In this document: one piece after another, positions 1 to 64,000 of the stretch | Layout: every line of letters begins with the position of its first letter | How positions within the stretch are numbered: the stretch's first letter is position 1 | Source: Deltaproteobacteria bacterium | GTDB taxonomy: Bacteria > Desulfobacterota > Dissulfuribacteria > Dissulfuribacterales > DYLC01 | NCBI GenBank assembly: GCA_028695735.1 | Contig: JAQVIJ010000006.1 | Span: 1-64,000 of the forward strand | Length of the DNA stretch: 64,000 nucleotides | Direction: 5' to 3' | The notes under the pieces: model-generated | What the model saw: the letters and a program-made list of their open reading frames with translations, nothing else | What the model was told of the DNA's origin: nothing | Databases searched by the model: none | Made by a program: the position numbers and the translations under genes

Positions 1-128
1 CTGGAGACAATGTTTCCCTTGAAGTGGCATTGATTCAGCCTATTGCCATGGAAGAAGGTCTTCGTTTTGCCATTCGTGAGGGTGGCCGTACTGTTGGCGC
101 TGGTGTAGTCAGTCAAATTATAGAGTAA
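1..128 (+). CDS. tuf: Elongation factor Tu, C-terminal end (partial)
   Basis: Only the last 41 codons are inside the window; the reading frame opens at base 3 and stops with TAA at 126-128. The residues match the end of EF-Tu domain 3, including [20 protein letters not shown], one of the most conserved stretches of the protein. EF-Tu carries aminoacyl-tRNA to the ribosome as a GTP complex. It lies 12 bases before rpsJ, the usual str-to-S10 junction, so it is probably co-transcribed with the ribosomal genes. The start and the GTPase domain are outside the window. Confidence 0.97.
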
Positions 129-140
129 AGTGTTGGTGAT

Positions 141-455
141 ATGTTGAATACAGAAAGAATTAGAATTAGGCTAAGAGGGTATGATCATAAACAGCTTGAC
201 AAGTCTGTTCATGAGATAGTAGATACTGCGAGACGGACCGGAGCGAGGGTGGCTGGGCCTATTCCGCTTCCTACAAATATCAATAAGGTTACTGTTCAGC
301 GTTCTCCTCATATAGACAAGAAATCAAGGGAACAGTTTGAGTTGCGTACCCATAAGAGATTGGTTGATATTCTTGAGCCAACCCAGCAAACCATGGATGC
401 ACTTGGTAAGCTTGAGCTTTCCGCTGGTGTTGATGTGGAAATCAAAATAGATTAG
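141..455 (+). CDS. rpsJ: 30S ribosomal protein S10
   Basis: 104 residues, normal length for S10. The N-terminus [15 protein letters not shown] and the internal GPIPLPT are family hallmarks. S10 sits in the head of the small subunit and, with NusB, also takes part in transcription antitermination. It is the first gene of the S10 block here, 12 bases after tuf. The ATG is preceded by a weak GGTG ribosome-binding site. Confidence 0.98.
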
Positions 456-483
456 TTTTATTTTAAAAGGTGAGGAAATGACT

Positions 484-1113
484 ATGTTGCCGCTCAGGGG
501 TATTCTGGGTAGAAAAAAAGGTATGATGAAAACATTTACTCCTACCGGGCAGGCAGTGGCTGTTACGGTGTTGGAGGTGGGGCCTTGTACTGTATTGCAG
601 ACCAAAACCCTTGAAAATGATGGTTATAATGCTGTACAGCTTGGATATTTGGAGAAGCCTTTGCACAAGCTTACACTTCCGGAGCAGGGCCATGTCAAAA
701 AAGCCGGAGTTTCTCATGGTTTTTATCATCTCGTAGAGTTTAAAGTAGATGACATAACAGCCTTTCAGCCTGGCCAGGTTATCACTTTGAATGATATTGA
801 AATCAAGCAGCTTGTTGATATTGTTGGTTGTTCAAAGGGTAAGGGATTCCAGGGTACGGTAAAAAGACACAATTTCCGTCGTGGAAGCATGGGGCATGGC
901 TCCAAGCACCATAGAGAGATGGGTTCCACCGGTCAAAATACATTTCCTGCGCATGTTATAAAAGGTAAGCGGATGCCTGGCAGAATGGGTGGGGATAGGA
1001 AGACCGTTAAGAATTCATTGGTCATGGATATCAGGCCGGAAGAGAATTTGCTTTTTGTCAAAGGTAGCGTGCCGGGCGCCGTTAATCAGTTGGTTTATGT
1101 GAATTGTAAGTAG
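484..1113 (+). CDS. rplC: 50S ribosomal protein L3
   Basis: About 209 residues beginning MLPLRGILGRKKGM, which aligns with the usual L3 start. An ATG two codons earlier (478) is also possible, but the Shine-Dalgarno TGAGGA (471-476) is better spaced from 484. L3 binds 23S rRNA near the peptidyl transferase centre and is an early assembly protein. The central motif KGKGFQGTVKRHNF and the loop GRMGG are conserved. Next gene rplD follows after 13 bases. Confidence 0.97.
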   Translation: MLPLRGILGRKKGMMKTFTPTGQAVAVTVLEVGPCTVLQTKTLENDGYNAVQLGYLEKPLHKLTLPEQGHVKKAGVSHGFYHLVEFKVDDITAFQPGQVITLNDIEIKQLVDIVGCSKGKGFQGTVKRHNFRRGSMGHGSKHHREMGSTGQNTFPAHVIKGKRMPGRMGGDRKTVKNSLVMDIRPEENLLFVKGSVPGAVNQLVYVNCK

Positions 1114-1126
1114 GAGAAAGGCAAAA

Positions 1127-1750
1127 ATGGCGATTCTACCTGTATATAATGCAAAAAAAGAAAAGATTGCAGAGTGTGAAATGAGTGATGCTATTGTGTC
1201 GCTTGAGCCAAATACTGCAATTCTATATGATGTCGTAAATTGGCAGCTTGCTAAAAGGCGGTCTGGCAACGCCTCCACAAAAAGACGGGATGAGGTGAGC
1301 GGCGGCGGGAAAAAGCCTTGGCGGCAGAAGGGTACCGGCAATGCAAGGGCTGGAAGCAATACCTCGCCTGTATGGCGCCGAGGTGGTTCTGTATTCGGCC
1401 CCAAGCCCAGGGATTATTCTTATAATATACCCAAGAAAGTTCGTAAATTGGGATTGCGCATGGCCCTGGCTTCCAAATATAAGGCCGATGCCCTTATGAT
1501 TATCAGGGATTTCGAGTTGTCAGGGATTAAAACAAAAGACATGGCGCAGGTTTTGACACGATTTGATGCCGACAAGGCCCTGATCGTTTTGGATGCTCAG
1601 GATAGAAATGTAGAGTTGTCAGTGAGAAATATTCCTGATGTTAAGGTATTGCTCTCATCTGCATTGAATGTGTATGATGTTTTGAAGTATAAATATCTCC
1701 TTTTGAAAGAGGGTGCTGTCGAACAGATACAGCAGAGGTTAGTGATATGA
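1127..1750 (+). CDS. rplD: 50S ribosomal protein L4
   Basis: 207 residues, full length. It carries the L4 signature around RRDEVSGGGKKPWRQKGTG and the rRNA-threading loop that lines the exit tunnel (GSNTSPVWRRGG). In enterobacteria L4 also represses the S10 operon by binding its leader; whether that happens here cannot be judged because the leader lies upstream of the window. The start has a good GGAG site. The last codons overlap rplW by 4 bases (ATGA), indicating translational coupling. Confidence 0.98.
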   Translation: MAILPVYNAKKEKIAECEMSDAIVSLEPNTAILYDVVNWQLAKRRSGNASTKRRDEVSGGGKKPWRQKGTGNARAGSNTSPVWRRGGSVFGPKPRDYSYNIPKKVRKLGLRMALASKYKADALMIIRDFELSGIKTKDMAQVLTRFDADKALIVLDAQDRNVELSVRNIPDVKVLLSSALNVYDVLKYKYLLLKEGAVEQIQQRLVI

Positions 1751-2040
1751 GAGATATATATTCTGTTATCAAGGCGCCACATATTACCGAGAAGGCTACC
1801 TTCCATAAGGAAATGGCCAATCAGATCGTAGTGAGTGTCGATAAAACAGCTAATAAGATCGAAATCAAAGAAGCTGTAGAGAAAATGTTTAAAGTTAAGG
1901 TGGTTTCGGTTAATACATTGAAGATTACTGGTAAACCCAAAAGAATGGGTCGTTTTATTGGTAAAAGACCCGATGTTAAAAAGGCCATAGTAAAATTACG
2001 GCCTGAAGATACTATAGATTTCTTTTCAGGGGTATTTTAA
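1747..2040 (+). CDS. rplW: 50S ribosomal protein L23
   Basis: 97 residues, typical L23. It begins [18 protein letters not shown], and the middle [14 protein letters not shown] is the rRNA-binding core. L23 lies at the tunnel exit and is the docking site for trigger factor and SRP. The start codon overlaps the end of rplD and the stop shares a base with the rplB start, so the three genes are translationally coupled. Confidence 0.98.
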
Positions 2041-2864
2041 TGCCTATTAAGACTTTTAAGCCAACAACTAAAAGCAGGCGGTCCATGACTGTCTTGGATA
2101 ATAGTGATATTACCAAGAATAAACCGGAAAAAAGTCTGATCGAACCTCTCAAGAAGACTGGCGGCAGAAATAATTATGGCCGTGTAACAGCACGACACAG
2201 GGGCGGCGGATCAAAGCTTTTTTATCGCATTATAGATTTTAAACGGAATAAACTTGGTATCCCAGCTAAAGTGTCAGCCATCGAATATGACCCAAATAGA
2301 AGTGCAAGAATCGCTCTGCTTCAATATACAGATGGAGAAAAGGGTTATATTATCGCTCCGCATGGTTTGAGTGTCGGTGATGCTGTTATTTCTGATGTTG
2401 CAGCCGATATCAGGCCTGGTAACTGCATGGAGTTAAGGAATATGCCCCTTGGCACATTGGTGCACAATGTGGAGATGAGGCCAGGTAAGGGAGGACAGAT
2501 TGTCCGGAGCGCCGGTGCTGCTGCACAGCTGATGGCCAAAGAAGGTGATTATGTCCAATTGCGTCTGCCGAGCGGTGAAGTGCGATTGTTTCTGGCCAGA
2601 TGCAAGGCGACAGTGGGACAGGTAGGCAATTTGGATCATGAGAATATATCTCTTGGCAAGGCCGGTAGAAGCCGGTGGATGGGTATACGTCCATCAGTCA
2701 GAGGTGTGGCCATGAATCCAGTGGATCATCCGATGGGTGGCGGTGAGGGCCGTTCTTCCGGAGGCAGGCATCCTTGCAGTCCTTGGGGCTGGCCGACCAA
2801 AGGTTATAAGACGCGTAAAAATAAGACCAGTGACAGATTTATTATCAAAGCAAGGAAAAAATAA
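2040..2864 (+). CDS. rplB: 50S ribosomal protein L2
   Basis: 274 residues, standard length. L2 is needed for subunit association and peptidyl transferase function. The invariant C-terminal region with [13 protein letters not shown] and the histidine implicated in activity are present, followed by the usual basic tail. The ATG overlaps the rplW stop codon by one base (TAATG). Confidence 0.98.
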
Positions 2865-2884
2865 TCTTTATATAGGGAAGAGCA

Positions 2885-3169
2885 ATGCCAAGATCTATTA
2901 AAAAAGGTCCTTTCGTAGATGACCATCTGATGAAAAAGGTTGAAATGGCTGTGCAGTCAAAGGACAGGAAGGTTTTGAAAACCTGGTCAAGGCGTTCTAT
3001 GATACTGCCGGAAATGGTGGGGCTTACCTTTGCGGTACACAACGGGCGCAAGTTCATACCTGTCTTTGTCACTGAAAATATGGTTGGACATAAATTAGGT
3101 GAGTTCGCTCCAACGCGAACCTTTACAATGCACTCTGGTGATAGAAAGACAAAAGTGCAGAAGAAATAA
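2885..3169 (+). CDS. rpsS: 30S ribosomal protein S19
   Basis: 94 residues starting [15 protein letters not shown], the classic S19 N-terminus. The motif [13 protein letters not shown] is conserved near the C-terminus. S19 forms a complex with S13 in the head of the 30S subunit and contacts tRNA. It has a GGGAAGAG ribosome-binding region and lies 20 bases after rplB. Confidence 0.98.
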
Positions 3170-3185
3170 AACGGAGATATAAACC

Positions 3186-3518
3186 ATGCAAGCACGTGCT
3201 ATTGCCAAATATATCAGAATTTCACCGCAGAAGGCGCGGTTGGTAGCCGATGCCATCAGAAGTAAAAAAGCTGGTGATGCTGTTCATATTTTAAATTTAA
3301 TGCCTAAAAAAGGCGCAAGACTTATTAAAAAGGTCTTGGAATCTGCTATAGCCAATGCAGATCAGAATCCAAGCATCGACATAGATAATCTCTATGTCAA
3401 GAAGATTGCCATAGACAAAGGCCCTCAGTTAAAGAGGATACAGCCAAGGGCGCAAGGGCGTGCTTATAGAATTTTGCATAGATATTCACATATTACTATT
3501 ATTCTGGATGAAGCATAA
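3186..3518 (+). CDS. rplV: 50S ribosomal protein L22
   Basis: 110 residues, normal for L22. The C-terminal beta-hairpin that reaches into the exit tunnel is recognisable (GPQLKRIQPRAQGRAYRI), as is the start ARAIAKYIRISPQKARLV. L22 contacts all six domains of 23S rRNA, and its loop is the classic site of macrolide-resistance changes. It follows rpsS by 16 bases. Confidence 0.98.
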   Translation: MQARAIAKYIRISPQKARLVADAIRSKKAGDAVHILNLMPKKGARLIKKVLESAIANADQNPSIDIDNLYVKKIAIDKGPQLKRIQPRAQGRAYRILHRYSHITIILDEA

Positions 3519-3535
3519 TAAGGTAGGAGGACAGT

Positions 3536-4186
3536 TTGGGACAGAAGGTTAATCCAATTGGTTTGCGTGTGAAGATCACAAGAAGTTGGGATTCTAAATG
3601 GTTTGCGCAAAAAGAATATCCTGTCTTGCTTGTGGAAGATAATAAGCTTCGTTCATATCTATTCGACAGACTAAAGCATGCTGGTGTTTCACGCATAGAG
3701 ATAGAACGCGCTGCCCAGCGATTGATGGTGAAAATACATACTGCTCGTCCTGGGATCATAATAGGTAAAAAGGGCGCTGAGATCGAAAATCTTAAAAAAG
3801 ACATCGAAAAACTCATTAAAAGACCTGTGGCTATTGATATTGTCGAGGTGAGACGTCCTGAGATCGATGCAAAATTGGTTGCCGAGAATATAGCTGGCCA
3901 ACTTTTAAGAAGGGTGTCCTTTAGAAGGGCTATGAAGAAAGCTGTGAGCATGGCCATGAAATTTGGCGCCCAGGGTGTAAGAATAGCTTGTGCTGGCCGC
4001 TTGGGGGGCGCTGAATTGGCCAGGCGAGAGTGGTATCTGGAAGGCAGGGTGCCGCTTCATACCCTGCGTGCCGATATAGATTATGGCCTGGCGGAAGCCC
4101 ACACTACCTATGGAACCATCGGTATAAAGGTTTGGATATTTAAGGGAGAGGTTCTGCCTGGATTGGAACCCGGCATGTATAATTAA
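3536..4186 (+). CDS. rpsC: 30S ribosomal protein S3
   Basis: 216 residues with a TTG start preceded by a strong AGGTAGGAGG site (3521-3530). It begins [10 protein letters not shown], the universal S3 start, and contains the KH-domain signature [20 protein letters not shown]3 lines the mRNA entry channel. No ATG near the N-terminus would keep the conserved residues, so TTG is well supported. Confidence 0.97.
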
Positions 4187-4224
4187 CTTATAGATAATAA
4201 AAAAGAGTTGTCAAGGATAATGAT

Positions 4225-4641
4225 ATGTTAAGCCCTAAAAAAGTAAAGTATAGAAAACAACACAAAGGTAGAATAAAAGGACTGGCATTCCGTGGTTCAA
4301 CGCTTGCTTTCGGTGATTTTGGTTTGAAGGCCCTTGAAAATGGCAAGATTACATCTCAGCAAATCGAAGCGGCGAGAATAGCTATCAGCCGTTATATGAA
4401 ACGTAGCGGCAAGATATGGATTCGTATTTTCCCTGATAAGCCAGTTACCAAGAAGCCTGCTGAAACGAGAATGGGTAGCGGTAAGGGCGCTGTTGAATAC
4501 TGGATGGCTCCAGTAAAGCCTGGTAGAATTTTATATGAAATGGAAGGGGTGGATGAGGCTTCTGCAAGAGAGGCATTTCGGCTTGCGTCATATAAATTGC
4601 CAATAGCTACCAAGTTTGTTACAAGGGGTGAGATGGCATGA
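4225..4641 (+). CDS. rplP: 50S ribosomal protein L16
   Basis: 138 residues, full length. The N-terminus [16 protein letters not shown] and the motif [19 protein letters not shown] are diagnostic. L16 helps form the A-site region of the 50S subunit and assembles late. Its last codons overlap the rpmC start by 4 bases. Confidence 0.98.
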
Positions 4642-4838
4642 AGAAAAAGAACGATTGGAGCGATTTGGATATTGCTGATCTGATGAAAAAAGAGACGGAA
4701 TATCGTCATGAACTTTTTAATTTACGATTTCAGCATGCAACCCATCAGTTGGAAAATACTATGCGTATAAGGGTTGTCAGAAGAGATATCGCACGCCTTA
4801 AAACACTAATCACAGCAAGAATGGGCAGTCAAGGATAA
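4638..4838 (+). CDS. rpmC: 50S ribosomal protein L29
   Basis: 66 residues, mostly helical. The region [20 protein letters not shown] is the L29 core. L29 lies beside L23 at the tunnel exit and contributes to the SRP and trigger-factor platform. The start overlaps the rplP stop (ATGA). Confidence 0.97.
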
Positions 4839-4842
4839 GAAT

Positions 4843-5103
4843 ATGGATGAACAACAGAATTCAAAGAAAACTTTAATCGGTGTTGTTAGTAGCAATAAAA
4901 TGAATAAGACTGTTGTTGTTACAGTAAACCGCAGATTAAAGCATCCTATTTATGGAAAATATATTTCAAAGCATAAAAAATATATGGCGCATGATCCTGA
5001 TGGTAGCTGCGGTCTCGGAGATACCATATTGATAGAAGAGAGCCGTCCTATCAGTAAGCATAAGCGTTGGGTGGTTAAGGATATCTTGGAAAAGGCGATA
5101 TAG
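4843..5103 (+). CDS. rpsQ: 30S ribosomal protein S17
   Basis: 86 residues. The OB-fold core is clear: [18 protein letters not shown] near the start and the typical HKKYMAHDP segment. S17 is an early 16S rRNA binding protein. It begins 5 bases after the rpmC stop. Confidence 0.98.
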
Positions 5104-5119
5104 TGAGTGAGGGAGTGAT

Positions 5120-5488
5120 ATGATACAGCAAGAGACAGTCTTGAATGTCGCAGACAATTCAGGCGCAAAAATTGTAAGTTGTATAAGGGTATTAGGCGGT
5201 ACAAGACGACGCTATGCTTACATTGGCGACATGATTGTTGTTGCCATCAAAGAGGCTATGCCTAATTCCAAGGTAAAAAAAGGTGATGTGGCTAAGGCTG
5301 TCGTGGTGAGAACCAAAAAAGAAGTGGCGCGTGCGGATGGTTCATTGATTCGTTTTGACGATAATGCCGCAGTCATTGTCAATCAATATGATGAACCTGT
5401 AGGCACTCGTATTTTTGGGCCTGTCGCCAGGGAGCTGAGAGCAAAAAGATTCATGAAAATTGTCTCGTTAGCGCCTGAAGTTATATAG
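5120..5488 (+). CDS. rplN: 50S ribosomal protein L14
   Basis: 122 residues starting [17 protein letters not shown], the most conserved part of L14. L14 contacts 16S rRNA in an inter-subunit bridge and is the target of the silencing factor RsfS. In many bacteria this gene opens the spc operon; here it sits 16 bases after rpsQ without an obvious terminator between them. Confidence 0.98.
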
Positions 5489-5502
5489 TTGGAGTCTTGT
5501 CC

Positions 5503-5835
5503 ATGAAAACCTTTAAGATAAAATTGCATAAAAATGATAAAGTGTCTGTGATTGCAGGCAAGGATAAGAATAAAACTGGCAAAATCTTGACTATTTTAGT
5601 CGATAAAAATAAGGCTAAAGTAGAAGGCGTTAATATGATTAAGCGTCATGTGAAGCCCAATCCTAAAACTCAAGGTGGTATTATAGAGCAGGAGGCATTT
5701 ATTCATTTATCGAATTTAATGTTGATATGTCCTAAATGCAGTGAGCCTGCTCGTGTTTCTATGAAGATTTTAGAGGATGGCAAAAAGGTGCGTATCTGCA
5801 AAAAATGTGGTGATGTTATTCCTATCGTCAAGTAA
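5503..5835 (+). CDS. rplX: 50S ribosomal protein L24 with C-terminal CxxC pairs
   Basis: About 110 residues from the ATG at 5503, chosen because GGAG (5491-5494) is correctly spaced; a TTG six bases upstream is too close to it. The N-terminal KOW region ([19 protein letters not shown]) is normal L24. The C-terminus holds CPKC and CKKC, which could bind zinc; such extended L24 forms are common outside the gamma-proteobacteria. L24 is one of the two assembly-initiating proteins of the 50S subunit. Confidence 0.96.
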
Positions 5836-5853
5836 TTGTGGAGATTATTTCTT

Positions 5854-6393
5854 ATGAGTTTATTGTATCAAGTATATAAAGACAAAACACTTCCGGAATT
5901 AATGGCGCATTTTAAGTATAAAAATATCTTGCAGGTGCCGAAACTTGAAAAGGTTGTCATTAATATGGGACTGGGAGAGGCTGTACAGAATCCTAAGATT
6001 ATTGAAACGGCTGTAGACGAATTGACTGCTATCTCCGGTCAGAAGCCGGTTGTAAGAAAGGCCAAAAAATCTATTGCTGCTTTTAAAATACGCGTAGGTT
6101 TGCCCATAGGTTGTTCTGTGACTTTGCGCAAAGAAAGAATGTATGATTTTCTTACGAAATTGATACATATTGCTATTCCAAGAATTAGGGATTTCAGGGG
6201 GCTGTCGCCACGTGGCTTCGATGGACATGGTAATTATACCTTTGGGTTGAAGGAACAGATTATTTTCCCTGAGATCAATTATGATAAAATAGACAAGATT
6301 AAGGGTATGAATATAACTATTGTAACTACTGCAAAAAATGATGAAGAAGCCCGTTATTTATTGACGAGCTTGAATGTTCCATTTAGAAAATAA
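5854..6393 (+). CDS. rplE: 50S ribosomal protein L5
   Basis: 179 residues from the ATG at 5854, with GTGGAG about 10 bases upstream; a longer version from a TTG at 5836 is unlikely. L5 binds 5S rRNA in the central protuberance. The segments [11 protein letters not shown] and [15 protein letters not shown] are family signatures. It follows rplX by 18 bases. Confidence 0.97.
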
Positions 6394-6414
6394 TTTATAG
6401 ATTGGGAGGAAGAC

Positions 6415-6600
6415 TTGTCAAGAAAAGCAATGTTGATTAAAGCCTCGCGTAAGCCTAAGTTTGCTGTCAGACAGCATAACAGATGTCCTCTTTGTGGGAG
6501 GCCAAGGGCATTCTTACGAAAATATGGTATTTGTAGAATTTGTTTCAGGAATATGGCATCTTCTGGTCTGATACCTGGCGTTACGAAATCCAGCTGGTAG
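6415..6600 (+). CDS. rpsZ: 30S ribosomal protein S14, zinc-binding (type Z)
   Basis: Only 61 residues, the short zinc form of S14, with a TTG start and a GGGAGGA site. The four ligands are visible as CPLC and CRIC. The ending GVTKSSW is typical. It occupies the normal S14 place in the spc block. No zinc-independent paralogue is visible in this window, so zinc shortage could matter for ribosome assembly in this organism. Confidence 0.96.
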
Positions 6601-6639
6601 TTTTTAAGGCTTTTAAAAAAAAGAGGAGTTGATTGTGTT

Positions 6640-7035
6640 ATGTCTATGACAGATCCTATAGCAGATATGTTGACAAGATTAAGAAATGCAGCGTCTGCAA
6701 AGCATGATAAGATAGAAATATCTGCATCCAAAATAAAGGTTGCTATAATAGAACTTTTAAAGCAAAAAGGATTTATTGATAGTTATCGCCTTATTAGGGA
6801 TAAAGAATTCGATGTGCTGAAGATTGTTTTGAAGTATAATAATAAATGCCCAATGCTCCTTGGTATAAAACGCTTAAGTAAGCCGGGGAGACGAGTTTAT
6901 TGTTCTTATGACAAGATTCCAAGAATCAAAAGCGGCGCGGGCATGGTGATAGTTTCTACTTCTAAGGGATTATTGACTGATACGCAGGCAAGAGAAAACA
7001 AGCTCGGCGGCGAATTAATTTGTTCAATTTGGTAA
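6640..7035 (+). CDS. rpsH: 30S ribosomal protein S8
   Basis: 131 residues beginning MSMTDPIADMLTRLRNA, as in most S8 proteins. The ending GVMIVS-type segment reads GAGMVIVSTSKGLLTD here. S8 organises the central domain of 16S rRNA and, in E. coli, represses the spc operon. It has a GAGGAG site and follows rpsZ by 39 bases. Confidence 0.98.
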   Translation: MSMTDPIADMLTRLRNAASAKHDKIEISASKIKVAIIELLKQKGFIDSYRLIRDKEFDVLKIVLKYNNKCPMLLGIKRLSKPGRRVYCSYDKIPRIKSGAGMVIVSTSKGLLTDTQARENKLGGELICSIW

Positions 7036-7048
7036 TGAGGGTACTAAT

Positions 7049-7600
7049 ATGTCAAGAATAGGGAAGAAACCTATTGTAATACCAACGGGCGCCAAGGTTA
7101 ATTGTGATGGCCGTTCCATTACCGTTTCCGGTCCCAAGGGGGTATTGTCCAGAGAACTGCATCCGCTTGCCTCTATAGAAATCAGTGACGGTCAGCTTGT
7201 GGTGAGTCGTAAGGATGATTCCCGAGAAAGTCGTTCCATACATGGGTTAACGAGAACTTTGGTTGATAATATGGTTGTGGGTGTTACCAAGGGTTTTCAA
7301 AAAAGGCTTACGGTTACAGGTGTGGGTTATAAAGTGGATGAAAAAGGCGATCAGTTGGTTTTGAATTTAGGTTATTCACATCCAATTGATTTCACTTTAC
7401 CAAAAGGTGTAGGTGCAAAGGTTGATAAACAGAAAGGCATCACAATAATTTTGGAGAGTGCTGACAAGGAATTGCTGGGTTTAACTGCTGCAAAGATAAG
7501 ATCCTTTAGACTCCCTGAGCCATATAAGGGCAAGGGGATACAGTATGAAAATGAAGTTATTATTCGTAAAGCAGGTAAGGCTGCTACAAAGAAAAAATAG
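7049..7600 (+). CDS. rplF: 50S ribosomal protein L6
   Basis: 183 residues. Begins MSRIGKKPIVIPTG; the C-terminal PEPYKGKGIQYENEVI is the L6 signature. L6 sits near the GTPase-associated centre. The two repeated L6 domains are both complete. Confidence 0.98.
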   Translation: MSRIGKKPIVIPTGAKVNCDGRSITVSGPKGVLSRELHPLASIEISDGQLVVSRKDDSRESRSIHGLTRTLVDNMVVGVTKGFQKRLTVTGVGYKVDEKGDQLVLNLGYSHPIDFTLPKGVGAKVDKQKGITIILESADKELLGLTAAKIRSFRLPEPYKGKGIQYENEVIIRKAGKAATKKK

Positions 7601-7620
7601 TTTAATTGATTGGAGCGGTC

Positions 7621-7989
7621 ATGAAAAGTGGTGATAAGGTATTGGCTCGAATAAGAAGAAAGGTCAGAATCCGCAAAAAATTGTCGGGTACTTCCGAGAG
7701 ACCTCGTTTGGTGGTATTTAAAAGTTCAAAGCATATTTATGCTCAGATTATTGATGATACCAAGCATATGACCCTTCTTTCTGCATCATCCTTGAGTAAG
7801 GAATTGCAAGAACAACTTAAAAATGTCGAAGGTAAGATTGCTGTTGCTCAATTGGTCGGCAAGTTCGTTGCGCAAAAAGCTAAAGCCAATGGTATAACTC
7901 GAATCGCTTTTGATAGAGGGGGCTATATATATCATGGCCGTGTTAAGGCATTGGCTGATTCTGCACGTGAAGCAGGATTAGAGTTCTAA
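7621..7989 (+). CDS. rplR: 50S ribosomal protein L18
   Basis: 122 residues from the ATG at 7621, which is spaced 5 bases from GGAG (7612-7615); a TTG at 7606 would add five unusual residues. The N-terminus is basic and the C-terminal [18 protein letters not shown] is diagnostic. L18 brings 5S rRNA into the central protuberance together with L5. Confidence 0.97.
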
Positions 7990-8010
7990 CAAGATACTGG
8001 CGGAGGAAAA

Positions 8011-8496
8011 ATGATGCAGGATCAATCTGCACAAGAAAATTATATCGAGAAGATCGTTTCCATCAATAGAGTGGCAAAAGTTGTGAAGGGTGGCAGACGA
8101 TTTGGATTCAGCGCATTGGCAATAGTTGGTGATGGCGAGGGCCGTGTGGGTTACGCCCTTGGGAAGGCTCGGGAAGTACCCGATGCACTTCGTAAGGCTG
8201 TCGAAAAGGCCAAAAAAAATATGGTGGCGCTTCCGATGCAAGGGAAGACCATAGCACATGACGTACTCGGTCATTTTGGTGCAGGGAAGGTGGTCCTGAA
8301 GCCGGCTTCTCCTGGGACCGGAGTTATTGCCGGTGCTGTTGTGCGTGCAATCATGGAAGCTGCCGGAATACATGACGTCCTAACCAAAAGTTTGGGGACA
8401 AACAATCCTCATAATATTGTATATGCTACCTTTGAAGGTATTAAGTCCCTGAATATGTCCGTGGCTAATGCAAAGTTTCTTAAGAATGAGGTGTAA
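8011..8496 (+). CDS. rpsE: 30S ribosomal protein S5
   Basis: 161 residues with a strong GGAGG site. The double-stranded RNA binding fold ([20 protein letters not shown]) and the C-terminal domain ([14 protein letters not shown]) are complete. S5 is involved in decoding accuracy. Only 5 bases separate it from rplO, so the gene usually found in between (rpmD) is missing. Confidence 0.98.
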
Positions 8497-8501
8497 TCTC
8501 G

Positions 8502-8951
8502 ATGTTGACCTTAAATGATTTGGCGCCTCAAGAAGGTGCTCGCAGAAATAAAAAACGTGTTGGCAGAGGTAATGGCTCAGGTCATGGTAAAACCGCATGT
8601 CGCGGTTCAAAGGGTCAAAAGGCCAGAACGGGTGGCAATATAGAGCCGGGTTTCGAAGGCGGCCAGATGCCTCTCTACAGAAAATTGCCCAAAAGGGGTT
8701 TCAAAAATTCCGCGCATAAGACCTATGGGGTGGTAAATCTGACACAGTTGAATGAGTTTCAGTTTGACAGTGTTATTGATCTTGAGGCATTGAAAAAACA
8801 TGGATTGATCAAGAAGCGGTTCAATCTATTGAAAATTCTTGGAGATGGTGAGATAAACCGAGCGATCACGATTAAAGCCGATGCTATAAGTGATACGGCT
8901 GCCACTAAAATCAAGGCAGCCGGTGGTCAGATAGATATCGTAACAAAATAA
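8502..8951 (+). CDS. rplO: 50S ribosomal protein L15
   Basis: 149 residues. The glycine- and lysine-rich N-terminus ([20 protein letters not shown]) and the following [17 protein letters not shown] are classic L15. L15 is a late assembly protein that extends into the 23S core. It directly follows rpsE with no room for L30. Confidence 0.98.
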
Positions 8952-8961
8952 GGTACTTACT

Positions 8962-10272
8962 GTGTTACGAGGAATCCAGGCATTAGCGCAGGCACCTGAA
9001 TTGGGGCGTCGCATAGGCTTTACCCTTTTTATGCTGGCAGTGTATAGAATGGGTGTCCAGGTGCCGGCTCCCGGCATAAATGCGCAAGCCCTTTCTTCTT
9101 TTTTGGCTAAGGCGAAAGGCACATTGTTTGGGCTTTTTGATATGTTTTCCGGTGGTGCATTGGAGCACATGTCCATTTTTGCCTTGGGCATAATGCCGTA
9201 TATCAGCGCTTCAATCATTTTGCAGCTTTTGACAGTAGCGGTGCCGCATCTGGAGGCCCTTAAAAAAGAAGGCGAATCAGGTCGTAAAAAAATCAGCCAG
9301 TATACCCGTTATAGCACTGTTGTAATCAGTTTGGTGCAGGCTATCGGTATGGCTATCGGCTTGGAAAGCATGACTTCGCCTGATGGTATTCCTGTTGTTT
9401 TGAATCCAGGTTGGAGTTTTCGTTTGTTGACTGCTATTACATTTATGTCAGGCACAATGTTTATTATGTGGCTTGGTGAGCAGATTACAGAAAGAGGAAT
9501 AGGTAATGGTATTTCATTGATTATTTTTGCTGGTATAGTTGCGAGAATGCCTGCTGCTATCAGTAATACTTTTTCTTTGGTGAAAACAGGTGACCTGAGC
9601 CCGATTGTTCTTTTGTTTTTATTGATAATGATGCTTTTTGTTATCGCTTTTATTTGTTTTATGGAACGAGCCAACAGACGTATTCCCATACATTATGCTA
9701 AACGAGTCGTAGGTAGAAAAGTTTATGGTGGTCAGACCGCACATTTGCCATTGAAGATCAATTCTGCTGGTGTGATACCGCCTATTTTTGCCTCTTCAAT
9801 CATTATGTTTCCGGCAACTATTGCCAATTTTATTCAGGTTCCATGGATGCAATCAATTGCGCAGGCGTTGCGTCCAGGTAGTTTTTTTTATGAAGCCTTG
9901 TTTGTAGCGCTTATTATCTTTTTTTGTTATTTTTATACTGCCATTACCTTCAATCCGGTTGATATAGCCGAAAATTTGAAAAATCATGGCGGTTATATTC
10001 CTGGGATACGGCCAGGACATAAGACGGCTGAGTTGATTGATAGAATCTTGACTCGTATTACATTGGTAGGTGCTGTTTATATATCCGCTATTTGTGTTTT
10101 GCCAAGTGTGTTGATTGCCAATTTCAATGTTCCATTTTATTTCGGCGGTACAGCGTTATTGATCGTAATCGGGGTGGCTATGGATACCATGGCACAGCTT
10201 GAATCGCATCTTATTACAAGAAATTATGATAGTTTTATCAAAGGTGTGAAGTTAAAAGGTCGTAAGGGATAG
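8962..10272 (+). CDS. secY: Protein translocase channel subunit SecY
   Basis: 436 residues with a GTG start and about ten hydrophobic segments. The plug region after TM1 and family motifs such as [18 protein letters not shown] and [20 protein letters not shown] are present. SecY forms the protein-conducting channel in the inner membrane with SecE and SecG. It sits between rplO and map, its standard position, and its stop overlaps the map start by one base. The usual adk gene between secY and map is absent. Confidence 0.98.
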
Positions 10273-11060
10273 TGAAAAAACGAGATAAACGTATAAAAGC
10301 TATTATCCCAATTAAAGAAAAATGGGAAATAGATTTAATGTATGTTGCAGGTCATATCGTAGCTGAGATATTACAACTTTTGAAGGAAATTTTGCGACCT
10401 GGTATCAGCACTGCTGACTTGGATGCAATAGCATATAGTGAAATACTCAAGCGCAAGGCATTGCCGGCATTTAAGGGTTATAGGGGTTATCCTGCTACTT
10501 TATGTGTAAGTGTCAACCAGGAGGTAGTCCATGGGATCCCTTCATCCAAGAAAATTATTAAACAGGGTGATCTGGTCAGCATGGATCTGGGCGTTATTTA
10601 TGAGGATTATTACGGTGATGCTGCTGTAACTGCAATCGCTGGTGCTAATACCAGCGATGCCTCTGCTGTCAGGCTTTTGGAGGTTACCTCTGCAGCGTTG
10701 GATGCCGGTATTCAAGAGGCCAGACCAGGTATGCATCTGAAGGATATTTCGGCCGCCGTACAGACTGTGGTGGAGGACGCCGGTTTCAGTGTTGTGAGGC
10801 AGTTTGTGGGGCATGGTATAGGTAGGGCATTACACGAACCACCGGAGATCCCTAATTATGGTGTGCGGGGTGAAGGGCCTCTTTTAAGACCGGGCATGGT
10901 TTTGGCTATTGAGCCGATGGTTAACATGGGCAAATCAGATGTTTTGATGTTGTCTGATGGCTGGACCGTTGTGACGGCAGATGGTTCTTTATCCGCTCAT
11001 TTTGAACATTCTGTCGCTATAACTGAAAATGGTCCTTTGTTATTAACCAAGTTGGATTGA
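10272..11060 (+). CDS. map: Methionine aminopeptidase, type I
   Basis: 262 residues with a GTG start overlapping the secY stop. The five metal ligands of the pita-bread fold are recognisable: Asp in [15 protein letters not shown] (two), His in [12 protein letters not shown], Glu in AIEPMVNMG and Glu in FEHSVAIT. It removes the initiator methionine from nascent proteins. The N-terminal dozen residues are unusually basic (KKRDKRIK). Confidence 0.97.
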
Positions 11061-11070
11061 TAAGGTATTT

Positions 11071-11289
11071 ATGTCGAAGGGTGATGCTATTCAAATTGAA
11101 GGTAAGGTTATTGAAACTTTACCGAATGCTATGTTCAGGGTCGAATTGGAAAATGGTTATAAAATCTTAGCGCACATTTCTGGTAAAATGAGAATGAATT
11201 ATATCAGAATTCTGCCTGGCGATAAGGTAACTGTGGAAGTTTCACCATATGATTTGACCAAGGGCCGCATAGTATATCGTGCCAAATAA
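11071..11289 (+). CDS. infA: Translation initiation factor IF-1
   Basis: 72 residues, exact family length. The OB-fold core ([20 protein letters not shown]) and the ending [11 protein letters not shown] are diagnostic. IF-1 blocks the ribosomal A site during initiation. It lies between map and rpmJ as in many bacteria. Confidence 0.98.
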
Positions 11290-11313
11290 GGTAAAAAAAT
11301 AAAGAGGTGCATT

Positions 11314-11427
11314 ATGAAGGTCGGTGCTTCAGTAAAACGTAGATGTAAAAAATGTGTCATAATCAGACGTAATGGTGTATTAAGAGTTATTTGCACCAAT
11401 CCAAGACATAAACAGCGTCAGGGTTAA
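11314..11427 (+). CDS. rpmJ: 50S ribosomal protein L36 (zinc-binding form)
   Basis: 37 residues, [17 protein letters not shown] near the start and NPRHKQRQG at the end. The zinc ligands are complete: Cys11, Cys14, Cys27 and His32. There is an AGAGGTG site 5 bases before the ATG. L36 is a small 50S protein; this is the zinc-containing type. Confidence 0.96.
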
Positions 11428-11442
11428 GAAAAGGGGGTTGTT

Positions 11443-11808
11443 GTGGCCAGACTTGCAGGAGTAGATTTGCCAAAAAATAAGCGTCTTGAGGTGGCTTTGA
11501 CCTATATCTATGGTATAGGCCGCTCTACCGCAAAAGAGATTCTGAATAAGGCTTCTCTGGATTATGGTAAGAAAACGGATGAGTTGACGGATGATGATAT
11601 CAAGGTATTGCGTCAGATCATAGACGCCGATTACAAAGTGGAAGGCGATTTGCGGAGAGACATCGGTATCAGTATTAAAAGATTGATGGATCTTGGCTGT
11701 TATCGTGGTCTCAGACATCGCAAGGGATTGCCTGTCAGAGGGCAGCGTACTCGTACAAATGCCAGAACCCGCAAAGGTCCTGGGCGTTCCGCTATCAAAA
11801 AGAAGTAG
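11443..11808 (+). CDS. rpsM: 30S ribosomal protein S13
   Basis: 121 residues with a GTG start preceded by AAGGGGG. The N-terminus [20 protein letters not shown] and the C-terminal [16 protein letters not shown] are S13 signatures; the basic tail reaches the P-site tRNA. It is the first gene of the alpha block. Confidence 0.98.
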
Positions 11809-11833
11809 TTTTATTTTATAGGAGGTAATTGTT

Positions 11834-12220
11834 ATGGCTCCACCCAAACGTGGGGGTCGCAAAGAACGTAAGAATGTGCCTGAGGGAGTCGCTCATATTC
11901 AGGCCACTTTTAATAATACCATCGTTACCATTACGGATAAACAAGGCAATACCGTATCGTGGGCAAGTTCCGGCGCACAGGGTTTCAAGGGGTCGAGAAA
12001 AGGAACGCCTTTTGCCGCTCAAATGGCCGCAGAAACAGCCGCCAAAAAGGCTGCCGAAAACGGTATGCGGAGTGTGGAAGTCCACATCAATGGCCCTGGT
12101 TCTGGCAGGGAGGCGGCATTGAGGGCTTTACAGATGGCTGGTTTGAGCGTAAAGGTTATCAAAGATATAACGCCGATACCACATAATGGTTGCAGACCAC
12201 CCAAAAGAAGACGTGTTTAA
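11834..12220 (+). CDS. rpsK: 30S ribosomal protein S11
   Basis: 128 residues with a GGAGG site. The ending [18 protein letters not shown] is the family signature. S11 forms part of the platform of the 30S subunit near the mRNA exit. It follows rpsM by 25 bases. Confidence 0.98.
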
Positions 12221-12270
12221 TGCATCTTCTTTTATGCAGTGGCTTTTGGTTCATTGGAGGATAAAAGAAA

Positions 12271-12897
12271 TTGGCTAGATATACTGAAGCTCGTTGTAGA
12301 TTGTGCCGCAGGGAGGGCATGAAGCTTTTCCTGAAAGGTGACAGATGTTACTCAGACAAGTGCGCCTTTGAGAAATCTGCTTATGCGCCGGGCCAGCACG
12401 GACAGACAAGACATAAGATTTCCGATTATGGTATCCGTCTTAGAGAGAAACAGCGTGTTCGCAGAATTTATGGTCTCTTGGAGGCTCAGTTCAGGCGTTA
12501 TTTTGAGACAGCTGACAGACAGAAAGGCATGACAGGCGTTAATCTGCTGGTTTTGCTCGAAAGACGTTTGGATAATGTGATATACCGGCTTGGTTTCGCT
12601 GATTCAAGGGTGCAGGCGCGTCAATTGGTGGGACACGGTCATTTTGCTGTAAATGGACGCCGTGTGGATATCCCTTCTTTTTTGGTTAGAAAAGGTGATG
12701 TCATAGAGCCCTTCAACAAGGAAAAGGTTTGTCTCCCCATTACACAGGCGTTGGATGCTGTGGCGCGTCGTGGTGTGCCTGAGTGGTTGCAGTTGGATCG
12801 AGATGGTTTGAAGGGTTCCGTGGTTGCCTTGCCTGAGCGACGCGACATCACCATGCCTGTGCAGGAGCAGTTTATAGTTGAGTTCTACTCAAAATAA
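12271..12897 (+). CDS. rpsD: 30S ribosomal protein S4
   Basis: 208 residues with a TTG start after a GGAGG site. The N-terminal cysteines (CRLC, then CYSDKC) match the zinc-binding type of S4. The S4 RNA-binding domain begins around [12 protein letters not shown]4 initiates 30S assembly and, in E. coli, represses the alpha operon. The 50-base gap before it contains no clear terminator. Confidence 0.97.
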
Positions 12898-12936
12898 TAC
12901 TCTGTAACATTTGGAGTAACAGGATATAAACCCTTT

Positions 12937-13974
12937 ATGACTAATGGACTGATTCCAAATTATAGAAATTGGCGTGACTTGATTTTTCCTCAAAAACTGG
13001 AAAAACATCCGGATAATTCGAATCGCTACGGGAAGTTTGTATGCGAGCCATTGGAAAGAGGTTATGGTGTTACATTAGGTAATGCCTTGAGAAGAGTTTT
13101 GCTTTCTTCTTTGCAGGGTGCCGCTATTGTTTCTATCAAAATCGACGGCATATTGCATGAATTTTCCAGTCTCTCGGGAGTAGTAGAAGATGTAGCCGAT
13201 ATTATCCTTAATCTTAAGGGAGTGCGGCTGAAGTTATTGCAAGATGATCCGAAAACATTGACAGTAAAAAAGAAAGGGCCATGCGTAGTTTATGCTGGTG
13301 ATCTTGCTGCTCCCAATAGCAGTGTGGAGATATTGAATCCAGACCATAAAATTGCTACACTTTCCGCCGATGGTGAGTTGCACATGGAATTGGTCACCAA
13401 GTGGGGAAGAGGTTATGTTCCTGCTGAAAGGAATAAGGACCCTGAGCAACCCATAGGAACTATTGCAATTGATTCCATATTTTCTCCGGTGCAAAAGGTC
13501 AACTATACTGTTTCACAGGCTCGTGTTGGTCAGATGACTGATTATGACAAGCTCATCATGGAGATATGGACTGATGGCAGTGTGACACCTGAAGATGCTC
13601 TTGGCTATGCTGCCAAGATATTGAAAGAACAGTTGTCTATCTTTATATCTTTTGATGAATTACAGGAGCCAAAGGAAGAACAGGCGGTTATTGATATCAC
13701 GGCGATAAGCGATTATCTGAATCGTTCCATAGAGGAACTTGAGTTTTCTGTGCGTTCCGCCAATTGCTTAAAAAGCGCTGATATTCATTATATTGGTGAT
13801 TTAGTGCAGAAAACGGAACAGGAGATGTTGAAAACAAAGAATTTCGGTCGTAAGTCTCTGAAAGAAATAAAAGACATCCTGAATAATATGAATTTACATC
13901 TTGGCATGAAATTGGAAGGTTGGACTCCTCCCAAGGCAGATAACAATCATGAACAAGAGGCTGAAAGGGAGTAA
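12937..13974 (+). CDS. rpoA: DNA-directed RNA polymerase subunit alpha
   Basis: 345 residues. The N-terminal dimerisation domain carries [20 protein letters not shown], a universal motif. The C-terminal domain (about 255-325) contains [14 protein letters not shown] and [13 protein letters not shown], which contact UP elements and activators. A short acidic tail follows. It sits between rpsD and rplQ as usual. Confidence 0.98.
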
Positions 13975-13980
13975 AATTAT

Positions 13981-14448
13981 ATGCGCCATAGAACACGAAC
14001 ACGAAAATTAGGCATGAAGACTGCTCATCGTCAGGCGGTATTGCGTAATCTCATTACCTCATTGATGGAGCATGGCAGGGTTTTAACTACATTACCAAAG
14101 GCTAAAGAGGCTAAACGGTTAGCTGATAAAATGGTGACTCTTGCCAAAAATGGTACTGTACATGCGAGAAGACAGGTGCTTGCATTTATAAAAAGTAAAG
14201 AAGCCGTCAATAATTTGTTTGGTGATATTGCCCAGACATTCGCTGATAAAAATGGCGGCTATTGTCGAGTGTTGCAAACAGGTTGCCGCCAGGGAGATGG
14301 GGCTTCCATGTCCATACTTGAGCTTGCAAAAGAACCTCTTGAGAGAAAGAAGGCTGTCACCTCTACACAGACAGCCAAAAAACAGTCAGCACCGGTTAAG
14401 CCAATCGCCTCAGAGCCTGTACCGTCTTCCACTGACGCAAATGCCTGA
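13981..14448 (+). CDS. rplQ: 50S ribosomal protein L17 with C-terminal extension
   Basis: 155 residues, against roughly 120 for a typical L17. The core is standard (MRHRTRTRKLGMKTAHRQAV at the start). The extra tail, from about residue 120, is rich in Lys, Thr, Ser, Pro and Ala, probably disordered. Last gene of the ribosomal run; a strong intrinsic terminator follows 46 bases later. Confidence 0.96.
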   Translation: MRHRTRTRKLGMKTAHRQAVLRNLITSLMEHGRVLTTLPKAKEAKRLADKMVTLAKNGTVHARRQVLAFIKSKEAVNNLFGDIAQTFADKNGGYCRVLQTGCRQGDGASMSILELAKEPLERKKAVTSTQTAKKQSAPVKPIASEPVPSSTDANA

Positions 14449-14493
14449 CGATTGCAACAGAGATATTCCATCAAATCGATAGAAAATACGATG

Positions 14494-14522
14494 CCGCACC
14501 TTGTTTGAGGTGCGGTTTTTTT
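14494..14522 (+). terminator. Rho-independent terminator of the ribosomal cluster
   Basis: Perfect 8-bp stem CCGCACCT / AGGTGCGG with a 6-base loop, followed by seven T residues. It ends the S10-spc-alpha run after rplQ. Confidence 0.93.
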
Positions 14523-14586
14523 GTGGCAATATTTATAGCCAGCCGGTATTATTACTTGAGGGAGCCTTGAGGAATGTGGTGTTGAC

Positions 14587-15924
14587 ATGAGAATTTTTAT
14601 CTACGTTGTTATAGCTGTTTTGCTCATAATTTTGTCATGCGGCGCTGTCGTCGCCTTTTTGACATTAGAAGGCACTCCGCCAGTCATTACGCCAGTAATT
14701 GTACAGGATAGACTGGGAAAACAGGTGTATATTGAGGCAGAAGTCAGTGATGAAGGCCGCGGATTAAGGGAAGTGAGATGTTTTTTGACGCAGGGCAAAA
14801 AAAATATCGAATTCGAGCCCAAGACTTTTCCAGCCGTGTCCTGGTGGAGCGGTTCGGATATAAAGCGGGTGCGGGTCAACTGGAGCGGTGTTCTGACGGA
14901 GCATGGTTTTACTGAAGGCGACGCCCAGCTCGTTTTGATTGCGCACGATTATTCCTGGCGTAATTCCTTCAAGGGCAATACCGTCACCTATCAAAAAGAT
15001 GTAAAAATTGATTTCACCCCGCCGTCTATCGCCATCAAAAGTATCTTTCATAATATCAACACAGGAGGGGCCGGTCTGGTTTCCTACTCTGTCAATGAAC
15101 CCCTTGCCCGCACAGGGGTCTGGGTAAATGAGTTGTTTTTCCCTGCGTGTAAAACCGGTTCCGATAAAAATTACGCCGCCCTTATCGCAGTGCCTTTCGA
15201 TGCAAGGCCGCCTGTTCATATTATTGTGGAGGCGCAGGATACAGCCGGCAATTCAAGCAAGCTCAACGTCCCCAACAAAATTGCTTACAAACCCATTCGA
15301 AAAGATGTGATCAATCTGAGCGACAATTTCATTTCCAATAAGGCTACTGAATTTTCATCCCATTATCCTGAATTGAAAGGCACCCCTATTGAGGTGTTTC
15401 TGCAGATAAATAAAGACATCAGACAAAAAAACAACGACGAGATTCGCGCGGTCACGGCACACACTGAGCCCGCTTTTTTGTTTCAAAAGGCATTTTTAAG
15501 ATTACCCAATGCACAGCCCAGGGCCGGCTTCGGGGATGAGAGGCATTATATCTATCAGGGCAAAGAAGTGGATGTCACAAATCATATGGGGGTGGATTTG
15601 GCGTCACTGGAGCATGCCCCTGTTCCTGCCGCCAATAGGGGCAGAGTGGTGTTCGTTGGATATATAGGTATTTATGGCAATTCGGTCATTATCGATCATG
15701 GCATGGGGCTGTTTAGTCTCTATTCTCATCTCAGTGAGATCAAGACATTGGCCAATAATATGGTGGAACAGGGTGATGTAATAGGACTGACTGGCATGAC
15801 AGGTCTTGCCGGTGGTGACCATCTGCACTATGGCATGTTGATTCATGGAGTCTATGTCAATCCCATAGAATGGTGGGACGTCAAGTGGCTGCAGGAACGC
15901 ATTTTTAATAATCTTCATCAGTGA
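14587..15924 (+). CDS. Membrane-anchored M23 family metallopeptidase
   Basis: 445 residues. One N-terminal hydrophobic segment (about 3-28) anchors a periplasmic protein. The C-terminal domain (about 320-430) is a LytM/M23 fold: the zinc ligands are seen in HMGVD near residue 333 and HLH near residue 413, and the conserved IIDHGMGLFSLYSHL lies between them. Such enzymes cut peptidoglycan cross-bridges, or act as regulators of amidases when inactive; here the ligands look intact. The middle (about 35-290) resembles Ig-like or beta-sandwich material but I do not recognise it. First gene after the ribosomal terminator; the next gene starts 2 bases after its stop, suggesting a two-gene operon. 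The ribosome-binding site is weak. Confidence 0.88.
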   Translation: MRIFIYVVIAVLLIILSCGAVVAFLTLEGTPPVITPVIVQDRLGKQVYIEAEVSDEGRGLREVRCFLTQGKKNIEFEPKTFPAVSWWSGSDIKRVRVNWSGVLTEHGFTEGDAQLVLIAHDYSWRNSFKGNTVTYQKDVKIDFTPPSIAIKSIFHNINTGGAGLVSYSVNEPLARTGVWVNELFFPACKTGSDKNYAALIAVPFDARPPVHIIVEAQDTAGNSSKLNVPNKIAYKPIRKDVINLSDNFISNKATEFSSHYPELKGTPIEVFLQINKDIRQKNNDEIRAVTAHTEPAFLFQKAFLRLPNAQPRAGFGDERHYIYQGKEVDVTNHMGVDLASLEHAPVPAANRGRVVFVGYIGIYGNSVIIDHGMGLFSLYSHLSEIKTLANNMVEQGDVIGLTGMTGLAGGDHLHYGMLIHGVYVNPIEWWDVKWLQERIFNNLHQ

Positions 15925-15926
15925 AA

Positions 15927-16523
15927 ATGAACCGCTATCCAAGATTCACCCGAGTGTCATGTGTGATTTGCCTGTGCATTATCCTTGTATTGCTAACTGG
16001 TTTTACCTTTCCTCAACCTATTGATATCAAAAGACAACTACAGGAAAAATGGCAGCTTTTCATTGCAAAGACGCCCGGCGGCAAGGAATTGCAGCAGTGG
16101 CGTGAAGTGTATGCACAGACCAGACAGGCCATGCAGAGCGCTCGTGAGGCAGGTGCGGATAGATATGCGCCAGAAAAAATGCATGGAGCCGAAGAGGCAT
16201 TGAATACCGCGATAGGATATGCAAAAGAGCAGGGCTACAAAAAGGCCGTGTCATATGCAAAAAAGGCCAGGGAAGCTGCTGAAGCGGCCTTGGCTGATAC
16301 CATGGATGTAAAGACAGCCAAAGTGAAACAGTTGCAAAAAAATCTGTCGGAGATGGAAGTTTATTTGCTGAATATGTCCAAATCCAATCAGAATAATCAG
16401 GCAAATCATAGGCAGGATGATGCCGTGCTCTATTTAAGTGATATAAGGCATGCCGTTGTATTGGAACAATTCGATGATGCTGCCTTGATGGTTGATGCTT
16501 TCAAGAAAGAGTTTATGAACTGA
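15927..16523 (+). CDS. Exported helical protein, DUF4398-like
   Basis: 198 residues from ATG 15927 (a GTG two codons earlier is possible). An N-terminal hydrophobic segment (about 9-26) suggests export or a membrane anchor. The middle (about 60-110) is helical and Ala/Lys/Glu-rich, with the pattern YAPEKMHGAEEALNTAIGYA followed by a second AKKAREAAEAAL helix, which resembles DUF4398 proteins. Function unknown. Close coupling to the M23 peptidase gene points to a role in the cell envelope. Confidence 0.75.
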   Translation: MNRYPRFTRVSCVICLCIILVLLTGFTFPQPIDIKRQLQEKWQLFIAKTPGGKELQQWREVYAQTRQAMQSAREAGADRYAPEKMHGAEEALNTAIGYAKEQGYKKAVSYAKKAREAAEAALADTMDVKTAKVKQLQKNLSEMEVYLLNMSKSNQNNQANHRQDDAVLYLSDIRHAVVLEQFDDAALMVDAFKKEFMN

Positions 16524-16544
16524 TATATGGCGAGTTTTTCTATC

Positions 16545-16640
16545 GGGAGCCTTGAAAAATTTCCATTTCGCCCGATCACTGCGTTGCTCGTCTCTGCCTG
16601 TGCGTTGCCTGTCTGCGTGCAATGCACAGGCAGGCAGGGA
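16545..16640 (-). repeat. Dispersed palindromic repeat, copy A (truncated)
   Basis: Read on the minus strand, this copy ends with the family's terminal segment (CAAGGCTCCC, preceded by a run ATTTTTC) and contains GACGAGCAACGCAG, as in the copies near 23.5, 41.4 and 51.9 kb. It lacks the ATGTGAGCATTTTTCGCC half. The insert region carries several CCTGCCTG/CAGGCAGG blocks in both orientations, as if the small hairpin insert had been duplicated and inverted. No gene is seen in this gap between 16524 and 16718. Confidence 0.8.
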
Positions 16641-16718
16641 GTAGGGTCGTGTAGTTTCAGTCTGTTACATTACTGACAGATTGAATGGATGACAATCAAT
16701 TTTCTGGAGGATGAACGC

Positions 16719-17189
16719 ATGGCTATTTCAATGATTCTTGTACCCATTGATTTTTCTGATTGTTCCGCTACAGCATTGTCTTATGCCATAAAAATGGCTG
16801 ACACATGGAGTGCAGAAATCATCCTTATACATGTGATTGATTCCAGAGAAACAGAGATGATTGCCAATTATATCAAGGAACCTGTTGAGAAGGTGAAAGA
16901 ACGGCTTATTAATCAGGCAAAACAAGCAGCAAGAAAGTTTCTTACACCATATAAAACCAAGGATATTATCAAAGATACAATCATATCATATGGAAGACCA
17001 TTTCAGGAGATAGCGATCAAGGCCCGTGAGTTGCAGGCTGATATGCTCGTAATGGGAGGATATGGCAGCATGGGGCGCGGTATGATTGACGAGATATTTT
17101 TCGGAAGTACGGTTGAAAAGGTGATTCGTCTGTTACCCTGTCCTGTATTGTGTGTACCGATCGGTTGGAGCAGCGATGATGTCAGATGA
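16719..17189 (+). CDS. Universal stress protein, UspA family
   Basis: 156 residues from ATG 16719, chosen because GGAGG (16706-16710) is correctly spaced. The family fold is clear: MILVPIDFSDCSATAL at the start and the nucleotide-binding loop GGYGSMGRGMIDEIFFGS near the end, which is the ATP-binding form. USP proteins are soluble and accumulate in stress or stationary phase; the exact role is unknown. Its 3' end overlaps the convergent greA by 8 bases. Confidence 0.93.
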   Translation: MAISMILVPIDFSDCSATALSYAIKMADTWSAEIILIHVIDSRETEMIANYIKEPVEKVKERLINQAKQAARKFLTPYKTKDIIKDTIISYGRPFQEIAIKARELQADMLVMGGYGSMGRGMIDEIFFGSTVEKVIRLLPCPVLCVPIGWSSDDVR

Positions 17190-17652
17190 ATATATCCATC
17201 AACTCATAGTTTTTGATACCTGAGGGGCTTCTGAATTCGATTTCGTCGCCCTTTGTCTTGCCGATCAAGGCTCTGCCCAGGGGGGATGAGATGGAAATGC
17301 GGCTTTCCTGTATATTGGATTCTTCCGGGCCTACGAGTTGATATACAACCTCTTCATCTGTGTCGAGATTGATGAGCTTCACGCGCACCCCGAAAATGAC
17401 TTTGTCACATGGGATATTGGTGCAATCTATTACCTCTGAGTTTGCCAGAATCTTGTTCAGATGCTGAATACGGCTTTCTATATGCCCCTGTCGTTCCTTG
17501 GCTGCGTGGTATTCAGCATTTTCTGACAGGTCACCGTGGCCTCTGGCCTCGGCGATGGCCTGAATTACAGCCGGACGTTCTATTTTTTCCAGATGTTCCA
17601 GCTCCTTTTTAAGTCTGTTATAGCCTTCTTTGGTAATAGGGGTTCTGACCAT
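17182..17652 (-). CDS. greA: Transcription elongation factor GreA
   Basis: 156 residues from the ATG at 17652, which has a GAGGAG site; longer upstream reading is leader sequence. The N-terminal coiled coil (TKEGYNRLKKELEHLE to about residue 75) carries the acidic tip ARGHGDLSENAEYHAAKE, which enters the polymerase secondary channel and stimulates cleavage of backtracked RNA. The C-terminal FKBP-like domain ends in SPSGIKNYELMDI-type sequence. It converges on uspA. A hairpin in its leader could attenuate it. Confidence 0.97.
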   Translation of the reverse strand: MVRTPITKEGYNRLKKELEHLEKIERPAVIQAIAEARGHGDLSENAEYHAAKERQGHIESRIQHLNKILANSEVIDCTNIPCDKVIFGVRVKLINLDTDEEVVYQLVGPEESNIQESRISISSPLGRALIGKTKGDEIEFRSPSGIKNYELMDIFI

Positions 17653-17670
17653 TTGCGGATGCTCCTCAAA

Positions 17671-17700
17671 TAAAAATGCCCTCAAGATATACTTGAGAGC
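17671..17700 (-). promoter_or_regulatory. Hairpin in the greA leader, possible attenuator
   Basis: On the minus strand: GCTCTCAAG, loop TATAT, CTTGAGGGC, then ATTTTTATTT. This is a 9-bp stem with one wobble and a T-rich tail, ending about 18 bases before the greA start codon. In E. coli the greA leader also contains a terminator that yields small RNAs (GraL); by analogy this could do the same. Inference. Confidence 0.45.
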
Positions 17701-17758
17701 TTTAATATTATAGCAGGATTTACACCCTCTGCCAAGCAATTGTTAAGGGGAATGTTAG

Positions 17759-17776
17759 GGACAAATGGATTTGTCC
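17759..17776. promoter_or_regulatory. 18-bp inverted repeat between greA and the DAHP synthase gene
   Basis: GGACAAAT GG ATTTGTCC: 8-bp perfect arms around a 2-base centre, in the divergent region between greA and the gene at 17868. It could be an operator for a dimeric regulator. It lies about 23 bases upstream of the TTGACG box below. Confidence 0.4.
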
Positions 17777-17798
17777 GTAACAAATTGCGGAATTTGGG

Positions 17799-17827
17799 TT
17801 GACGTCATAATTATGAAATGTTAACAA
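17799..17827 (+). promoter_or_regulatory. Possible sigma-70 promoter for the DAHP synthase gene at 17868
   Basis: TTGACG at 17799-17804 and TAACAA at 17822-17827, separated by 17 bases. The -35 box is good, the -10 box weak. It would start transcription some 35 bases before the gene. Confidence 0.4.
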
Positions 17828-17867
17828 ATAAAGACAACTTTGTGAAAAAATATGGGGTTAAAGACTT

Positions 17868-18995
17868 ATGATTATATTTTTGAAGCCGACATGCGGCATA
17901 GAAGGGCCTGAATTAGCCAATATCAACGCTTATCTGGAAAAATTTCCAGGCGTCAGAATCAAACCGGTGGAGTTTCAGGGGGAGACGAGAACGGTCATCG
18001 AGGTGCATCTCATCGGTCAGACGCACAACATCCCTATTGATGCCATAGAGCAGATGCGTGGCGTGGAGCGTGTGATTCGCGTCTCCACCAAATATCGTCA
18101 GATAGGCCGTCACGAGGCAGGCATCTCCCCCATAGGTTTTATGTATCAGGGCCTGCATTTTGATCAGGATTCATTTCATATAGTTGCAGGGCCCTGCGCT
18201 GTTGATACGCCTGAATATACAGAGATGCTCTTTAAATTTTTACAGGGTGTGGGTGTCACCACCGCCCGCATGGGTGCCTATAAACCCAGGACCAGTCCCT
18301 ATGACTTTCAGGGACATGGAGCCGCTTGTCTGCCCTGGGTCTTTGAACTGGCGGGTAAATACGGCATAAAGGCCATAGCCATGGAGGTTCTCAAGGAGCA
18401 GCATATAGAAGAACTCTTCAATACCTTGGAGGCTTGCGGAAGACCTACTGGTGTGATTCTGCAGATAGGCACCCGTAATGCCCAGAATTTCGAATTGCTG
18501 AAGGCTGTGGGATCGCAGAAGGAATTTCCTGTGCTCTACAAAAGGGGCATGGGGCTCACATTGGAAGAGTCCCTGAACGCCTGCGAGTATATTGCCAGCG
18601 AGGGCAATAACAAGATCATCTTTTGTCTCAGGGGCGCAAAAACCCAATTGGGCGCGCCTCACAGAAATCTGGTGGATTTCATTCATGTGCCGGTGGTGAA
18701 GCGGCTTACAAGGCTGCCGGTCTGTATTGATCCAAGTCATTCAGTGGGCAGACGGGACATGGCCCCTGACGGCATTCTTGATATCTTCCATGCCTCGGCT
18801 CAAGGGGTGGTGACTGGCGCTAACATGATTCTGGTGGAGTGCCATCCTGAGCCGGATGCCGCTCTTTGTGATTCACAGCAGGCCCTGAATTTTTCTCAGA
18901 TGGAGCAGTTTATCGAGGATATGCAGGCGGTGAGGGAGACCTACGCCAAGCGGGTGGCCATTGCGAATCGTGCGCTTGTGAGACAGATGTCATAG
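17868..18995 (+). CDS. Divergent DAHP synthase-family protein (class I, KDSA-like)
   Basis: 375 residues. An N-terminal ferredoxin-like domain (about 1-85) precedes the TIM barrel. The motif set of 3-deoxy-7-phosphoheptulonate synthase is present: AGPCAVDTPEY, YKPRTSPYDFQGHG, LQIGTRNAQNFELL, KRGMGLTLEESLNACEYI, CIDPSHSVGRRD and VECHPEPDAALCDSQQAL. The four metal ligands (Cys, His, Glu, Asp) are all recognisable. However, the segment that reads [12 protein letters not shown] in the second copy (41539) is replaced by a longer different sequence (MEVLKEQHIEELF). It would condense PEP with erythrose 4-phosphate, or with a related aldose; the substrate is uncertain. A second, canonical copy in the window makes a distinct role possible. 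Confidence 0.85.
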   Translation: MIIFLKPTCGIEGPELANINAYLEKFPGVRIKPVEFQGETRTVIEVHLIGQTHNIPIDAIEQMRGVERVIRVSTKYRQIGRHEAGISPIGFMYQGLHFDQDSFHIVAGPCAVDTPEYTEMLFKFLQGVGVTTARMGAYKPRTSPYDFQGHGAACLPWVFELAGKYGIKAIAMEVLKEQHIEELFNTLEACGRPTGVILQIGTRNAQNFELLKAVGSQKEFPVLYKRGMGLTLEESLNACEYIASEGNNKIIFCLRGAKTQLGAPHRNLVDFIHVPVVKRLTRLPVCIDPSHSVGRRDMAPDGILDIFHASAQGVVTGANMILVECHPEPDAALCDSQQALNFSQMEQFIEDMQAVRETYAKRVAIANRALVRQMS

Positions 18996-19097
18996 GATCG
19001 TCAGGTGATTCCTTTGATGTGATAAAGGGTGTTACAAAATATGTTGCTTGCAACTGGAAAGGTAAGCGGCGCAATTAACAAAAAAACAGGAGGGAAA

Positions 19098-20717
19098 ATG
19101 AAGCGAAACAAGCAGTTGAAGACAAAACATGTGTTGAGTGGTGTTTTGGGCGGCCTGGTGGCCGTGGGTATGGCCGGCAGCGCTGTTGCTGGTCCTGGCT
19201 CCGTAGAGGTCACCACAGTAGGCGACATCAAGATCAAGATGGGCGCCCAGGTGCGTATCGTGCCCACCGATGAGATGGACAGGGATTTTGGTCTCAGTAA
19301 AGGCCTGACTGCCGCTGAAGAGGCCAAGGCCGCTGCTGCCATGGGGCCATTAGGGGTCGGCGCAGACAGCACCCGTGTTCACCTCACCGAGGCAGGTGGT
19401 GCCGTAAAGGATGGCTATATCCGTGGAGAAAACCGTCTGTTCTTTAACTTCTCCAAGGGCAAGGACTGGGATGTGTATATGGCCCTTGAGAGCGATACTG
19501 TCTTGGATAGAAAGAGTGCAGACCGTACTGATTTTGCCTTTGGTCGTGACACACAACAGTTCGGTATCGAAAGACTGATGGCCACCTTTAATGTGGAGGC
19601 CATTCATTCCCGTGTGCAGGCAGGTTGGGACGCCCTCGGTGTGGATATCGGCTATGGTGGTCTGGTCTATGGGGATGACGATCCAGGTATCGGCATCGTG
19701 GGCAAGGAGGCAGGTTTTAACTGGGATGTCAGGTATCTGAAGAAGGACGAAAAGGAGGCCGGCTTCTATAAGGATGCATATGGCGGCAATACGGTCAACC
19801 CAATCGGTTATCCCACCGATGTCAAGGACTCTGATCGCACCTTTTACTATGGCCTGCTGGGCTATGATGTCATGAAGGATGTTCATGTGGAGGGCTTCTA
19901 TTTCCTGGATGCAAACCACTTGAATACCAAGGAGATCGACCATCACTTCGTGGGCCTTCAGGGTAAGGCCACCTACGGCATCTTCAAACCCATGTTTGAG
20001 GCGGTCTATTCATTTGGTGATTATCGTGAGCCAGGTAAGCCCAACAGAGACATAGATGCATGGGCCCTTTTTGCAGATGTGGCCGTGGATCTCAAGGAGC
20101 AGGTGGCCCTTAAGGAGTTTGAGGCCCACCTGGGTGGATATTATCTGCAGGGTGATGACGATCCAGCCGACAAAAAGCTCAAGGGCTTTGCCTCTGCGGT
20201 GAGCATCGATCGCTTTACCCCTCGTTTTGGCACAGAGCAGGGCATATCTAACGACGGTAACCCCATCTTTGGTCAGACACTTTACTCCATGTTCCCCATG
20301 TACTATGGCAGTGTAAGGGGCGCAGGCATCAATGGAGCAGCCGCCCTGGACAACCCCGGCTTTGTGATGTTGGGTGGTGGTCTTAAGGCAGGTTATGAAA
20401 AATGGACCTACATAACCAATGTAATGGGTATGTGGTTTGACGCCCCTGAGGCAGTGGAAAACTACTTTGCGCTTCAGAAGCTGGCCAATGTCAAGGTGGA
20501 TAGCTTTATGGGTGTGGAGTGGAACAACGAGCTTCGCTATCAGATATTTAAGGAGGTTACACTTAAGGGCGGCGCTGCCGTGATCTTCCCTGGCTCAGGC
20601 GCAGAGGACATCACCAAGGCATTGAATGCCATTGCCCGTGGTGTCACCTTCGACAAGGGTAAGTCCTCCAACGACCCGTCTCTGAGATTGGCCGCGGAGC
20701 TGCTCTGGTTCTTCTAA
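19098..20717 (+). CDS. Outer-membrane beta-barrel protein, porin-like
   Basis: 539 residues from ATG 19098, with AGGAGGG just upstream. A signal peptide ends near residue 35 (GMAGSAVAG). The mature part is made of alternating strands with aromatic girdles, Asp/Gly-rich turns, and a C-terminal LLWFF; a final Phe is the usual signal for BAM-dependent insertion. The codon choice is strongly restricted, suggesting high expression. Probably a general or substrate-selective porin. I cannot assign it to a named family. It has a leader of about 100 bases and is followed by a terminator, so it is monocistronic. Confidence 0.82.
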   Translation: MKRNKQLKTKHVLSGVLGGLVAVGMAGSAVAGPGSVEVTTVGDIKIKMGAQVRIVPTDEMDRDFGLSKGLTAAEEAKAAAAMGPLGVGADSTRVHLTEAGGAVKDGYIRGENRLFFNFSKGKDWDVYMALESDTVLDRKSADRTDFAFGRDTQQFGIERLMATFNVEAIHSRVQAGWDALGVDIGYGGLVYGDDDPGIGIVGKEAGFNWDVRYLKKDEKEAGFYKDAYGGNTVNPIGYPTDVKDSDRTFYYGLLGYDVMKDVHVEGFYFLDANHLNTKEIDHHFVGLQGKATYGIFKPMFEAVYSFGDYREPGKPNRDIDAWALFADVAVDLKEQVALKEFEAHLGGYYLQGDDDPADKKLKGFASAVSIDRFTPRFGTEQGISNDGNPIFGQTLYSMFPMYYGSVRGAGINGAAALDNPGFVMLGGGLKAGYEKWTYITNVMGMWFDAPEAVENYFALQKLANVKVDSFMGVEWNNELRYQIFKEVTLKGGAAVIFPGSGAEDITKALNAIARGVTFDKGKSSNDPSLRLAAELLWFF

Positions 20718-20768
20718 ACACTAAATGCGAAGCCATGTGACATTTCGCTGACAATAAAATCGGGCTTT

Positions 20769-20815
20769 AAAAGGGCTGTATTCTGGCTTATAATATGTCG
20801 ATGCAGCCCTTTTTG
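20769..20815. terminator. Probable terminator after the porin-like gene
   Basis: AAAAGGGCTG (20769-20778) pairs with CAGCCCTTTT (20804-20813), loop of 25 bases, followed by T-rich sequence. The A-rich left arm means it could work in both directions. A TATAAT hexamer (20789-20794) lies in the loop; no matching -35 box was found. Confidence 0.6.
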
Positions 20816-20844
20816 TTTGAATTGTTCGCAGTTGAGAGAATGCA

Positions 20845-21741
20845 ATGCATCTATTTATTTTCATTCTTGTCTTACTGATGGGATGTCTACCACAGTTTAG
20901 TTGGGCCTCGTTTTTGAAGGTGGCTGTGAGCATTTTGCCTCAAAAATACTTCGTGGAGCGCATTGGTGGAGACAGAGTCGCTGTGGAGGTGATGATTCCG
21001 CCTGGCGCCAATCCGGCCGTCTATGACCCCAAGCCTGACCAGCTTAGAAGATTGAGTGAATGTCAGCTTTATTTCGCTGTTCGTGTGCCGTTTGAAGGGG
21101 TATGGGTGCAGAAATTCCGGTCTATGTATTCAAGCCTTGAGGTGCTGGATGTCACGGAAGGTATGGAGCTGATAAACATGGCCGCCCATACGCACGCAGA
21201 TGCATATGAGTCTCATGCCCATGAGCACCACCATCATGAGGCAGCCCTAAAGGACCCGCATGTCTGGCTTTCACCGCCATATGCGGCCTTGATGGCCAAA
21301 AATATGTTGAACGCCATGATGAGAAAGGACCCTGAAAACGCCTCGTATTATAAGGCCAATTATGAACGATTATCCTCTGAAATAGCTGCGTTGGATTTGG
21401 AATTACAGAAGAGGTTCAGCCGTCATGCCAAATCAGGACCAAGAAAATTCATGGTCTTTCACCCTGCATGGGGGTATTTTGCCAAGACATACGGCCTGAT
21501 ACAGTTACCCGTGGAACTGGAGGGCAAGGAGCCTAAACCTGCACAGCTGGAAAAGTTTATTCAGTTGGCGCAAAAGGAGGGCTTGAAGGTCATCTTTGTG
21601 CAGCCACAGTTTTCTAAAAGGTCAGCGGAGGTCATAGCCGAGGCCATTGGAGCCAGGCTTGTGACCCTGGACCCCCTGGCCTATGATTGGTTCAAGACAA
21701 TCAGAGAGGCCTCCCAGGCATTTGATGAAAACGCTAGTTAG
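20845..21741 (+). CDS. znuA: Zinc ABC transporter, substrate-binding protein (ZnuA-like)
   Basis: 298 residues. Signal peptide at about 1-21, then a cluster A-I metal-binding protein. A His-rich loop (115-131, HTHADAYESHAHEHHHH) is typical of zinc rather than manganese binders. Further ligand motifs: DPHVWLSP (His139), FHPAWGYFAKTY and an Asp near the end (LVTLDPL). The usual first His ligand (GASPHDYEP-type) is replaced by Ala58 in GANPAVYDPKP, an unusual feature. First gene of a three-gene operon; znuC starts inside its last codons. Confidence 0.92.
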   Translation: MHLFIFILVLLMGCLPQFSWASFLKVAVSILPQKYFVERIGGDRVAVEVMIPPGANPAVYDPKPDQLRRLSECQLYFAVRVPFEGVWVQKFRSMYSSLEVLDVTEGMELINMAAHTHADAYESHAHEHHHHEAALKDPHVWLSPPYAALMAKNMLNAMMRKDPENASYYKANYERLSSEIAALDLELQKRFSRHAKSGPRKFMVFHPAWGYFAKTYGLIQLPVELEGKEPKPAQLEKFIQLAQKEGLKVIFVQPQFSKRSAEVIAEAIGARLVTLDPLAYDWFKTIREASQAFDENAS

Positions 21742-22504
21742 TGATGTGGTCATAGAATTTCGGAATGTCTGTTTTTCTTATGGACAGACCCCTATTCTTG
21801 TAGACATCAATCTTTCAGTGCCTTTTAGGGATTTTTTGGCCATAGTAGGGCCGAATGGAGGGGGTAAGACCACACTGCTCAAGCTCATTCTTGGTTTTTT
21901 GTCTCCGTCCCAGGGGAGTGTGACTGTGTTGGGCATGTCACCTGAAGAGGCGCGTTCAAAAATCGGTTATATGCCGCAACGGCCTTCTTACAATACATCC
22001 TTTCCCATTACAGTGTTTGATATGGTCCTGAGCGGCCGCATTAAATCCGGTTTTTTTGTAATGGGTTATGATAAAAATGACCGCAAGGCAGCCGAATATG
22101 CCCTGGAGCTTACCGGTCTTACAGATTACAAAAACGCCAGAATGGAAGAGTTGTCAGGCGGGCAGGTGCAAAGGGCGCTTCTGGCCAGGGCCGTCGTCAA
22201 CAGACCACTTGTGCTGCTGCTGGACGAGCCAACGGCCAATATCGATGTGAACGGTAAGATGCAATTTACAGAACTCTTTAGTCATCTCAACCAAGATACA
22301 ACCCTTATCATGGTAAGTCATGATTTAGACCTGTTTTCCAAGGGGATCAAGCGGATCGCCTGTGTAAACCACACCTTGTATCTCCATGCCGCTCCTGAAA
22401 AAGGCGGCCCGTCCTCCTCTTTCAGATGTCCTGCAAAAGAGGTCTGCCCTGTGGAGTTGTTGACGCACCTGCATTTCAACGGCAATGGATTAAATCATGT
22501 CTGA
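21725..22504 (+). CDS. znuC: Zinc ABC transporter, ATP-binding protein
   Basis: 259 residues from ATG 21725, overlapping the znuA end by 17 bases. Walker A is GPNGGGKTT (about residue 42-50), the signature LSGGQVQRALLARA near 143, Walker B VLLLDEPTAN near 163, and the switch His in VSHDLDLF. The C-terminal segment contains two Cys and several His (CPAKEVCPVELLTHLHF), which could sense metal. It powers the permease ZnuB. Confidence 0.93.
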   Translation: MKTLVSDVVIEFRNVCFSYGQTPILVDINLSVPFRDFLAIVGPNGGGKTTLLKLILGFLSPSQGSVTVLGMSPEEARSKIGYMPQRPSYNTSFPITVFDMVLSGRIKSGFFVMGYDKNDRKAAEYALELTGLTDYKNARMEELSGGQVQRALLARAVVNRPLVLLLDEPTANIDVNGKMQFTELFSHLNQDTTLIMVSHDLDLFSKGIKRIACVNHTLYLHAAPEKGGPSSSFRCPAKEVCPVELLTHLHFNGNGLNHV

Positions 22505-23360
22505 TATAACCGTGTTTTTCAGGGAGATGCCTGATTTTATGCGTAATGCCGCACTGGCTGGCATCTTGTGCAGTATAGCCTGTGGTTCCATGGGAAGCCT
22601 CGCTGTTGTGAACAGAATGGTGATGTTTGCCGGAGGAATCGCCCATGCAGCATATGGAGGGGTCGGACTGGCCTTTTTTCTGGCATTGTCTCCCTTTCCT
22701 GTCATTCTGTGCTTTTCGCTCTTCATGGCCTTTTTGATGGCCTTTTTCACACTTCGAAAACAGGACAGGGCGGATGCCATCATCGGCGCCATCTGGTCAG
22801 GCGGCATGGCTATGGGTATTGTCTTGCTGGACCTGACCCCTGGTTATAATGTGGATCTCATGACCTATCTCTTCGGCAGCATGGTGGCGGTTCCGGCATC
22901 TGAGCTGTGGCTGATGGCTGGCATGAATGTGTTGATACTTTTTGCCCTGTTTTTGTTCAGTAATCAGTTTGTGTTACTCTCCTATGACAGAGAAATGGCC
23001 TTGATGAAGGGTGTGCCGGTTACCTTTTTGCATTTTTTGCTGGTGGGACTTATGACCTGTGCAGTGGTGATTACCATGCGCGCAGTGGGGCTCTTGCTGG
23101 TGATAGCACTTTTTTCCATTCCTCCACACATGGCTGAAAAATACTGCCGTTCCATCTGGAGCATGATGTTGCTTTCAAGCATTCTCAGCATGGTCTTTAC
23201 TATATGCGGTATCTGGTTATCATATGTTTATAATATCTCCGCAGGGGCCACCATCATCCTTCTGGCATCCATCGCCTTTGGTTTGGAGAATCTGGTGTCT
23301 GTATGTTTCAAAAACAGATTGAAGAGACCTGAAGGGGGAAATTCCCCAAGACCGCTGTGA
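22497..23360 (+). CDS. znuB: Zinc ABC transporter, membrane permease
   Basis: 287 residues with about eight to nine hydrophobic segments; ABC-3 family. The region GGIAHAAYGGVGLAFFL and the later MRAVGLLLVIALFSIPP are characteristic of ZnuB/MntB permeases. It overlaps znuC by 8 bases. Together with ZnuA and ZnuC it imports divalent metal, most likely zinc, from the periplasm. Confidence 0.93.
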   Translation: MSDITVFFREMPDFMRNAALAGILCSIACGSMGSLAVVNRMVMFAGGIAHAAYGGVGLAFFLALSPFPVILCFSLFMAFLMAFFTLRKQDRADAIIGAIWSGGMAMGIVLLDLTPGYNVDLMTYLFGSMVAVPASELWLMAGMNVLILFALFLFSNQFVLLSYDREMALMKGVPVTFLHFLLVGLMTCAVVITMRAVGLLLVIALFSIPPHMAEKYCRSIWSMMLLSSILSMVFTICGIWLSYVYNISAGATIILLASIAFGLENLVSVCFKNRLKRPEGGNSPRPL

Positions 23361-23386
23361 GATAACTCACCATCCATGATGCAAGA

Positions 23387-23421
23387 CAACCTCCCTGACA
23401 AGGGGGGATCGAGGGGGGTTG
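23387..23421. repeat. Short C/G-rich hairpin sequence after znuB
   Basis: CCTCCCTGACAAGGGGGG (23390-23407) can fold into a 7-bp stem with one wobble, followed by a second G-run. This resembles dispersed G/C-run repeats seen in other bacteria, and could also end transcription of znuACB, though no T-run follows. Only one copy is seen here. Confidence 0.3.
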
Positions 23422-23450
23422 ATTTTGATTCATGGGTGTCATACTCTTAC

Positions 23451-23556
23451 ATATGTGAGCATTTTTCGCCCCTGTCTGCGTGCCTGTCTGCGTGCAACGC
23501 ACAGGCAGGGACAAGCAACGCAGTTGCGAGCGAAAGGGCAATTTTTCAGGGTTCCC
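23451..23556 (+). repeat. Dispersed palindromic repeat, copy B
   Basis: Contains ATGTGAGCATTTTTCGCC, then a 40-base insert, then ACAAGCAACGCAG and the terminal GCAATTTTTCAGGGTTCCC. The insert is the small hairpin seen in copy D with its first 12 bases (CCTGTCTGCGTG) duplicated in tandem. It sits between znuB and the FmdB gene. Confidence 0.85.
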
Positions 23557-23586
23557 CGCTGCCATATACAACAATAAGGAGGTATC

Positions 23587-23850
23587 ATGCCCATACATGA
23601 ATTCCGTTGTAACAGTTGTGACCATGTTTTTGAGGTATTGGTGATGCAGAAAGATGAAATAGCAAATATCAAATGCACCCGATGCCAGAGCCCAGAGGTG
23701 CAAAAGCTCATGAGCGCTCCCAATATGGCTGTCTCGGATGGTCCTCCGGGCCGTGTCACCAGCCCTTCGGGCATGCCGAAGGTACAACACCATTCCTGCG
23801 GCTCAAATAGCTGTTCAGCCATAGAACTGCCTGGCCACAGCAAGGGTTGA
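23587..23850 (+). CDS. FmdB-type zinc-ribbon protein
   Basis: 87 residues. The N-terminal ribbon is complete: Cys8, Cys11, Cys30 and Cys33 in the pattern MPIHEFRCNSCDHVFEVL. The C-terminal half is Ser/Gly/Pro-rich with two further Cys. The family is common next to metabolic or regulatory genes; biochemical role unknown. It has a GGAGG site and ends 1 base before the sugar dehydrogenase gene. Confidence 0.9.
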   Translation: MPIHEFRCNSCDHVFEVLVMQKDEIANIKCTRCQSPEVQKLMSAPNMAVSDGPPGRVTSPSGMPKVQHHSCGSNSCSAIELPGHSKG

Positions 23851-23851
23851 G

Positions 23852-25150
23852 ATGGTTACGGCCCCGCAAGAGACGGTTGCAGTAGTTGGGTTGGGCTATG
23901 TAGGTCTTCCATTGGCCGTATCTTTCGGCAAAAAGATCGAGACCATAGGTTTTGACCTGTCTGAAGAAAAGATTCGCCGTTACAAGGCATGTGAAGATAC
24001 CACAGGACAGGTATCGCAACAGGATTTTGCAAGTGCCACGCACCTCACCTTTACCGCTGACGCTGCTCAACTGCGCAGGGCCACCGTGATTATCGTGGCC
24101 GTGCCCACCCCCATCGATGCCAGCAATCAGCCGGACCTCTCACACCTGAACTCGGCTTCACGTATCATCGGCTCTCATCTTCAGAAGGGCGCTGTGGTGG
24201 TGTATGAGTCCACCGTATATCCGGGCGTTACAGAGGATTTCTGCGCTGCAGTTTTGGAAGAGGTCTCCTCCCTGCGTTGCGGTGTGGATTTCTATCTGGG
24301 CTACTCACCCGAACGTATCAATCCGGGCGATATGGAACATACCCTGCAAACCATTGTAAAGGTGGTGGCTGCTCAGGATGAGAAGACGCTGGATCGCCTG
24401 AAGCGTCTTTACTCACTGGTGGTTACGGCGGGTATTTATCCGGTTTTGGGTATCAAGACCGCTGAAGCAGCCAAGGTCATCGAGAATACGCAGCGTGACC
24501 TGAATATCGCCTTCATGAACGAGCTGGCCATCATCTTTCATAGATTGGGCTTGGACACCCAGGAGGTATTAAAGGCGGCCTCAACCAAATGGAATTTTCT
24601 GCCGTTCAAACCCGGATTGGTGGGAGGTCACTGTATCGGTGTGGACCCATATTATCTTACCCATTGCGCTCAACGGCTCGGATATCATCCGGAGGTGATC
24701 CTGGCAGGCAGGCGCATAAACGATTCCATGGGCACTTATGTGGCTCAGGCCGCGGTCAAGGAGCTCGTTCGAGCCGGAGTGCGTGTGGATGGCGCCAGGG
24801 TGGCGGTTTTAGGCCTGTCTTTCAAGGAGGATTGTCCTGATACACGCAACACAAGGGTGGTGGATATCCTGAAGGAATTGCAGGAATATGGCATAACCCC
24901 CGTGGTTTTTGACCCGGTTGCCGGCAGTGAGGATGCAAGACGGGAATACTCCATAGAGTTATTGAAGGAGCCGCCTGTTGACCAGGATGGGGTCATTATC
25001 GCCGTGGCTCACAGTGTTTTCAGGCAGGCCGGCCCTGATTTCATAAAAAATATGCTGAAGGCGCAGGGTAAAAACGGCGGGGTTGTAGTGGATGTCAAGG
25101 GTTTGTTTGACAGGACGGCCTTTTCGAATTGCCGCTATTGGCGATTATAA
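23852..25150 (+). CDS. Nucleotide-sugar (UDP-HexNAc) dehydrogenase, TviB/WbpA type
   Basis: 432 residues. The NAD-binding motif GLGYVGLPLAVSFGKK opens the protein, YSPERINPGD lies mid-sequence, and the catalytic Cys is in GGHCIGVDPYYL (about residue 260). FKEDCPDTRNTRV follows. The ERINPGD form is typical of UDP-N-acetylhexosamine 6-dehydrogenases (TviB/WbpA) rather than of UDP-glucose dehydrogenases. It makes UDP-HexNAc uronic acid for surface polysaccharide. No other polysaccharide genes are nearby, so the pathway partner must lie elsewhere. Confidence 0.9.
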   Translation: MVTAPQETVAVVGLGYVGLPLAVSFGKKIETIGFDLSEEKIRRYKACEDTTGQVSQQDFASATHLTFTADAAQLRRATVIIVAVPTPIDASNQPDLSHLNSASRIIGSHLQKGAVVVYESTVYPGVTEDFCAAVLEEVSSLRCGVDFYLGYSPERINPGDMEHTLQTIVKVVAAQDEKTLDRLKRLYSLVVTAGIYPVLGIKTAEAAKVIENTQRDLNIAFMNELAIIFHRLGLDTQEVLKAASTKWNFLPFKPGLVGGHCIGVDPYYLTHCAQRLGYHPEVILAGRRINDSMGTYVAQAAVKELVRAGVRVDGARVAVLGLSFKEDCPDTRNTRVVDILKELQEYGITPVVFDPVAGSEDARREYSIELLKEPPVDQDGVIIAVAHSVFRQAGPDFIKNMLKAQGKNGGVVVDVKGLFDRTAFSNCRYWRL

Positions 25151-25162
25151 GGAGGTATTTGT

Positions 25163-25789
25163 ATGTCTAATTCATCGCTTAAGGTCTTGTTGGTCTATTA
25201 TTCACTGTATGGTCATGTGTACCGCATGATTCAGGCAGCGGCAGAAGGCGTTCGACAGGTGGAAGGGGTGGAAGCGGTCATTCGAAGAGTGCCAGAAACC
25301 CTGCCGCTTGAGGTCCTGGAGAAGATGGGTGCGGTGCAGGCTCAAAAGGAGCAGGAGATAGTGCCTGTCTGTAGCCTGGAGGAGTTGAGTGGTGCCCATG
25401 GTGTCATCTTCGGAACCCCAACCCGTTTCGGGAATATGTGCGGCCAGATGCGTCAGTTTCTGGATTCCACCGGTAAGCTCTGGCAAAAGGGTGCATTGGT
25501 GGGCAAGGTGGGCAGCGTGATCACCAGCTCCAATACCCAGCACGGCGGCCAGGAGTCAACCATTCTGAGCTTTCACATCACTCTGTTGCACCATGGCATG
25601 GTGATAGCAGGGCTTCCATATACCTTTTCTGCACAGATGATCTCAAAAGAGGTGACGGGTTGCTCGCCCTATGGGGCATCCACCATAGCAGGTGAGGATG
25701 GAAGGCGTATGCCCAGTGAAAATGAACTGGCCGGAGCCCGCTTTCAGGGGCGATATGTAGCTGAACTGACTGCAAAATTGTGGGGGTAA
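25163..25789 (+). CDS. wrbA: NAD(P)H:quinone oxidoreductase, WrbA type
   Basis: 208 residues, flavodoxin-like fold. FMN-binding features: VYYSLYGHVYRMI near the start, FGTPTRFGNMCGQMRQFLD in the middle, and SSNTQHGGQESTILSF. WrbA reduces quinones by two electrons and protects against redox cycling. It has an AAGGAGG site and lies 12 bases after the dehydrogenase gene. Confidence 0.94.
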   Translation: MSNSSLKVLLVYYSLYGHVYRMIQAAAEGVRQVEGVEAVIRRVPETLPLEVLEKMGAVQAQKEQEIVPVCSLEELSGAHGVIFGTPTRFGNMCGQMRQFLDSTGKLWQKGALVGKVGSVITSSNTQHGGQESTILSFHITLLHHGMVIAGLPYTFSAQMISKEVTGCSPYGASTIAGEDGRRMPSENELAGARFQGRYVAELTAKLWG

Positions 25790-25802
25790 TATTGAGGGAG
25801 GG

Positions 25803-26267
25803 TCAGCGTCTTCCTCTGCCCATGCCCCCACTCATACCCCGGCCACTCCAGCCACTACCTGCGCCATTCTCAGCCCCTCCGCCCATACGCATGAGTCTGG
25901 AGCGTACCCCTGTGCTGTCACATGGGCAGTTCGAGTTTTTGACCGCATCAATGGGCTTGGGGGTGTCTAATTTTAGTTCCTGCCAGGGGGCCTCGTTTGT
26001 CTTCTTGGTAGAAACCGCATTATTATCCTCTGAGGGGATTGATACATGGGTATTGGAGGCAGGGTCTTCTGTAACAACAGTTATTTCCTTCTTCGGACTT
26101 GCATTTGTAATACTTTTCTCCTCAGGCTGTTCCCCTGCCGCAACACAGGTTATTCCCAGAAAATAGAAGACGAATGTGCATAACAGAAACAGAGTAAGTT
26201 TGAAGCCAGACGGTGCTGTTCCGACATTCTTATCCGTTGTTCGACATTTTTGTATTTTATAAGTCAT
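25803..26267 (-). CDS. Secreted or membrane-anchored protein of unknown function, Gly/Arg-rich tail
   Basis: 154 residues from ATG 26267; a GTG ten codons earlier also fits and neither has a good ribosome-binding site. One strongly hydrophobic stretch (roughly residues 25-45) looks like an anchor or late signal peptide. It is followed by a Glu/Lys/Thr/Ser-rich low-complexity part and a tail of Gly, Met, Ser and Arg (GGMGRGRR at the end). I recognise no domain. It converges on wrbA. The opposite frames here give no protein with recognisable features. Confidence 0.5.
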   Translation of the reverse strand: MTYKIQKCRTTDKNVGTAPSGFKLTLFLLCTFVFYFLGITCVAAGEQPEEKSITNASPKKEITVVTEDPASNTHVSIPSEDNNAVSTKKTNEAPWQELKLDTPKPIDAVKNSNCPCDSTGVRSRLMRMGGGAENGAGSGWSGRGMSGGMGRGRR

Positions 26268-26323
26268 TGTCTGAAAGGATTCTACCGTTTTTTTCACGAA
26301 GTTTGTCTTAATTTGTTTGGGGG

Positions 26324-26352
26324 TTGACCAGTTCCTGTTTTTTCGATTAAAA
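26324..26352 (+). promoter_or_regulatory. Possible promoter for the gene at 26407
   Basis: TTGACC (26324-26329), 17-base spacer, TTAAAA (26347-26352). It lies in the divergent gap upstream of the small gene at 26407. Confidence 0.4.
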
Positions 26353-26406
26353 ACACGTATATTCTATTTTGTCAAAGCATAAAAAATGCCACGGAGAGGA
26401 TAGGTC

Positions 26407-26799
26407 ATGAAAGAGCTTTTTACGGACGAGTTTTTGAAGGAACTTTTCCCAAGGGGCAGGGACGACGAGTTCTTCGATGCCCTTTACGGCGGTGCTGAGG
26501 AGGGGGCATTTGATATTGCCCTGGCGTTCGTCTCATTTGAACCGGAAAAGGGCAGACTGATACTGGAGTACCGGCTGACGGAGCGGCCTGGCAAGTGTAT
26601 GGCATGCAGCCTGACTTATGGACTGCCGCAGGTCATGGAGCGTCATCCCGTTATAGATGTTCAGGGAACGGTTGCAAAAATAGGACAGCGGCTGGTTGAC
26701 GGCTGGGCTGTGTCAGGCTGGACATTGGGCCGGACCACGCCCTATGCACCCAAAGTAAATGTCATTCCATTGATTATTCAGTTGAACAGGGCGTCATGA
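26407..26799 (+). CDS. Conserved protein of unknown function
   Basis: 130 residues, soluble, no signal peptide. It contains ERPGKCMACSLTYGLPQV followed by HPVIDVQG. This resembles small proteins of sulfate reducers that carry misleading homeobox-protein names in some databases; that recollection is not checked. The two Cys (CMAC) could bind metal. A GGAGAGGA site precedes the ATG. Next gene begins 33 bases later on the same strand. Confidence 0.75.
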   Translation: MKELFTDEFLKELFPRGRDDEFFDALYGGAEEGAFDIALAFVSFEPEKGRLILEYRLTERPGKCMACSLTYGLPQVMERHPVIDVQGTVAKIGQRLVDGWAVSGWTLGRTTPYAPKVNVIPLIIQLNRAS

Positions 26800-26832
26800 G
26801 CCGCCCTGGAATGAAGAACAGGAGGTGGTAGT

Positions 26833-27483
26833 ATGAGGATCATAGCTTTTGGCGATATTCACATGGAATATGCCGCATTGCAGGCTGTTTCCGGGCTTGC
26901 AAGTGCGGATATGGTAATCGTGACAGGGGATTTGACCAATTTCGGGAATCGTGAGGCCGCTCATCAAGTGATATCCGCTATTCGCAGTATGAACTCCAGG
27001 ATATATGCCCAGCCGGGTAACCTGGATGATGCCTCTGTTATGGAATATCTGAGCGAATTGGGCATAAATCTGCATGGTAAGGGTTTTTTATTTAATGGTA
27101 TCGGGGTGTTCGGCGTGGGCGGCTCCAATCCTACGCCTTTCAACACGCCTACGGAATTTGCAGAAGATGAAATAGGCCGGTTGTTGAATCAAGGGCATGC
27201 TGCCGTCGCTCAGGCCAGCGTAAGGATCATGGTTCCACATGCCCCTCCCCACAACACAGCGGCTGATCTTATTCCAAACGGTATGCATGTGGGAAGCAAG
27301 GCGGTGCGTGAGTTCATAGAACGCGTGCAGCCTGATTTCTGCCTGACTGGTCACATCCATGAAGCCCGATCAGTGGATCGAATCGGCAGGACCGTTATTC
27401 TGAACCCTGGTATGTTGGGCAAGGGCGGCTGGATAGAGCTGAACGAAAACGCAGGCGTCTGGTCCGCCTTCCTCAAGCCGTAG
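26833..27483 (+). CDS. Calcineurin-like metallophosphoesterase
   Basis: 216 residues. The family motifs run in order: GDIH near residue 7, GDLTNFG, GNLD, PHAPPH and GHIHEA. These bind two metal ions. The size and motif spacing fit the small YfcE-like/icc-type phosphoesterases. Substrate unknown. Strong AGGAGGTGG site. Confidence 0.9.
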   Translation: MRIIAFGDIHMEYAALQAVSGLASADMVIVTGDLTNFGNREAAHQVISAIRSMNSRIYAQPGNLDDASVMEYLSELGINLHGKGFLFNGIGVFGVGGSNPTPFNTPTEFAEDEIGRLLNQGHAAVAQASVRIMVPHAPPHNTAADLIPNGMHVGSKAVREFIERVQPDFCLTGHIHEARSVDRIGRTVILNPGMLGKGGWIELNENAGVWSAFLKP

Positions 27484-27584
27484 ATGGCGGCCATAAATAT
27501 CTCTTGTGCCCTGCCGCCGCCTTCGGGCTTGTGAGAAGATTGCCGGTTTTCACGTTTATACAGGTTTGTTTCGGGTCTGATTGA

Positions 27585-30500
27585 GTGTTTACTTCTTTGA
27601 TAGCCCTGCTGAAGGGAGACAGATGTACAAGCGTCTCCGTAACAGGTATTGAAAAGGCCGCTGCAGCCTGGTGCGCGGCCCGTATCTTTCAGGATATCGG
27701 CAGGCCGTTGGTGTGGCTGACCGGTTCTTCAAAAGAGGCTGAAAGGGTTTCCACGGACCTTGCCTGTTTTACAGAACAGCCTGTCTTGTTGTTCCCTTCT
27801 CATGAAAATCTGCCGTTTACGCCCATTGTGCCTGCCTCTGAAACGGTCGCTCAGCGCATCTCTGTATTGTATCGTCTGACCTCAAACCGTGAGCCATTTC
27901 TGCTGGTGGCGCCGATGCAGGCCATCTGTGAGCCGACGCTGCCCAAAAAGGTCTTGGGCAGAAATGTGGAGTATCTTCTGGCAGGCGAGGAAACGGACCG
28001 GAATGCGCTGGCGTCCTGGCTGGTGAGTGCTGGCTATGAAGGCGTGCCCATTGTGCAGTCTGCCGGCCAATTCAGTGTGCGGGGCGGCATTTTCGATATT
28101 TACCCATGTAATAGCCCATTGCCTGTGCGTCTGGATTTCTTCGGGGATTTTGTGGAAGAGATGCGTTATTTCGATCCAGGGACACAGAAGTCCACTGATA
28201 TGCTGACGGAGTTGACCCTTTTGCCGTGTTCGGAGCTTTTATTTGAGGATGGGCTGGTAAAAAAGGCTCAGGAGACCTTGATTCAACGGGCTCGTATTAT
28301 GGATTGGCCTGCACAGAGGCTGACCGAATGGATGGAACTTCTGGATGCCCGGCGGTTCTGGGAGGGGGCACAGGCCCTGTTACCGGTCCTTTATGGAGGC
28401 AACAGCACCCTTCTCGATTACCTGCCTGAAAATACCATGTTCCTGATGGACCGTCCTGAGGAGGTCATAGATAGTTTGTATGCCCTCTGGGAGACCGCAA
28501 GACATGCCTATGAGTCCGCTTGTGCATCGTTTCATGTGTTGTCAGAATTGCCGGATATGATTCTGCCTCCGGATGTTGTCCTCAAACGCATGAGCGCCTG
28601 TGCAAACATGCGTTTTGCAGCCATGGGCATTGAGAAAGGGCCTGAACCTGATGTCTTGCAAGACCGGCCGGCTTTCAATGCAGGCATGCCTCCGGCCCTG
28701 CATGTTGTGACATTAGATGCAGTTACGCCGGCCCTGCCTGTTCCGGCGTCCCATCATACAGGAGAAGACCTCTTGAGGCCTGTATGGGACACACTGGCTG
28801 AGTGGGCGCGAGATGGAAGGCGTGTCGCCGTGTTTGCGCGTTCCAGCCGTCATCGTGACAGACTTATGTCCCTTCTTGCCTATTATGCAGACCAGGAGCC
28901 TGCATCAGCACAGATCCCGCTGTATTCAAAAGACGAGGTCTTGAGCCAGGAACCTCCTGCCGGCGCCATATCCTTTTTTACCGGCAACCCTTCCAGAAGA
29001 TTTTATCTGCCGGCTGCCGGGTTGATCGTCATTTCTGAGGAGGAGCTCTTCGGAGGTCTGCCTTCGGCAAAAGGCAGGAATCCGGCGCGAAAAGGCGTTA
29101 AAAGGACGAAACTGGCCGACATCGTCTCCCTTGATCTCACACCTGACAGCCTGATAGTGCACAGGGATTATGGCGTGGGTCTTTATAAAGGGTTGGTTAG
29201 AATGGAGATTCAGGGCGTCCAGGGCGAGTTCCTGCATATCGAATACAGGGAAGGCGATAAACTCTATCTGCCGGTGGATCGTCTGGGGCTTGTGCAGAGG
29301 TATGTGGGTGTCGAGGGCAGACAGCCTATTTTGGACAAATTGGGAGGGGCGGCATGGCAGCTCACGCGCAAAAAGATCAAGAAGGCCGTTTACGAGGTGG
29401 CCCATGAATTAGTGGAGCTCTATGCCCAGCGCCAGGTTCAGGATGGCATTGCCTTTTCAGAGCCGGATGCCATGTACAGACAGTTCGAGGCGGCCTTCCC
29501 CTATGACGAGACCCCTGATCAGGCCGGCGCCATAGAGGATGTGCTCAAAGACATGCAACGGCCTCGGCCCATGGACAGGCTGATCTGCGGGGATGTGGGT
29601 TACGGCAAGACCGAGGTGGTGATGCGGGCTGCCTTCAAGGCCGTCTCAGACGGCAAACAGGTGGCGGTGCTTGTGCCCACAACCTTGCTGGCGGAACAGC
29701 ATGAACGCAGCTTCAAGGCCAGATTTGAAAAATTTCCTGTGTGTATAGCCGCCCTCAACCGGCTCAAGTCCTCAAGATATATCAAGGAGACACTGGCGGG
29801 TCTGGCCGTCGGTCAGATCGACATAGTCATTGGGACGCACAGGCTGCTGCAAAAGGATGTGCAGTTCAAGGCATTGGGGCTGCTGGTGGTGGATGAGGAG
29901 CATCGTTTTGGAGTCAAACACAAGGAAAAACTCAAGGGCATCAAAAAGAATGTGGATTGTCTGACCCTGACCGCCACTCCCATTCCGCGCACCCTTCAAC
30001 TTTCGCTTCTGGGCTTGAGGGACATCTCTGTGATCAAGACTCCGCCTCAGGATCGTCTCCCTGTCAAGACCTTTGTGGCGGAGTTTGACGATACCATCAT
30101 CTCCCAGGCCATCAAAAGGGAACTGGAACGGAACGGGCAGATATTTTTTGTTCGAAACCGCATACAAGGTATTGAGCGATTGGCGGAACATGTCAGGGGC
30201 CTTGCGCCGGGTATAAGGCTGGAGGTGGCCCATGGCCAGATGGAGCCCTCCAAACTGGAGGATGTGATGATTCGGTTTGTGCGCGGAGAGATAGATTGTC
30301 TTGTTTGCACCTCCATCATAGAATCAGGCATAGATATCCCCTCTGCCAATACCATTCTCATTGACAGGGCTGATCTCTTGGGGGTAGCGGAGTTGTACCA
30401 GCTCAGGGGTCGAGTAGGACGCTCCCTGGAGCAGGCCTATGCCTACTTCTTTGTGCCGCCTGGCGCCCATGCAGAGAAGGGTGCATTGAAGCGCATCAAG

Positions 30501-31127
30501 GCCGTGATGGATGCAATCTCCTCAGGCGGTGGTTTTACACTGGCCATGGAAGACCTGCAGATGCGAGGGGCAGGTAATATCATAGGCATGTCGCAATCCG
30601 GCCAGATAGCCGATGTGGGCTATGAGCTCTATCTGAACATACTGGAAGAGGCCGTGCAGGAGATAAAGGGGTTGCCTGTGAAAAAGGTCTTGGACCCGGA
30701 GGTCAATTTGGGAATCTCTGCCTTTATCCCTGAAGAATATTGCCCTGATATCGAAGAGAGGTTGAGATTATATCGCAGACTCAGCCGTATCGAGAGCGAA
30801 GAGGAGGCGGTGGACTTTCAGCAGGAGTTACAGGATCGTTTCGGAGAATATCCGGCGGAAGTGGAGGCACTCCTGCAGGTGATGGCCATAAAACGCCGGC
30901 TTGCCTCCATGAACTGCATCCGTTTAGACAAAAGTAAACAGAAGGAACAGGATATGCTGGTATTTACCTTTGGCCCTGAAGGGCCTGTGAATTCAGAAGG
31001 TCTTCTGTCGGCACTGCCCAGGTATAAGGGTTGGCGATTGTTGCCTGATGGTCGGTTGATGGTCCCATTGCAGGGAAAGGAATTGAGTGCAGTGCTGGAG
31101 ACAGTGCATTTCATAAAAGGGCTGTGA
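27585..31127 (+). CDS. mfd: Transcription-repair coupling factor Mfd
   Basis: 1180 residues with a GTG start, normal Mfd size. The N-terminal UvrB-like module spans about 1-400. The CarD-like RNA polymerase interaction domain starts near 510 (SLIVHRDYGVGLYKGL-type). The translocase motor has Walker A GDVGYGKTEV near 669, DEEH near 768 and ATPIPRTLQLSLLGLRD. The TRCF domain is at the C-terminus. Mfd removes stalled polymerase and recruits UvrA. The GTG has no strong ribosome-binding site; no better start is seen. Confidence 0.97.
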   Translation: MFTSLIALLKGDRCTSVSVTGIEKAAAAWCAARIFQDIGRPLVWLTGSSKEAERVSTDLACFTEQPVLLFPSHENLPFTPIVPASETVAQRISVLYRLTSNREPFLLVAPMQAICEPTLPKKVLGRNVEYLLAGEETDRNALASWLVSAGYEGVPIVQSAGQFSVRGGIFDIYPCNSPLPVRLDFFGDFVEEMRYFDPGTQKSTDMLTELTLLPCSELLFEDGLVKKAQETLIQRARIMDWPAQRLTEWMELLDARRFWEGAQALLPVLYGGNSTLLDYLPENTMFLMDRPEEVIDSLYALWETARHAYESACASFHVLSELPDMILPPDVVLKRMSACANMRFAAMGIEKGPEPDVLQDRPAFNAGMPPALHVVTLDAVTPALPVPASHHTGEDLLRPVWDTLAEWARDGRRVAVFARSSRHRDRLMSLLAYYADQEPASAQIPLYSKDEVLSQEPPAGAISFFTGNPSRRFYLPAAGLIVISEEELFGGLPSAKGRNPARKGVKRTKLADIVSLDLTPDSLIVHRDYGVGLYKGLVRMEIQGVQGEFLHIEYREGDKLYLPVDRLGLVQRYVGVEGRQPILDKLGGAAWQLTRKKIKKAVYEVAHELVELYAQRQVQDGIAFSEPDAMYRQFEAAFPYDETPDQAGAIEDVLKDMQRPRPMDRLICGDVGYGKTEVVMRAAFKAVSDGKQVAVLVPTTLLAEQHERSFKARFEKFPVCIAALNRLKSSRYIKETLAGLAVGQIDIVIGTHRLLQKDVQFKALGLLVVDEEHRFGVKHKEKLKGIKKNVDCLTLTATPIPRTLQLSLLGLRDISVIKTPPQDRLPVKTFVAEFDDTIISQAIKRELERNGQIFFVRNRIQGIERLAEHVRGLAPGIRLEVAHGQMEPSKLEDVMIRFVRGEIDCLVCTSIIESGIDIPSANTILIDRADLLGVAELYQLRGRVGRSLEQAYAYFFVPPGAHAEKGALKRIKAVMDAISSGGGFTLAMEDLQMRGAGNIIGMSQSGQIADVGYELYLNILEEAVQEIKGLPVKKVLDPEVNLGISAFIPEEYCPDIEERLRLYRRLSRIESEEEAVDFQQELQDRFGEYPAEVEALLQVMAIKRRLASMNCIRLDKSKQKEQDMLVFTFGPEGPVNSEGLLSALPRYKGWRLLPDGRLMVPLQGKELSAVLETVHFIKGL

Positions 31128-31201
31128 GGTTTTTTGTGGCAAGAGTGAGCAAATAGGTTTATTTTGAGGCATATTTTTTTATTTTTAAGCAAGGAGGTCA
31201 C

Positions 31202-32929
31202 ATGAAAGTAGTTATAGTGGGTGCGGTTGCGGCAGGGCCAAAGACCGCGTGTCGTGTCAAGAGACTGCTTCCCGATGCAGAGGTCATCTTATTGGATCAG
31301 GACGACCTCATCTCTTACGGTGGTTGCGGCATTCCCTATTTCGTGTCAGGTGATGTAAGTGATGAAAAGGAACTGCGTTCCACCAGCTACCATCTGGTGA
31401 GGGATGAGGGGTATTTTGAAAACGCCAAGGGGGTTCGGACTATTACGTCCACCCGCTGCCTCTCTATAGACAGAAAGGCCAAGGCCATAGAGGTGGAGAA
31501 CCTCAAGACCGGTGAGAGATATACCATTCATTACGACAAGCTGGTGCTGGCCACCGGCAGTCAGCCTCGTAAACTGCCCATACCAGGAAGTGATCTAAAA
31601 GGGGTCTTTTCTGTGGCAAGCCTGCACAAGGCCATAGAGATCAAGCGTTCCATAGAAAAGGGCGAGGTCTCTCAGGCGGTTATCATCGGTGGCGGTGCCA
31701 TCGGTCTTGAGATGGCAGAAGGGCTTGCGGATCTCTGGGGTATCGAGACCACAGTGCTCGAGTTCATGCCTCAGATTCTGCCTCGTATCGTAAGCCCTGT
31801 ATTCGCCCGTATGGTCATGGAGCACATGAAGGAACACAATGTACAGGTGATGCCTGACGAATATGCCAAGGAGTGTGTGGCGGACGAAAACGGCCGTGTT
31901 TCCAAGGTCATCACCAACAAGCGGGAGCTGCCAGCCCAACTGGTGATTGTGGCGGCAGGGGTGCTGCCCAGGGGGGAATTGGCCAAAAATGCAGGGCTTC
32001 AGACCTCTGCAACCGGCGCCATCGTTGTAAATCAGCGCATGCAGACCTCTGACCCTGATATCTATGCCGCAGGCGATTGCGTGGAGCTTTTGAACCTGGT
32101 CACAGGCAAAAAGGGCTATGCCCCAATGGGTTCTATTGCCAATCGTCAGGGCCGAGTGGTGGCGGACAACATCGCCGGCATTCCCAGCACCTTCAGCGGC
32201 TGCATCAACAGCTTTGTGATGAAGATCTTCGATCTATCAGTGGGCGCTACTGGTATCAGCTTAGAGGTGGCTAATGCAGAGGGTTTTGATGCCTTTGAGG
32301 TCTTTTGTGTGCAGTCGGATCGGGCACACTTCTTTCCCACGCAAAAGCTCATGTTTTTGAATATGGTGGTGGACAGGCGCACTCAGCGGGTCCTTGGGTT
32401 GCAGGCCCTGGGCCAGATGGGAGATGGCGTGATGGCCCGCATCAATGCAGCGGCAGGGCTTATCGAAAGACGGGCTGTAGTGAGCGATTTCAGCAACTTG
32501 GAGCTGGCCTACGCCCCACCCTTCTCCACTGCCGTGGACATCTTAAATGCCGTGGCCAATGTGGCGGACAATGTGATTGCAGGCCGCATGAGTTACATTT
32601 CGCCTTTGGAGTTTGTGGCATGGATGAACGGCGAACAGCTACATGAGGACTGGATGGTGCTGGATTTGAGGCACGCCCGTGAATCGGAAAGATATGCAGA
32701 GACGTATAAAGACCGTTGGATGGCCTTGCCCTATAATGAGGTAAGAAACGGTTATGCAAAACTGCCCAGAAACAAGACCTTTGTTCTGCTCTGCAACGCC
32801 GGTACGCGTGCCTATGAGGTGCAGGTATTTTTGAAAACTCAAGGGTTTCAGAATACATTGGTATTGACCGGCGGTCTCAATGTGATAAACAGATTGAATC
32901 CAGCCTGGTTATTGGAAAATAAAAAATAA
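31202..32929 (+). CDS. CoA-disulfide / persulfide reductase with C-terminal rhodanese domain
   Basis: 575 residues. FAD- and NAD-binding pyridine nucleotide-disulfide oxidoreductase. The redox Cys is Cys42 in SYGGCGIPYF, the single-Cys motif of CoA-disulfide reductases and NADH-dependent persulfide reductases (Npsr). NAD motif: IIGGGAIGLEMAEGL. FAD-end motif: YAAGDCVEL. The last 100 residues form a rhodanese domain with active Cys531 in LLCNAGTRAY. Such fusions reduce CoA-disulfide, polysulfide or CoA-persulfide in sulfur metabolism. First gene of an operon with the DsbC-like and AICAR formyltransferase genes (10- and 12-base gaps). Good AAGGAGG site. Confidence 0.92.
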   Translation: MKVVIVGAVAAGPKTACRVKRLLPDAEVILLDQDDLISYGGCGIPYFVSGDVSDEKELRSTSYHLVRDEGYFENAKGVRTITSTRCLSIDRKAKAIEVENLKTGERYTIHYDKLVLATGSQPRKLPIPGSDLKGVFSVASLHKAIEIKRSIEKGEVSQAVIIGGGAIGLEMAEGLADLWGIETTVLEFMPQILPRIVSPVFARMVMEHMKEHNVQVMPDEYAKECVADENGRVSKVITNKRELPAQLVIVAAGVLPRGELAKNAGLQTSATGAIVVNQRMQTSDPDIYAAGDCVELLNLVTGKKGYAPMGSIANRQGRVVADNIAGIPSTFSGCINSFVMKIFDLSVGATGISLEVANAEGFDAFEVFCVQSDRAHFFPTQKLMFLNMVVDRRTQRVLGLQALGQMGDGVMARINAAAGLIERRAVVSDFSNLELAYAPPFSTAVDILNAVANVADNVIAGRMSYISPLEFVAWMNGEQLHEDWMVLDLRHARESERYAETYKDRWMALPYNEVRNGYAKLPRNKTFVLLCNAGTRAYEVQVFLKTQGFQNTLVLTGGLNVINRLNPAWLLENKK

Positions 32930-32939
32930 GGAGCGATTT

Positions 32940-33674
32940 ATGAATCGTAAGTCAAGTGTGGTTTTGATCCTGGTGTCTCTTGTTTTGTGTTGTTCCACTG
33001 CCTTTGCCCAGTGTCCGCCCAAAGATGCGTTGCAGAAGGCTGTGGAGGTCGCCTTCAAACAGAATGATGTCAAGGTAGTGAACGTGACTCAAGGGTTGGT
33101 GCCGGGCCTGTGCGATGTGGAGGTGGAACAGAGGGGCCAGAAACGCATGGTTTATACGGATTCCACAGGCCAATACCTCATAGCAGGTCAGGTGCTCAAG
33201 GCCTCTGATGGCACCAATCTCACACAAGAGGCGGTTTCCAACCTCAATCGTCTGAGTGTGATGGAGATCGCACAGTTGGACAAGTTTGTGGCCTTTACTG
33301 ACGGTAACAAGGGTAAGGTGGTGTATTTAGTGACCGACCCCCAGTGCCCTTACTGCCAGAAGGCAGAGGCGATTTTGAGCGAGCTGGTCAAAAAGGGTGA
33401 GGTTCAGGTGAAATACATCCTCATGCCCCTGCCGTTTCACAAGGGCGCAAAGGAGGAGAGTGTCTCCATTATCTGTGACAAAAAGGCCATAGAAGGCCTG
33501 AGGTCCCGTTACCGTTCTGAAAATCAGTGTGGGGAGGGCATCAAGAAGATAGACGACGGCATAGCCTTTTTGCAGCAAAAGGGCATAACAGCCACACCCA
33601 CCTATATCTTTACGGACGGCCGTTTTCAGTCGGGTGTCTTGGATGAAAATCAACTAAAACAAAAGCTGAAATAG
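32940..33674 (+). CDS. DsbC-like periplasmic thiol-disulfide protein
   Basis: 244 residues. Signal peptide at about 1-23 (cleavage after AFA). An N-terminal dimerisation-like domain (to about 110) precedes a thioredoxin fold with the active motif Cys136-Pro-Tyr-Cys139 and a cis-Pro loop ITATPTYIF. This is the layout of DsbC/DsbG isomerases; CPYC also occurs in Dsb and glutaredoxin proteins. It probably reshuffles disulfides in exported proteins or delivers electrons to the periplasm. It is coupled to the persulfide reductase gene upstream. Confidence 0.88.
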   Translation: MNRKSSVVLILVSLVLCCSTAFAQCPPKDALQKAVEVAFKQNDVKVVNVTQGLVPGLCDVEVEQRGQKRMVYTDSTGQYLIAGQVLKASDGTNLTQEAVSNLNRLSVMEIAQLDKFVAFTDGNKGKVVYLVTDPQCPYCQKAEAILSELVKKGEVQVKYILMPLPFHKGAKEESVSIICDKKAIEGLRSRYRSENQCGEGIKKIDDGIAFLQQKGITATPTYIFTDGRFQSGVLDENQLKQKLK

Positions 33675-33686
33675 GAGGAGACAGCC

Positions 33687-34982
33687 ATGGCTGACATGAA
33701 ACAGATGTACAAAACCATCATAGGCGATCACTTCCCCAGCGAGATGCGCATATCATTCGGTGATACAACCCTGCTCTATCGCAAGCGCACCTGGACCTTT
33801 CCCAATGAAAAGACAGGTCAGCTTGAGGAGCGCGGGGTGCGGTATGGTGAAAACCCTGATCAGGAGGCCGCCCTCTATGAACTGGTAAACGGCAATCTGG
33901 TCTTGGGAGGCTGTGCCTATATCGAGCCTGGCCTTGGTCTGGTAAGCGCCATAGATGAAAAGGCCATGTTGCAATCCGGCAAACATCCAGGCAAGATAAA
34001 CCTCACTGACATCGACAACTCATTAAATATCCTGAAGTTTTTGATGACAAAACCTGCGGCTGTCATAGTCAAGCACAACAACCCGTGCGGCGTGGCCTAT
34101 GGCGATACCATGGAAAAGGCCTTCACTCGCGCCCTGCGTGCAGATCGAGTGGCTGCCTTTGGTGGTTGTGTGTCTGTGAACAGGCCAGTGGATAAGGCCC
34201 TGGCAGAGGCCCTGGCTGCCCAGTATCTGGAGGTGGTGTGCGCCCCTGGTTTTGAGGAAGGCGCCGTAAATATCCTGGCTAGGAAGAAGAACCTGCGCAT
34301 CATAGAGATACGGCGCATAGAGCAGTTGGCCATGTACTGGGACAAGCGGTTTGTGGATTTCAAGAGCCTCATTGACGGCGGCATCATTCTTCAGCAGTCC
34401 CCTGTAAACCGCATCAAGACCAAGGCAGATCTCAAGCCAGCCGAGTGTGAATACCAGGGAAAGGTCTATAAAATCAAGCGGTTGCCCACAGAAAAGGAGT
34501 ATGAGGACATCATCTTCGGTTGGGCGGTGGAACAGGGTATCACCTCCAATTCTGTCATATATGTCAAGGATGGCGTGACCGTTGGGATTGGGACTGGTGA
34601 GCAGGATCGCGTAGGTGTGGCGGAGATAGCGGTTTATAAGGCCTATACCAAGTATGCCGACATCCTGTGTTATGACAGACTGGGCATTCCATATAAAGAA
34701 CTGGAGCTCAAGGCAGAAAAGGGCGACAAGGCGGCTCAGGAACAAAAGCAGGAGATCGATGAACAGACTCGCAAGGACAGGGCAGGGCTACCGGGTTCTG
34801 TTATGGTCTCGGATGCCTTTTTCCCCTTTAGAGACGGCGTGGATGTGGGGATTCGGCAGGGTGTGGGTGCCATTGTACACCCAGGTGGTTCTCTAAGGGA
34901 TTGGGAGGCCATAGAGGCCTGCAATGAGGCGAATCCACCGGTTGCCATGGTGTTTACAGGCCAGAGGGCGTTTAAGCACTGA
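33687..34982 (+). CDS. Stand-alone AICAR formyltransferase (PurH-like, no cyclohydrolase domain)
   Basis: 431 residues. Motifs of the AICAR transformylase part of PurH: RYGENPDQEAALYEL, VIVKHNNPCGVAYGD, and SDAFFPFRDGVDVG. The N-terminal IMP cyclohydrolase domain of about 200 residues is absent, so this gene provides only the formyl-transfer step of purine synthesis; a separate cyclohydrolase must exist. Operonic placement behind redox genes is odd for a purine enzyme. A GGAGGAG site precedes the ATG. Confidence 0.9.
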   Translation: MADMKQMYKTIIGDHFPSEMRISFGDTTLLYRKRTWTFPNEKTGQLEERGVRYGENPDQEAALYELVNGNLVLGGCAYIEPGLGLVSAIDEKAMLQSGKHPGKINLTDIDNSLNILKFLMTKPAAVIVKHNNPCGVAYGDTMEKAFTRALRADRVAAFGGCVSVNRPVDKALAEALAAQYLEVVCAPGFEEGAVNILARKKNLRIIEIRRIEQLAMYWDKRFVDFKSLIDGGIILQQSPVNRIKTKADLKPAECEYQGKVYKIKRLPTEKEYEDIIFGWAVEQGITSNSVIYVKDGVTVGIGTGEQDRVGVAEIAVYKAYTKYADILCYDRLGIPYKELELKAEKGDKAAQEQKQEIDEQTRKDRAGLPGSVMVSDAFFPFRDGVDVGIRQGVGAIVHPGGSLRDWEAIEACNEANPPVAMVFTGQRAFKH

Positions 34983-35015
34983 TTGACCATTATTTCATTT
35001 TTAATTAAATCTCCT

Positions 35016-35130
35016 GGGGCGGCAGCGGTGAAGCATTTGTTCCATGCGTCGCATAACTGCCCTCCATGGCAGTATGCGCCGCCGGCGCCCTCGTGGCGCC
35101 TATTCCACAAACACTCCACCACTGCCGCCC
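35016..35130 (-). repeat. Foldable element, left copy (inverted)
   Basis: Read on the minus strand: outer stem arms 35117-35130 and 35017-35030 (13 of 14 pairs), then the conserved core GTGTTTGTGGAATAGGCGCC and ACGAGGGCGCCGGC, an inner hairpin, and the conserved GCATGGAACAAAT. The core is identical to the right copy, but outer and inner stems differ in sequence while staying paired. This may be a structured RNA or a mobile-element end. Confidence 0.75.
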
Positions 35131-35315
35131 TTTTCGTCCCTGCAGAACTCCATGTTCATAACGGGTTCCCTATCCATTCCTGATGTAATTCCACAGATAA
35201 CGGATTGACCTGCTGGAATAGTGAACCTACCCTTCTGATAATAAAAAACGCTGGTTGAACCGTCACTTCTGCCAATAAAAATCGTAGAATTGGCCTTTAT
35301 CCTCATGTTAACCAA
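35100..35315 (-). CDS. Possible small protein or gene remnant
   Basis: 71 codons, starting in the direct repeat GTTAACC and ending at the TAG inside the conserved core of the left element. The composition is protein-like (IFIGRSDGSTSVFYYQKG) and suggests beta structure. No homologue recognised and no ribosome-binding site seen. It may be the remnant of a gene carried with the element. Confidence 0.25.
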   Translation of the reverse strand: MVNMRIKANSTIFIGRSDGSTSVFYYQKGRFTIPAGQSVICGITSGMDREPVMNMEFCRDEKGGSGGVFVE

Positions 35316-35447
35316 AATTCAAAGTATGTGCTGGGTTAACATATCGTTTACGATTGGGTTTGGGTTTTCTTGAAGGGTGTTAACCAAAGTCCAAAGGGTC
35401 TATGTCTTTTTTAAGCGGCTTCTGAGGTAGGATGTGGAGGTGGGGAG

Positions 35448-35560
35448 GGGCGAGGGCAGTCGGTGTTTGTGGAATAGGCGCCACGAGGGCGCCGGCCCCA
35501 CATTACCGCCAAGGAGGGCGGTTATGTGGGGCATGGAACAAATACCGGCTGTCCTCGCCC
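35448..35560 (+). repeat. Foldable element, right copy
   Basis: Predicted pairing by eye: P1 35448-35463 with 35545-35560 (16 pairs, two wobbles), P2 GTTTGT with ACAAAT (35465-35470 / 35538-35543), P3 GGCGCC-ACGAG-GGCGCC (35477-35493), P4 35497-35510 with 35517-35530 (13 of 14 pairs). This makes a three-way junction. An intrinsic terminator lies 115 bases downstream on the same strand. Confidence 0.75.
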
Positions 35561-35675
35561 AGATATTGTCCTTTTTTATCAGCCTTTAAATAACGGGCGA
35601 TGTGCCGTGTATCACTTGCAGAGGTTGGTGTTTGCGAGGCTGTTCAAAGAATGAAATTTTCCCCATGCAAGATGC

Positions 35676-35706
35676 AAGGGCGAAATAACAATTCGCCCTT
35701 TTTGTT
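35676..35706 (+). terminator. Strong intrinsic terminator in the gene-poor region
   Basis: AAGGGCGAA / TTCGCCCTT, 9-bp perfect stem, 7-base loop, followed by TTTGTT. No gene on the plus strand ends just before it, so it could end a non-coding transcript that includes the right element. Confidence 0.75.
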
Positions 35707-35961
35707 CTCTGGAATAGTTGAACTGGCCTGCCCTGGTCTTTTTCAATGGCGATTTTGTTGGCAGATGTTAAAAAAACTGCTCATACATCTTGACTTTTTT
35801 GGCGCTGTTGTTAAAAAAGGTATAGAAATAATGATGTAAAATATATAATACCATCAAAGGAGGTGTGCCAAAAGGGTCAGTCAAAAGGGTTAGATGTGTC
35901 GGGGGTCAGAAACTGTTGTTTATTTTTGGAAGGAATGCATTTTTAAAAGGAGGAGGATGTT

Positions 35962-37464
35962 ATGAGAAAAAGATTTTTGAGTTGCGTTTATGGAATGTTG
36001 CTCTTATTGCTCGCGGCAGGCGTTGCACAAAGAGCAGAGGCTGCTTGTACACAGGAACAGGAGCTTATAAATTATAAGTATATCGGCGCTTGTGGTGTAA
36101 GCAATGTACAGGCATTTAATCTGGGGCAAGCGGCTTTCATAACACGCATTAGGATCTGGCATAATACCAATATAACCGGCACCACGCCGCCTTCTGTGAC
36201 CATTACAGGTCCTGTAGGTTACAGCTTTTCTGGTAACACCACAAAGGGCAATTGTGATACCTATCAGCCCAACTGGTGTGAGGCGTGGGTTGATCTCAAC
36301 CAGGACCTGGCTCCTGGTGCATATACCCTTACCATTCCAACAAGGTCTATGTGTACTGACCCAAGCGGTAATACGACATTGGTGGTCTATGGCTGCTATG
36401 CCTCGCTTCCGCCGGTTTCTAATGTAAGCCTGGGGTTTGTATTGCCCAATGGGTCCTCCTTCCATACCGATGAGACGGTGAGAATTGGATTGACGGCATC
36501 TGGAGGGGCTTCTGATACAACGGCTGCCATTTATCTTAAGTATCTTCAGGCCAGCAATAGCTGGGTGGATATGTGGAATTCATATCTTTCTGTAACGGGT
36601 ATCTTTTACGACCCCACTCCTATCCTGCCGCTTTTATTGCCGGTGGCGTTTTATAACCTGGATTGTAGCCATTCTCCTTGTTTCATGGAGTTTCCTGCTT
36701 CTTTGTTGGGTGAGGGGCAACATGCATTTGAGGCATTTTTAGCAGGTCTTCCTGGGCCTTCCGCTGTAAGTCCGATTTCAAATGTGGCTACAACGCAGAT
36801 CGACATTCATGCAGCGTCACAGCCTCAACCGCCGCAACCTCCCACTCCTCAGCCCCAGCAATACACTATTTCAGCCTCGGTGACTCCTGCAGCAGCAGGC
36901 AGCATCTCCTGTAATCCCAATCCGGTTACAGCCGGCTCCACCTCTAGTTGCAGTATAACCGCCAACAGCGGCTACACCATCTCAAGTGTTACAGGTACCT
37001 GTGGCGGTACATTGAACGGCAATGTCTTTACTACAAACGCAGTGAGTGCCAATTGCACTGTAGTGGCGAATCTGGCACAGCAGCAGTCACAAGGCACCTT
37101 CCTCGTGGGCAACTGGACCGCTGAAAGGATGTCGTCAAGTGTGTTTATCGGTTCAGGTCCGTGGTCATTTAATTCTGACGGCACCTTTGTCTATGATGAG
37201 CAGGGATATTACAGACATGTCTTCAAGGGCTCCTGGTCCTATGCCAATGGTCAGCTTTCTTACCGTTATGAGGAAAAGACGGGCTATGACCTCCATGGCC
37301 AGATCATACGCCATTGCGTGGTTTCTCAATGGCCGAATGCCGTGTGCGACGTGGGCACGCCTGCTACTGATACATTCTACAGTGGTTCCGCCACGGTCTC
37401 GGCAGGGACCAAGTCCTTTACCGCCAGTCAGACCGATGGTTATTCAGTCTATTTCAGACAATAA
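35962..37464 (+). CDS. Secreted Cys-rich multidomain protein
   Basis: 500 residues. Signal peptide at about 1-27 (AEA-A). Region 28-280 is rich in Cys, Thr, Asn and beta strands (NYKYIGACGVSNVQAF at the start), function unknown. A Pro/Gln linker (about 285-297) precedes a bacterial repeat domain with the pattern SASVTPAAAGSISCNPNPV and SGYTISSVTGTCGGTLNGN, as in surface proteins. The last 120 residues look like a small beta-barrel or lipocalin-like domain (FLVGNWTAERMSSSVF). It has a strong GGAGGAGG site. The beta-barrel gene follows after 18 bases, so both are probably made and exported together. Likely a cell-surface or released protein. Confidence 0.75.
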   Translation: MRKRFLSCVYGMLLLLLAAGVAQRAEAACTQEQELINYKYIGACGVSNVQAFNLGQAAFITRIRIWHNTNITGTTPPSVTITGPVGYSFSGNTTKGNCDTYQPNWCEAWVDLNQDLAPGAYTLTIPTRSMCTDPSGNTTLVVYGCYASLPPVSNVSLGFVLPNGSSFHTDETVRIGLTASGGASDTTAAIYLKYLQASNSWVDMWNSYLSVTGIFYDPTPILPLLLPVAFYNLDCSHSPCFMEFPASLLGEGQHAFEAFLAGLPGPSAVSPISNVATTQIDIHAASQPQPPQPPTPQPQQYTISASVTPAAAGSISCNPNPVTAGSTSSCSITANSGYTISSVTGTCGGTLNGNVFTTNAVSANCTVVANLAQQQSQGTFLVGNWTAERMSSSVFIGSGPWSFNSDGTFVYDEQGYYRHVFKGSWSYANGQLSYRYEEKTGYDLHGQIIRHCVVSQWPNAVCDVGTPATDTFYSGSATVSAGTKSFTASQTDGYSVYFRQ

Positions 37465-37482
37465 TTATAACGAGGTGAGAAT

Positions 37483-38478
37483 ATGAAAAGAAATAAAATA
37501 AAAATTTGTGCTGTTGCAGCGGGTATGTGCTTAACGTTTGCGGGAAGTGCATGGGCAAGCCCCATGAATCTGCCCTCTCCAAACTTCAACGCATGTAATC
37601 TGTTGTCCCCTGGGAGTCTGCTGTATCAGCAATATTGCGGCGGAGCTGTAACTGACAGCCCTGCCTACGCCAATACAGTGGGTGCTACGGGGACGGTGGT
37701 CAACACCCTTACCAGCAATGTGGTCATGCCCTCCGTGGTCCCCTTGATTACTCAGGAAAAGGACAAGGCAGCCATGCAGTCCGGCATGCGTCTTAGGACC
37801 CTTGGCGCCATGTTGAAGTATGAAAACGCAGAGTTCCGCAGCGGAGGAAATGCAGAGGCGGATATCTATGGTGGTACACTGGGTTTTGCCATGGATACGG
37901 AGCGTTTCACCTTTGGTGTGATTGCACCATATAACTACATGGACTTCAGGCGTTCAGACATAAAGGACATCAATCAGTTGGGTGCCGTGGCCTTTGCCCA
38001 GTATAGAATGCCCATTCAAGATCGCTATGAGTTGTCCTTCCATGCAAGCCTGGATTATATCTGGGAGGGCATGAATCGTAAGGTAAATGACGACGACACC
38101 AATACCGTGGGGGGCGCCGTTGGCATGAGCCTCAAGACCAGGTGCACAGAGATGCTTGAGCCGTCCGTGATGGTGCTCTATCACTATGGTCATGACGACG
38201 GCGAGGTTGGGGATCATCATTTGATCAGAACCGGCATGAACCTGGCCGTATATCCCAATAAGACCATTGCCTTGAATTTCTATGGCCTGGCCAACTTTGA
38301 CGAGACCGACTATCCCAAGGGCACACAAGTCACGGATGACCTGTACTGGGATGCGGGTATTGAGGTGGGTTATCAGCCCACTGGGAGCTTTAGTCTCACA
38401 GGCGGTTATAAAAAGGTGCTTGGCATGGAGAAGTTCGACTCCGACATGGTTTATATCGGAAGTCTCTGGAAGTTTTAG
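37483..38478 (+). CDS. Outer-membrane beta-barrel protein, autotransporter-barrel-like
   Basis: 331 residues. Signal peptide at about 1-25 (GSAWA-S). Residues 26-100 form a soluble segment with two closely spaced Cys. The remainder consists of amphipathic strands (GMRLRTLGAMLKYENAEF, YRMPIQDRYELSFHASLDY) and ends SLWKF, the usual C-terminal signal for outer-membrane insertion. The barrel may hold or secrete the upstream protein, or be independent. No named family is certain. Confidence 0.75.
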   Translation: MKRNKIKICAVAAGMCLTFAGSAWASPMNLPSPNFNACNLLSPGSLLYQQYCGGAVTDSPAYANTVGATGTVVNTLTSNVVMPSVVPLITQEKDKAAMQSGMRLRTLGAMLKYENAEFRSGGNAEADIYGGTLGFAMDTERFTFGVIAPYNYMDFRRSDIKDINQLGAVAFAQYRMPIQDRYELSFHASLDYIWEGMNRKVNDDDTNTVGGAVGMSLKTRCTEMLEPSVMVLYHYGHDDGEVGDHHLIRTGMNLAVYPNKTIALNFYGLANFDETDYPKGTQVTDDLYWDAGIEVGYQPTGSFSLTGGYKKVLGMEKFDSDMVYIGSLWKF

Positions 38479-38538
38479 AGGTCTTCGCTGCGTGGTTGAA
38501 GGCAGGGGCGCCTGCTGTGCCCCTGCTGTAAAAATCAC

Positions 38539-38567
38539 TTGACGGTCATAAAAAGCTGGCTTAAGAT
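38539..38567 (+). promoter_or_regulatory. Promoter of the cold-shock gene
   Basis: TTGACG (38539-38544), 17-base spacer, TAAGAT (38562-38567). Start of transcription near 38574 would leave a leader of about 100 bases, as is usual for cold-shock mRNAs whose leader controls translation. Confidence 0.6.
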
Positions 38568-38676
38568 ATTTCAACAAAATAGCGTACGGCACTATGGTTC
38601 TGAGTAGCTGTTTGTGGCCAGCTGTTTTGTTATAGAGGGCAGACGCCCATTATTTTTTATGTAAAGGAGTTTTTTC

Positions 38677-38880
38677 ATGGCGCAAGGGAAGGTAAAGTGG
38701 TTCAACGATCAAAAGGGTTACGGGTTTATCTCTCAGGATCAAGGTCCGGATGTATTCGTGCATTACAGCAAGATTGAAGCCAATGGTTTTCGCACTTTGA
38801 AAGAGGGGCAGGCAGTGGAGTTTGAGGTGGAAAACGGCCCCAAAGGGCCACAGGCATCCAATGTGAAACTCAAGGGTTGA
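38677..38880 (+). CDS. Cold-shock protein, CspA family
   Basis: 67 residues. RNP1-type motif GYGFIS and RNP2-type VFVHYS are intact ([18 protein letters not shown]). Binds single-stranded RNA and DNA as a chaperone. AAGGAG site, long leader, and a strong terminator right after. Whether it is truly cold-induced cannot be told from sequence. Confidence 0.95.
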
Positions 38881-38906
38881 TTTCCAATATCTTATAGGTA
38901 TTGTGC

Positions 38907-39674
38907 TCAACGGGCATTCGTCTGAATGCCCGTTTCTTTTTTAATGGCTTTTATCTCTTGCTCTGTAAGATAGCGCCATTTCCCCACAGGCAGTCTTTCA
39001 AGTTTGATGGGCCCTATTTGAACCCGTTTGAGCCGAATCACCTCCTGGCCGATGGCCTGAAACATGCGTCTAATCTGCCGTTTCCTGCCCTCTCGAATCT
39101 CTATTTCAAACTGAGTGGATGTTTCGTCAGCATGAAGCCTTTGAATTCGGCAGGGCAGTGTCATTCTGCTGTCTATTGGAATGCCCTGTCGCAGGCGTTC
39201 GATGTCCGATGCCGTTGGCTGCCCCTGTACCCATACCTGATACAGTTTTTTGATTTTATGGCGGGGGTGTATGAGCCGATTGGCAAGCTCGCCATCATTT
39301 GTGAACAGCAGCAGACCTTCGCTGTCTTGGTCCAGCCTGCCCACAGGATATACCCGTTCCCGCATGTCGTGAATCAGATCCATTACAGTAGGTCTGTTGA
39401 AAGGGTCTTTTACGGTTGTAAGTATTCCTCTCGGTTTATTTAGTATAAGATATACAAAAGGTTGATTTTCAGTAGTTAGCTTTTTATGGTTTATTTCTAT
39501 TATATCTATAGATGGATTGATTTTTATTCCAAGTTCAATGATTGTTTTGCCGTTCAAGATGACTCTGCCACTTTTTATCAATAAATCAGCCTGTCTTCTG
39601 GAGCAGATACCTGCCTCTGCTATAAATTTGTTGAGACGTATAAGGCCGTCATTTGTTTTTTCGTCTGGTTTCAC
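38907..39674 (-). CDS. rRNA pseudouridine synthase, RluB/RsuA family
   Basis: 255 residues from GTG 39674, which has GAGGTG 9 bases upstream. An S4 domain (RLNKFIAEAGICSRRQAD) is followed by the catalytic domain with Asp115 in VGRLDQDSEGLLLFTNDG and the ending GRKRQIRRMF. It most likely modifies 23S rRNA (RluB type). Its last codons contain the terminator of the convergent cold-shock gene. The promoter should lie between 39675 and 39823. Confidence 0.92.
   Translation of the reverse strand: MKPDEKTNDGLIRLNKFIAEAGICSRRQADLLIKSGRVILNGKTIIELGIKINPSIDIIEINHKKLTTENQPFVYLILNKPRGILTTVKDPFNRPTVMDLIHDMRERVYPVGRLDQDSEGLLLFTNDGELANRLIHPRHKIKKLYQVWVQGQPTASDIERLRQGIPIDSRMTLPCRIQRLHADETSTQFEIEIREGRKRQIRRMFQAIGQEVIRLKRVQIGPIKLERLPVGKWRYLTEQEIKAIKKETGIQTNAR
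38909..38940. terminator. Terminator of the cold-shock gene, inside the end of the pseudouridine synthase gene
   Basis: AACGGGCATTC (38909-38919), loop GTCT, GAATGCCCGTT (38924-38934), then TCTTTTTT. An 11-bp perfect stem. It lies within the last ten codons of the minus-strand gene, so the same bases code and terminate. Confidence 0.9.
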
Positions 39675-39823
39675 CTGAAAATACACCTCATAATTAACTG
39701 CCCTCGCCCAAAAAATATGCCATGATGCCATAATACCTATAATCTCATTGATATCATTCAATCGTCATGGCTTCATTGGTTTGCAGCAGTTATAGGGCAA
39801 AAAGACAATGTTTCGAGATTCCC

Positions 39824-40906
39824 TTATGGCAATAAACAATAGCATATCAATACGATAACAATGCTTGCCACGCGTAATACCTGACTTGTAAGTAGTATTT
39901 GCATGCCTATGCCAGGAGTAAATATGCCCAGATATGTGGGAAGCTGATGACGTAATGCCCTGACAGGTGTTGCTATTATATTGCCTATGAGCAGGGCTAT
40001 GACTGTTTCCTTATGGGTCAATATCCCCCCATGCAACATCGCTCCAGCAGCGGCCGCTCCGGCGGTAAACTCCGAAACTATGCTGAACACCACTACGGAT
40101 ACCCCTTCTATTGGAAGAATCGCAGTGGTGAAGATATGGGCGGCGCTCTGTTCCAGCCATTTGAAGAAGCCTTTTTCCTGTAAAACCACTACAAATGTGT
40201 AAATAGGCACTGTATAGATGGCGATTCGCCAGAGCCTTTTGATGAGTTGCTCCCATATGTTATTAACGGTTATCGCCTGGGATTTTAACGGAATTGACTG
40301 GTCGTCATTGCAGGGACCTGGGGGGGCTGCCTGCCCGGCACACTCGGGCCGGTAAATGCGGGCGATCACCAACACAAAAACGGTACGCAGAAGGGCGGCC
40401 AGAAAGGTCAGCACCAGATATACCACCCCTGCCTTGCCGATCATTGGAAGTAGAATGGCCATGGCTGTGGGAAAATGCAGGGTGTATGCCGGAAAACCTA
40501 CGTTCAGAAGGTTTGCGAGAAACAATTCCCGCTTGGAGATGGTATTGTCCTGGTATGCCTTGGCCAGAAGGGTGTTGGCGACAATCCCTGAAAAAAAGGC
40601 GGCTGTAAAGGCAGATGCGGTCACAGCACTGAAACGGCCTATCCGGAGCAGGGGGTGAAAGAGCCGCGCCATCCACTTGAAATAGCCTTTGGCCTCCAGC
40701 AGGGAGGTGGCTGCCAGCACTATGGCGATAAGCACAAGCATGCGAAGCACTGGCCATCCGATTTTGTGAAAGGCGAACTCAAGGCCTTTTCCTGCATAAC
40801 TGAGCAGGAATACCACCATGAGAAAGCTGATCAGAATGGAGAGAAATGCCTGGCTGCGTTTTTTATGGACTGTATGTGAGGGGGGTGTGTTGTCTGATGC
40901 GCCCAT
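39824..40906 (-). CDS. Nucleoside-recognition (gate) domain membrane protein
   Basis: 360 residues from ATG 40906 (just after the stop of the FtsB-like gene; an ATG at 40966 would overlap it). About eight to nine hydrophobic segments. The gate-domain pattern is repeated: GRFSAVTASAFTAAFFSGI with LANLLNVGFP, then EGVSVVVFSIVSEFTAGAAA. The family is found in spore-maturation and transporter-like proteins; substrate unknown. A hydrophilic, Pro-rich linker with few features separates the two halves. Confidence 0.8.
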   Translation of the reverse strand: MGASDNTPPSHTVHKKRSQAFLSILISFLMVVFLLSYAGKGLEFAFHKIGWPVLRMLVLIAIVLAATSLLEAKGYFKWMARLFHPLLRIGRFSAVTASAFTAAFFSGIVANTLLAKAYQDNTISKRELFLANLLNVGFPAYTLHFPTAMAILLPMIGKAGVVYLVLTFLAALLRTVFVLVIARIYRPECAGQAAPPGPCNDDQSIPLKSQAITVNNIWEQLIKRLWRIAIYTVPIYTFVVVLQEKGFFKWLEQSAAHIFTTAILPIEGVSVVVFSIVSEFTAGAAAAGAMLHGGILTHKETVIALLIGNIIATPVRALRHQLPTYLGIFTPGIGMQILLTSQVLRVASIVIVLICYCLLP

Positions 40907-40916
40907 GTGGATGAGT

Positions 40917-41255
40917 TTATTTTGACTGCTTGGGGGCTTTGGGTTCAAATTGGTAGATGATTTCATTTTCCTTGATCCAGCCGAGTTCTTTTCGGGCCAT
41001 CTCTTCCTGATAGCCTGGATCGGTTTTCAGTCGTGCAATTTGTTTTTCTAACTGATTGTTTTCTTTGGTTTTTTCTGAAAGAAGTTGGTTCATTTCCTTG
41101 TTTTTGGCGTTTATTTTATATAGCTGCCAGAGACCGTTTGGTCCGAACAATATCCATAACAGGAGCCCTGCGACGATAGGCAGTAAAAAAGGCCATAAAC
41201 TTCCCTTTGAATGGGTCTGGTTTCGTTGTATAAAATGAGAATGTGTGGTTTTCAA
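40917..41255 (-). CDS. FtsB/DivIC-like septum protein
   Basis: 112 residues with a TTG start; no ATG or GTG fits. One N-terminal membrane segment (about 22-40), then a coiled coil (KINAKNKEMNQLLSEKTKEN, and further heptads) ending in MARKELGWIKENEIIYQF. The pattern of a short TM plus leucine zipper plus conserved G-x-I-x-x-x-E is that of FtsB/DivIC, which join FtsL and FtsQ at the division site. The start is uncertain. Confidence 0.75.
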   Translation of the reverse strand: MKTTHSHFIQRNQTHSKGSLWPFLLPIVAGLLLWILFGPNGLWQLYKINAKNKEMNQLLSEKTKENNQLEKQIARLKTDPGYQEEMARKELGWIKENEIIYQFEPKAPKQSK

Positions 41256-41342
41256 TGTGGCTCACTCGATATTGATGAAATTTAAGAAAATATAGGTTCC
41301 TTGGAAAATAAACCATTACCGTTTTACATTACAGGTAACCCA

Positions 41343-41476
41343 GAAAAATTAGAATTTTCGTTCGAGAACAAGGCGCGATGAAAGGCGAAAAAGCGGAGCA
41401 TACTTCCTGTATGTGAGCATTTTTCGCCGACGAGCAACGCAGTTATCGGGCGAAAAGGCAATTTTTCAAGGTTCCC
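41343..41476 (+). repeat. Dispersed palindromic repeat, copy C (full length, without insert)
   Basis: 134 bases forming an imperfect palindrome: GAAAAATTAGAATTTTCG at the left mirrors GGCAATTTTTC at the right, and GGCGAAAAAGCGGAGCATAC mirrors GTATGTGAGCATTTTTCGCC around the centre TTCCT. It joins directly to GACGAGCAACGCAG, with no small hairpin insert. The only apparently complete copy. Located upstream of the second DAHP synthase gene. Confidence 0.88.
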
Positions 41477-41538
41477 TTATATATTCGAAGGTTATTCCCC
41501 TCAAGTCAAGAGGTAATGTTCATTATTTGGAGTGTGAT

Positions 41539-42546
41539 ATGTTGATAGTCATGTCGAATCATGCCAGTAAGGAAGAATTGGATAATGTAATGGCCGCCAT
41601 AGAGGCGCACGGTTGGCAGGCCAAGCCCATACCCGGTGGCGAAAGGACCGCTATAGGCATTTTGCGCAATACGGGGCCGGTGGATCCGGCCATCTTTCTT
41701 GGAATGCCCGGCGTCAGGGATGCCATACCTGTATCCAAGCCATACAAGCTGGTGAGCAGAGAGATGAAAAAGGAGAACACCCTGATTCCATTGGGAAATG
41801 GTAGCGTAGTGATCGGTGGTGATAAACTCATATTGGCTGCAGGGCCTTGCGCTGTGGAGAGTGAGAGACAGGCTATTGAGATCGCCAGGGCCGTGCAAAA
41901 GGCTGGCGCCGTCCTGTTCAGGGCTGGCGCATTCAAGCCCCGCACCTCGCCCTATGCCTTTCAGGGGCTTGGAGAAAAGGGGCTTCAGATTTTGGCTCAT
42001 GTGCGTGAGGAGACAGGCCTGTTTGTCGTGTCCGAAGCCACTGACCATGAGGTCTGTGATCTGGTGGAGGAATATGCGGACATCATTCAAATAGGCACGC
42101 GGAACATGCAGAATTACAGATTGCTCAAAAGGGCGGGCCAGGCAAGAAAACCTGTGCTGCTCAAAAGAGGGATGAGCGCCACCATAGATGAGTTTTTCAT
42201 GGCGGCAGAATACATCATGTCTGAGGGAAATGATCAGGTCATTCTGTGCGAAAGGGGTATCAGGACATTTGCCACTCATTCCCGCAATACCCTGGATCTG
42301 AACGCTGTGCCTTATATTCAAAAAGAGAGTCATCTGCCGGTCTTTATAGACCCAAGCCATGCCGCAGGCAGACGGGATCAGGTGATACCGCTTGCCAGGG
42401 CAGGGGCTGCGGTGGGCGCCGCCGGTCTTCTGATAGAGGTGCACAGCTGTCCAGAGAAGGCCATGTCCGATGGCCCCCAGTCCCTGCTGCCTGCTGATTT
42501 TGAGCGTTTGGTGGCGGAATTGCGTTATATGAATTTCAAGATATAA
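41539..42546 (+). CDS. aroF: 3-deoxy-7-phosphoheptulonate (DAHP) synthase, canonical class I-beta
   Basis: 335 residues from ATG 41539, with TGGAG upstream. An N-terminal ferredoxin-like regulatory domain (about 1-70) precedes the barrel. Motifs: [77 protein letters not shown] and [17 protein letters not shown]. Metal ligands Cys, His, Glu and Asp are present. First step of the shikimate pathway. It is the canonical version compared with the divergent copy at 17868. Preceded by repeat copy C. Confidence 0.95.
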
Positions 42547-42568
42547 GACTTTCCATAAGGAGGTTGTC

Positions 42569-42781
42569 ATGTCCAATACCTATTCTGCTTATATTCCTCG
42601 CATCTCATGTAAACACTGTGCTCACACCATTCAAATGGAGCTCATGGAACTGCCGGGCGTAAAATCCGTTCAAGTGGATGTGGAACGAAAGGGGATAACG
42701 GTGATCTATGACCCTCCCGCCTCTGAAAAGGCGATCAAAGACCTGCTGGTCGAAATAAACTATGCCCCGTCATCCTCATAG
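42569..42781 (+). CDS. Heavy-metal-associated (HMA) domain protein
   Basis: 70 residues. One ferredoxin-like HMA domain with ISCKHCAHTI, the metal-binding CxxC pair at Cys14 and Cys17; the usual Met before the first Cys is replaced. It probably binds copper or a similar soft metal. AAGGAGG site. The following gene starts inside its last codons. Confidence 0.88.
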   Translation: MSNTYSAYIPRISCKHCAHTIQMELMELPGVKSVQVDVERKGITVIYDPPASEKAIKDLLVEINYAPSSS

Positions 42782-45026
42782 CCATGCCTTTATCCTCGAA
42801 AGGCAGGGCAGGCCGCAGACCCTGAAGAAGGGTGTTTCATTCAATGGCCGTGAAATGCTGCACCAAGGGCCTGAACTTGCAGAAATGGGTGTGCGTGGCG
42901 GGAAAAGGGCATTGAGAAAGATGGAGCTGCTGGCGCCTGCCGGCACTCGAGAGGCATTTTTCAGTGCCATCGAAAACGGCGCCGATGCCGTATATGTGGG
43001 GCTCAAGACATTGAACGCACGGGCCTTGGCCACCAATTTTTCTCTTGCCGAAGTGGCTGCCCTGACATCCCTTGCCCATGAGGCCGGAGTCAGGCTGTTC
43101 GTAGCCTTGAATTCCCTTGTGAAAGAGACGGAATTGCCGATGGTTATGGAACTGCTTGCCGGGCTGCATGAGACAGGTGTGGATGCCTTGATCATTCAGG
43201 ACCTGGCTGTCTGGCGGCTCGCAAGACGATATTTCCCCGATCTCCGGCTGCATGCCAGCACTCTCATGGCTATTCATAACTCGTGGGGTGTAAGGCAGGC
43301 ATATCAAATGGGTTTCAAGCGCGTGGTATTGGCCCGTGAAATGACCCTGCATGAGATTCAACATGCGGTCAATGCCGCTGATGTGGAGATCGAGGTCTTT
43401 GTGCACGGCGCCATGTGTTTCACCTGCTCAGGCAGTTGCCTCATGAGCAGTTATTTCGGCGGCAAATCCAGTATGCGGGGCAGGTGTGTACAGCCATGCC
43501 GAAGGCAGTACGAGGTAAACGGCGCCAAGGGCTTTCATTTTTCCATGTTTGATCTGTGCGGTATTGATGTGCTGCCCGAGCTGGCGGACATGGGTGTGGC
43601 ATCCATCAAGATAGAGGGCAGATTGAAACCTGCAAGTTATGTGGGGGGCGTGGTCAGGGCATACAGAATGCTTCTGAACGCTCTGCCGCTTCGGAACACT
43701 CAGCCAGAGATGTATCAAGATGTCTTGAAGGAGTCAAAGGCGCTGCTGAATGCCGCCATGGGCAGGGATTACACTGGTGGATTTTTTCGGACCGACAACC
43801 CGAAAGACCTGTTGGATGCCGGCAGGACCGCCAATACAGGTAAGTATCTCGGAAGGGTTATGCGCTCAAAGAACAGCACATTGTGCATTAAAAGCGATTC
43901 CATTGTGCAGAAAGGCGATAGATTGCGTATAGTCTTTCCCGATGTAATGGAACAGCTTTCATTTACCTGCCATGCTGTGGAAAGGGACGGTGATGGGCTT
44001 TTCTGTATTTCAAACGCCAGATGCGCAGCCGTTCCCGTGAATTCCCTTGTCTTCAAGACGGATCAGCGGGCGCAACAGGCATTGGGTGCGCCTTTTTTCG
44101 ATACGAGTTCATGGAAGGACCGCTGGCAGGGGCTGGTGTCGAAAGGGAGGATATACGAGAGACGTGCCCATGAGAAGGCTGCACAGCTTCAGAAAGAATT
44201 GAGCGGGCAGCATTTATCCAGGCCATGCAAGAAGGTTGTCCCACTCAAGAGACAGGGGTATGCCATGTGGGTTCGTCTGAAAAACCCGGCCATGCTGGAA
44301 CTGGCCAGGGCATTGAACCCCCGTGGTATTATAGTGGAATTGGATGCGAAGTATATGGTTTTTTTTCTCAGACACTGGCGTAATGACATCTGTTGGTCCA
44401 TTCCAGCCGTCAGTTATGAAAATGGCCTGCATGCCATGGAACAGCAGATTTTACGTCTGTTGCGCATGGGGCATCGTTCTTTTATGGTGAATAATTTGAG
44501 TCAGATAGCATGGTTACAGCATCTTGCCAAAGATGTGCGCGGCCACGGCCTGGAACTCTGGAGTGGCTATGCCATGAATCTCTTGAATTCTCAGGCATTG
44601 CAGGCAGTCAGGGACCTTGGTGTGAAAAATGCCATGTTTTCCGTGGAGACAGATGAGAGGAATCTGTCCCTTGCGCTGTCCAACGCGGGATTCATGCCCG
44701 TGAGCATGACCGTATTTGGCTATCTACCCCTTTTTGTCAGCCGCATCAAACCATTTGAACGACCAGAGCGCGTTGTCATCGCAAGTCCCAGGGGAGAGAT
44801 GTTCTGGTGGCGGAATACACCCCAGACAGGTTGTTGCCTGCCGGACAAGCCGTTTTCCCTGTTCGATCTGCAAGAGCGGTTACAGGAGATGGGTGTCACG
44901 GTGCAGGTGATTGATCTCATGTATTGGCCTGCTCAAAGGCGTCTGCCTGAGTTCCGGAAGCGCAGGGACTGGACAAGGGCCTTTTATATGGGCCGGCGTT
45001 TTAATTTTGCGGACAACCTGCTGTGA
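42762..45026 (+). CDS. Peptidase U32 family protein (YegQ/RlhA-like, DUF3656 region)
   Basis: 754 residues from ATG 42762, but the start is uncertain: the conserved part begins MELLAPAGTREAFFSAIENG at residue 54 (ATG 42921), and no ribosome-binding site clearly marks either. The signature region MCFTCSGSCLMSSYFGGKSS with CVQPC (about 218-250) holds clustered Cys that may bind an iron-sulfur cluster. Members include RlhA, which hydroxylates 23S rRNA, and collagenase-like proteins. The C-terminal 400 residues resemble the DUF3656 part and are less conserved. Confidence 0.85.
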   Translation: MPRHPHSHAFILERQGRPQTLKKGVSFNGREMLHQGPELAEMGVRGGKRALRKMELLAPAGTREAFFSAIENGADAVYVGLKTLNARALATNFSLAEVAALTSLAHEAGVRLFVALNSLVKETELPMVMELLAGLHETGVDALIIQDLAVWRLARRYFPDLRLHASTLMAIHNSWGVRQAYQMGFKRVVLAREMTLHEIQHAVNAADVEIEVFVHGAMCFTCSGSCLMSSYFGGKSSMRGRCVQPCRRQYEVNGAKGFHFSMFDLCGIDVLPELADMGVASIKIEGRLKPASYVGGVVRAYRMLLNALPLRNTQPEMYQDVLKESKALLNAAMGRDYTGGFFRTDNPKDLLDAGRTANTGKYLGRVMRSKNSTLCIKSDSIVQKGDRLRIVFPDVMEQLSFTCHAVERDGDGLFCISNARCAAVPVNSLVFKTDQRAQQALGAPFFDTSSWKDRWQGLVSKGRIYERRAHEKAAQLQKELSGQHLSRPCKKVVPLKRQGYAMWVRLKNPAMLELARALNPRGIIVELDAKYMVFFLRHWRNDICWSIPAVSYENGLHAMEQQILRLLRMGHRSFMVNNLSQIAWLQHLAKDVRGHGLELWSGYAMNLLNSQALQAVRDLGVKNAMFSVETDERNLSLALSNAGFMPVSMTVFGYLPLFVSRIKPFERPERVVIASPRGEMFWWRNTPQTGCCLPDKPFSLFDLQERLQEMGVTVQVIDLMYWPAQRRLPEFRKRRDWTRAFYMGRRFNFADNLL

Positions 45027-45087
45027 GTGGGCCATGTGATGCGAATTTGGCCCTGTGCCGTGTTCTGTGTGAATTTTCTGTGAGGTC

Positions 45088-46488
45088 ATGGCGGTGAAAA
45101 AACAGATACTGGTAGTGGATGATGAAAACACCATTCTCGACAGCGTGAAGGGCATTCTGGAGGATGAGGGCTACGGAGTGACGGTGGTGTCCAGCGGTAA
45201 GGAATGTCTTGAGACATTGAAGACAGCCCCAGCCGACCTGGTGGTGCTGGACATCTGGATGCCGGGTATGGATGGCTTGGAGGTGCTTCAGCGGATCAAG
45301 AAGGATTGGCCGTTTCTGCCGGTGGTGATCATGACCGGCCACGGCACTATCGAGACCGCTGTGAAGGCCACCCGCATGGGCGCCCATGATTTTATCGAAA
45401 AACCCCTTTCATACGAATCCCTGTTGCTTTCCGTGGAAAACGCCCTGAAATATAAGGAATTGGAGGAGGAAAACGCCATTCTCCGGCAGCATACCGATGC
45501 GTCTGTGCAGGATATAATCGGTATGAGCCCTGTGATGCTGAAGCTGAAGGAGCAGATCACCATCATTGCACCCACTGACGCTTGGGTGCTGATTCGGGGG
45601 GAAAACGGCACGGGCAAGGAATTGGTGGCCCAGACCATTCATCGCATGAGCAAACGCAGTCACAAGCCCCTTGTGGAGGTGAACTGCGCGGCTATTCCGG
45701 AGGAGCTGATAGAAAGCGAGTTGTTTGGTTATGAGAAGGGGGCATTTACCGGCGCAGGCGCCACAAAACGCGGCAAATTCGATCTTGCCAATGGAGGGGC
45801 ATTATTTCTGGACGAGATAGGCGATATGAGCCTGAAGACTCAGGCGAAGGTGTTGCGCATACTGCAGGAGCAGCGTTTTGAGCGGGTTGGCGGCAACAAG
45901 ACCATCTTCGTGGACGTGCGCATCATAGCAGCCACCAACAAGGATATGGAAAAAGAGATCGCCGAAGGCAGGTTCAGGGAAGACCTGTATTACCGGCTGA
46001 ATGTAATACCCATAGAGATCCCGCCCTTGAGGGAGCGCATTGAGGATATTCCCCTGCTTTTGGAGGCATTTGTGGCCAATTTTGCCAGAAAGATGGGGAA
46101 AGAACCCCTGAAGATCGATTCGAAGATATATGCATGTCTTCAGGCGTATAATTGGCCGGGGAATGTGCGGGAATTGCGCAATCTGGCAGAGCGCATGGTC
46201 ATTCTTTCCAAGTCTGATACCCTGACCTGTGATGACCTGCCCCAATCCTATCGTGCAGCCTCCAGAAGTCGCGTGGATGTCCCTGAAACCCCTTGCGCCA
46301 TGTTGTATTGCGAGGACTTTCGAAGCGCCAAGGCCATGTTTGAGCGGGAGTATATAGCCCGAAAGCTCTCGGAGAATAACGGCAATATCACCAGGACCGC
46401 CGAGGCCATCGGCATAGAAAGACGCCATCTGCACAGAAAGATACAGCAGCTCGGGCTGGAAGACAGGCTTGAGGACATGAAGGACTGA
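45088..46488 (+). CDS. NtrC-family sigma-54 response regulator (orphan)
   Basis: 466 residues in three parts: receiver (about 1-120, phosphorylation Asp55 in VVLDIWMPG), AAA+ domain (Walker [13 protein letters not shown] near 170, GAFTGA near 217, which contacts sigma-54, and FLDEIGDM), and a Fis-type helix-turn-helix at the end ([20 protein letters not shown]). Activates sigma-54 promoters after phosphorylation. No sensor kinase gene is adjacent; it is translated in overlap with the ABC transporter genes downstream. Confidence 0.94.
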
Positions 46489-47441
46489 TGACCATGAAAC
46501 CGGAAGCGGATGCACTTCACGATGCGGCGGTTCTTCTGGAGATTCGAGGCCTGCGTAAGGCCTTTGGAGAACGGGTGGCAGTCTCCGGCCTTGATTTTGC
46601 TGTAAGGAAAGGCGAGTGCCTTGGTCTGCTCGGGCCGAATGGAGCAGGTAAAACCACCACCATTCACATGCTTCTGGGGCTGGTGACGCCTTTGAGCGGG
46701 GATATCTACTTTTTTGGAGTGAATGCAGCACGGCGCCTTTCGGAGTTGAAGAAACGCATAGGTGTAACCCCGCAGACGGATAATTTGGACCCGGATCTCA
46801 CAGCAATGGAGAATCTGACGGTCTATGCCTCCTATTTTGGAATAGACTACAAGACAGCCTCGGCCAGGGCTGAGGAACTGCTGGATTTTTTTGCCCTTAA
46901 AAACCGGCGGAATGAGATCATTTCCGCATTTTCAGGCGGTCAGAGGCGCAGGCTGCTCATAGCGAGGGCACTTATCAACAACCCTGATCTCCTGATACTG
47001 GACGAACCCACCATAGGGCTTGATCCACAGGCCAGAAGGCTGATCTGGGATTGTCTGGAGATGCTGCGCAGGAACGGCACGACCATGCTCCTGACCAGTC
47101 ATTACATGGAAGAGGTCTCCAGACTGGCCACACAGGTGTTGATTCTGGACGGCGGTAAGGCGGTGGCCTATGGTGTTCCTGATGCCCTTGTGCAGCGTCA
47201 TGTGGGGAGGGAGGTCTATGAGATTCGGGGCAGCCGTGAACACCTGGCAGGTCTTAGGCCCCTTTTGGCATCTTGTAAGGCGGATTTTGAGACAGGCCAG
47301 GATGTCCTGCGCATCTTTGTGAGAGAGACCTGTCCTGAACTGGATGCCCTTGTATTGGAGCAGTCTCATGTCACCCGCAGACCGGCCGGGCTGGAGGACC
47401 TGTTTCTGAGACTGACAGGCAGTGAATTGAAGGAGAATTGA
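46488..47441 (+). CDS. ABC exporter ATP-binding protein (NodI/ABC-2 type)
   Basis: 317 residues. Start overlaps the regulator stop by one base (TGATG). Walker A GPNGAGKTT, signature FSGGQRRRLLIARA, Walker B LLILDEPTIGLDPQ. The C-terminal 80 residues are specific to the subgroup. It pairs with the ABC-2 permease next door as a two-gene exporter; substrate unknown. Confidence 0.92.
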   Translation: MTMKPEADALHDAAVLLEIRGLRKAFGERVAVSGLDFAVRKGECLGLLGPNGAGKTTTIHMLLGLVTPLSGDIYFFGVNAARRLSELKKRIGVTPQTDNLDPDLTAMENLTVYASYFGIDYKTASARAEELLDFFALKNRRNEIISAFSGGQRRRLLIARALINNPDLLILDEPTIGLDPQARRLIWDCLEMLRRNGTTMLLTSHYMEEVSRLATQVLILDGGKAVAYGVPDALVQRHVGREVYEIRGSREHLAGLRPLLASCKADFETGQDVLRIFVRETCPELDALVLEQSHVTRRPAGLEDLFLRLTGSELKEN

Positions 47442-47443
47442 GT

Positions 47444-48190
47444 ATGCTGGCCTTAAATGTGTGGAAGAGGAATGCCATGGTCTGGCGTAAGCACTTCAAG
47501 GCCAGCATCATAGGTAATTTGGGTGAGCCCTTTCTTTTCCTTATCGCCATGGGCTACGGGCTTGGAAAGACCATGCCTGTGGTGGCAAATATGAGTTATC
47601 TGGAGTTCATTGCGCCTGGGTTGGCTGCATCCGCTGTGATGTTCAGCGCGGCCCTGGAGACCACATACGGCTCCTATACCCGGCTTGCGACACAGAAGAC
47701 CTATGAGGCCATTCTCATGACGCCAGTTTCAGTCTATGACCTGGCCCTCGGTGAGATGTTCTGGGGCGCCACCAAGGGACTGATCTCAGGTCTTATCATG
47801 ATCGCCCTGTTTCCTCTGTTCGGCATTCAGCCGTCTTTATGGACCTTTTTCATTCCGTTTTTGCTGTTTTTGGAGGGTATGATATTTGCCGCCTGCGGCG
47901 TTATCATGACCGCCATAGCCCAAAGTTACGAATTTTTTAATTATTTCATGACATTGTTTATCAATCCATTGTTTCTTTTTTCAGGCATTCTTTTTCCAAT
48001 GGATTCCCTGCATCCGGCACTCAAGGTGGTGTTTATGGTTCTGCCCCTGTCCCATGCAGTTCAGCTTTACAGGGGATTGACCTATGGCAGAACAGGGGAT
48101 TGGTGGCTGCATCTATTGGTACTGGCCTCCTATGCGGTTTTTCTTGTTCTTATCGCCTCAAGACTCCTCAAGAGACGGCTGATCAAATGA
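47444..48190 (+). CDS. ABC-2 type exporter permease (NodJ-like)
   Basis: 248 residues from ATG 47444, spaced 8 bases from AGGAG (a TTG two codons earlier is too close). Six hydrophobic segments. LGEPFLFLIAMGYGLGK near the N-terminus and FLFSGILFPMDSLHPAL near the C-terminus match NodJ-like ABC-2 permeases that export polysaccharide, lipid or drugs. It overlaps tsaE by 4 bases. Confidence 0.9.
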   Translation: MLALNVWKRNAMVWRKHFKASIIGNLGEPFLFLIAMGYGLGKTMPVVANMSYLEFIAPGLAASAVMFSAALETTYGSYTRLATQKTYEAILMTPVSVYDLALGEMFWGATKGLISGLIMIALFPLFGIQPSLWTFFIPFLLFLEGMIFAACGVIMTAIAQSYEFFNYFMTLFINPLFLFSGILFPMDSLHPALKVVFMVLPLSHAVQLYRGLTYGRTGDWWLHLLVLASYAVFLVLIASRLLKRRLIK

Positions 48191-48645
48191 AGCGGACATC
48201 CGTATCCCACAGCCCTTCAGAGACCTGCAAGATCGGCATGGAGCTCGCCAACACCCTGGTTCCAGGCGATGTATTGCTTCTATACGGCGACCTGGGGGCA
48301 GGGAAAACCGCTTTTGTCAAGGGGGTCGCTGCAGGTCTTGGTATCGAGGCACGCAGGGTGACCAGCCCGAGTTTCGGGCTCATTCACGAGTACGAAGAAG
48401 GTCGTATTCCCCTGTCCCATGCAGACCTTTACCGCCTCGGCCCGAATATTTCCGAAGAGGGCCTGGAGGAAATCGGGTTATATGAATATCTGAACGGCAA
48501 ATGGGTCCTGGCTGTGGAGTGGCCGGAATACTGCCCCGATTTTTTGAGAGACATAGCACAAGAACACATACTTTCCATTCGCATCACATGGCAAAGTGAG
48601 AATGAGAGGGTGATAACGGTATCGCGAGGCGATGAGACCCTTTAA
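48187..48645 (+). CDS. tsaE: tRNA threonylcarbamoyladenosine biosynthesis ATPase TsaE
   Basis: 152 residues from ATG 48187 (ATGA overlap with the permease stop). P-loop GDLGAGKTAFVKG, then VTSPSFGLIHEYEEG and HADLYRLG, and the WPEYCPD segment. TsaE drives the turnover of TsaB-TsaD in making the t6A base of tRNAs that read ANN codons. Essential in most bacteria. Its company with an exporter is probably incidental. Confidence 0.94.
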   Translation: MKRTSVSHSPSETCKIGMELANTLVPGDVLLLYGDLGAGKTAFVKGVAAGLGIEARRVTSPSFGLIHEYEEGRIPLSHADLYRLGPNISEEGLEEIGLYEYLNGKWVLAVEWPEYCPDFLRDIAQEHILSIRITWQSENERVITVSRGDETL

Positions 48646-48646
48646 T

Positions 48647-48672
48647 AAGGGCAGACTGGCTTGCCTGCCCTT
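48647..48672. terminator. Weak bidirectional hairpin between tsaE and the chemoreceptor gene
   Basis: AAGGGCAG / CTGCCCTT stem of 8 bp with a 10-base loop. No T-run on either side, so its strength as a terminator is doubtful. It lies between two convergent genes. Confidence 0.4.
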
Positions 48673-48710
48673 GAATGTTTCACTCATGGGAGCCTTGAAA
48701 AATTAGGGTG

Positions 48711-51089
48711 TTATACCTTAAATCTCGATATCTCTTCCTGCACCGCTTTGGCCTTTTCAAGCAGCTCATCCATGAGGGTGAGGGTGTTTTCCGCATTCTC
48801 GGCGTTCTGTCTGGCGCTTTCCGCGATATCGGCCATAACCTTTTGCAGAATGGCGCTTCGTTCCTTCTGCTTGCTGGTCCTGTTGGTGATCTCCATGGAG
48901 TTCAACACGACTCTTCCCACGCCTTCCACGGCTGTTTTGGAGGTGGCGGTTGTATTATGGGCTGCATCCATGACGTCATCACTGACAGCTATAACCTGCT
49001 GTATTGAATCCTCGGCCAGCTTTCTGCGCACAGCCTGTTTTTGCGTCATTTCCACGATGTTGCCGGATGCCTCTTTGAGCCTGTCTGTTTCTTTCAGCAG
49101 TTCTGTTGTGCCGGCTGCCTGTTGGACCGTCGTGGAGGAGATGTCGATTACGAGCTGTGAGGTGTTTTCGATGTTTTGAATGATGCGGTCAAAGACAGCG
49201 GCTGTCTTTTGTGTCAGCTCCCTACCTTCTGCGATGGTAGCTGTGCTTTGTTTGATGAGTTCAGCTATCTCCTTTGTGGATTCAGCGGTTCTTTCAGCCA
49301 GTTTACGTATTTCCTCTGCAACGACTGCAAAACCTCGGCCGTGCTCGCCCGCCCTGGCCGCCTCGATGGCTGCGTTAAGGGCCAGCAGGTTGGTCTGTTC
49401 CGCGATGTCTGAGATCAGGGCTACGATATCCTTGACCTGTTCAGAACTGTCTGCAATGGCCTCCATGCTGCGCACGGTTTTGTCCATGGCCTCTTTTGCA
49501 TCTGTGGAGGACAACAGGGTTTCCTGCGCCTCTTTTGCGGACTTTTGAGCCTCTTCAGCCATTTTTTGAAGGCTGTTGGACATTTCGGTCAGGGATTGTG
49601 CTGTCTTGTTGGCTGCCTCGGCCTGAACCAATGCCCGTGCCTGGACCTCCCTCGCTGTCTCACCCATGGCAATGACGGTCTGAACAGCGGTGTTGGAGAC
49701 CTCTTTGCCTTGTGCGGAGGTCTCTGCGATTCTCTGTGCGGCCTTGGCCATCTCTTCTATGATGGCAGCAGTCTCTTTGGAGAGCTGTGCGGAGGATTCC
49801 GCGTGTTCTGCCACCTCACTGGCGGTCTGCCCCATCATCATGACGCGCTGCAACACATCTTTGGCCCTTTCAGCCTGTGCTATAGCGATTTCTGAGATGC
49901 GTTGTGCCCGTTCATGCACATTCTGGCTGGCCTGTGTGACATCTGTTACCGTGGCCTTCATGTCTTTGAAGGTGGTCTGAAGGGCGTCGAGGAAGGTGTT
50001 GATGGATTCCGCCATGATGCCGATTTCATCACGATATGTCACTTTTACACGTTTGGTGATGTCCATGTACTTGGTGATGACCTGAATGGCGGATGCTGTT
50101 TCTGTGATGGGGCGAAGCATGACCATGTTGAAGAAGATGGCTATAACTGTTCCCATGATAAAGATATATACCGCCAAGGCGCCTGTGAATTTGAAGCGGT
50201 CTATAATGAGATTGTTGAGCATTTCATTCAACGTATTGGCATCTTCCGCCAAGATATGCAGGCCTACGACCTTGCCCTCATAGTCCACCAGTGGCATGGA
50301 GGTGATGAGATATTTGTCGGTGAGCACATATCCCTTTGAGGCGAGTTCGTTATAATTTATTGTTTTTACAAGGTTTTTGGCTGCATCATCGAACCATTTG
50401 TCGTTGGCTATGACATAGCCGCCTCCTGTCTTGGTCTGTTCGCCTATTATGGTGCCCAGTTTGGCTGCATCTTCCTTGAGCAGGGTGGCATAGAGAAGCT
50501 TCTCAGCCTTCATGTCCTTGGCTATGGTATCCAGCCCCAAAAGCATCTCGATGGAGCCGATATAGTCGTTGTCCCGAATGATGGGTGCTATGCTGCGCAG
50601 GGCCAGACCGTCTCTGCCAACTTCAAAAAAAGAATACGGTTTTTTGGTGTTCTTCAATTGTACTATGGAATTACGAAATGCCTTGAGGTCATCCCCGTGT
50701 TTGTCAGGGGCCCAGGAACGCAGAAAGGAGCGGATGTCTGCTGTATGTATCTGCACCTTGAGATTTTTGAGACCGATTTTGTCGTAGTCCTCAAACATGC
50801 TGTAAAGACGATTCAATGCCAGTTCGCGATTGTTTTCTATAAGCGCCTTTGAAAGCGTGCCGTTACCCGCTATGGCCACTATGTTGGTCTTGCCTATCTC
50901 GAACCACTTATTGATGTTTTCCTGTAATAATTGTGTGGAGGTGGCAGTGTGTTTTTTGATTTCCGTTTCTTTCAGCGGTATGGTGCTGTACCAGGTATAA
51001 AGGGCATTGGCTGCAAGTATCAGTAAACCAATTACAGCTACTATGCCAAAGAGTTTAACCTTCAGGTTTACATTGAACAGATTGAACAT
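48711..51089 (-). CDS. Methyl-accepting chemotaxis protein
   Basis: 792 residues. TM1 at about 10-32, a periplasmic Cache-like sensor domain (about 35-295), TM2 at about 300-325, a HAMP segment, then a long coiled-coil signalling domain. The kinase-binding tip is perfectly recognisable: [20 protein letters not shown] and [18 protein letters not shown]. It would signal to CheA through the CheW encoded just upstream (35-base gap). Ligand unknown. GGAGGGAG site. Confidence 0.95.
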
Positions 51090-51124
51090 ATTATACTCCC
51101 TCCAAGAGAAATATATTATACTGA

Positions 51125-51652
51125 TTATGTTTGTATTGAGTCTTGTTTTGCTCTTGCAGCGTTATGTCCTGATATATGGGCTATGATGTTCTGGGTGTCG
51201 ATTACCGGCAGACTGTAGCCTTTTGCATTTGTTATGGCTTTAGTGAACAGTGTGTTTTCAAGCTGCATGTATTTCAGGCTGTCGGAGGGAGCGTGTGTCT
51301 CCCACATTCCATCTTCCACTCTCAATACAGAAGCGACCATCAGGCCATGTGGACCGTATTCGGATTCCACCAGAACGACTCGCGGATTTGATGAGCCGGC
51401 GTCGAGCGCCCGGTAATCCTCGGAAAGAAAGTATTTGAGATCCACAACAGGTACGATGTCCCCTCTGACATTCAGGATGCCTGTGATTGAGGTGATTGCA
51501 TTGGGAAGGTATTCGATGTTAGCTGCGGGCAATATCTCTTTGACTTGAGACAGCTCTATGGCGCTTTCGTGGCCTGCTATGAGCAGGACGAGGACTTTCA
51601 GGTGAGTATATTGGTTTGTGCCGTCTTGCATGGTGGAACTTGCATCAGTCAT
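51125..51652 (-). CDS. cheW: Chemotaxis coupling protein CheW
   Basis: 175 residues. The CheW fold is clear: [40 protein letters not shown], then [11 protein letters not shown]. It links receptors to the kinase CheA. Followed by the receptor gene on the same strand, so the two form a receptor-coupling unit; CheA and CheY are not in the window. Good GGGAG site. Confidence 0.93.
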
Positions 51653-51880
51653 GGATATTTTCTGACTCCCATTGCAATTATCAAATCGCCCAAGAAGTAT
51701 GCCGGCGTTTCAGGCAGTCTTTATGATGTTTTTTATAATTAACATATCTTAATGAAAATATCGACAGTTTTTTTGACTCAAATTTCGCGTTTGAATCTAA
51801 AAAACAAAAAAGATATTGTTAATGCGCAATTTGCCAAGGATGCAACCCAAGCCTCGTAACAATACAGTTCATGCAGATAT

Positions 51881-51975
51881 GTATGTGAGCATTTTTCGCC
51901 CCTGTCTGCGTGCAACGCACAGGCAGGGACGAGCAACGCAGTTATCGGGCGATAAGGCAATTTTTCGAGGTCCCC
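51881..51975 (+). repeat. Dispersed palindromic repeat, copy D (with 28-bp insert)
   Basis: ATGTGAGCATTTTTCGCC, then the insert CCTGTCTGCG TGCAACGCAC AGGCAGGG, then GACGAGCAACGCAGTTATCGG and AAGGCAATTTTTCGAGGTCCCC. The flanks are joined exactly as in copy C, apart from the extra 28 bases. The right part, read on the other strand, codes for the end of the ThpR gene. Confidence 0.88.
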
Positions 51976-52556
51976 TCCAATCGTGGAATTTGCGCCTGTG
52001 CAGTGAATTGATACTGCCTGTATCTTTCGTATTCGGGTCCTTTTGCCAGCAACCTGCTTTTATATATTGTAATTTCCCGAACGCCGAACGGTTCGGATTT
52101 ACATGGGGAACGCAGGAATTCTGTAATGACAGCTGGGGCCGTTACGGAGCGTATGCGACCTAATGTTATATGGGGTGTGAATGGGCGTTTTTCAATGGGC
52201 AGCCCCATACCTTCCAGCATGGTTTGTATGTTTTTTTGCAAGTTTTCGATGGCATGGAGGTCCCCCATGCAGCCGCACCAAAGCACACGTGGGTTTTTGG
52301 GCCCAGGAAAGACCCCTGTGCCCTGAATGGCGAGGTTAAACGGCTGCGTGGCGCAGGCTATGCCTTGAGCGGCATTACAGACCCGTTCCAGCAATTCCTC
52401 TGTTATGTCGCCGAGAAAGGCCAGGGTTATGTGCAGTTGAAGCGGATTAACCCATCTAATCGTGGAATGCGGCCCTGCCGGCCATTTTTTTATAAGGCGG
52501 CCCAGCATGGCCTTTATATCATCCGGTATATCGAGAGCTATAAATATGCGCGCCAT
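51942..52556 (-). CDS. thpR: RNA 2',3'-cyclic phosphodiesterase (ThpR/LigT)
   Basis: 204 residues. Two HxTx catalytic motifs: HITLAFLG and HITLGRIR, which is the 2H phosphoesterase signature. It starts 38 bases inside the end of cinA, without a clear ribosome-binding site. The last dozen residues (LEGTSKNCLIAR) are encoded by repeat copy D; the natural C-terminus may be shorter. Confidence 0.9.
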   Translation of the reverse strand: MARIFIALDIPDDIKAMLGRLIKKWPAGPHSTIRWVNPLQLHITLAFLGDITEELLERVCNAAQGIACATQPFNLAIQGTGVFPGPKNPRVLWCGCMGDLHAIENLQKNIQTMLEGMGLPIEKRPFTPHITLGRIRSVTAPAVITEFLRSPCKSEPFGVREITIYKSRLLAKGPEYERYRQYQFTAQAQIPRLEGTSKNCLIAR

Positions 52557-53817
52557 ATTGCAGGGAGATGCGCAGCCAGTCCAGGGCGGTTTCGGCTGTC
52601 AGCTGTTGTATGCTGGTGCGGGTTAATGGTCTATGGTTATTTTCAGACCTTGAGAATAGAAAACGCTGGCAGGAGGTCTGTTGTGGAGTGGCAAGGGCTA
52701 TATAGACCGTGCCGATGGGTTTTTCTGGGCTGCCGCCGGTAGGCCCTGCGATACCGGTGACTGCGAGGGCGTAATCGGTTTTGGCAAGCCTGCGCAGCCC
52801 TTTTGCCATCTGAATAGCGGTCTGTTCGCTTACTGCACCGAACTGTTCTAATGTCTCCTGTCGCACCTTCAATATGTCCATCTTGGCCTGGTTGCTGTAG
52901 GTTATTACGCCCCTTTCAAACCACTGGGAACTGCCTGCAATGGATGTGATGCGGCTGGCGATCAAGCCACCCGTGCAGGATTCGGCTGTGGCCACAGTAG
53001 CGCCTTTTTGCAGCAGCAGATTGCCGACAACGGCCTCCAGAGTCTCCTCTCCTTCGCAGATTACATGTCTGTCCAGCAGGGATACCAGCCGTTGCCAGAA
53101 ACTCAGGGCGTCTTCAATCCCATGCCCCCCTGAACCGGCGTCAGCAGACTCGTTTTTTTGCCTTTTATAGAGCATGGAGATCAAAACCTCGGGGAATACG
53201 GGATAGTATCCTATGGTTATGTCTGCGGGTATGGAGGCGGCCGAAACCAGGCGGTTGATCTCTGTTTCTGGAAGACCGAATGTCCGCATGACCCGGTAAT
53301 AGACAGCCTGTGCCGGCAGGTGGTTTTGCAGCCACGGGATGACCTTTTCCTGTAAAAGGGCGACAGCCTGCCCAGGCACGCCCGGAAGAAAGAAAAGAGG
53401 GGTGTCGCCATGAATCAGAAGATAACCCGAGGCGTCTCCTTCAGGTTTCAGGGGCACGGAGCCGAAGGGCATGGACGCCAGTTTTTCCTTTATCCTTTGA
53501 GAAAATCCGTTATGGGCATGCAGCGTATTCAGGACATCTCCGTTGATAGTCAGGGGTAGATTCATTGCATGGGCCGCCGCCTCTGATGTGATGTCATCGG
53601 TGGTCGGACCAAGGCCGCCTGTCAGAATAATAAAATCGGTTCGTTCTATGGCTTGAAGCAGGACATCCTTGATATCCGTCGTATCGTCGCCCACAGTCGT
53701 GATGCGCCGGCATATCCATCCTGCCTCGAACAGTTTACGGGCGATGGTGTGACTCGTGGTGTTGAGGGTGGAGCCGAGCAGCAGTTCGTCTCCTATGGCG
53801 ATGATCTCGTAGGACAT
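52519..53817 (-). CDS. cinA: CinA family protein (competence/damage-inducible, NMN amidase-type)
   Basis: 432 residues from ATG 53817 (upstream ATGs are inside the pgpA gene). N-terminal molybdopterin-binding-like domain with EIIAIGDELLLGST and ILTGGLGPTTDD; C-terminal amidase domain (about 280-425) with ATAESCTGGLIASRITSI and VTGIAGPTGGSPEKPIGTVY, the NMN deamidase-type motif. Two-domain full-length form. The gene starts 7 bases after pgpA. Confidence 0.93.
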   Translation of the reverse strand: MSYEIIAIGDELLLGSTLNTTSHTIARKLFEAGWICRRITTVGDDTTDIKDVLLQAIERTDFIILTGGLGPTTDDITSEAAAHAMNLPLTINGDVLNTLHAHNGFSQRIKEKLASMPFGSVPLKPEGDASGYLLIHGDTPLFFLPGVPGQAVALLQEKVIPWLQNHLPAQAVYYRVMRTFGLPETEINRLVSAASIPADITIGYYPVFPEVLISMLYKRQKNESADAGSGGHGIEDALSFWQRLVSLLDRHVICEGEETLEAVVGNLLLQKGATVATAESCTGGLIASRITSIAGSSQWFERGVITYSNQAKMDILKVRQETLEQFGAVSEQTAIQMAKGLRRLAKTDYALAVTGIAGPTGGSPEKPIGTVYIALATPQQTSCQRFLFSRSENNHRPLTRTSIQQLTAETALDWLRISLQYGAHIYSSRYTG

Positions 53818-53824
53818 GATGTCT

Positions 53825-54319
53825 TCACAGGGGAATGGCATACAGACAGATATTGGCGAGAATACCGGCCATGATATCATCTGCCATGATCCCCAGGCCT
53901 CCTTTCAGCCTCTCCAGTTGTCTTATGGGAAAAGGCTTGAATATATCAAGTATGCGAAAGAGGACAAAACCTGCCAACAGATGCAAAATGACCGGTTCAT
54001 GCCCTACAAGTGTTATGAACATGCCTGCTATTTCGTCTATAACTACAAGAGACGGGTCTTTGACATGAAGTATGCGGCTTGTCACATCTGCTGTTATAAT
54101 GCCTGCTACAATAAGAAAAATGGCGCAAACCAGTTGAAATGTCAAGCCGTCTTGATGCAGGATGTATCTTGCGCTCCAAAATACGAATAGCCCCACCACA
54201 CTTCCACATGTGCCTGGCGCATAGGGTGAATAGCCGGCGCCAAAGCCGGATGCCACGGCGATGGACAGGTGCTTCATGCCGGTTGTTATCAGTCTTTCAG
54301 GGTGTGTTTCTCTATCCAT
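53825..54319 (-). CDS. pgpA: Phosphatidylglycerophosphatase A
   Basis: 164 residues from ATG 54319; an alternative ATG at 54277 starts MKHLSIAVASGFGAGYSPYA. Motifs VIDEIAGM and DDIMAGI are the PgpA signature; several hydrophobic helices place it in the inner membrane. It dephosphorylates phosphatidylglycerophosphate. It overlaps the TVP38-like gene by 31 bases with the long start. Confidence 0.92.
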   Translation of the reverse strand: MDRETHPERLITTGMKHLSIAVASGFGAGYSPYAPGTCGSVVGLFVFWSARYILHQDGLTFQLVCAIFLIVAGIITADVTSRILHVKDPSLVVIDEIAGMFITLVGHEPVILHLLAGFVLFRILDIFKPFPIRQLERLKGGLGIMADDIMAGILANICLYAIPL

Positions 54320-55020
54320 GCATAGATCTTTTCCCTGTAAAACCAGACAGGTATCATGAGTAGCAGGGAAACCGCGAAGATGACGGCGGCATGATGAATG
54401 TTTCCATCATAGAGGTCGGCGCCCTGAATGGTAAGTAACCAGGTGCCGGGTATGCGGCCTATGGTGCTGATAATGAAGAACGCCTGCCACGGAATACGGC
54501 TGAAACCCATGATGTAACAGAGAATATCCTTTGGAAAGCCTGGAATCAGATAAAAGATGAAGGTGATGAAGAGCCCTTGATGTTCCGCCAGGTATTCAAG
54601 GCGGTTGTAGAGAGTGGTTTGTTGAATGTAGGGCTTGATCAATGCCCTGAAATATCTGCCTGCAAAAAAGGCCGCCATGCTACCCATGGTCAGGCCGAGG
54701 GTGGAGTATATCAGGCCAAGCCAGGGGCCGAAGAGAAAACCGCCTAGAATGCCGGTGGCCTCACCAGGTACAAAGGAGATTACCACCTGTGTAATCTGAA
54801 ACGCCATAAAGAAGACAGGGGCGAGAATGGGCCAGTCCGCAAAAAGGCTGCGCACCTTGGCGCGTTCCTCATAGATGTTCATCAACATATCCCATGCGAT
54901 TCGAAATGCGCCTTCCGGCAGCAACAGGAATGAGATGACAGTAACGGCCAACAGGATACCTGCCAGTATATACAGGACCACCTGTTTTTTTCTGATATGC
55001 CCTGGTTGGTTCTCTTTCAC
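54289..55020 (-). CDS. TVP38/TMEM64 (VTT domain) membrane protein
   Basis: 243 residues with six to seven hydrophobic segments. The VTT domain contains FVPGEATGILGGFLFGPWLG and the C-terminal signature YLIPGFPKDILCYIMG with GRIPGTWLLTIQG. The family includes DedA-type and lipid scramblase-like proteins. Start overlaps the nadB stop by 4 bases. Confidence 0.9.
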   Translation of the reverse strand: MKENQPGHIRKKQVVLYILAGILLAVTVISFLLLPEGAFRIAWDMLMNIYEERAKVRSLFADWPILAPVFFMAFQITQVVISFVPGEATGILGGFLFGPWLGLIYSTLGLTMGSMAAFFAGRYFRALIKPYIQQTTLYNRLEYLAEHQGLFITFIFYLIPGFPKDILCYIMGFSRIPWQAFFIISTIGRIPGTWLLTIQGADLYDGNIHHAAVIFAVSLLLMIPVWFYREKIYAWIEKHTLKD

Positions 55021-56699
55021 ATCAGTTCATTGCGTAAAAGCAGGGTGTCTCTGCGCCAGTTCCAGTCGTCTTTTTGAGGGTAGTCCTTCATGTAATGGCC
55101 GCCCCGGCTTTCCAGTCTGGCGCCTGCAGCGCGTATAACAAGGTAGGCCACCTGGGCCAGATTGCGCAGTTCTATGAAGTCACTGGTCAGCAGGTAGTCC
55201 CAGTAGTGTTGGTGAATCTCTTTTAAAATAGGTTCGATGCGTTGGGCGGCCAGAGACAGCCGTTTGGTGCTGCGGACGATGCCTACGTAGTCCCACATAA
55301 GCCGGCGTATGGTGTCCCAGTTGTGGGAGATAAGCACCCCCTCCTGCATGTCCACGGCCTTGCCTGTCTTCCATTCCGGAGGAGATGCAAAAGGTAGGGA
55401 TTTCAGGTGTTGCCAGGAGGATTGAATGCGCACAAACGACTGATGCGCCATTACCAGATTTTCCAGAAGGGAGTTGGATGCAAGGCGGTTGGCGCCATGA
55501 AAACCGGTGCAGGCCGTCTCTCCCACGGCAAACAGGCCAGGGAGGTCGGTCTGGCCGTAGGCATCCGTGACCACGCCGCCGCACATGTAATGCGCGGCAG
55601 GCACTACCGGAATGGGCTCGCGTGTTATATCTATGCCCAGTTTCAGACAGACGGCGTATATCTGGGGAAAACGTTTTTTGAGGAAATCCGGTTTTTTGTG
55701 AGTGATGTCCAGATATACATAATCGCGGCCGCTTTTTTTGAGTTCTGCGTCGATGGCCCTTGCAATCACATCCCTGTTGGCCAGCTCCATCTCCCGAGGG
55801 GCATATCTCTGCATGAATGCCTCTCCTTCACAGGTCAGCAGCCGGGCGCCTTCGCCCCTCAATGCCTCGGAGATGAGGAAGTTTTTGCGTTGAGGGTGAT
55901 ACAGGCAGGTGGGATGAAACTGAACGAATTCCAGATTGGCCACTCTTGCGCCGGCCCTGTATGCCATGGCGATACCGTCTCCTGTGGCCACATCAGGATT
56001 GGTGGTGTAGAGATAGACCTTTCCACACCCGCCTGTGGAAAGAATGGTGCAGCGGGACAGAAACGTGTCGATTTCGCCTGTAGCCCCGTTCAGGGCATAC
56101 AACCCGACAACCCTGCATGTTCCTTTTGAACCTGGTGGTGTCCGGAGTCCCTGTTGTGTGGTGATGTCCGTTCCATCGGACATGGCCTCGCAGTGCCCTT
56201 GAAAACAGCCGTCGGCGTTCATGATTAGGAGGTCCACTGCCGTATGGTTTTCCAGCAGGGTGATGTTGCCGCACTCCATTGCGCGGCGGGTCAAGGCCTC
56301 CTGTATGGCCCTGCCGGTATAGTCTCCTACGTGCCAGATGCGCCTTCTGGAGTGGCCGCCTTCCTTTCCAAGACTGATTCGGCCTTTTTTGTCTCTGTCG
56401 AACCGCAGGCCGCAGGCCTCCAGTTCCGCCATGCGCTCAGGCGCCTGTCTCACTATAAGTCTGACTATGTCTTCGTGACAGAGTCCATCACCTGCCTTGA
56501 TGGTGTCATATTCGTGCAATTCGAAGTCGTCGTCTTCTCCTGTGACACAGCATACACCTCCCTGGGCCAGGTTTGTGGCGGTGTCATCGGTCTTTTTTTT
56601 GGTCAGGACTGTTACCCTGCCCAATTCACTCAGTTTAATGGCCAGACTCAGGCCGGATATGCCGCTTCCTACAATGAGGAAGTCCGTTTCAATTTTCAT
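55017..56699 (-). CDS. nadB: L-aspartate oxidase
   Basis: 560 residues. FAD motif FLIVGSGISGLSLAIKL at the start. Substrate and catalytic residues in EGGHSRRRIWHVGDYTGRAI, then VQFHPTCLY, EALRGEGA and HYMCGGV. It oxidises aspartate to iminoaspartate for NAD synthesis, using fumarate as acceptor in anaerobes. Next to thyX, with an 11-base overlap. NadA and NadC are not in the window. Confidence 0.96.
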   Translation of the reverse strand: MKIETDFLIVGSGISGLSLAIKLSELGRVTVLTKKKTDDTATNLAQGGVCCVTGEDDDFELHEYDTIKAGDGLCHEDIVRLIVRQAPERMAELEACGLRFDRDKKGRISLGKEGGHSRRRIWHVGDYTGRAIQEALTRRAMECGNITLLENHTAVDLLIMNADGCFQGHCEAMSDGTDITTQQGLRTPPGSKGTCRVVGLYALNGATGEIDTFLSRCTILSTGGCGKVYLYTTNPDVATGDGIAMAYRAGARVANLEFVQFHPTCLYHPQRKNFLISEALRGEGARLLTCEGEAFMQRYAPREMELANRDVIARAIDAELKKSGRDYVYLDITHKKPDFLKKRFPQIYAVCLKLGIDITREPIPVVPAAHYMCGGVVTDAYGQTDLPGLFAVGETACTGFHGANRLASNSLLENLVMAHQSFVRIQSSWQHLKSLPFASPPEWKTGKAVDMQEGVLISHNWDTIRRLMWDYVGIVRSTKRLSLAAQRIEPILKEIHQHYWDYLLTSDFIELRNLAQVAYLVIRAAGARLESRGGHYMKDYPQKDDWNWRRDTLLLRNELM

Positions 56700-57636
56700 G
56701 GCTGAATATGTCAGGGAATAGTTCTGACATCTGTTTTTTCAGCTTCAGCATGATCTCCTGCATGGAAGGGTCTGCCCATCTGGATGTGCGCAGCCGAAAG
56801 ATATGCCCCCATTCTTCCAATGTGGCGTGTACCAGAATCTCTGTCTTGCAGGAATTTGGGAGTACGGTTCTGGCCGCCTGAGGAGAGGATGTCTTGAGCA
56901 GCTCGATGTAAATCCTTTCGGTTTCCTCCATGGCATTTTGCCACAGTTTGTATTCAGGCGAGCCTTCTTCGTAGAAACACGGCTTGATGAAGACCACCTC
57001 TCCGCCGAATCTTTCCTGGTCGTAGCGGCAATAGCGCTGGGACTCCTGAAGATAAGAGGCCACACGATGTCTGACCAGCTCATGTGTTACGGCCCTGTTG
57101 ACGGTAAGGTGGGCCAGCACTGTGCGATGCCGTTTCTTGAGATATACCGGCAGGTCATCTATCTCCTGGGCGGAAAGCATGCGCACGGACACGCCGTCCG
57201 GTTCCACCAGGCCGTGTTTGGGCAACAGGTCTGCGTAGAGCACAGGATAAGCCGCTGACAGGAGTTTCAGAATGGCCTTGGATATCTTGAGCGGACCATG
57301 ATTCAAAATGAGTTCCCGAAATGCCCGGGGGTTGCCAGAGAGCAGAAAGTGTTTTTTCTCCAGCCGGTCTGCGGTGATGAACCGGGGGATGGTCTCGAAT
57401 AGTTTCTGGAGCACCGCCTCGCTCTCGATGGATACTTCAATGGCTATCTGTCCCATTTCGGTCACAGAAAAGTGGCCGCGTTCCACAATGCCCTTGATGA
57501 AGGTGTTTGCGGAGGTGGCGGTGATTTTGTCTTCACTCTTGTAACACACACGGCCGCAGCGCTCTATCTGTTGAAGAAGACGGCCTTCCTGAAAGTATTC
57601 CTCGATGATACGACATTCTGGTTCTATCACCTTCAT
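56689..57636 (-). CDS. thyX: Flavin-dependent thymidylate synthase
   Basis: 315 residues, slightly longer than many ThyX. The motif RHR-x7-S is at 189-199 (RHRVASYLQESQRY). It methylates dUMP using FAD and methylenetetrahydrofolate, replacing ThyA. AAGGGG site. The gene lies in the middle of a tightly packed operon. Confidence 0.94.
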   Translation of the reverse strand: MKVIEPECRIIEEYFQEGRLLQQIERCGRVCYKSEDKITATSANTFIKGIVERGHFSVTEMGQIAIEVSIESEAVLQKLFETIPRFITADRLEKKHFLLSGNPRAFRELILNHGPLKISKAILKLLSAAYPVLYADLLPKHGLVEPDGVSVRMLSAQEIDDLPVYLKKRHRTVLAHLTVNRAVTHELVRHRVASYLQESQRYCRYDQERFGGEVVFIKPCFYEEGSPEYKLWQNAMEETERIYIELLKTSSPQAARTVLPNSCKTEILVHATLEEWGHIFRLRTSRWADPSMQEIMLKLKKQMSELFPDIFSHEN

Positions 57637-57641
57637 ATTTG

Positions 57642-59075
57642 TTACCCCTTTATCGGGCTTCTGTAAAATGCCTCATATGCCTTGTGTGACATCAGGATGT
57701 CCGCCTTATGGGCTATCTCAAAAGGAGAGTGCATGCTCAGAAGAGGCGGTCCGGCATCCACTACGCTCATGCCGTGATATGCGAGATATTTGGCCACTGT
57801 ACCACCGCCGCCTTCGTCCACACGGCCCAGTTCGCCTGTCTGCCAGATGATCCCAGCCTGGTTCCATGTGCGCCGAATCCAGTTCATATATTCGGCGTGG
57901 GCGTCATTGGCGCCATATTTGCCGCGCGAGCCGGTGTATTTTGTGAGACAGATACCATATCCCATGAGGGCGTCGTTGCGTTTTTCATGCACTTCCTGAT
58001 AGTCTGGATCAATGCCGGCGGTTACATCGGCGCTGATGGCCCTGGAGTTGCGGAAGATTCTCAGGAGCGTGTCCGGATTTGTTTTTTTGCCCATGTAATT
58101 CAGGAGGTCGTGAATCAGCAGTTCAAGGATGCGGGATTTGGCGCCGGTATTGCCGTCGCTTCCAATCTCTTCCTTGTCCATGAAGAGGGCGACGCAGGTG
58201 TGCGTGGGTTTTTGTGTCTCCAAAAGGGCCTTCATGGAGGTATATGCACAGATGCGGTCGTCCTGACCATAACCGCCCACAAATGCCCGATCCAGACCTA
58301 CGTCCCTGGCAGGGCCGGCAGGCGTGATCTCAATCTCCGCGCTGATGAAATCCTCTTCAGTGATGCCGTAGCGATCGTGCAGCATTTTGAGGATGTTCAG
58401 CTTGACCGTCTCTTTCATGTCCTCCGGTCCCAGAATCGGCAGGCCGCCGAAGAGGACGTTGAGTTTCTCGCCTGGTACGGCCTCGGAGAGTTTCTTGTCG
58501 GCCTGCACCTTGCCAGCCAGGTGCGGAAGCAGGTCGTTTATGGTGAAGACAGGGTCTGATGCATGTTCGCCCAGCACGAGTGCGATGGTTTTGCCGGTTT
58601 GCGTCAGGACAACTCCGTGTATGGCCAGGGGTCTGGCAAGCCATTGAAATTTCTTGATGCCGCCGTAGTAGTGGGTTTTCAAATAGGCCATGTCCAGCTC
58701 TTCATAAAGGGGGTTCTGTTTCAGGTCCAGACGGGGGGCGTCGATGTGGGATGCGATGAGGTGAATGCCGTCAAGGATGTCCTGTTTACCCAGATGGATA
58801 AGGGCCGCCGCCTTTCCGTTTATCTGCCAAAAGAGTTTTTTGAACCCGCTGCCCTTGGTAACAGGCTCAAAATCGGCCTTGCGGGCTGTTTCTGCGATAA
58901 ATTTTACCGCCTCTCGTTCTGTCTTGGCCTCATTCAGGAAATTGGCGTAGCCCACGGCATAGTCCATGGCCCTTTGGCGCTCATCATCCGTGAGTTGAGA
59001 CCAGATATTCTTTCTTTCGGAGAGAAGTTGTTTCTTGAGCTGCTTGATCTCATTTTTTGAATAGGTTTTGTTCAT
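57642..59075 (-). CDS. M18 family aminopeptidase (aminopeptidase I type)
   Basis: 477 residues. Metal and catalytic motifs in order: SHIDAPRLDLK, GQDDRICAY, MDKEEIGSDGNTG, SADVTAGIDP and SMHSPFEI. These are the zinc ligands and base of M18 peptidases, which remove N-terminal residues, often acidic ones. Start overlaps the panD stop by 4 bases. Confidence 0.94.
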   Translation of the reverse strand: MNKTYSKNEIKQLKKQLLSERKNIWSQLTDDERQRAMDYAVGYANFLNEAKTEREAVKFIAETARKADFEPVTKGSGFKKLFWQINGKAAALIHLGKQDILDGIHLIASHIDAPRLDLKQNPLYEELDMAYLKTHYYGGIKKFQWLARPLAIHGVVLTQTGKTIALVLGEHASDPVFTINDLLPHLAGKVQADKKLSEAVPGEKLNVLFGGLPILGPEDMKETVKLNILKMLHDRYGITEEDFISAEIEITPAGPARDVGLDRAFVGGYGQDDRICAYTSMKALLETQKPTHTCVALFMDKEEIGSDGNTGAKSRILELLIHDLLNYMGKKTNPDTLLRIFRNSRAISADVTAGIDPDYQEVHEKRNDALMGYGICLTKYTGSRGKYGANDAHAEYMNWIRRTWNQAGIIWQTGELGRVDEGGGGTVAKYLAYHGMSVVDAGPPLLSMHSPFEIAHKADILMSHKAYEAFYRSPIKG

Positions 59076-59458
59076 TTGTCGCTCCGGTTTGACCAGTTGT
59101 GTGTAAGGATTCCGGTTATTCGGTTGCTGTTGTCAACGGCTACTATGCGGCTTTCACCTGTGAGACACTCCTGTGTGTCAAAAAGGCCATAGGATGCAAT
59201 GATGATAAGGTCTCCAGGCTCACCCCTTCTGGCAGCCGCGCCGTTCAGGCATACCATGCCGGAGCCCTTTTCCGCCTCTATCACATAGGTGTCGAAGCGC
59301 TCGCCGTTCGAGATGTTATAGACCATGATCTGCTCAAATGGAAGTAGCCGGGCCGCCTCTATCAGGTCCTTGTCTATGGATAGGCTGCCCTCATAGTTCA
59401 GGGCGGTCTGTGTAACGGTGGCCCTGTGAATCTTGGATTTAAGCATGGAACGAAGCAT
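59072..59458 (-). CDS. panD: Aspartate 1-decarboxylase
   Basis: 128 residues. The self-processing site is Gly24-Ser25 (NYEGSLSID), which becomes the pyruvoyl cofactor. The C-terminal segment RIVAVDNSNRI is normal. It makes beta-alanine for pantothenate. GAGGG site. Neighbour of panC, with a 41-base gap. Confidence 0.96.
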   Translation of the reverse strand: MLRSMLKSKIHRATVTQTALNYEGSLSIDKDLIEAARLLPFEQIMVYNISNGERFDTYVIEAEKGSGMVCLNGAAARRGEPGDLIIIASYGLFDTQECLTGESRIVAVDNSNRITGILTHNWSNRSDK

Positions 59459-59499
59459 GATGATACCCTCTTTTGATGTTATGGAAAGATGCCATTATA

Positions 59500-60366
59500 T
59501 TAGTGCGGCTGTTTTGTGAAACACATGTTGTCGATGAGCCTGGTCTTGCCCACCCAAACGGCCAGGGCCGCCAGCACCTCCTTCGCCTTCTGAAATCCGT
59601 CTTCGTCATAGGGCTGAAGGGAGTTGGGATCCCCGATAAAGATGTAGTCGATACGCGTGAATGGTTTGGCTGAAATCACCCCTTCAATTGCGTTTTTCAG
59701 TGTCTCCAGGCCGATTTTTTCAGTTTTTAAGGCAGTTTCCGCCTTACAAAGGGCCTGATAAAGGCATAGGGCTGAAGCCCGTTCTCCCTGGGAAAGATAT
59801 GTATTCCGGGAACTCATGGCCAGGCCGTCAGGTTCTCTCACGGTTTCATGGGCTACGATCTCCACAGGCATATTCAAATCCTGCACCATGCGCCTGATGA
59901 TCGCCAGTTGCTGAAAGTCCTTTTGGCCGAATACAGCCTTGTCAGGCTGCACAATGCCGAAGAGTTTGGCCACGATGGTGGCGACCCCCCTGAAATGACC
60001 TGGTCTGCTTCGGCCGCACAGGTGTTCTGAAAGACCTTCCACATTTACCCAGGTGCTGAAAGCCTTTGAATAAAGCTCGTTCGCATCAGGAGTGAAAAAT
60101 ATGTCCACGCCGGCCTCTTTCGCCATTCGTGTATCCCTTTCCATGTCTCGAGGGTAGCGGGACAGGTCTTCGTTTGGTCCGAACTGCGTGGGGTTTACAA
60201 AAAGGCTTACCACCACGCGATCTGTGAGCTGCCTCGCCAGCTCCATCAAAGCGATGTGGCCTGCATGGAAATATCCCATAGTGGGCACAAAACCGATGGT
60301 CAGCCCGTCTCTTTTATATTGCAGGACCTGTGCACGCATCTCTGGGATGGAAGGGATGACCCTCAT
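59500..60366 (-). CDS. panC: Pantothenate synthetase
   Basis: 288 residues from ATG 60366, which overlaps the stop of the VKOR gene (ATGA). Motifs: PTMGYFHAGHIALM (the HIGH-like ATP site), SLFVNPTQFGPNEDLSRYPR, and FGQKDFQQLAIIRRMV. It joins pantoate and beta-alanine. panB is not in the window. Confidence 0.95.
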   Translation of the reverse strand: MRVIPSIPEMRAQVLQYKRDGLTIGFVPTMGYFHAGHIALMELARQLTDRVVVSLFVNPTQFGPNEDLSRYPRDMERDTRMAKEAGVDIFFTPDANELYSKAFSTWVNVEGLSEHLCGRSRPGHFRGVATIVAKLFGIVQPDKAVFGQKDFQQLAIIRRMVQDLNMPVEIVAHETVREPDGLAMSSRNTYLSQGERASALCLYQALCKAETALKTEKIGLETLKNAIEGVISAKPFTRIDYIFIGDPNSLQPYDEDGFQKAKEVLAALAVWVGKTRLIDNMCFTKQPH

Positions 60367-61352
60367 TTGCACTCCTTTTCTACCTGGCATGCCCCTTCCT
60401 GGTCCTCCGTGGGTAACAGCGGGTTGGAGAACAGGGAATCCAGTCCCTTAGGCGTTTCAGACAGGATACAGTGGTCACGCACGTAATTCACGATGTTTTC
60501 CTGGCCCTTTACCAGTTCCAGACCGCTGGAGGTCTCGGAGATCAGAATGGGTATGGTATAGATGCCGAGCATCTTGAGCATGGCCTTGTTGACCTCTGGA
60601 TTGTAGTCCTGAATGGCCGGCAGGTCCTTGAAAATCTCCTGGGCCTTTGTCAGCCTTGTGACAGGGTTGAAATGAAACTCGCACAGGGAGCAGTCCGACA
60701 ATTCCTTCAAAACCGCCTGGCAGTGAGGGCAGTTTTCGGAAAACACGAGGTACATCCGGTGCCTGGGTTTTTCACAGCTTTTTACTGCGTAGGTTCCCTT
60801 GTCCATGGACAGTTCATCCAGATTCAATGTGGAGGTATTGAAGTTCAGGGCGGCAAAGACTGTAATCTGGGTGCCCAGGATGATACATGCCTTTAAGAGT
60901 TGTCTGGCCCCCAGGGCTGCATTCATGAGTATGATGAATCCGAAGACTATGAAACAATACAGACATACGGTTTTGACCACGAACAACTGGAAACAGACCA
61001 GAACGCCCTCGGCCACCATGCCCATGAGCAGCAGGAACTGCAAAAGGGAGCATGAGGCTGTTTGGGGCCGGTTGTAGGCATCGAAGAGATAGTGTTTGCG
61101 TTTATGTCCCTGTCTGCTGCCAACCGTCAGCCAGAAAAGCAGTTGAAAATAGATAATGCCCGCCAGATTGATATATGTCTGAGAGACACGTGTGAGGTCG
61201 TGCACCACCTCGCATCCATCGTTTGGGCAGAAGGATTTGCCTGTGGTCAAAATGGTGAATATCTGGGCCAGAATGATGAGTGTGGCTAAAAGGCCCAGGA
61301 TCAACAGGGCGGTTCTCTGTCTGGGGCTCATGTCAGGTTCCATGTGCGTCAT
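60363..61352 (-). CDS. VKOR-family membrane protein with C-terminal thioredoxin domain
   Basis: 329 residues. Four to five membrane segments in the first 170 residues with Cys42/Cys47 (CPNDGCEVVH) in the loop and the redox pair Cys130/Cys133 (VCLYCF). The last 130 residues form a thioredoxin-like domain with Cys208-Pro-His-Cys211. VKOR homologues replace DsbB: they oxidise a DsbA-like partner and pass electrons to quinone; here the partner is fused. The gene lies 10 bases after the RND gene. Confidence 0.92.
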   Translation of the reverse strand: MTHMEPDMSPRQRTALLILGLLATLIILAQIFTILTTGKSFCPNDGCEVVHDLTRVSQTYINLAGIIYFQLLFWLTVGSRQGHKRKHYLFDAYNRPQTASCSLLQFLLLMGMVAEGVLVCFQLFVVKTVCLYCFIVFGFIILMNAALGARQLLKACIILGTQITVFAALNFNTSTLNLDELSMDKGTYAVKSCEKPRHRMYLVFSENCPHCQAVLKELSDCSLCEFHFNPVTRLTKAQEIFKDLPAIQDYNPEVNKAMLKMLGIYTIPILISETSSGLELVKGQENIVNYVRDHCILSETPKGLDSLFSNPLLPTEDQEGACQVEKECK

Positions 61353-61362
61353 CCCTTGTTTT

Positions 61363-64000
61363 TTACAGAATCAACCGCTTTTCATTGGTTATGCGGTAGT
61401 CCAGATAATATAACACAGGAACCACCAGTCTTGAAAAGATAGTCGCAGCTATCTCACCGGACATCAAGGCGATGGCCAGGCCCTGGAATATGGGGTCGAA
61501 GAGTATTACAAAGGAACCGACCACCACCACCGATGCAGTGAGCAACATGGGTCTGAAACGCACTGCCCCGGCATCTATCACGGCCTCCTCGATGGTAAGA
61601 CCTTCCCTCAGGCGCAGCTCGATGAAGTCCACCAGAATGATGGAGTTTCTGACTACTATTCCGGCGCCTGCGATAAAGCCTATCATGGAGTTTGCAGTGA
61701 AAAACGCACCCATCAAGGCATGGGCCGGTATGATGCCGATCAGGGAGAGGGGAATGGGCGAGAGAATGACGAGGGGAACAGAGTATGACCTGAACCAGCC
61801 CACCACCAAAATGAAGATGATCACCACCACCACGGCAAAGGCCCCTCCCATGTCACGAAAGACCTCGTAGGTGATGTGCCACTCCCCGTCCCATTTCATG
61901 CTCCAGTCCTTTGAGGAGAAGGGCTGCGTGGTGTAGAGTATAGACAGGCGTTCGCCGTTGTCTGAGCTGTTTACAGGCAGGGTCTCCAGCCTCTTGTTCA
62001 GCTTCAAAATGGCATACACAGGGCTTTCTTCCTCGCCGGAGACGTCACCGGTTACATACACAACGGGCTGAAGGTTTTTATGATAGATGGGGTGTTCAAG
62101 TGTCTTTTCCTCCACCTTGACCAGTTCAGAAAGCCTGACCATGCCCCTGGCCCCAGCCACCTGAATATTTTGCAGGTTACTCACCAGGTTTCTGTCCGCC
62201 AGAGGCAGTTTGATCACTATGGGCACATCCTCTTTGCTGTTGACGTCGTGCAAAAGCCCCACTGCGCTACCGTTTAGGCCGGTCTGAACAACCCCAAGCA
62301 GGTGTTCCGGCGTTATGCCCATGGCCACGGCCTTGTCCCTTTCCACGGTGAGCACCAGTTCCTTTTGCGGATCCGTCATGTACCAATCCACATCCACCAC
62401 GCCCTCGGTCTCCTGAAATATTCTCTTGACACGGCCTGCAATCTCTATCTGTTTTTCATAATCAGGGCCGTATATCTCGGCCACAAGGGTCTGAAGCACC
62501 GGCGGGCCCGGCGGTATCTCCGTCACCTTTATGCGCGCACCGTGTTTTTGGGCTATGGCCGTCAGCTCCGGCCGCAGGCGCTTGGTGAGTGGGTGGCTCT
62601 GCTCGTCACGCAGCTTTTTGGGCAGCAGATTTACCTGAATGTCTGCGACGGTGGGGCCGCTTCGCATGTAGTAATGGCGCACCAGTCCGTTGAAATTGAA
62701 CGGGGATGCGGTGCCGATATATATCTCGCAATCGGTCACGACAGGTTGCTCCATGAGATATCTGGCCAGCTCTTCCGTTACAGCCGCGGTCTTTTCCATG
62801 GATGTGCCGTTGGGCATGTCGATAATCACCTGAAACTCGCTTTTGTTGTCAAACGGCAGCATCTTGACCTTGACAATCTTGGTGTAGATGAGTGAACAGG
62901 CCAGCAGGAAACAGCAGGCCATGATGCCAAGAAAACCCCACCTCCACACGGGCTTTTTAATGAGATGCCCCATGATCCAGCGGTATATGCGGGTTAGCAG
63001 GCCTTCCTGCTCGGCTTCATGCTCAGGGACGCCCTTCAGGATGTGGTATGCAGCCCAGGGTGTGATGACAAAGGAGATGACCATGGACAGGAACATGGCC
63101 ACGGATGCGCCCACCGGCATGGGGCGCATGTACGGGCCCATGAGCCCGCGCACAAAGGCCAGCGGCAAAATGGCGGCTATGACCGTAAATGTGGCCAGGA
63201 TCAGAGGGCTTCCCACCTCCACCACCGCCTTTGTGATGATGTCACGAATGGGCAGTCCCTTGTTTTCAGGTAGGCGCATGTGTCGCATGATGTTCTCTAC
63301 GCCCACTATGGGGTCATCCACCAGAATACCGATGCAGAAGATGAGGGCGAAAAGCGTCACCCTGTTCAAGGTATAGCCGTAGAGATAGTAGATGAAGAGG
63401 GTCAGGGCCAGAGTGACTGGAATGGCCACCAACACCACAAGGCTGGCCCTGAAACCCAGGAGCAGGGCCATCAGGATGGTTACGGAGATGGTGGCAAGGG
63501 CCAGGTGCTCCAGAAGCTCGTCGGATTTCATCTTGGCGGTCTCGCCGTAGTCCCTTGTGATCACCATGTGCACGTCGTATGGCAGCAGATGCCCTCGCAG
63601 CGCCTCTGTCTTTTCTATAACCGTTTTCGCCAGATCAGTGGCATTTTCGCCCTTTTTCTTGGCTACTTGCAGGGTAACGGCGTTCTTCATGCCCGACTGG
63701 GGCACCTGAACGCCTTTCTGAGCGGCGGCCTTTCCGCCTCCGATCATCACATAGGATGTCGGTTCCTCCGGGCCGTCTGAAAGCTCTGCGATTTCCTTCA
63801 GGAATACGGGCTTGCCGTTGTGCACATACACCACGGTGTCTCCCACATCCTGAAGGGTGCGAAAGAAATTGTTGAGCCGAATGGAGATGTTCTGATTGTT
63901 TTCAGTAAGTTCCGTCACCCACGAGGCCTGGTTTTGTGAGGACAGGGCGGCCATTACCGCCTGAAAATCCAATCCCATGGCATAAAGGGCGTCTTCTTTT
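61363..64000 (-). CDS. RND efflux transporter permease (partial, N-terminus outside window)
   Basis: 878 residues inside the window; the open frame continues past base 64000, so about 160-180 N-terminal residues are missing. Features: the TM bundle with VDDPIVGVENIMRHM (proton-relay Asp), the periplasmic domain, and the second bundle near the end with TANSMIGFIAGAGIVVRN and EAVIDAGAVRFRPMLLT. The family is HAE/HME-type RND, but the substrate cannot be inferred. No adaptor (MFP) or outer-membrane gene is inside the window; they may lie upstream. Confidence 0.9.
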   Translation of the reverse strand, partial: KEDALYAMGLDFQAVMAALSSQNQASWVTELTENNQNISIRLNNFFRTLQDVGDTVVYVHNGKPVFLKEIAELSDGPEEPTSYVMIGGGKAAAQKGVQVPQSGMKNAVTLQVAKKKGENATDLAKTVIEKTEALRGHLLPYDVHMVITRDYGETAKMKSDELLEHLALATISVTILMALLLGFRASLVVLVAIPVTLALTLFIYYLYGYTLNRVTLFALIFCIGILVDDPIVGVENIMRHMRLPENKGLPIRDIITKAVVEVGSPLILATFTVIAAILPLAFVRGLMGPYMRPMPVGASVAMFLSMVISFVITPWAAYHILKGVPEHEAEQEGLLTRIYRWIMGHLIKKPVWRWGFLGIMACCFLLACSLIYTKIVKVKMLPFDNKSEFQVIIDMPNGTSMEKTAAVTEELARYLMEQPVVTDCEIYIGTASPFNFNGLVRHYYMRSGPTVADIQVNLLPKKLRDEQSHPLTKRLRPELTAIAQKHGARIKVTEIPPGPPVLQTLVAEIYGPDYEKQIEIAGRVKRIFQETEGVVDVDWYMTDPQKELVLTVERDKAVAMGITPEHLLGVVQTGLNGSAVGLLHDVNSKEDVPIVIKLPLADRNLVSNLQNIQVAGARGMVRLSELVKVEEKTLEHPIYHKNLQPVVYVTGDVSGEEESPVYAILKLNKRLETLPVNSSDNGERLSILYTTQPFSSKDWSMKWDGEWHITYEVFRDMGGAFAVVVVIIFILVVGWFRSYSVPLVILSPIPLSLIGIIPAHALMGAFFTANSMIGFIAGAGIVVRNSIILVDFIELRLREGLTIEEAVIDAGAVRFRPMLLTASVVVVGSFVILFDPIFQGLAIALMSGEIAATIFSRLVVPVLYYLDYRITNEKRLIL

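Follow-up and report, generated by a model that had tools for sequence, protein, structure and literature searches.

Branched hairpins in inverted pairs: a new palindromic, MITE-like repeat family apparently confined to one bacterial order

Downstream of an AICARFT/IMPCHase-like gene in a Deltaproteobacteria bacterium, two branched hairpins face each other. Are they a structured RNA kept by selection, or the ends of a mobile element? Both readings were offered by the initial annotation of the window, a 64,000-nucleotide stretch of contig JAQVIJ010000006.1 that belongs to a 2.22-Mb genome in nine contigs (G000, hereafter the window genome). The host is a sulfur-cycling bacterium. The hairpins, designated L and R, form a unit that lies 35 bases past the stop codon of the gene; their parts are listed in Table 1. 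Comparison of the two hairpins bore out the description given at the outset: facing copies of about 115 bases are separated by 317 bases, their core strings are identical, the outer stem differs between the copies and is self-complementary in each, and the compensatory changes (C-G to T-A, A-T to G-C and C-G to G-C) are all present. The inverted arms are complementary at 93% and 85% over 41+40 nt. Covariance model matches cover positions 35019-35127(-) for L (112 bits) and 35450-35559(+) for R (121.9 bits).

Table 1. Positions of the hairpins and their parts in the window
Feature	Positions	Strand	Description
L outer flank	34995..35016	.	ATTTTTAATTAAATCTCCTG-like, common to numerous further units; likely outer boundary of the repeat
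L hairpin (L class)	35017..35131	-	three-way junction: outer stem P1 plus hairpins P2 and P3
L-R spacer	35132..35448	.	identity between units about 82%, versus about 95% for the hairpins
R hairpin (R class)	35449..35562	+	same fold as the L hairpin
R 5' invariant junction half	35463..35480	+	GTGTTTGTGGAATAGGCG
R P2	35477..35493	+	GGCGCC-ACGAG-GGCGCC; stem almost invariant, loop hypervariable
R P3	35495..35532	+	hexaloop C[AAGGAG]G, which fits CANGGANG
R 3' junction half	35532..35543	+	CATGGAACAAAT: GGA facing GGA, then ACAAA of P1

The same three-way junction is predicted for both hairpins, with energies of -88.2 and -79.6 kcal/mol. Dinucleotide shuffles average about -45.5 and -46, which gives z-scores of -11.6 and -10.1, respectively, and none of 200 shuffles was as good. 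The fold opens with P1, continues through a symmetric GGA/GGA internal loop set between UUUGU/ACAAA and RU/AY pairs, and then carries P2 (GGCGCC-loop-GGCGCC) and P3. According to the column profile, GTGTTTGTGGAATAGGCG of R contains the UUUGU of P1 together with the GGA on one side of the internal loop. The opposite strands fold worse (-71.8 and -65.7), because G.U wobbles turn into A.C mismatches.

Only these two copies were known to the initial annotation. The window genome contains at least 101, which changes the interpretation: TTTGTGRAATAGGCGCC occurs at 101 places with at most one mismatch (98 of them exact), and this pattern count is a lower bound for the hairpin core. A BLAST search with R gave 86 matches in the same genome, about 40 of them nearly full length at 92-97% identity. 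L- and R-class hairpins nearly always occur as inverted pairs, L(-) and then R(+), either single or in tandem, and the spacers of the 38 units that were measured are 201-336 bases long. Median pairwise identity among these units is 95.4% for L, 94.5% for R and 81.9% for the spacer. L and R are 83% identical to each other, each class keeping its own sequence; gene conversion between L and R within a unit was rejected, since the two differ by 17% whether they come from the same unit or from different ones. Variation within the hairpins lies mostly in a few shared columns, and private mutations amount to only 0.2-0.4% per site; the hairpin copies are therefore young. The spacer does not appear to be coding, as reading frames differ between copies and none is consistent. 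The tandem spacing suggested an integron-like cassette array, which was also rejected, the spacers having no consistent ORF and being shorter than genes. One long interval between L and R (C8:29.6-30.9 kb, about 1.3 kb) was considered as an autonomous copy; it turned out to comprise a truncated unit and a solitary L, and its 164-aa ORF is unrelated.

Among the 38 units of the window genome, no offset gave a consistent target duplication (direct repeat), and the outer flanks are a mosaic of other repeats; the exact CCTGAATCCGTG terminal repeat is absent from this genome. Its intergenic regions as a whole combine several repeat families in a mosaic. Further palindromic repeats, GGGGATTGCTTCGCTTCGCTCGCAATGAC and GTAGGGGCGACCGGCCGGTCGCCCCTAC, lie in the right flanks of R (at L033, L034, L035, L040, L043 and others). 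At G000:C4:80566-81481 (L032 4567-5476), the repeats of a tandem array, each about 196 bp long, lack the 5' half of the R hairpin; the 3' half that they retain meets GGACAGA.CCATT-type sequence at a microhomology, ACATT.

A covariance-model search of the genome and its relatives, named at the outset as a check, yielded many copies in few carrier genomes of the order. The first model (R1) was run on 46 genomes of the order and on 297 genomes sampled evenly across the phylum. It returned at least 83 matches in the window genome, at least 83 in G008, 44 in G015 and a single match in G006; the 297-genome phylum sample gave no added matches. G008 and G015 represent another family of the same order, and their copies are divergent. 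A second model (R2), run on 38 genomes of the order, matched G006 with an E value of 3.8e-11, the G006 sequence being among those from which this model was built, and detected a relic (E 0.003) in G001, a member of the window genome's own family. The relic has the terminal repeat end CCTGAATCCGTG, as in the G008 elements. Apart from these five carriers, the genomes of the order gave no match with either model (46 genomes for R1, 38 for R2). When 84,980 named genomes were scanned with a DNA pattern, the sole match was Deltaproteobacteria bacterium UBA5754, whose group is placed in Dissulfuribacterales (Thermodesulfobacteriota/Desulfobacterota), the order to which the window genome also belongs. 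No viral contig matched the hairpin, and viral spread was set aside. The comparison with Rfam, another check named at the outset, came back empty: none of its described families matched the hairpin at the gathering score, and the best weak matches were chance-like.

In G008 and G015, the hairpin is the body of an element, mostly 174-175 bp long, that is bounded by CCTGAATCCGTGAG...CTCACGGATTCAGG. The 38 elements listed from these genomes have terminal inverted repeats (TIRs), CCTGAATCC...GGATTCAGG, at both ends; TIR half-sites number 332 in the 2 Mb of G008, versus 0 for a reversed-pattern control. Exact target duplications of 5-6 bp were found at 25 of the 38 elements. When flanks of different copies were paired as a null, 5 bp was reached in 5 of 2,000 draws and 6 bp never. 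Such duplications, present at many G008 sites, are the mark of cut-and-paste transposition with a transposase supplied in trans. These copies thus have the properties of MITEs: TIRs, target duplications and a short (about 174 bp) non-coding sequence in at least 83 copies in G008. The G008 hairpins are mostly intergenic, and the 33 that could be scored have no orientation preference relative to flanking genes. In one G008 subfamily the fold lacks both P2 and the junction. DDE_Tnp_1 was rejected as the mobilizer, as none of the five carrier genomes yielded a transposase of this type. In G008, a 1.7-kb interval between two TIRs was considered as an autonomous element; it carries ordinary genes. 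In three G008/G015 copies (L051, L061 and L064), the hairpin MITE lies within a second, longer inverted repeat, GTCAAAGTCA...TGACTTTGAC, which suggests nested or captured transposition.

We conclude that the feature is very probably one copy of a non-autonomous, palindromic, MITE-like mobile repeat with a branched-hairpin body (outer stem, GGA/GGA loop and two short hairpins), and that a parasitic mobile repeat is its likeliest identity, ahead of a structured-RNA gene. The proposal of a hairpin-ended mobile element has thus held up: over 100 copies lie scattered through the genome, their ends are paired around an interior that varies, and the related elements are unambiguous MITEs, complete with terminal repeats and target duplications of 5-6 bp. 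The unit of the window genome is an inverted pair of L and R that closes about 450-560 bp, has a poorly conserved interior, and is both dispersed and tandem; the paired hairpins are the probable termini of a small unit. L and R would be its two ends (cis sites) or the sole parts kept at each multiplication, which would account for ends that remain 95% identical while the interior drops to 82%. Because no consistent target duplication accompanies the L-R units of the window genome and flanks there are repeat mosaics, we infer the mode of spread from the relatives, and the L-R unit would be mobile by analogy with them. The pairing may be kept partly because mobility needs folded or palindromic DNA, and partly through mutual correction of the palindrome arms by template switching. 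Against the MITE-like reading stand the missing target duplications and exact terminal repeat of the window genome, the failure to find DDE_Tnp_1 in the five carriers, and the position of the examined Y1 (REP) transposase copy among a different repeat. So does a strand-specific wobble bias in the window genome, which a purely DNA-level palindrome does not predict.

Does the covariation call for an RNA? Across 24 divergent copies, in an alignment that was fitted to the structure so that the counts lean towards it, 96.2% of cells are paired, and both sides have changed in 28 of 43 pairs; none of 500 shuffles reached these values, and slid controls collapsed. An independent MAFFT alignment gave changes on both sides in 20 of 39 pairs. 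On the reported strand of the window-genome copies there are 251 G.U versus 17 A.C cells; R has two consensus wobble pairs and L has four, none of them with an A.C counterpart, and consensus A.C pairs number zero. Paired sites are more conserved than unpaired ones in this genome (divergence of 3-4% versus 10%). In G008/G015 they are not (6.9% versus 4.9%), and single-sided variants there are about equally G.U and A.C (16 versus 13 column-variants). With A.C as frequent as G.U, no orientation bias and a subfamily that lacks P2, selection at the RNA level is therefore not demonstrated. Of the initial annotation's argument from preserved pairing, the strong covariation is real, but the selected structured RNA, one of the two readings it suggested, does not follow from it. 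As judged from sequence, RNA-level selection on the fold is possible, and the wobble bias leaves room for an RNA role of the hairpin in the window genome.

A serious alternative source of the covariation is homogenization of palindromes by template switching. A switch between palindrome arms can make compensated pairs in one step, and the process is documented for RNA hairpins (PMC8794818). Palindromes are its preferred substrates, arms in G008 differ from one subfamily to another by runs of adjacent compensated changes, and the near-even division of single-sided variants in G008 points the same way. Taken to its end, this explanation makes the compensated stems a by-product of quasi-palindrome correction during replication, the fold being without function at any level and the repeat inert. 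In that form we regard it as unlikely, although it deserves consideration: it leaves unexplained both the invariant unpaired GGA, ANGGA and UUUGU blocks across three families and the excess of G.U in the window genome, where the consensus has no A.C pair.

The loops lead to another explanation, in which the fold would be a structured RNA that binds CsrA through its hexaloops (P2 and P3) and junction GGA motifs, serving either as CsrA sites carried on mRNAs or as a sponge for CsrA that is dispersed over the genome. P3 ends in a hexaloop closed by C-G, with the pattern C[ANGGAN]G. In 84 window-genome copies, A1, G3 and A5 are invariant, G4 is present in 80, and positions 2 and 6 vary; loops in the relatives (AUGGAC in G008, AUGGAC and AUGGAU in G006) all fit CANGGANG as well. 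Apical hexaloops of the type CANGGANG are high-affinity CsrA/RsmE sites (PMC4894983). The excess of G.U over A.C cells on the reported strand agrees with such a role, and every carrier genome has csrA; however, csrA is nearly universal in the order and equally present in relatives without the repeat, and its co-occurrence is uninformative. In addition, the P2 loop of about half of the window-genome copies is ACGAG, without GGA, a GAA variant commonly replaces GGA at all four sites, and the G008 hairpins have no orientation bias relative to genes. On balance, CsrA binding is improbable. Bolder, and highly improbable, is the idea of a transposable repeat as the vehicle by which a branched, CsrA-binding RNA spread through the genome, in which case some hundred C[ANGGAN]G hairpins would form a mobile sponge or place many genes under Csr control. 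Among all window-genome copies, the P2 loop alternatives ACGAG, AGGAG, ATGAAG, ACGGAG and ATGGAG have similar frequencies in L and R, and the GGA/GAA junction variants next to this loop are L- or R-specific. The shared alternatives may stem from loops that mutated repeatedly or from conversion over very short tracts.

Least probable of all is a REP/BIME-type element mobilized by a Y1 (RAYT) transposase: the inverted pairing and intergenic clustering of the hairpins resemble BIMEs, the window genome has two Y1_Tnp matches, and a different REP, GGGGCAGGCAC, flanks some L-R units, but the Y1 gene examined is flanked by that REP and not by L/R hairpins, both Y1 loci (L135 and L136) are without hairpin copies, G006 has the hairpin but no Y1_Tnp match, and the G008 copies, unlike REPs, have TIRs and target duplications. 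An origin from this system was rejected on the location of the Y1 genes away from the hairpins. At G000:C8, about 330.8-332.4 kb (L136 2303-3890), a Y1 (RAYT) transposase of about 200 aa lies amid copies of GGGGCAGGCACAGGGGCCTGCCCC. This REP-like repeat is distinct from the hairpins and also occurs directly after some of the R copies. At G000:C5, about 30.6-34.2 kb (L135 2088-5675), the Y1_Tnp domain is in frame within a 1195-aa open frame that, judged by eye, has a DNA-methylase-type look.

How does the MITE-like repeat compare with known systems? It shares with bacterial MITEs a short, non-coding, intergenic, high-copy and palindromic nature and, in G008, TIRs with short target duplications; it differs in a body made of a conserved three-way junction with a GGA/GGA loop and ANGGAN loops, and in a core that occurs in varied outer contexts. 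ERIC and Correia/NEMIS are likewise palindromic intergenic repeats that resemble this family. BIMEs (paired inverted REPs) also consist of two close inverted hairpins and are intergenic, clustered and tandem, whereas the hairpins described here are branched, are about 115 nt rather than about 35 nt long, and are unlinked to the RAYT gene examined. CsrB/CsrC/RsmY/RsmZ and TwoAYGGAY RNA have similar C-G-closed apical hexaloops with GGA; however, the hairpin is a dispersed repeat known from DNA, not a single gene, and scores below the Rfam gathering score for them. AAV-type T-shaped ITRs of single-stranded DNA replicons have a similar T-shaped fold and form an inverted pair around an interior, a resemblance of shape only; the units described here have no replicon genes, and their interiors are a few hundred bases.

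The hairpins thus belong to a new, previously undescribed high-copy repeat family that is apparently limited to one bacterial order. Its branched fold is retained, together with the unpaired motifs, even where the outer stem and the terminal repeats around it have been replaced by others. The family offers a clean case for telling covariation that comes from RNA selection apart from covariation that arises as palindromic DNA corrects itself, and it serves as a warning that covariation within repeats does not prove a functional RNA.
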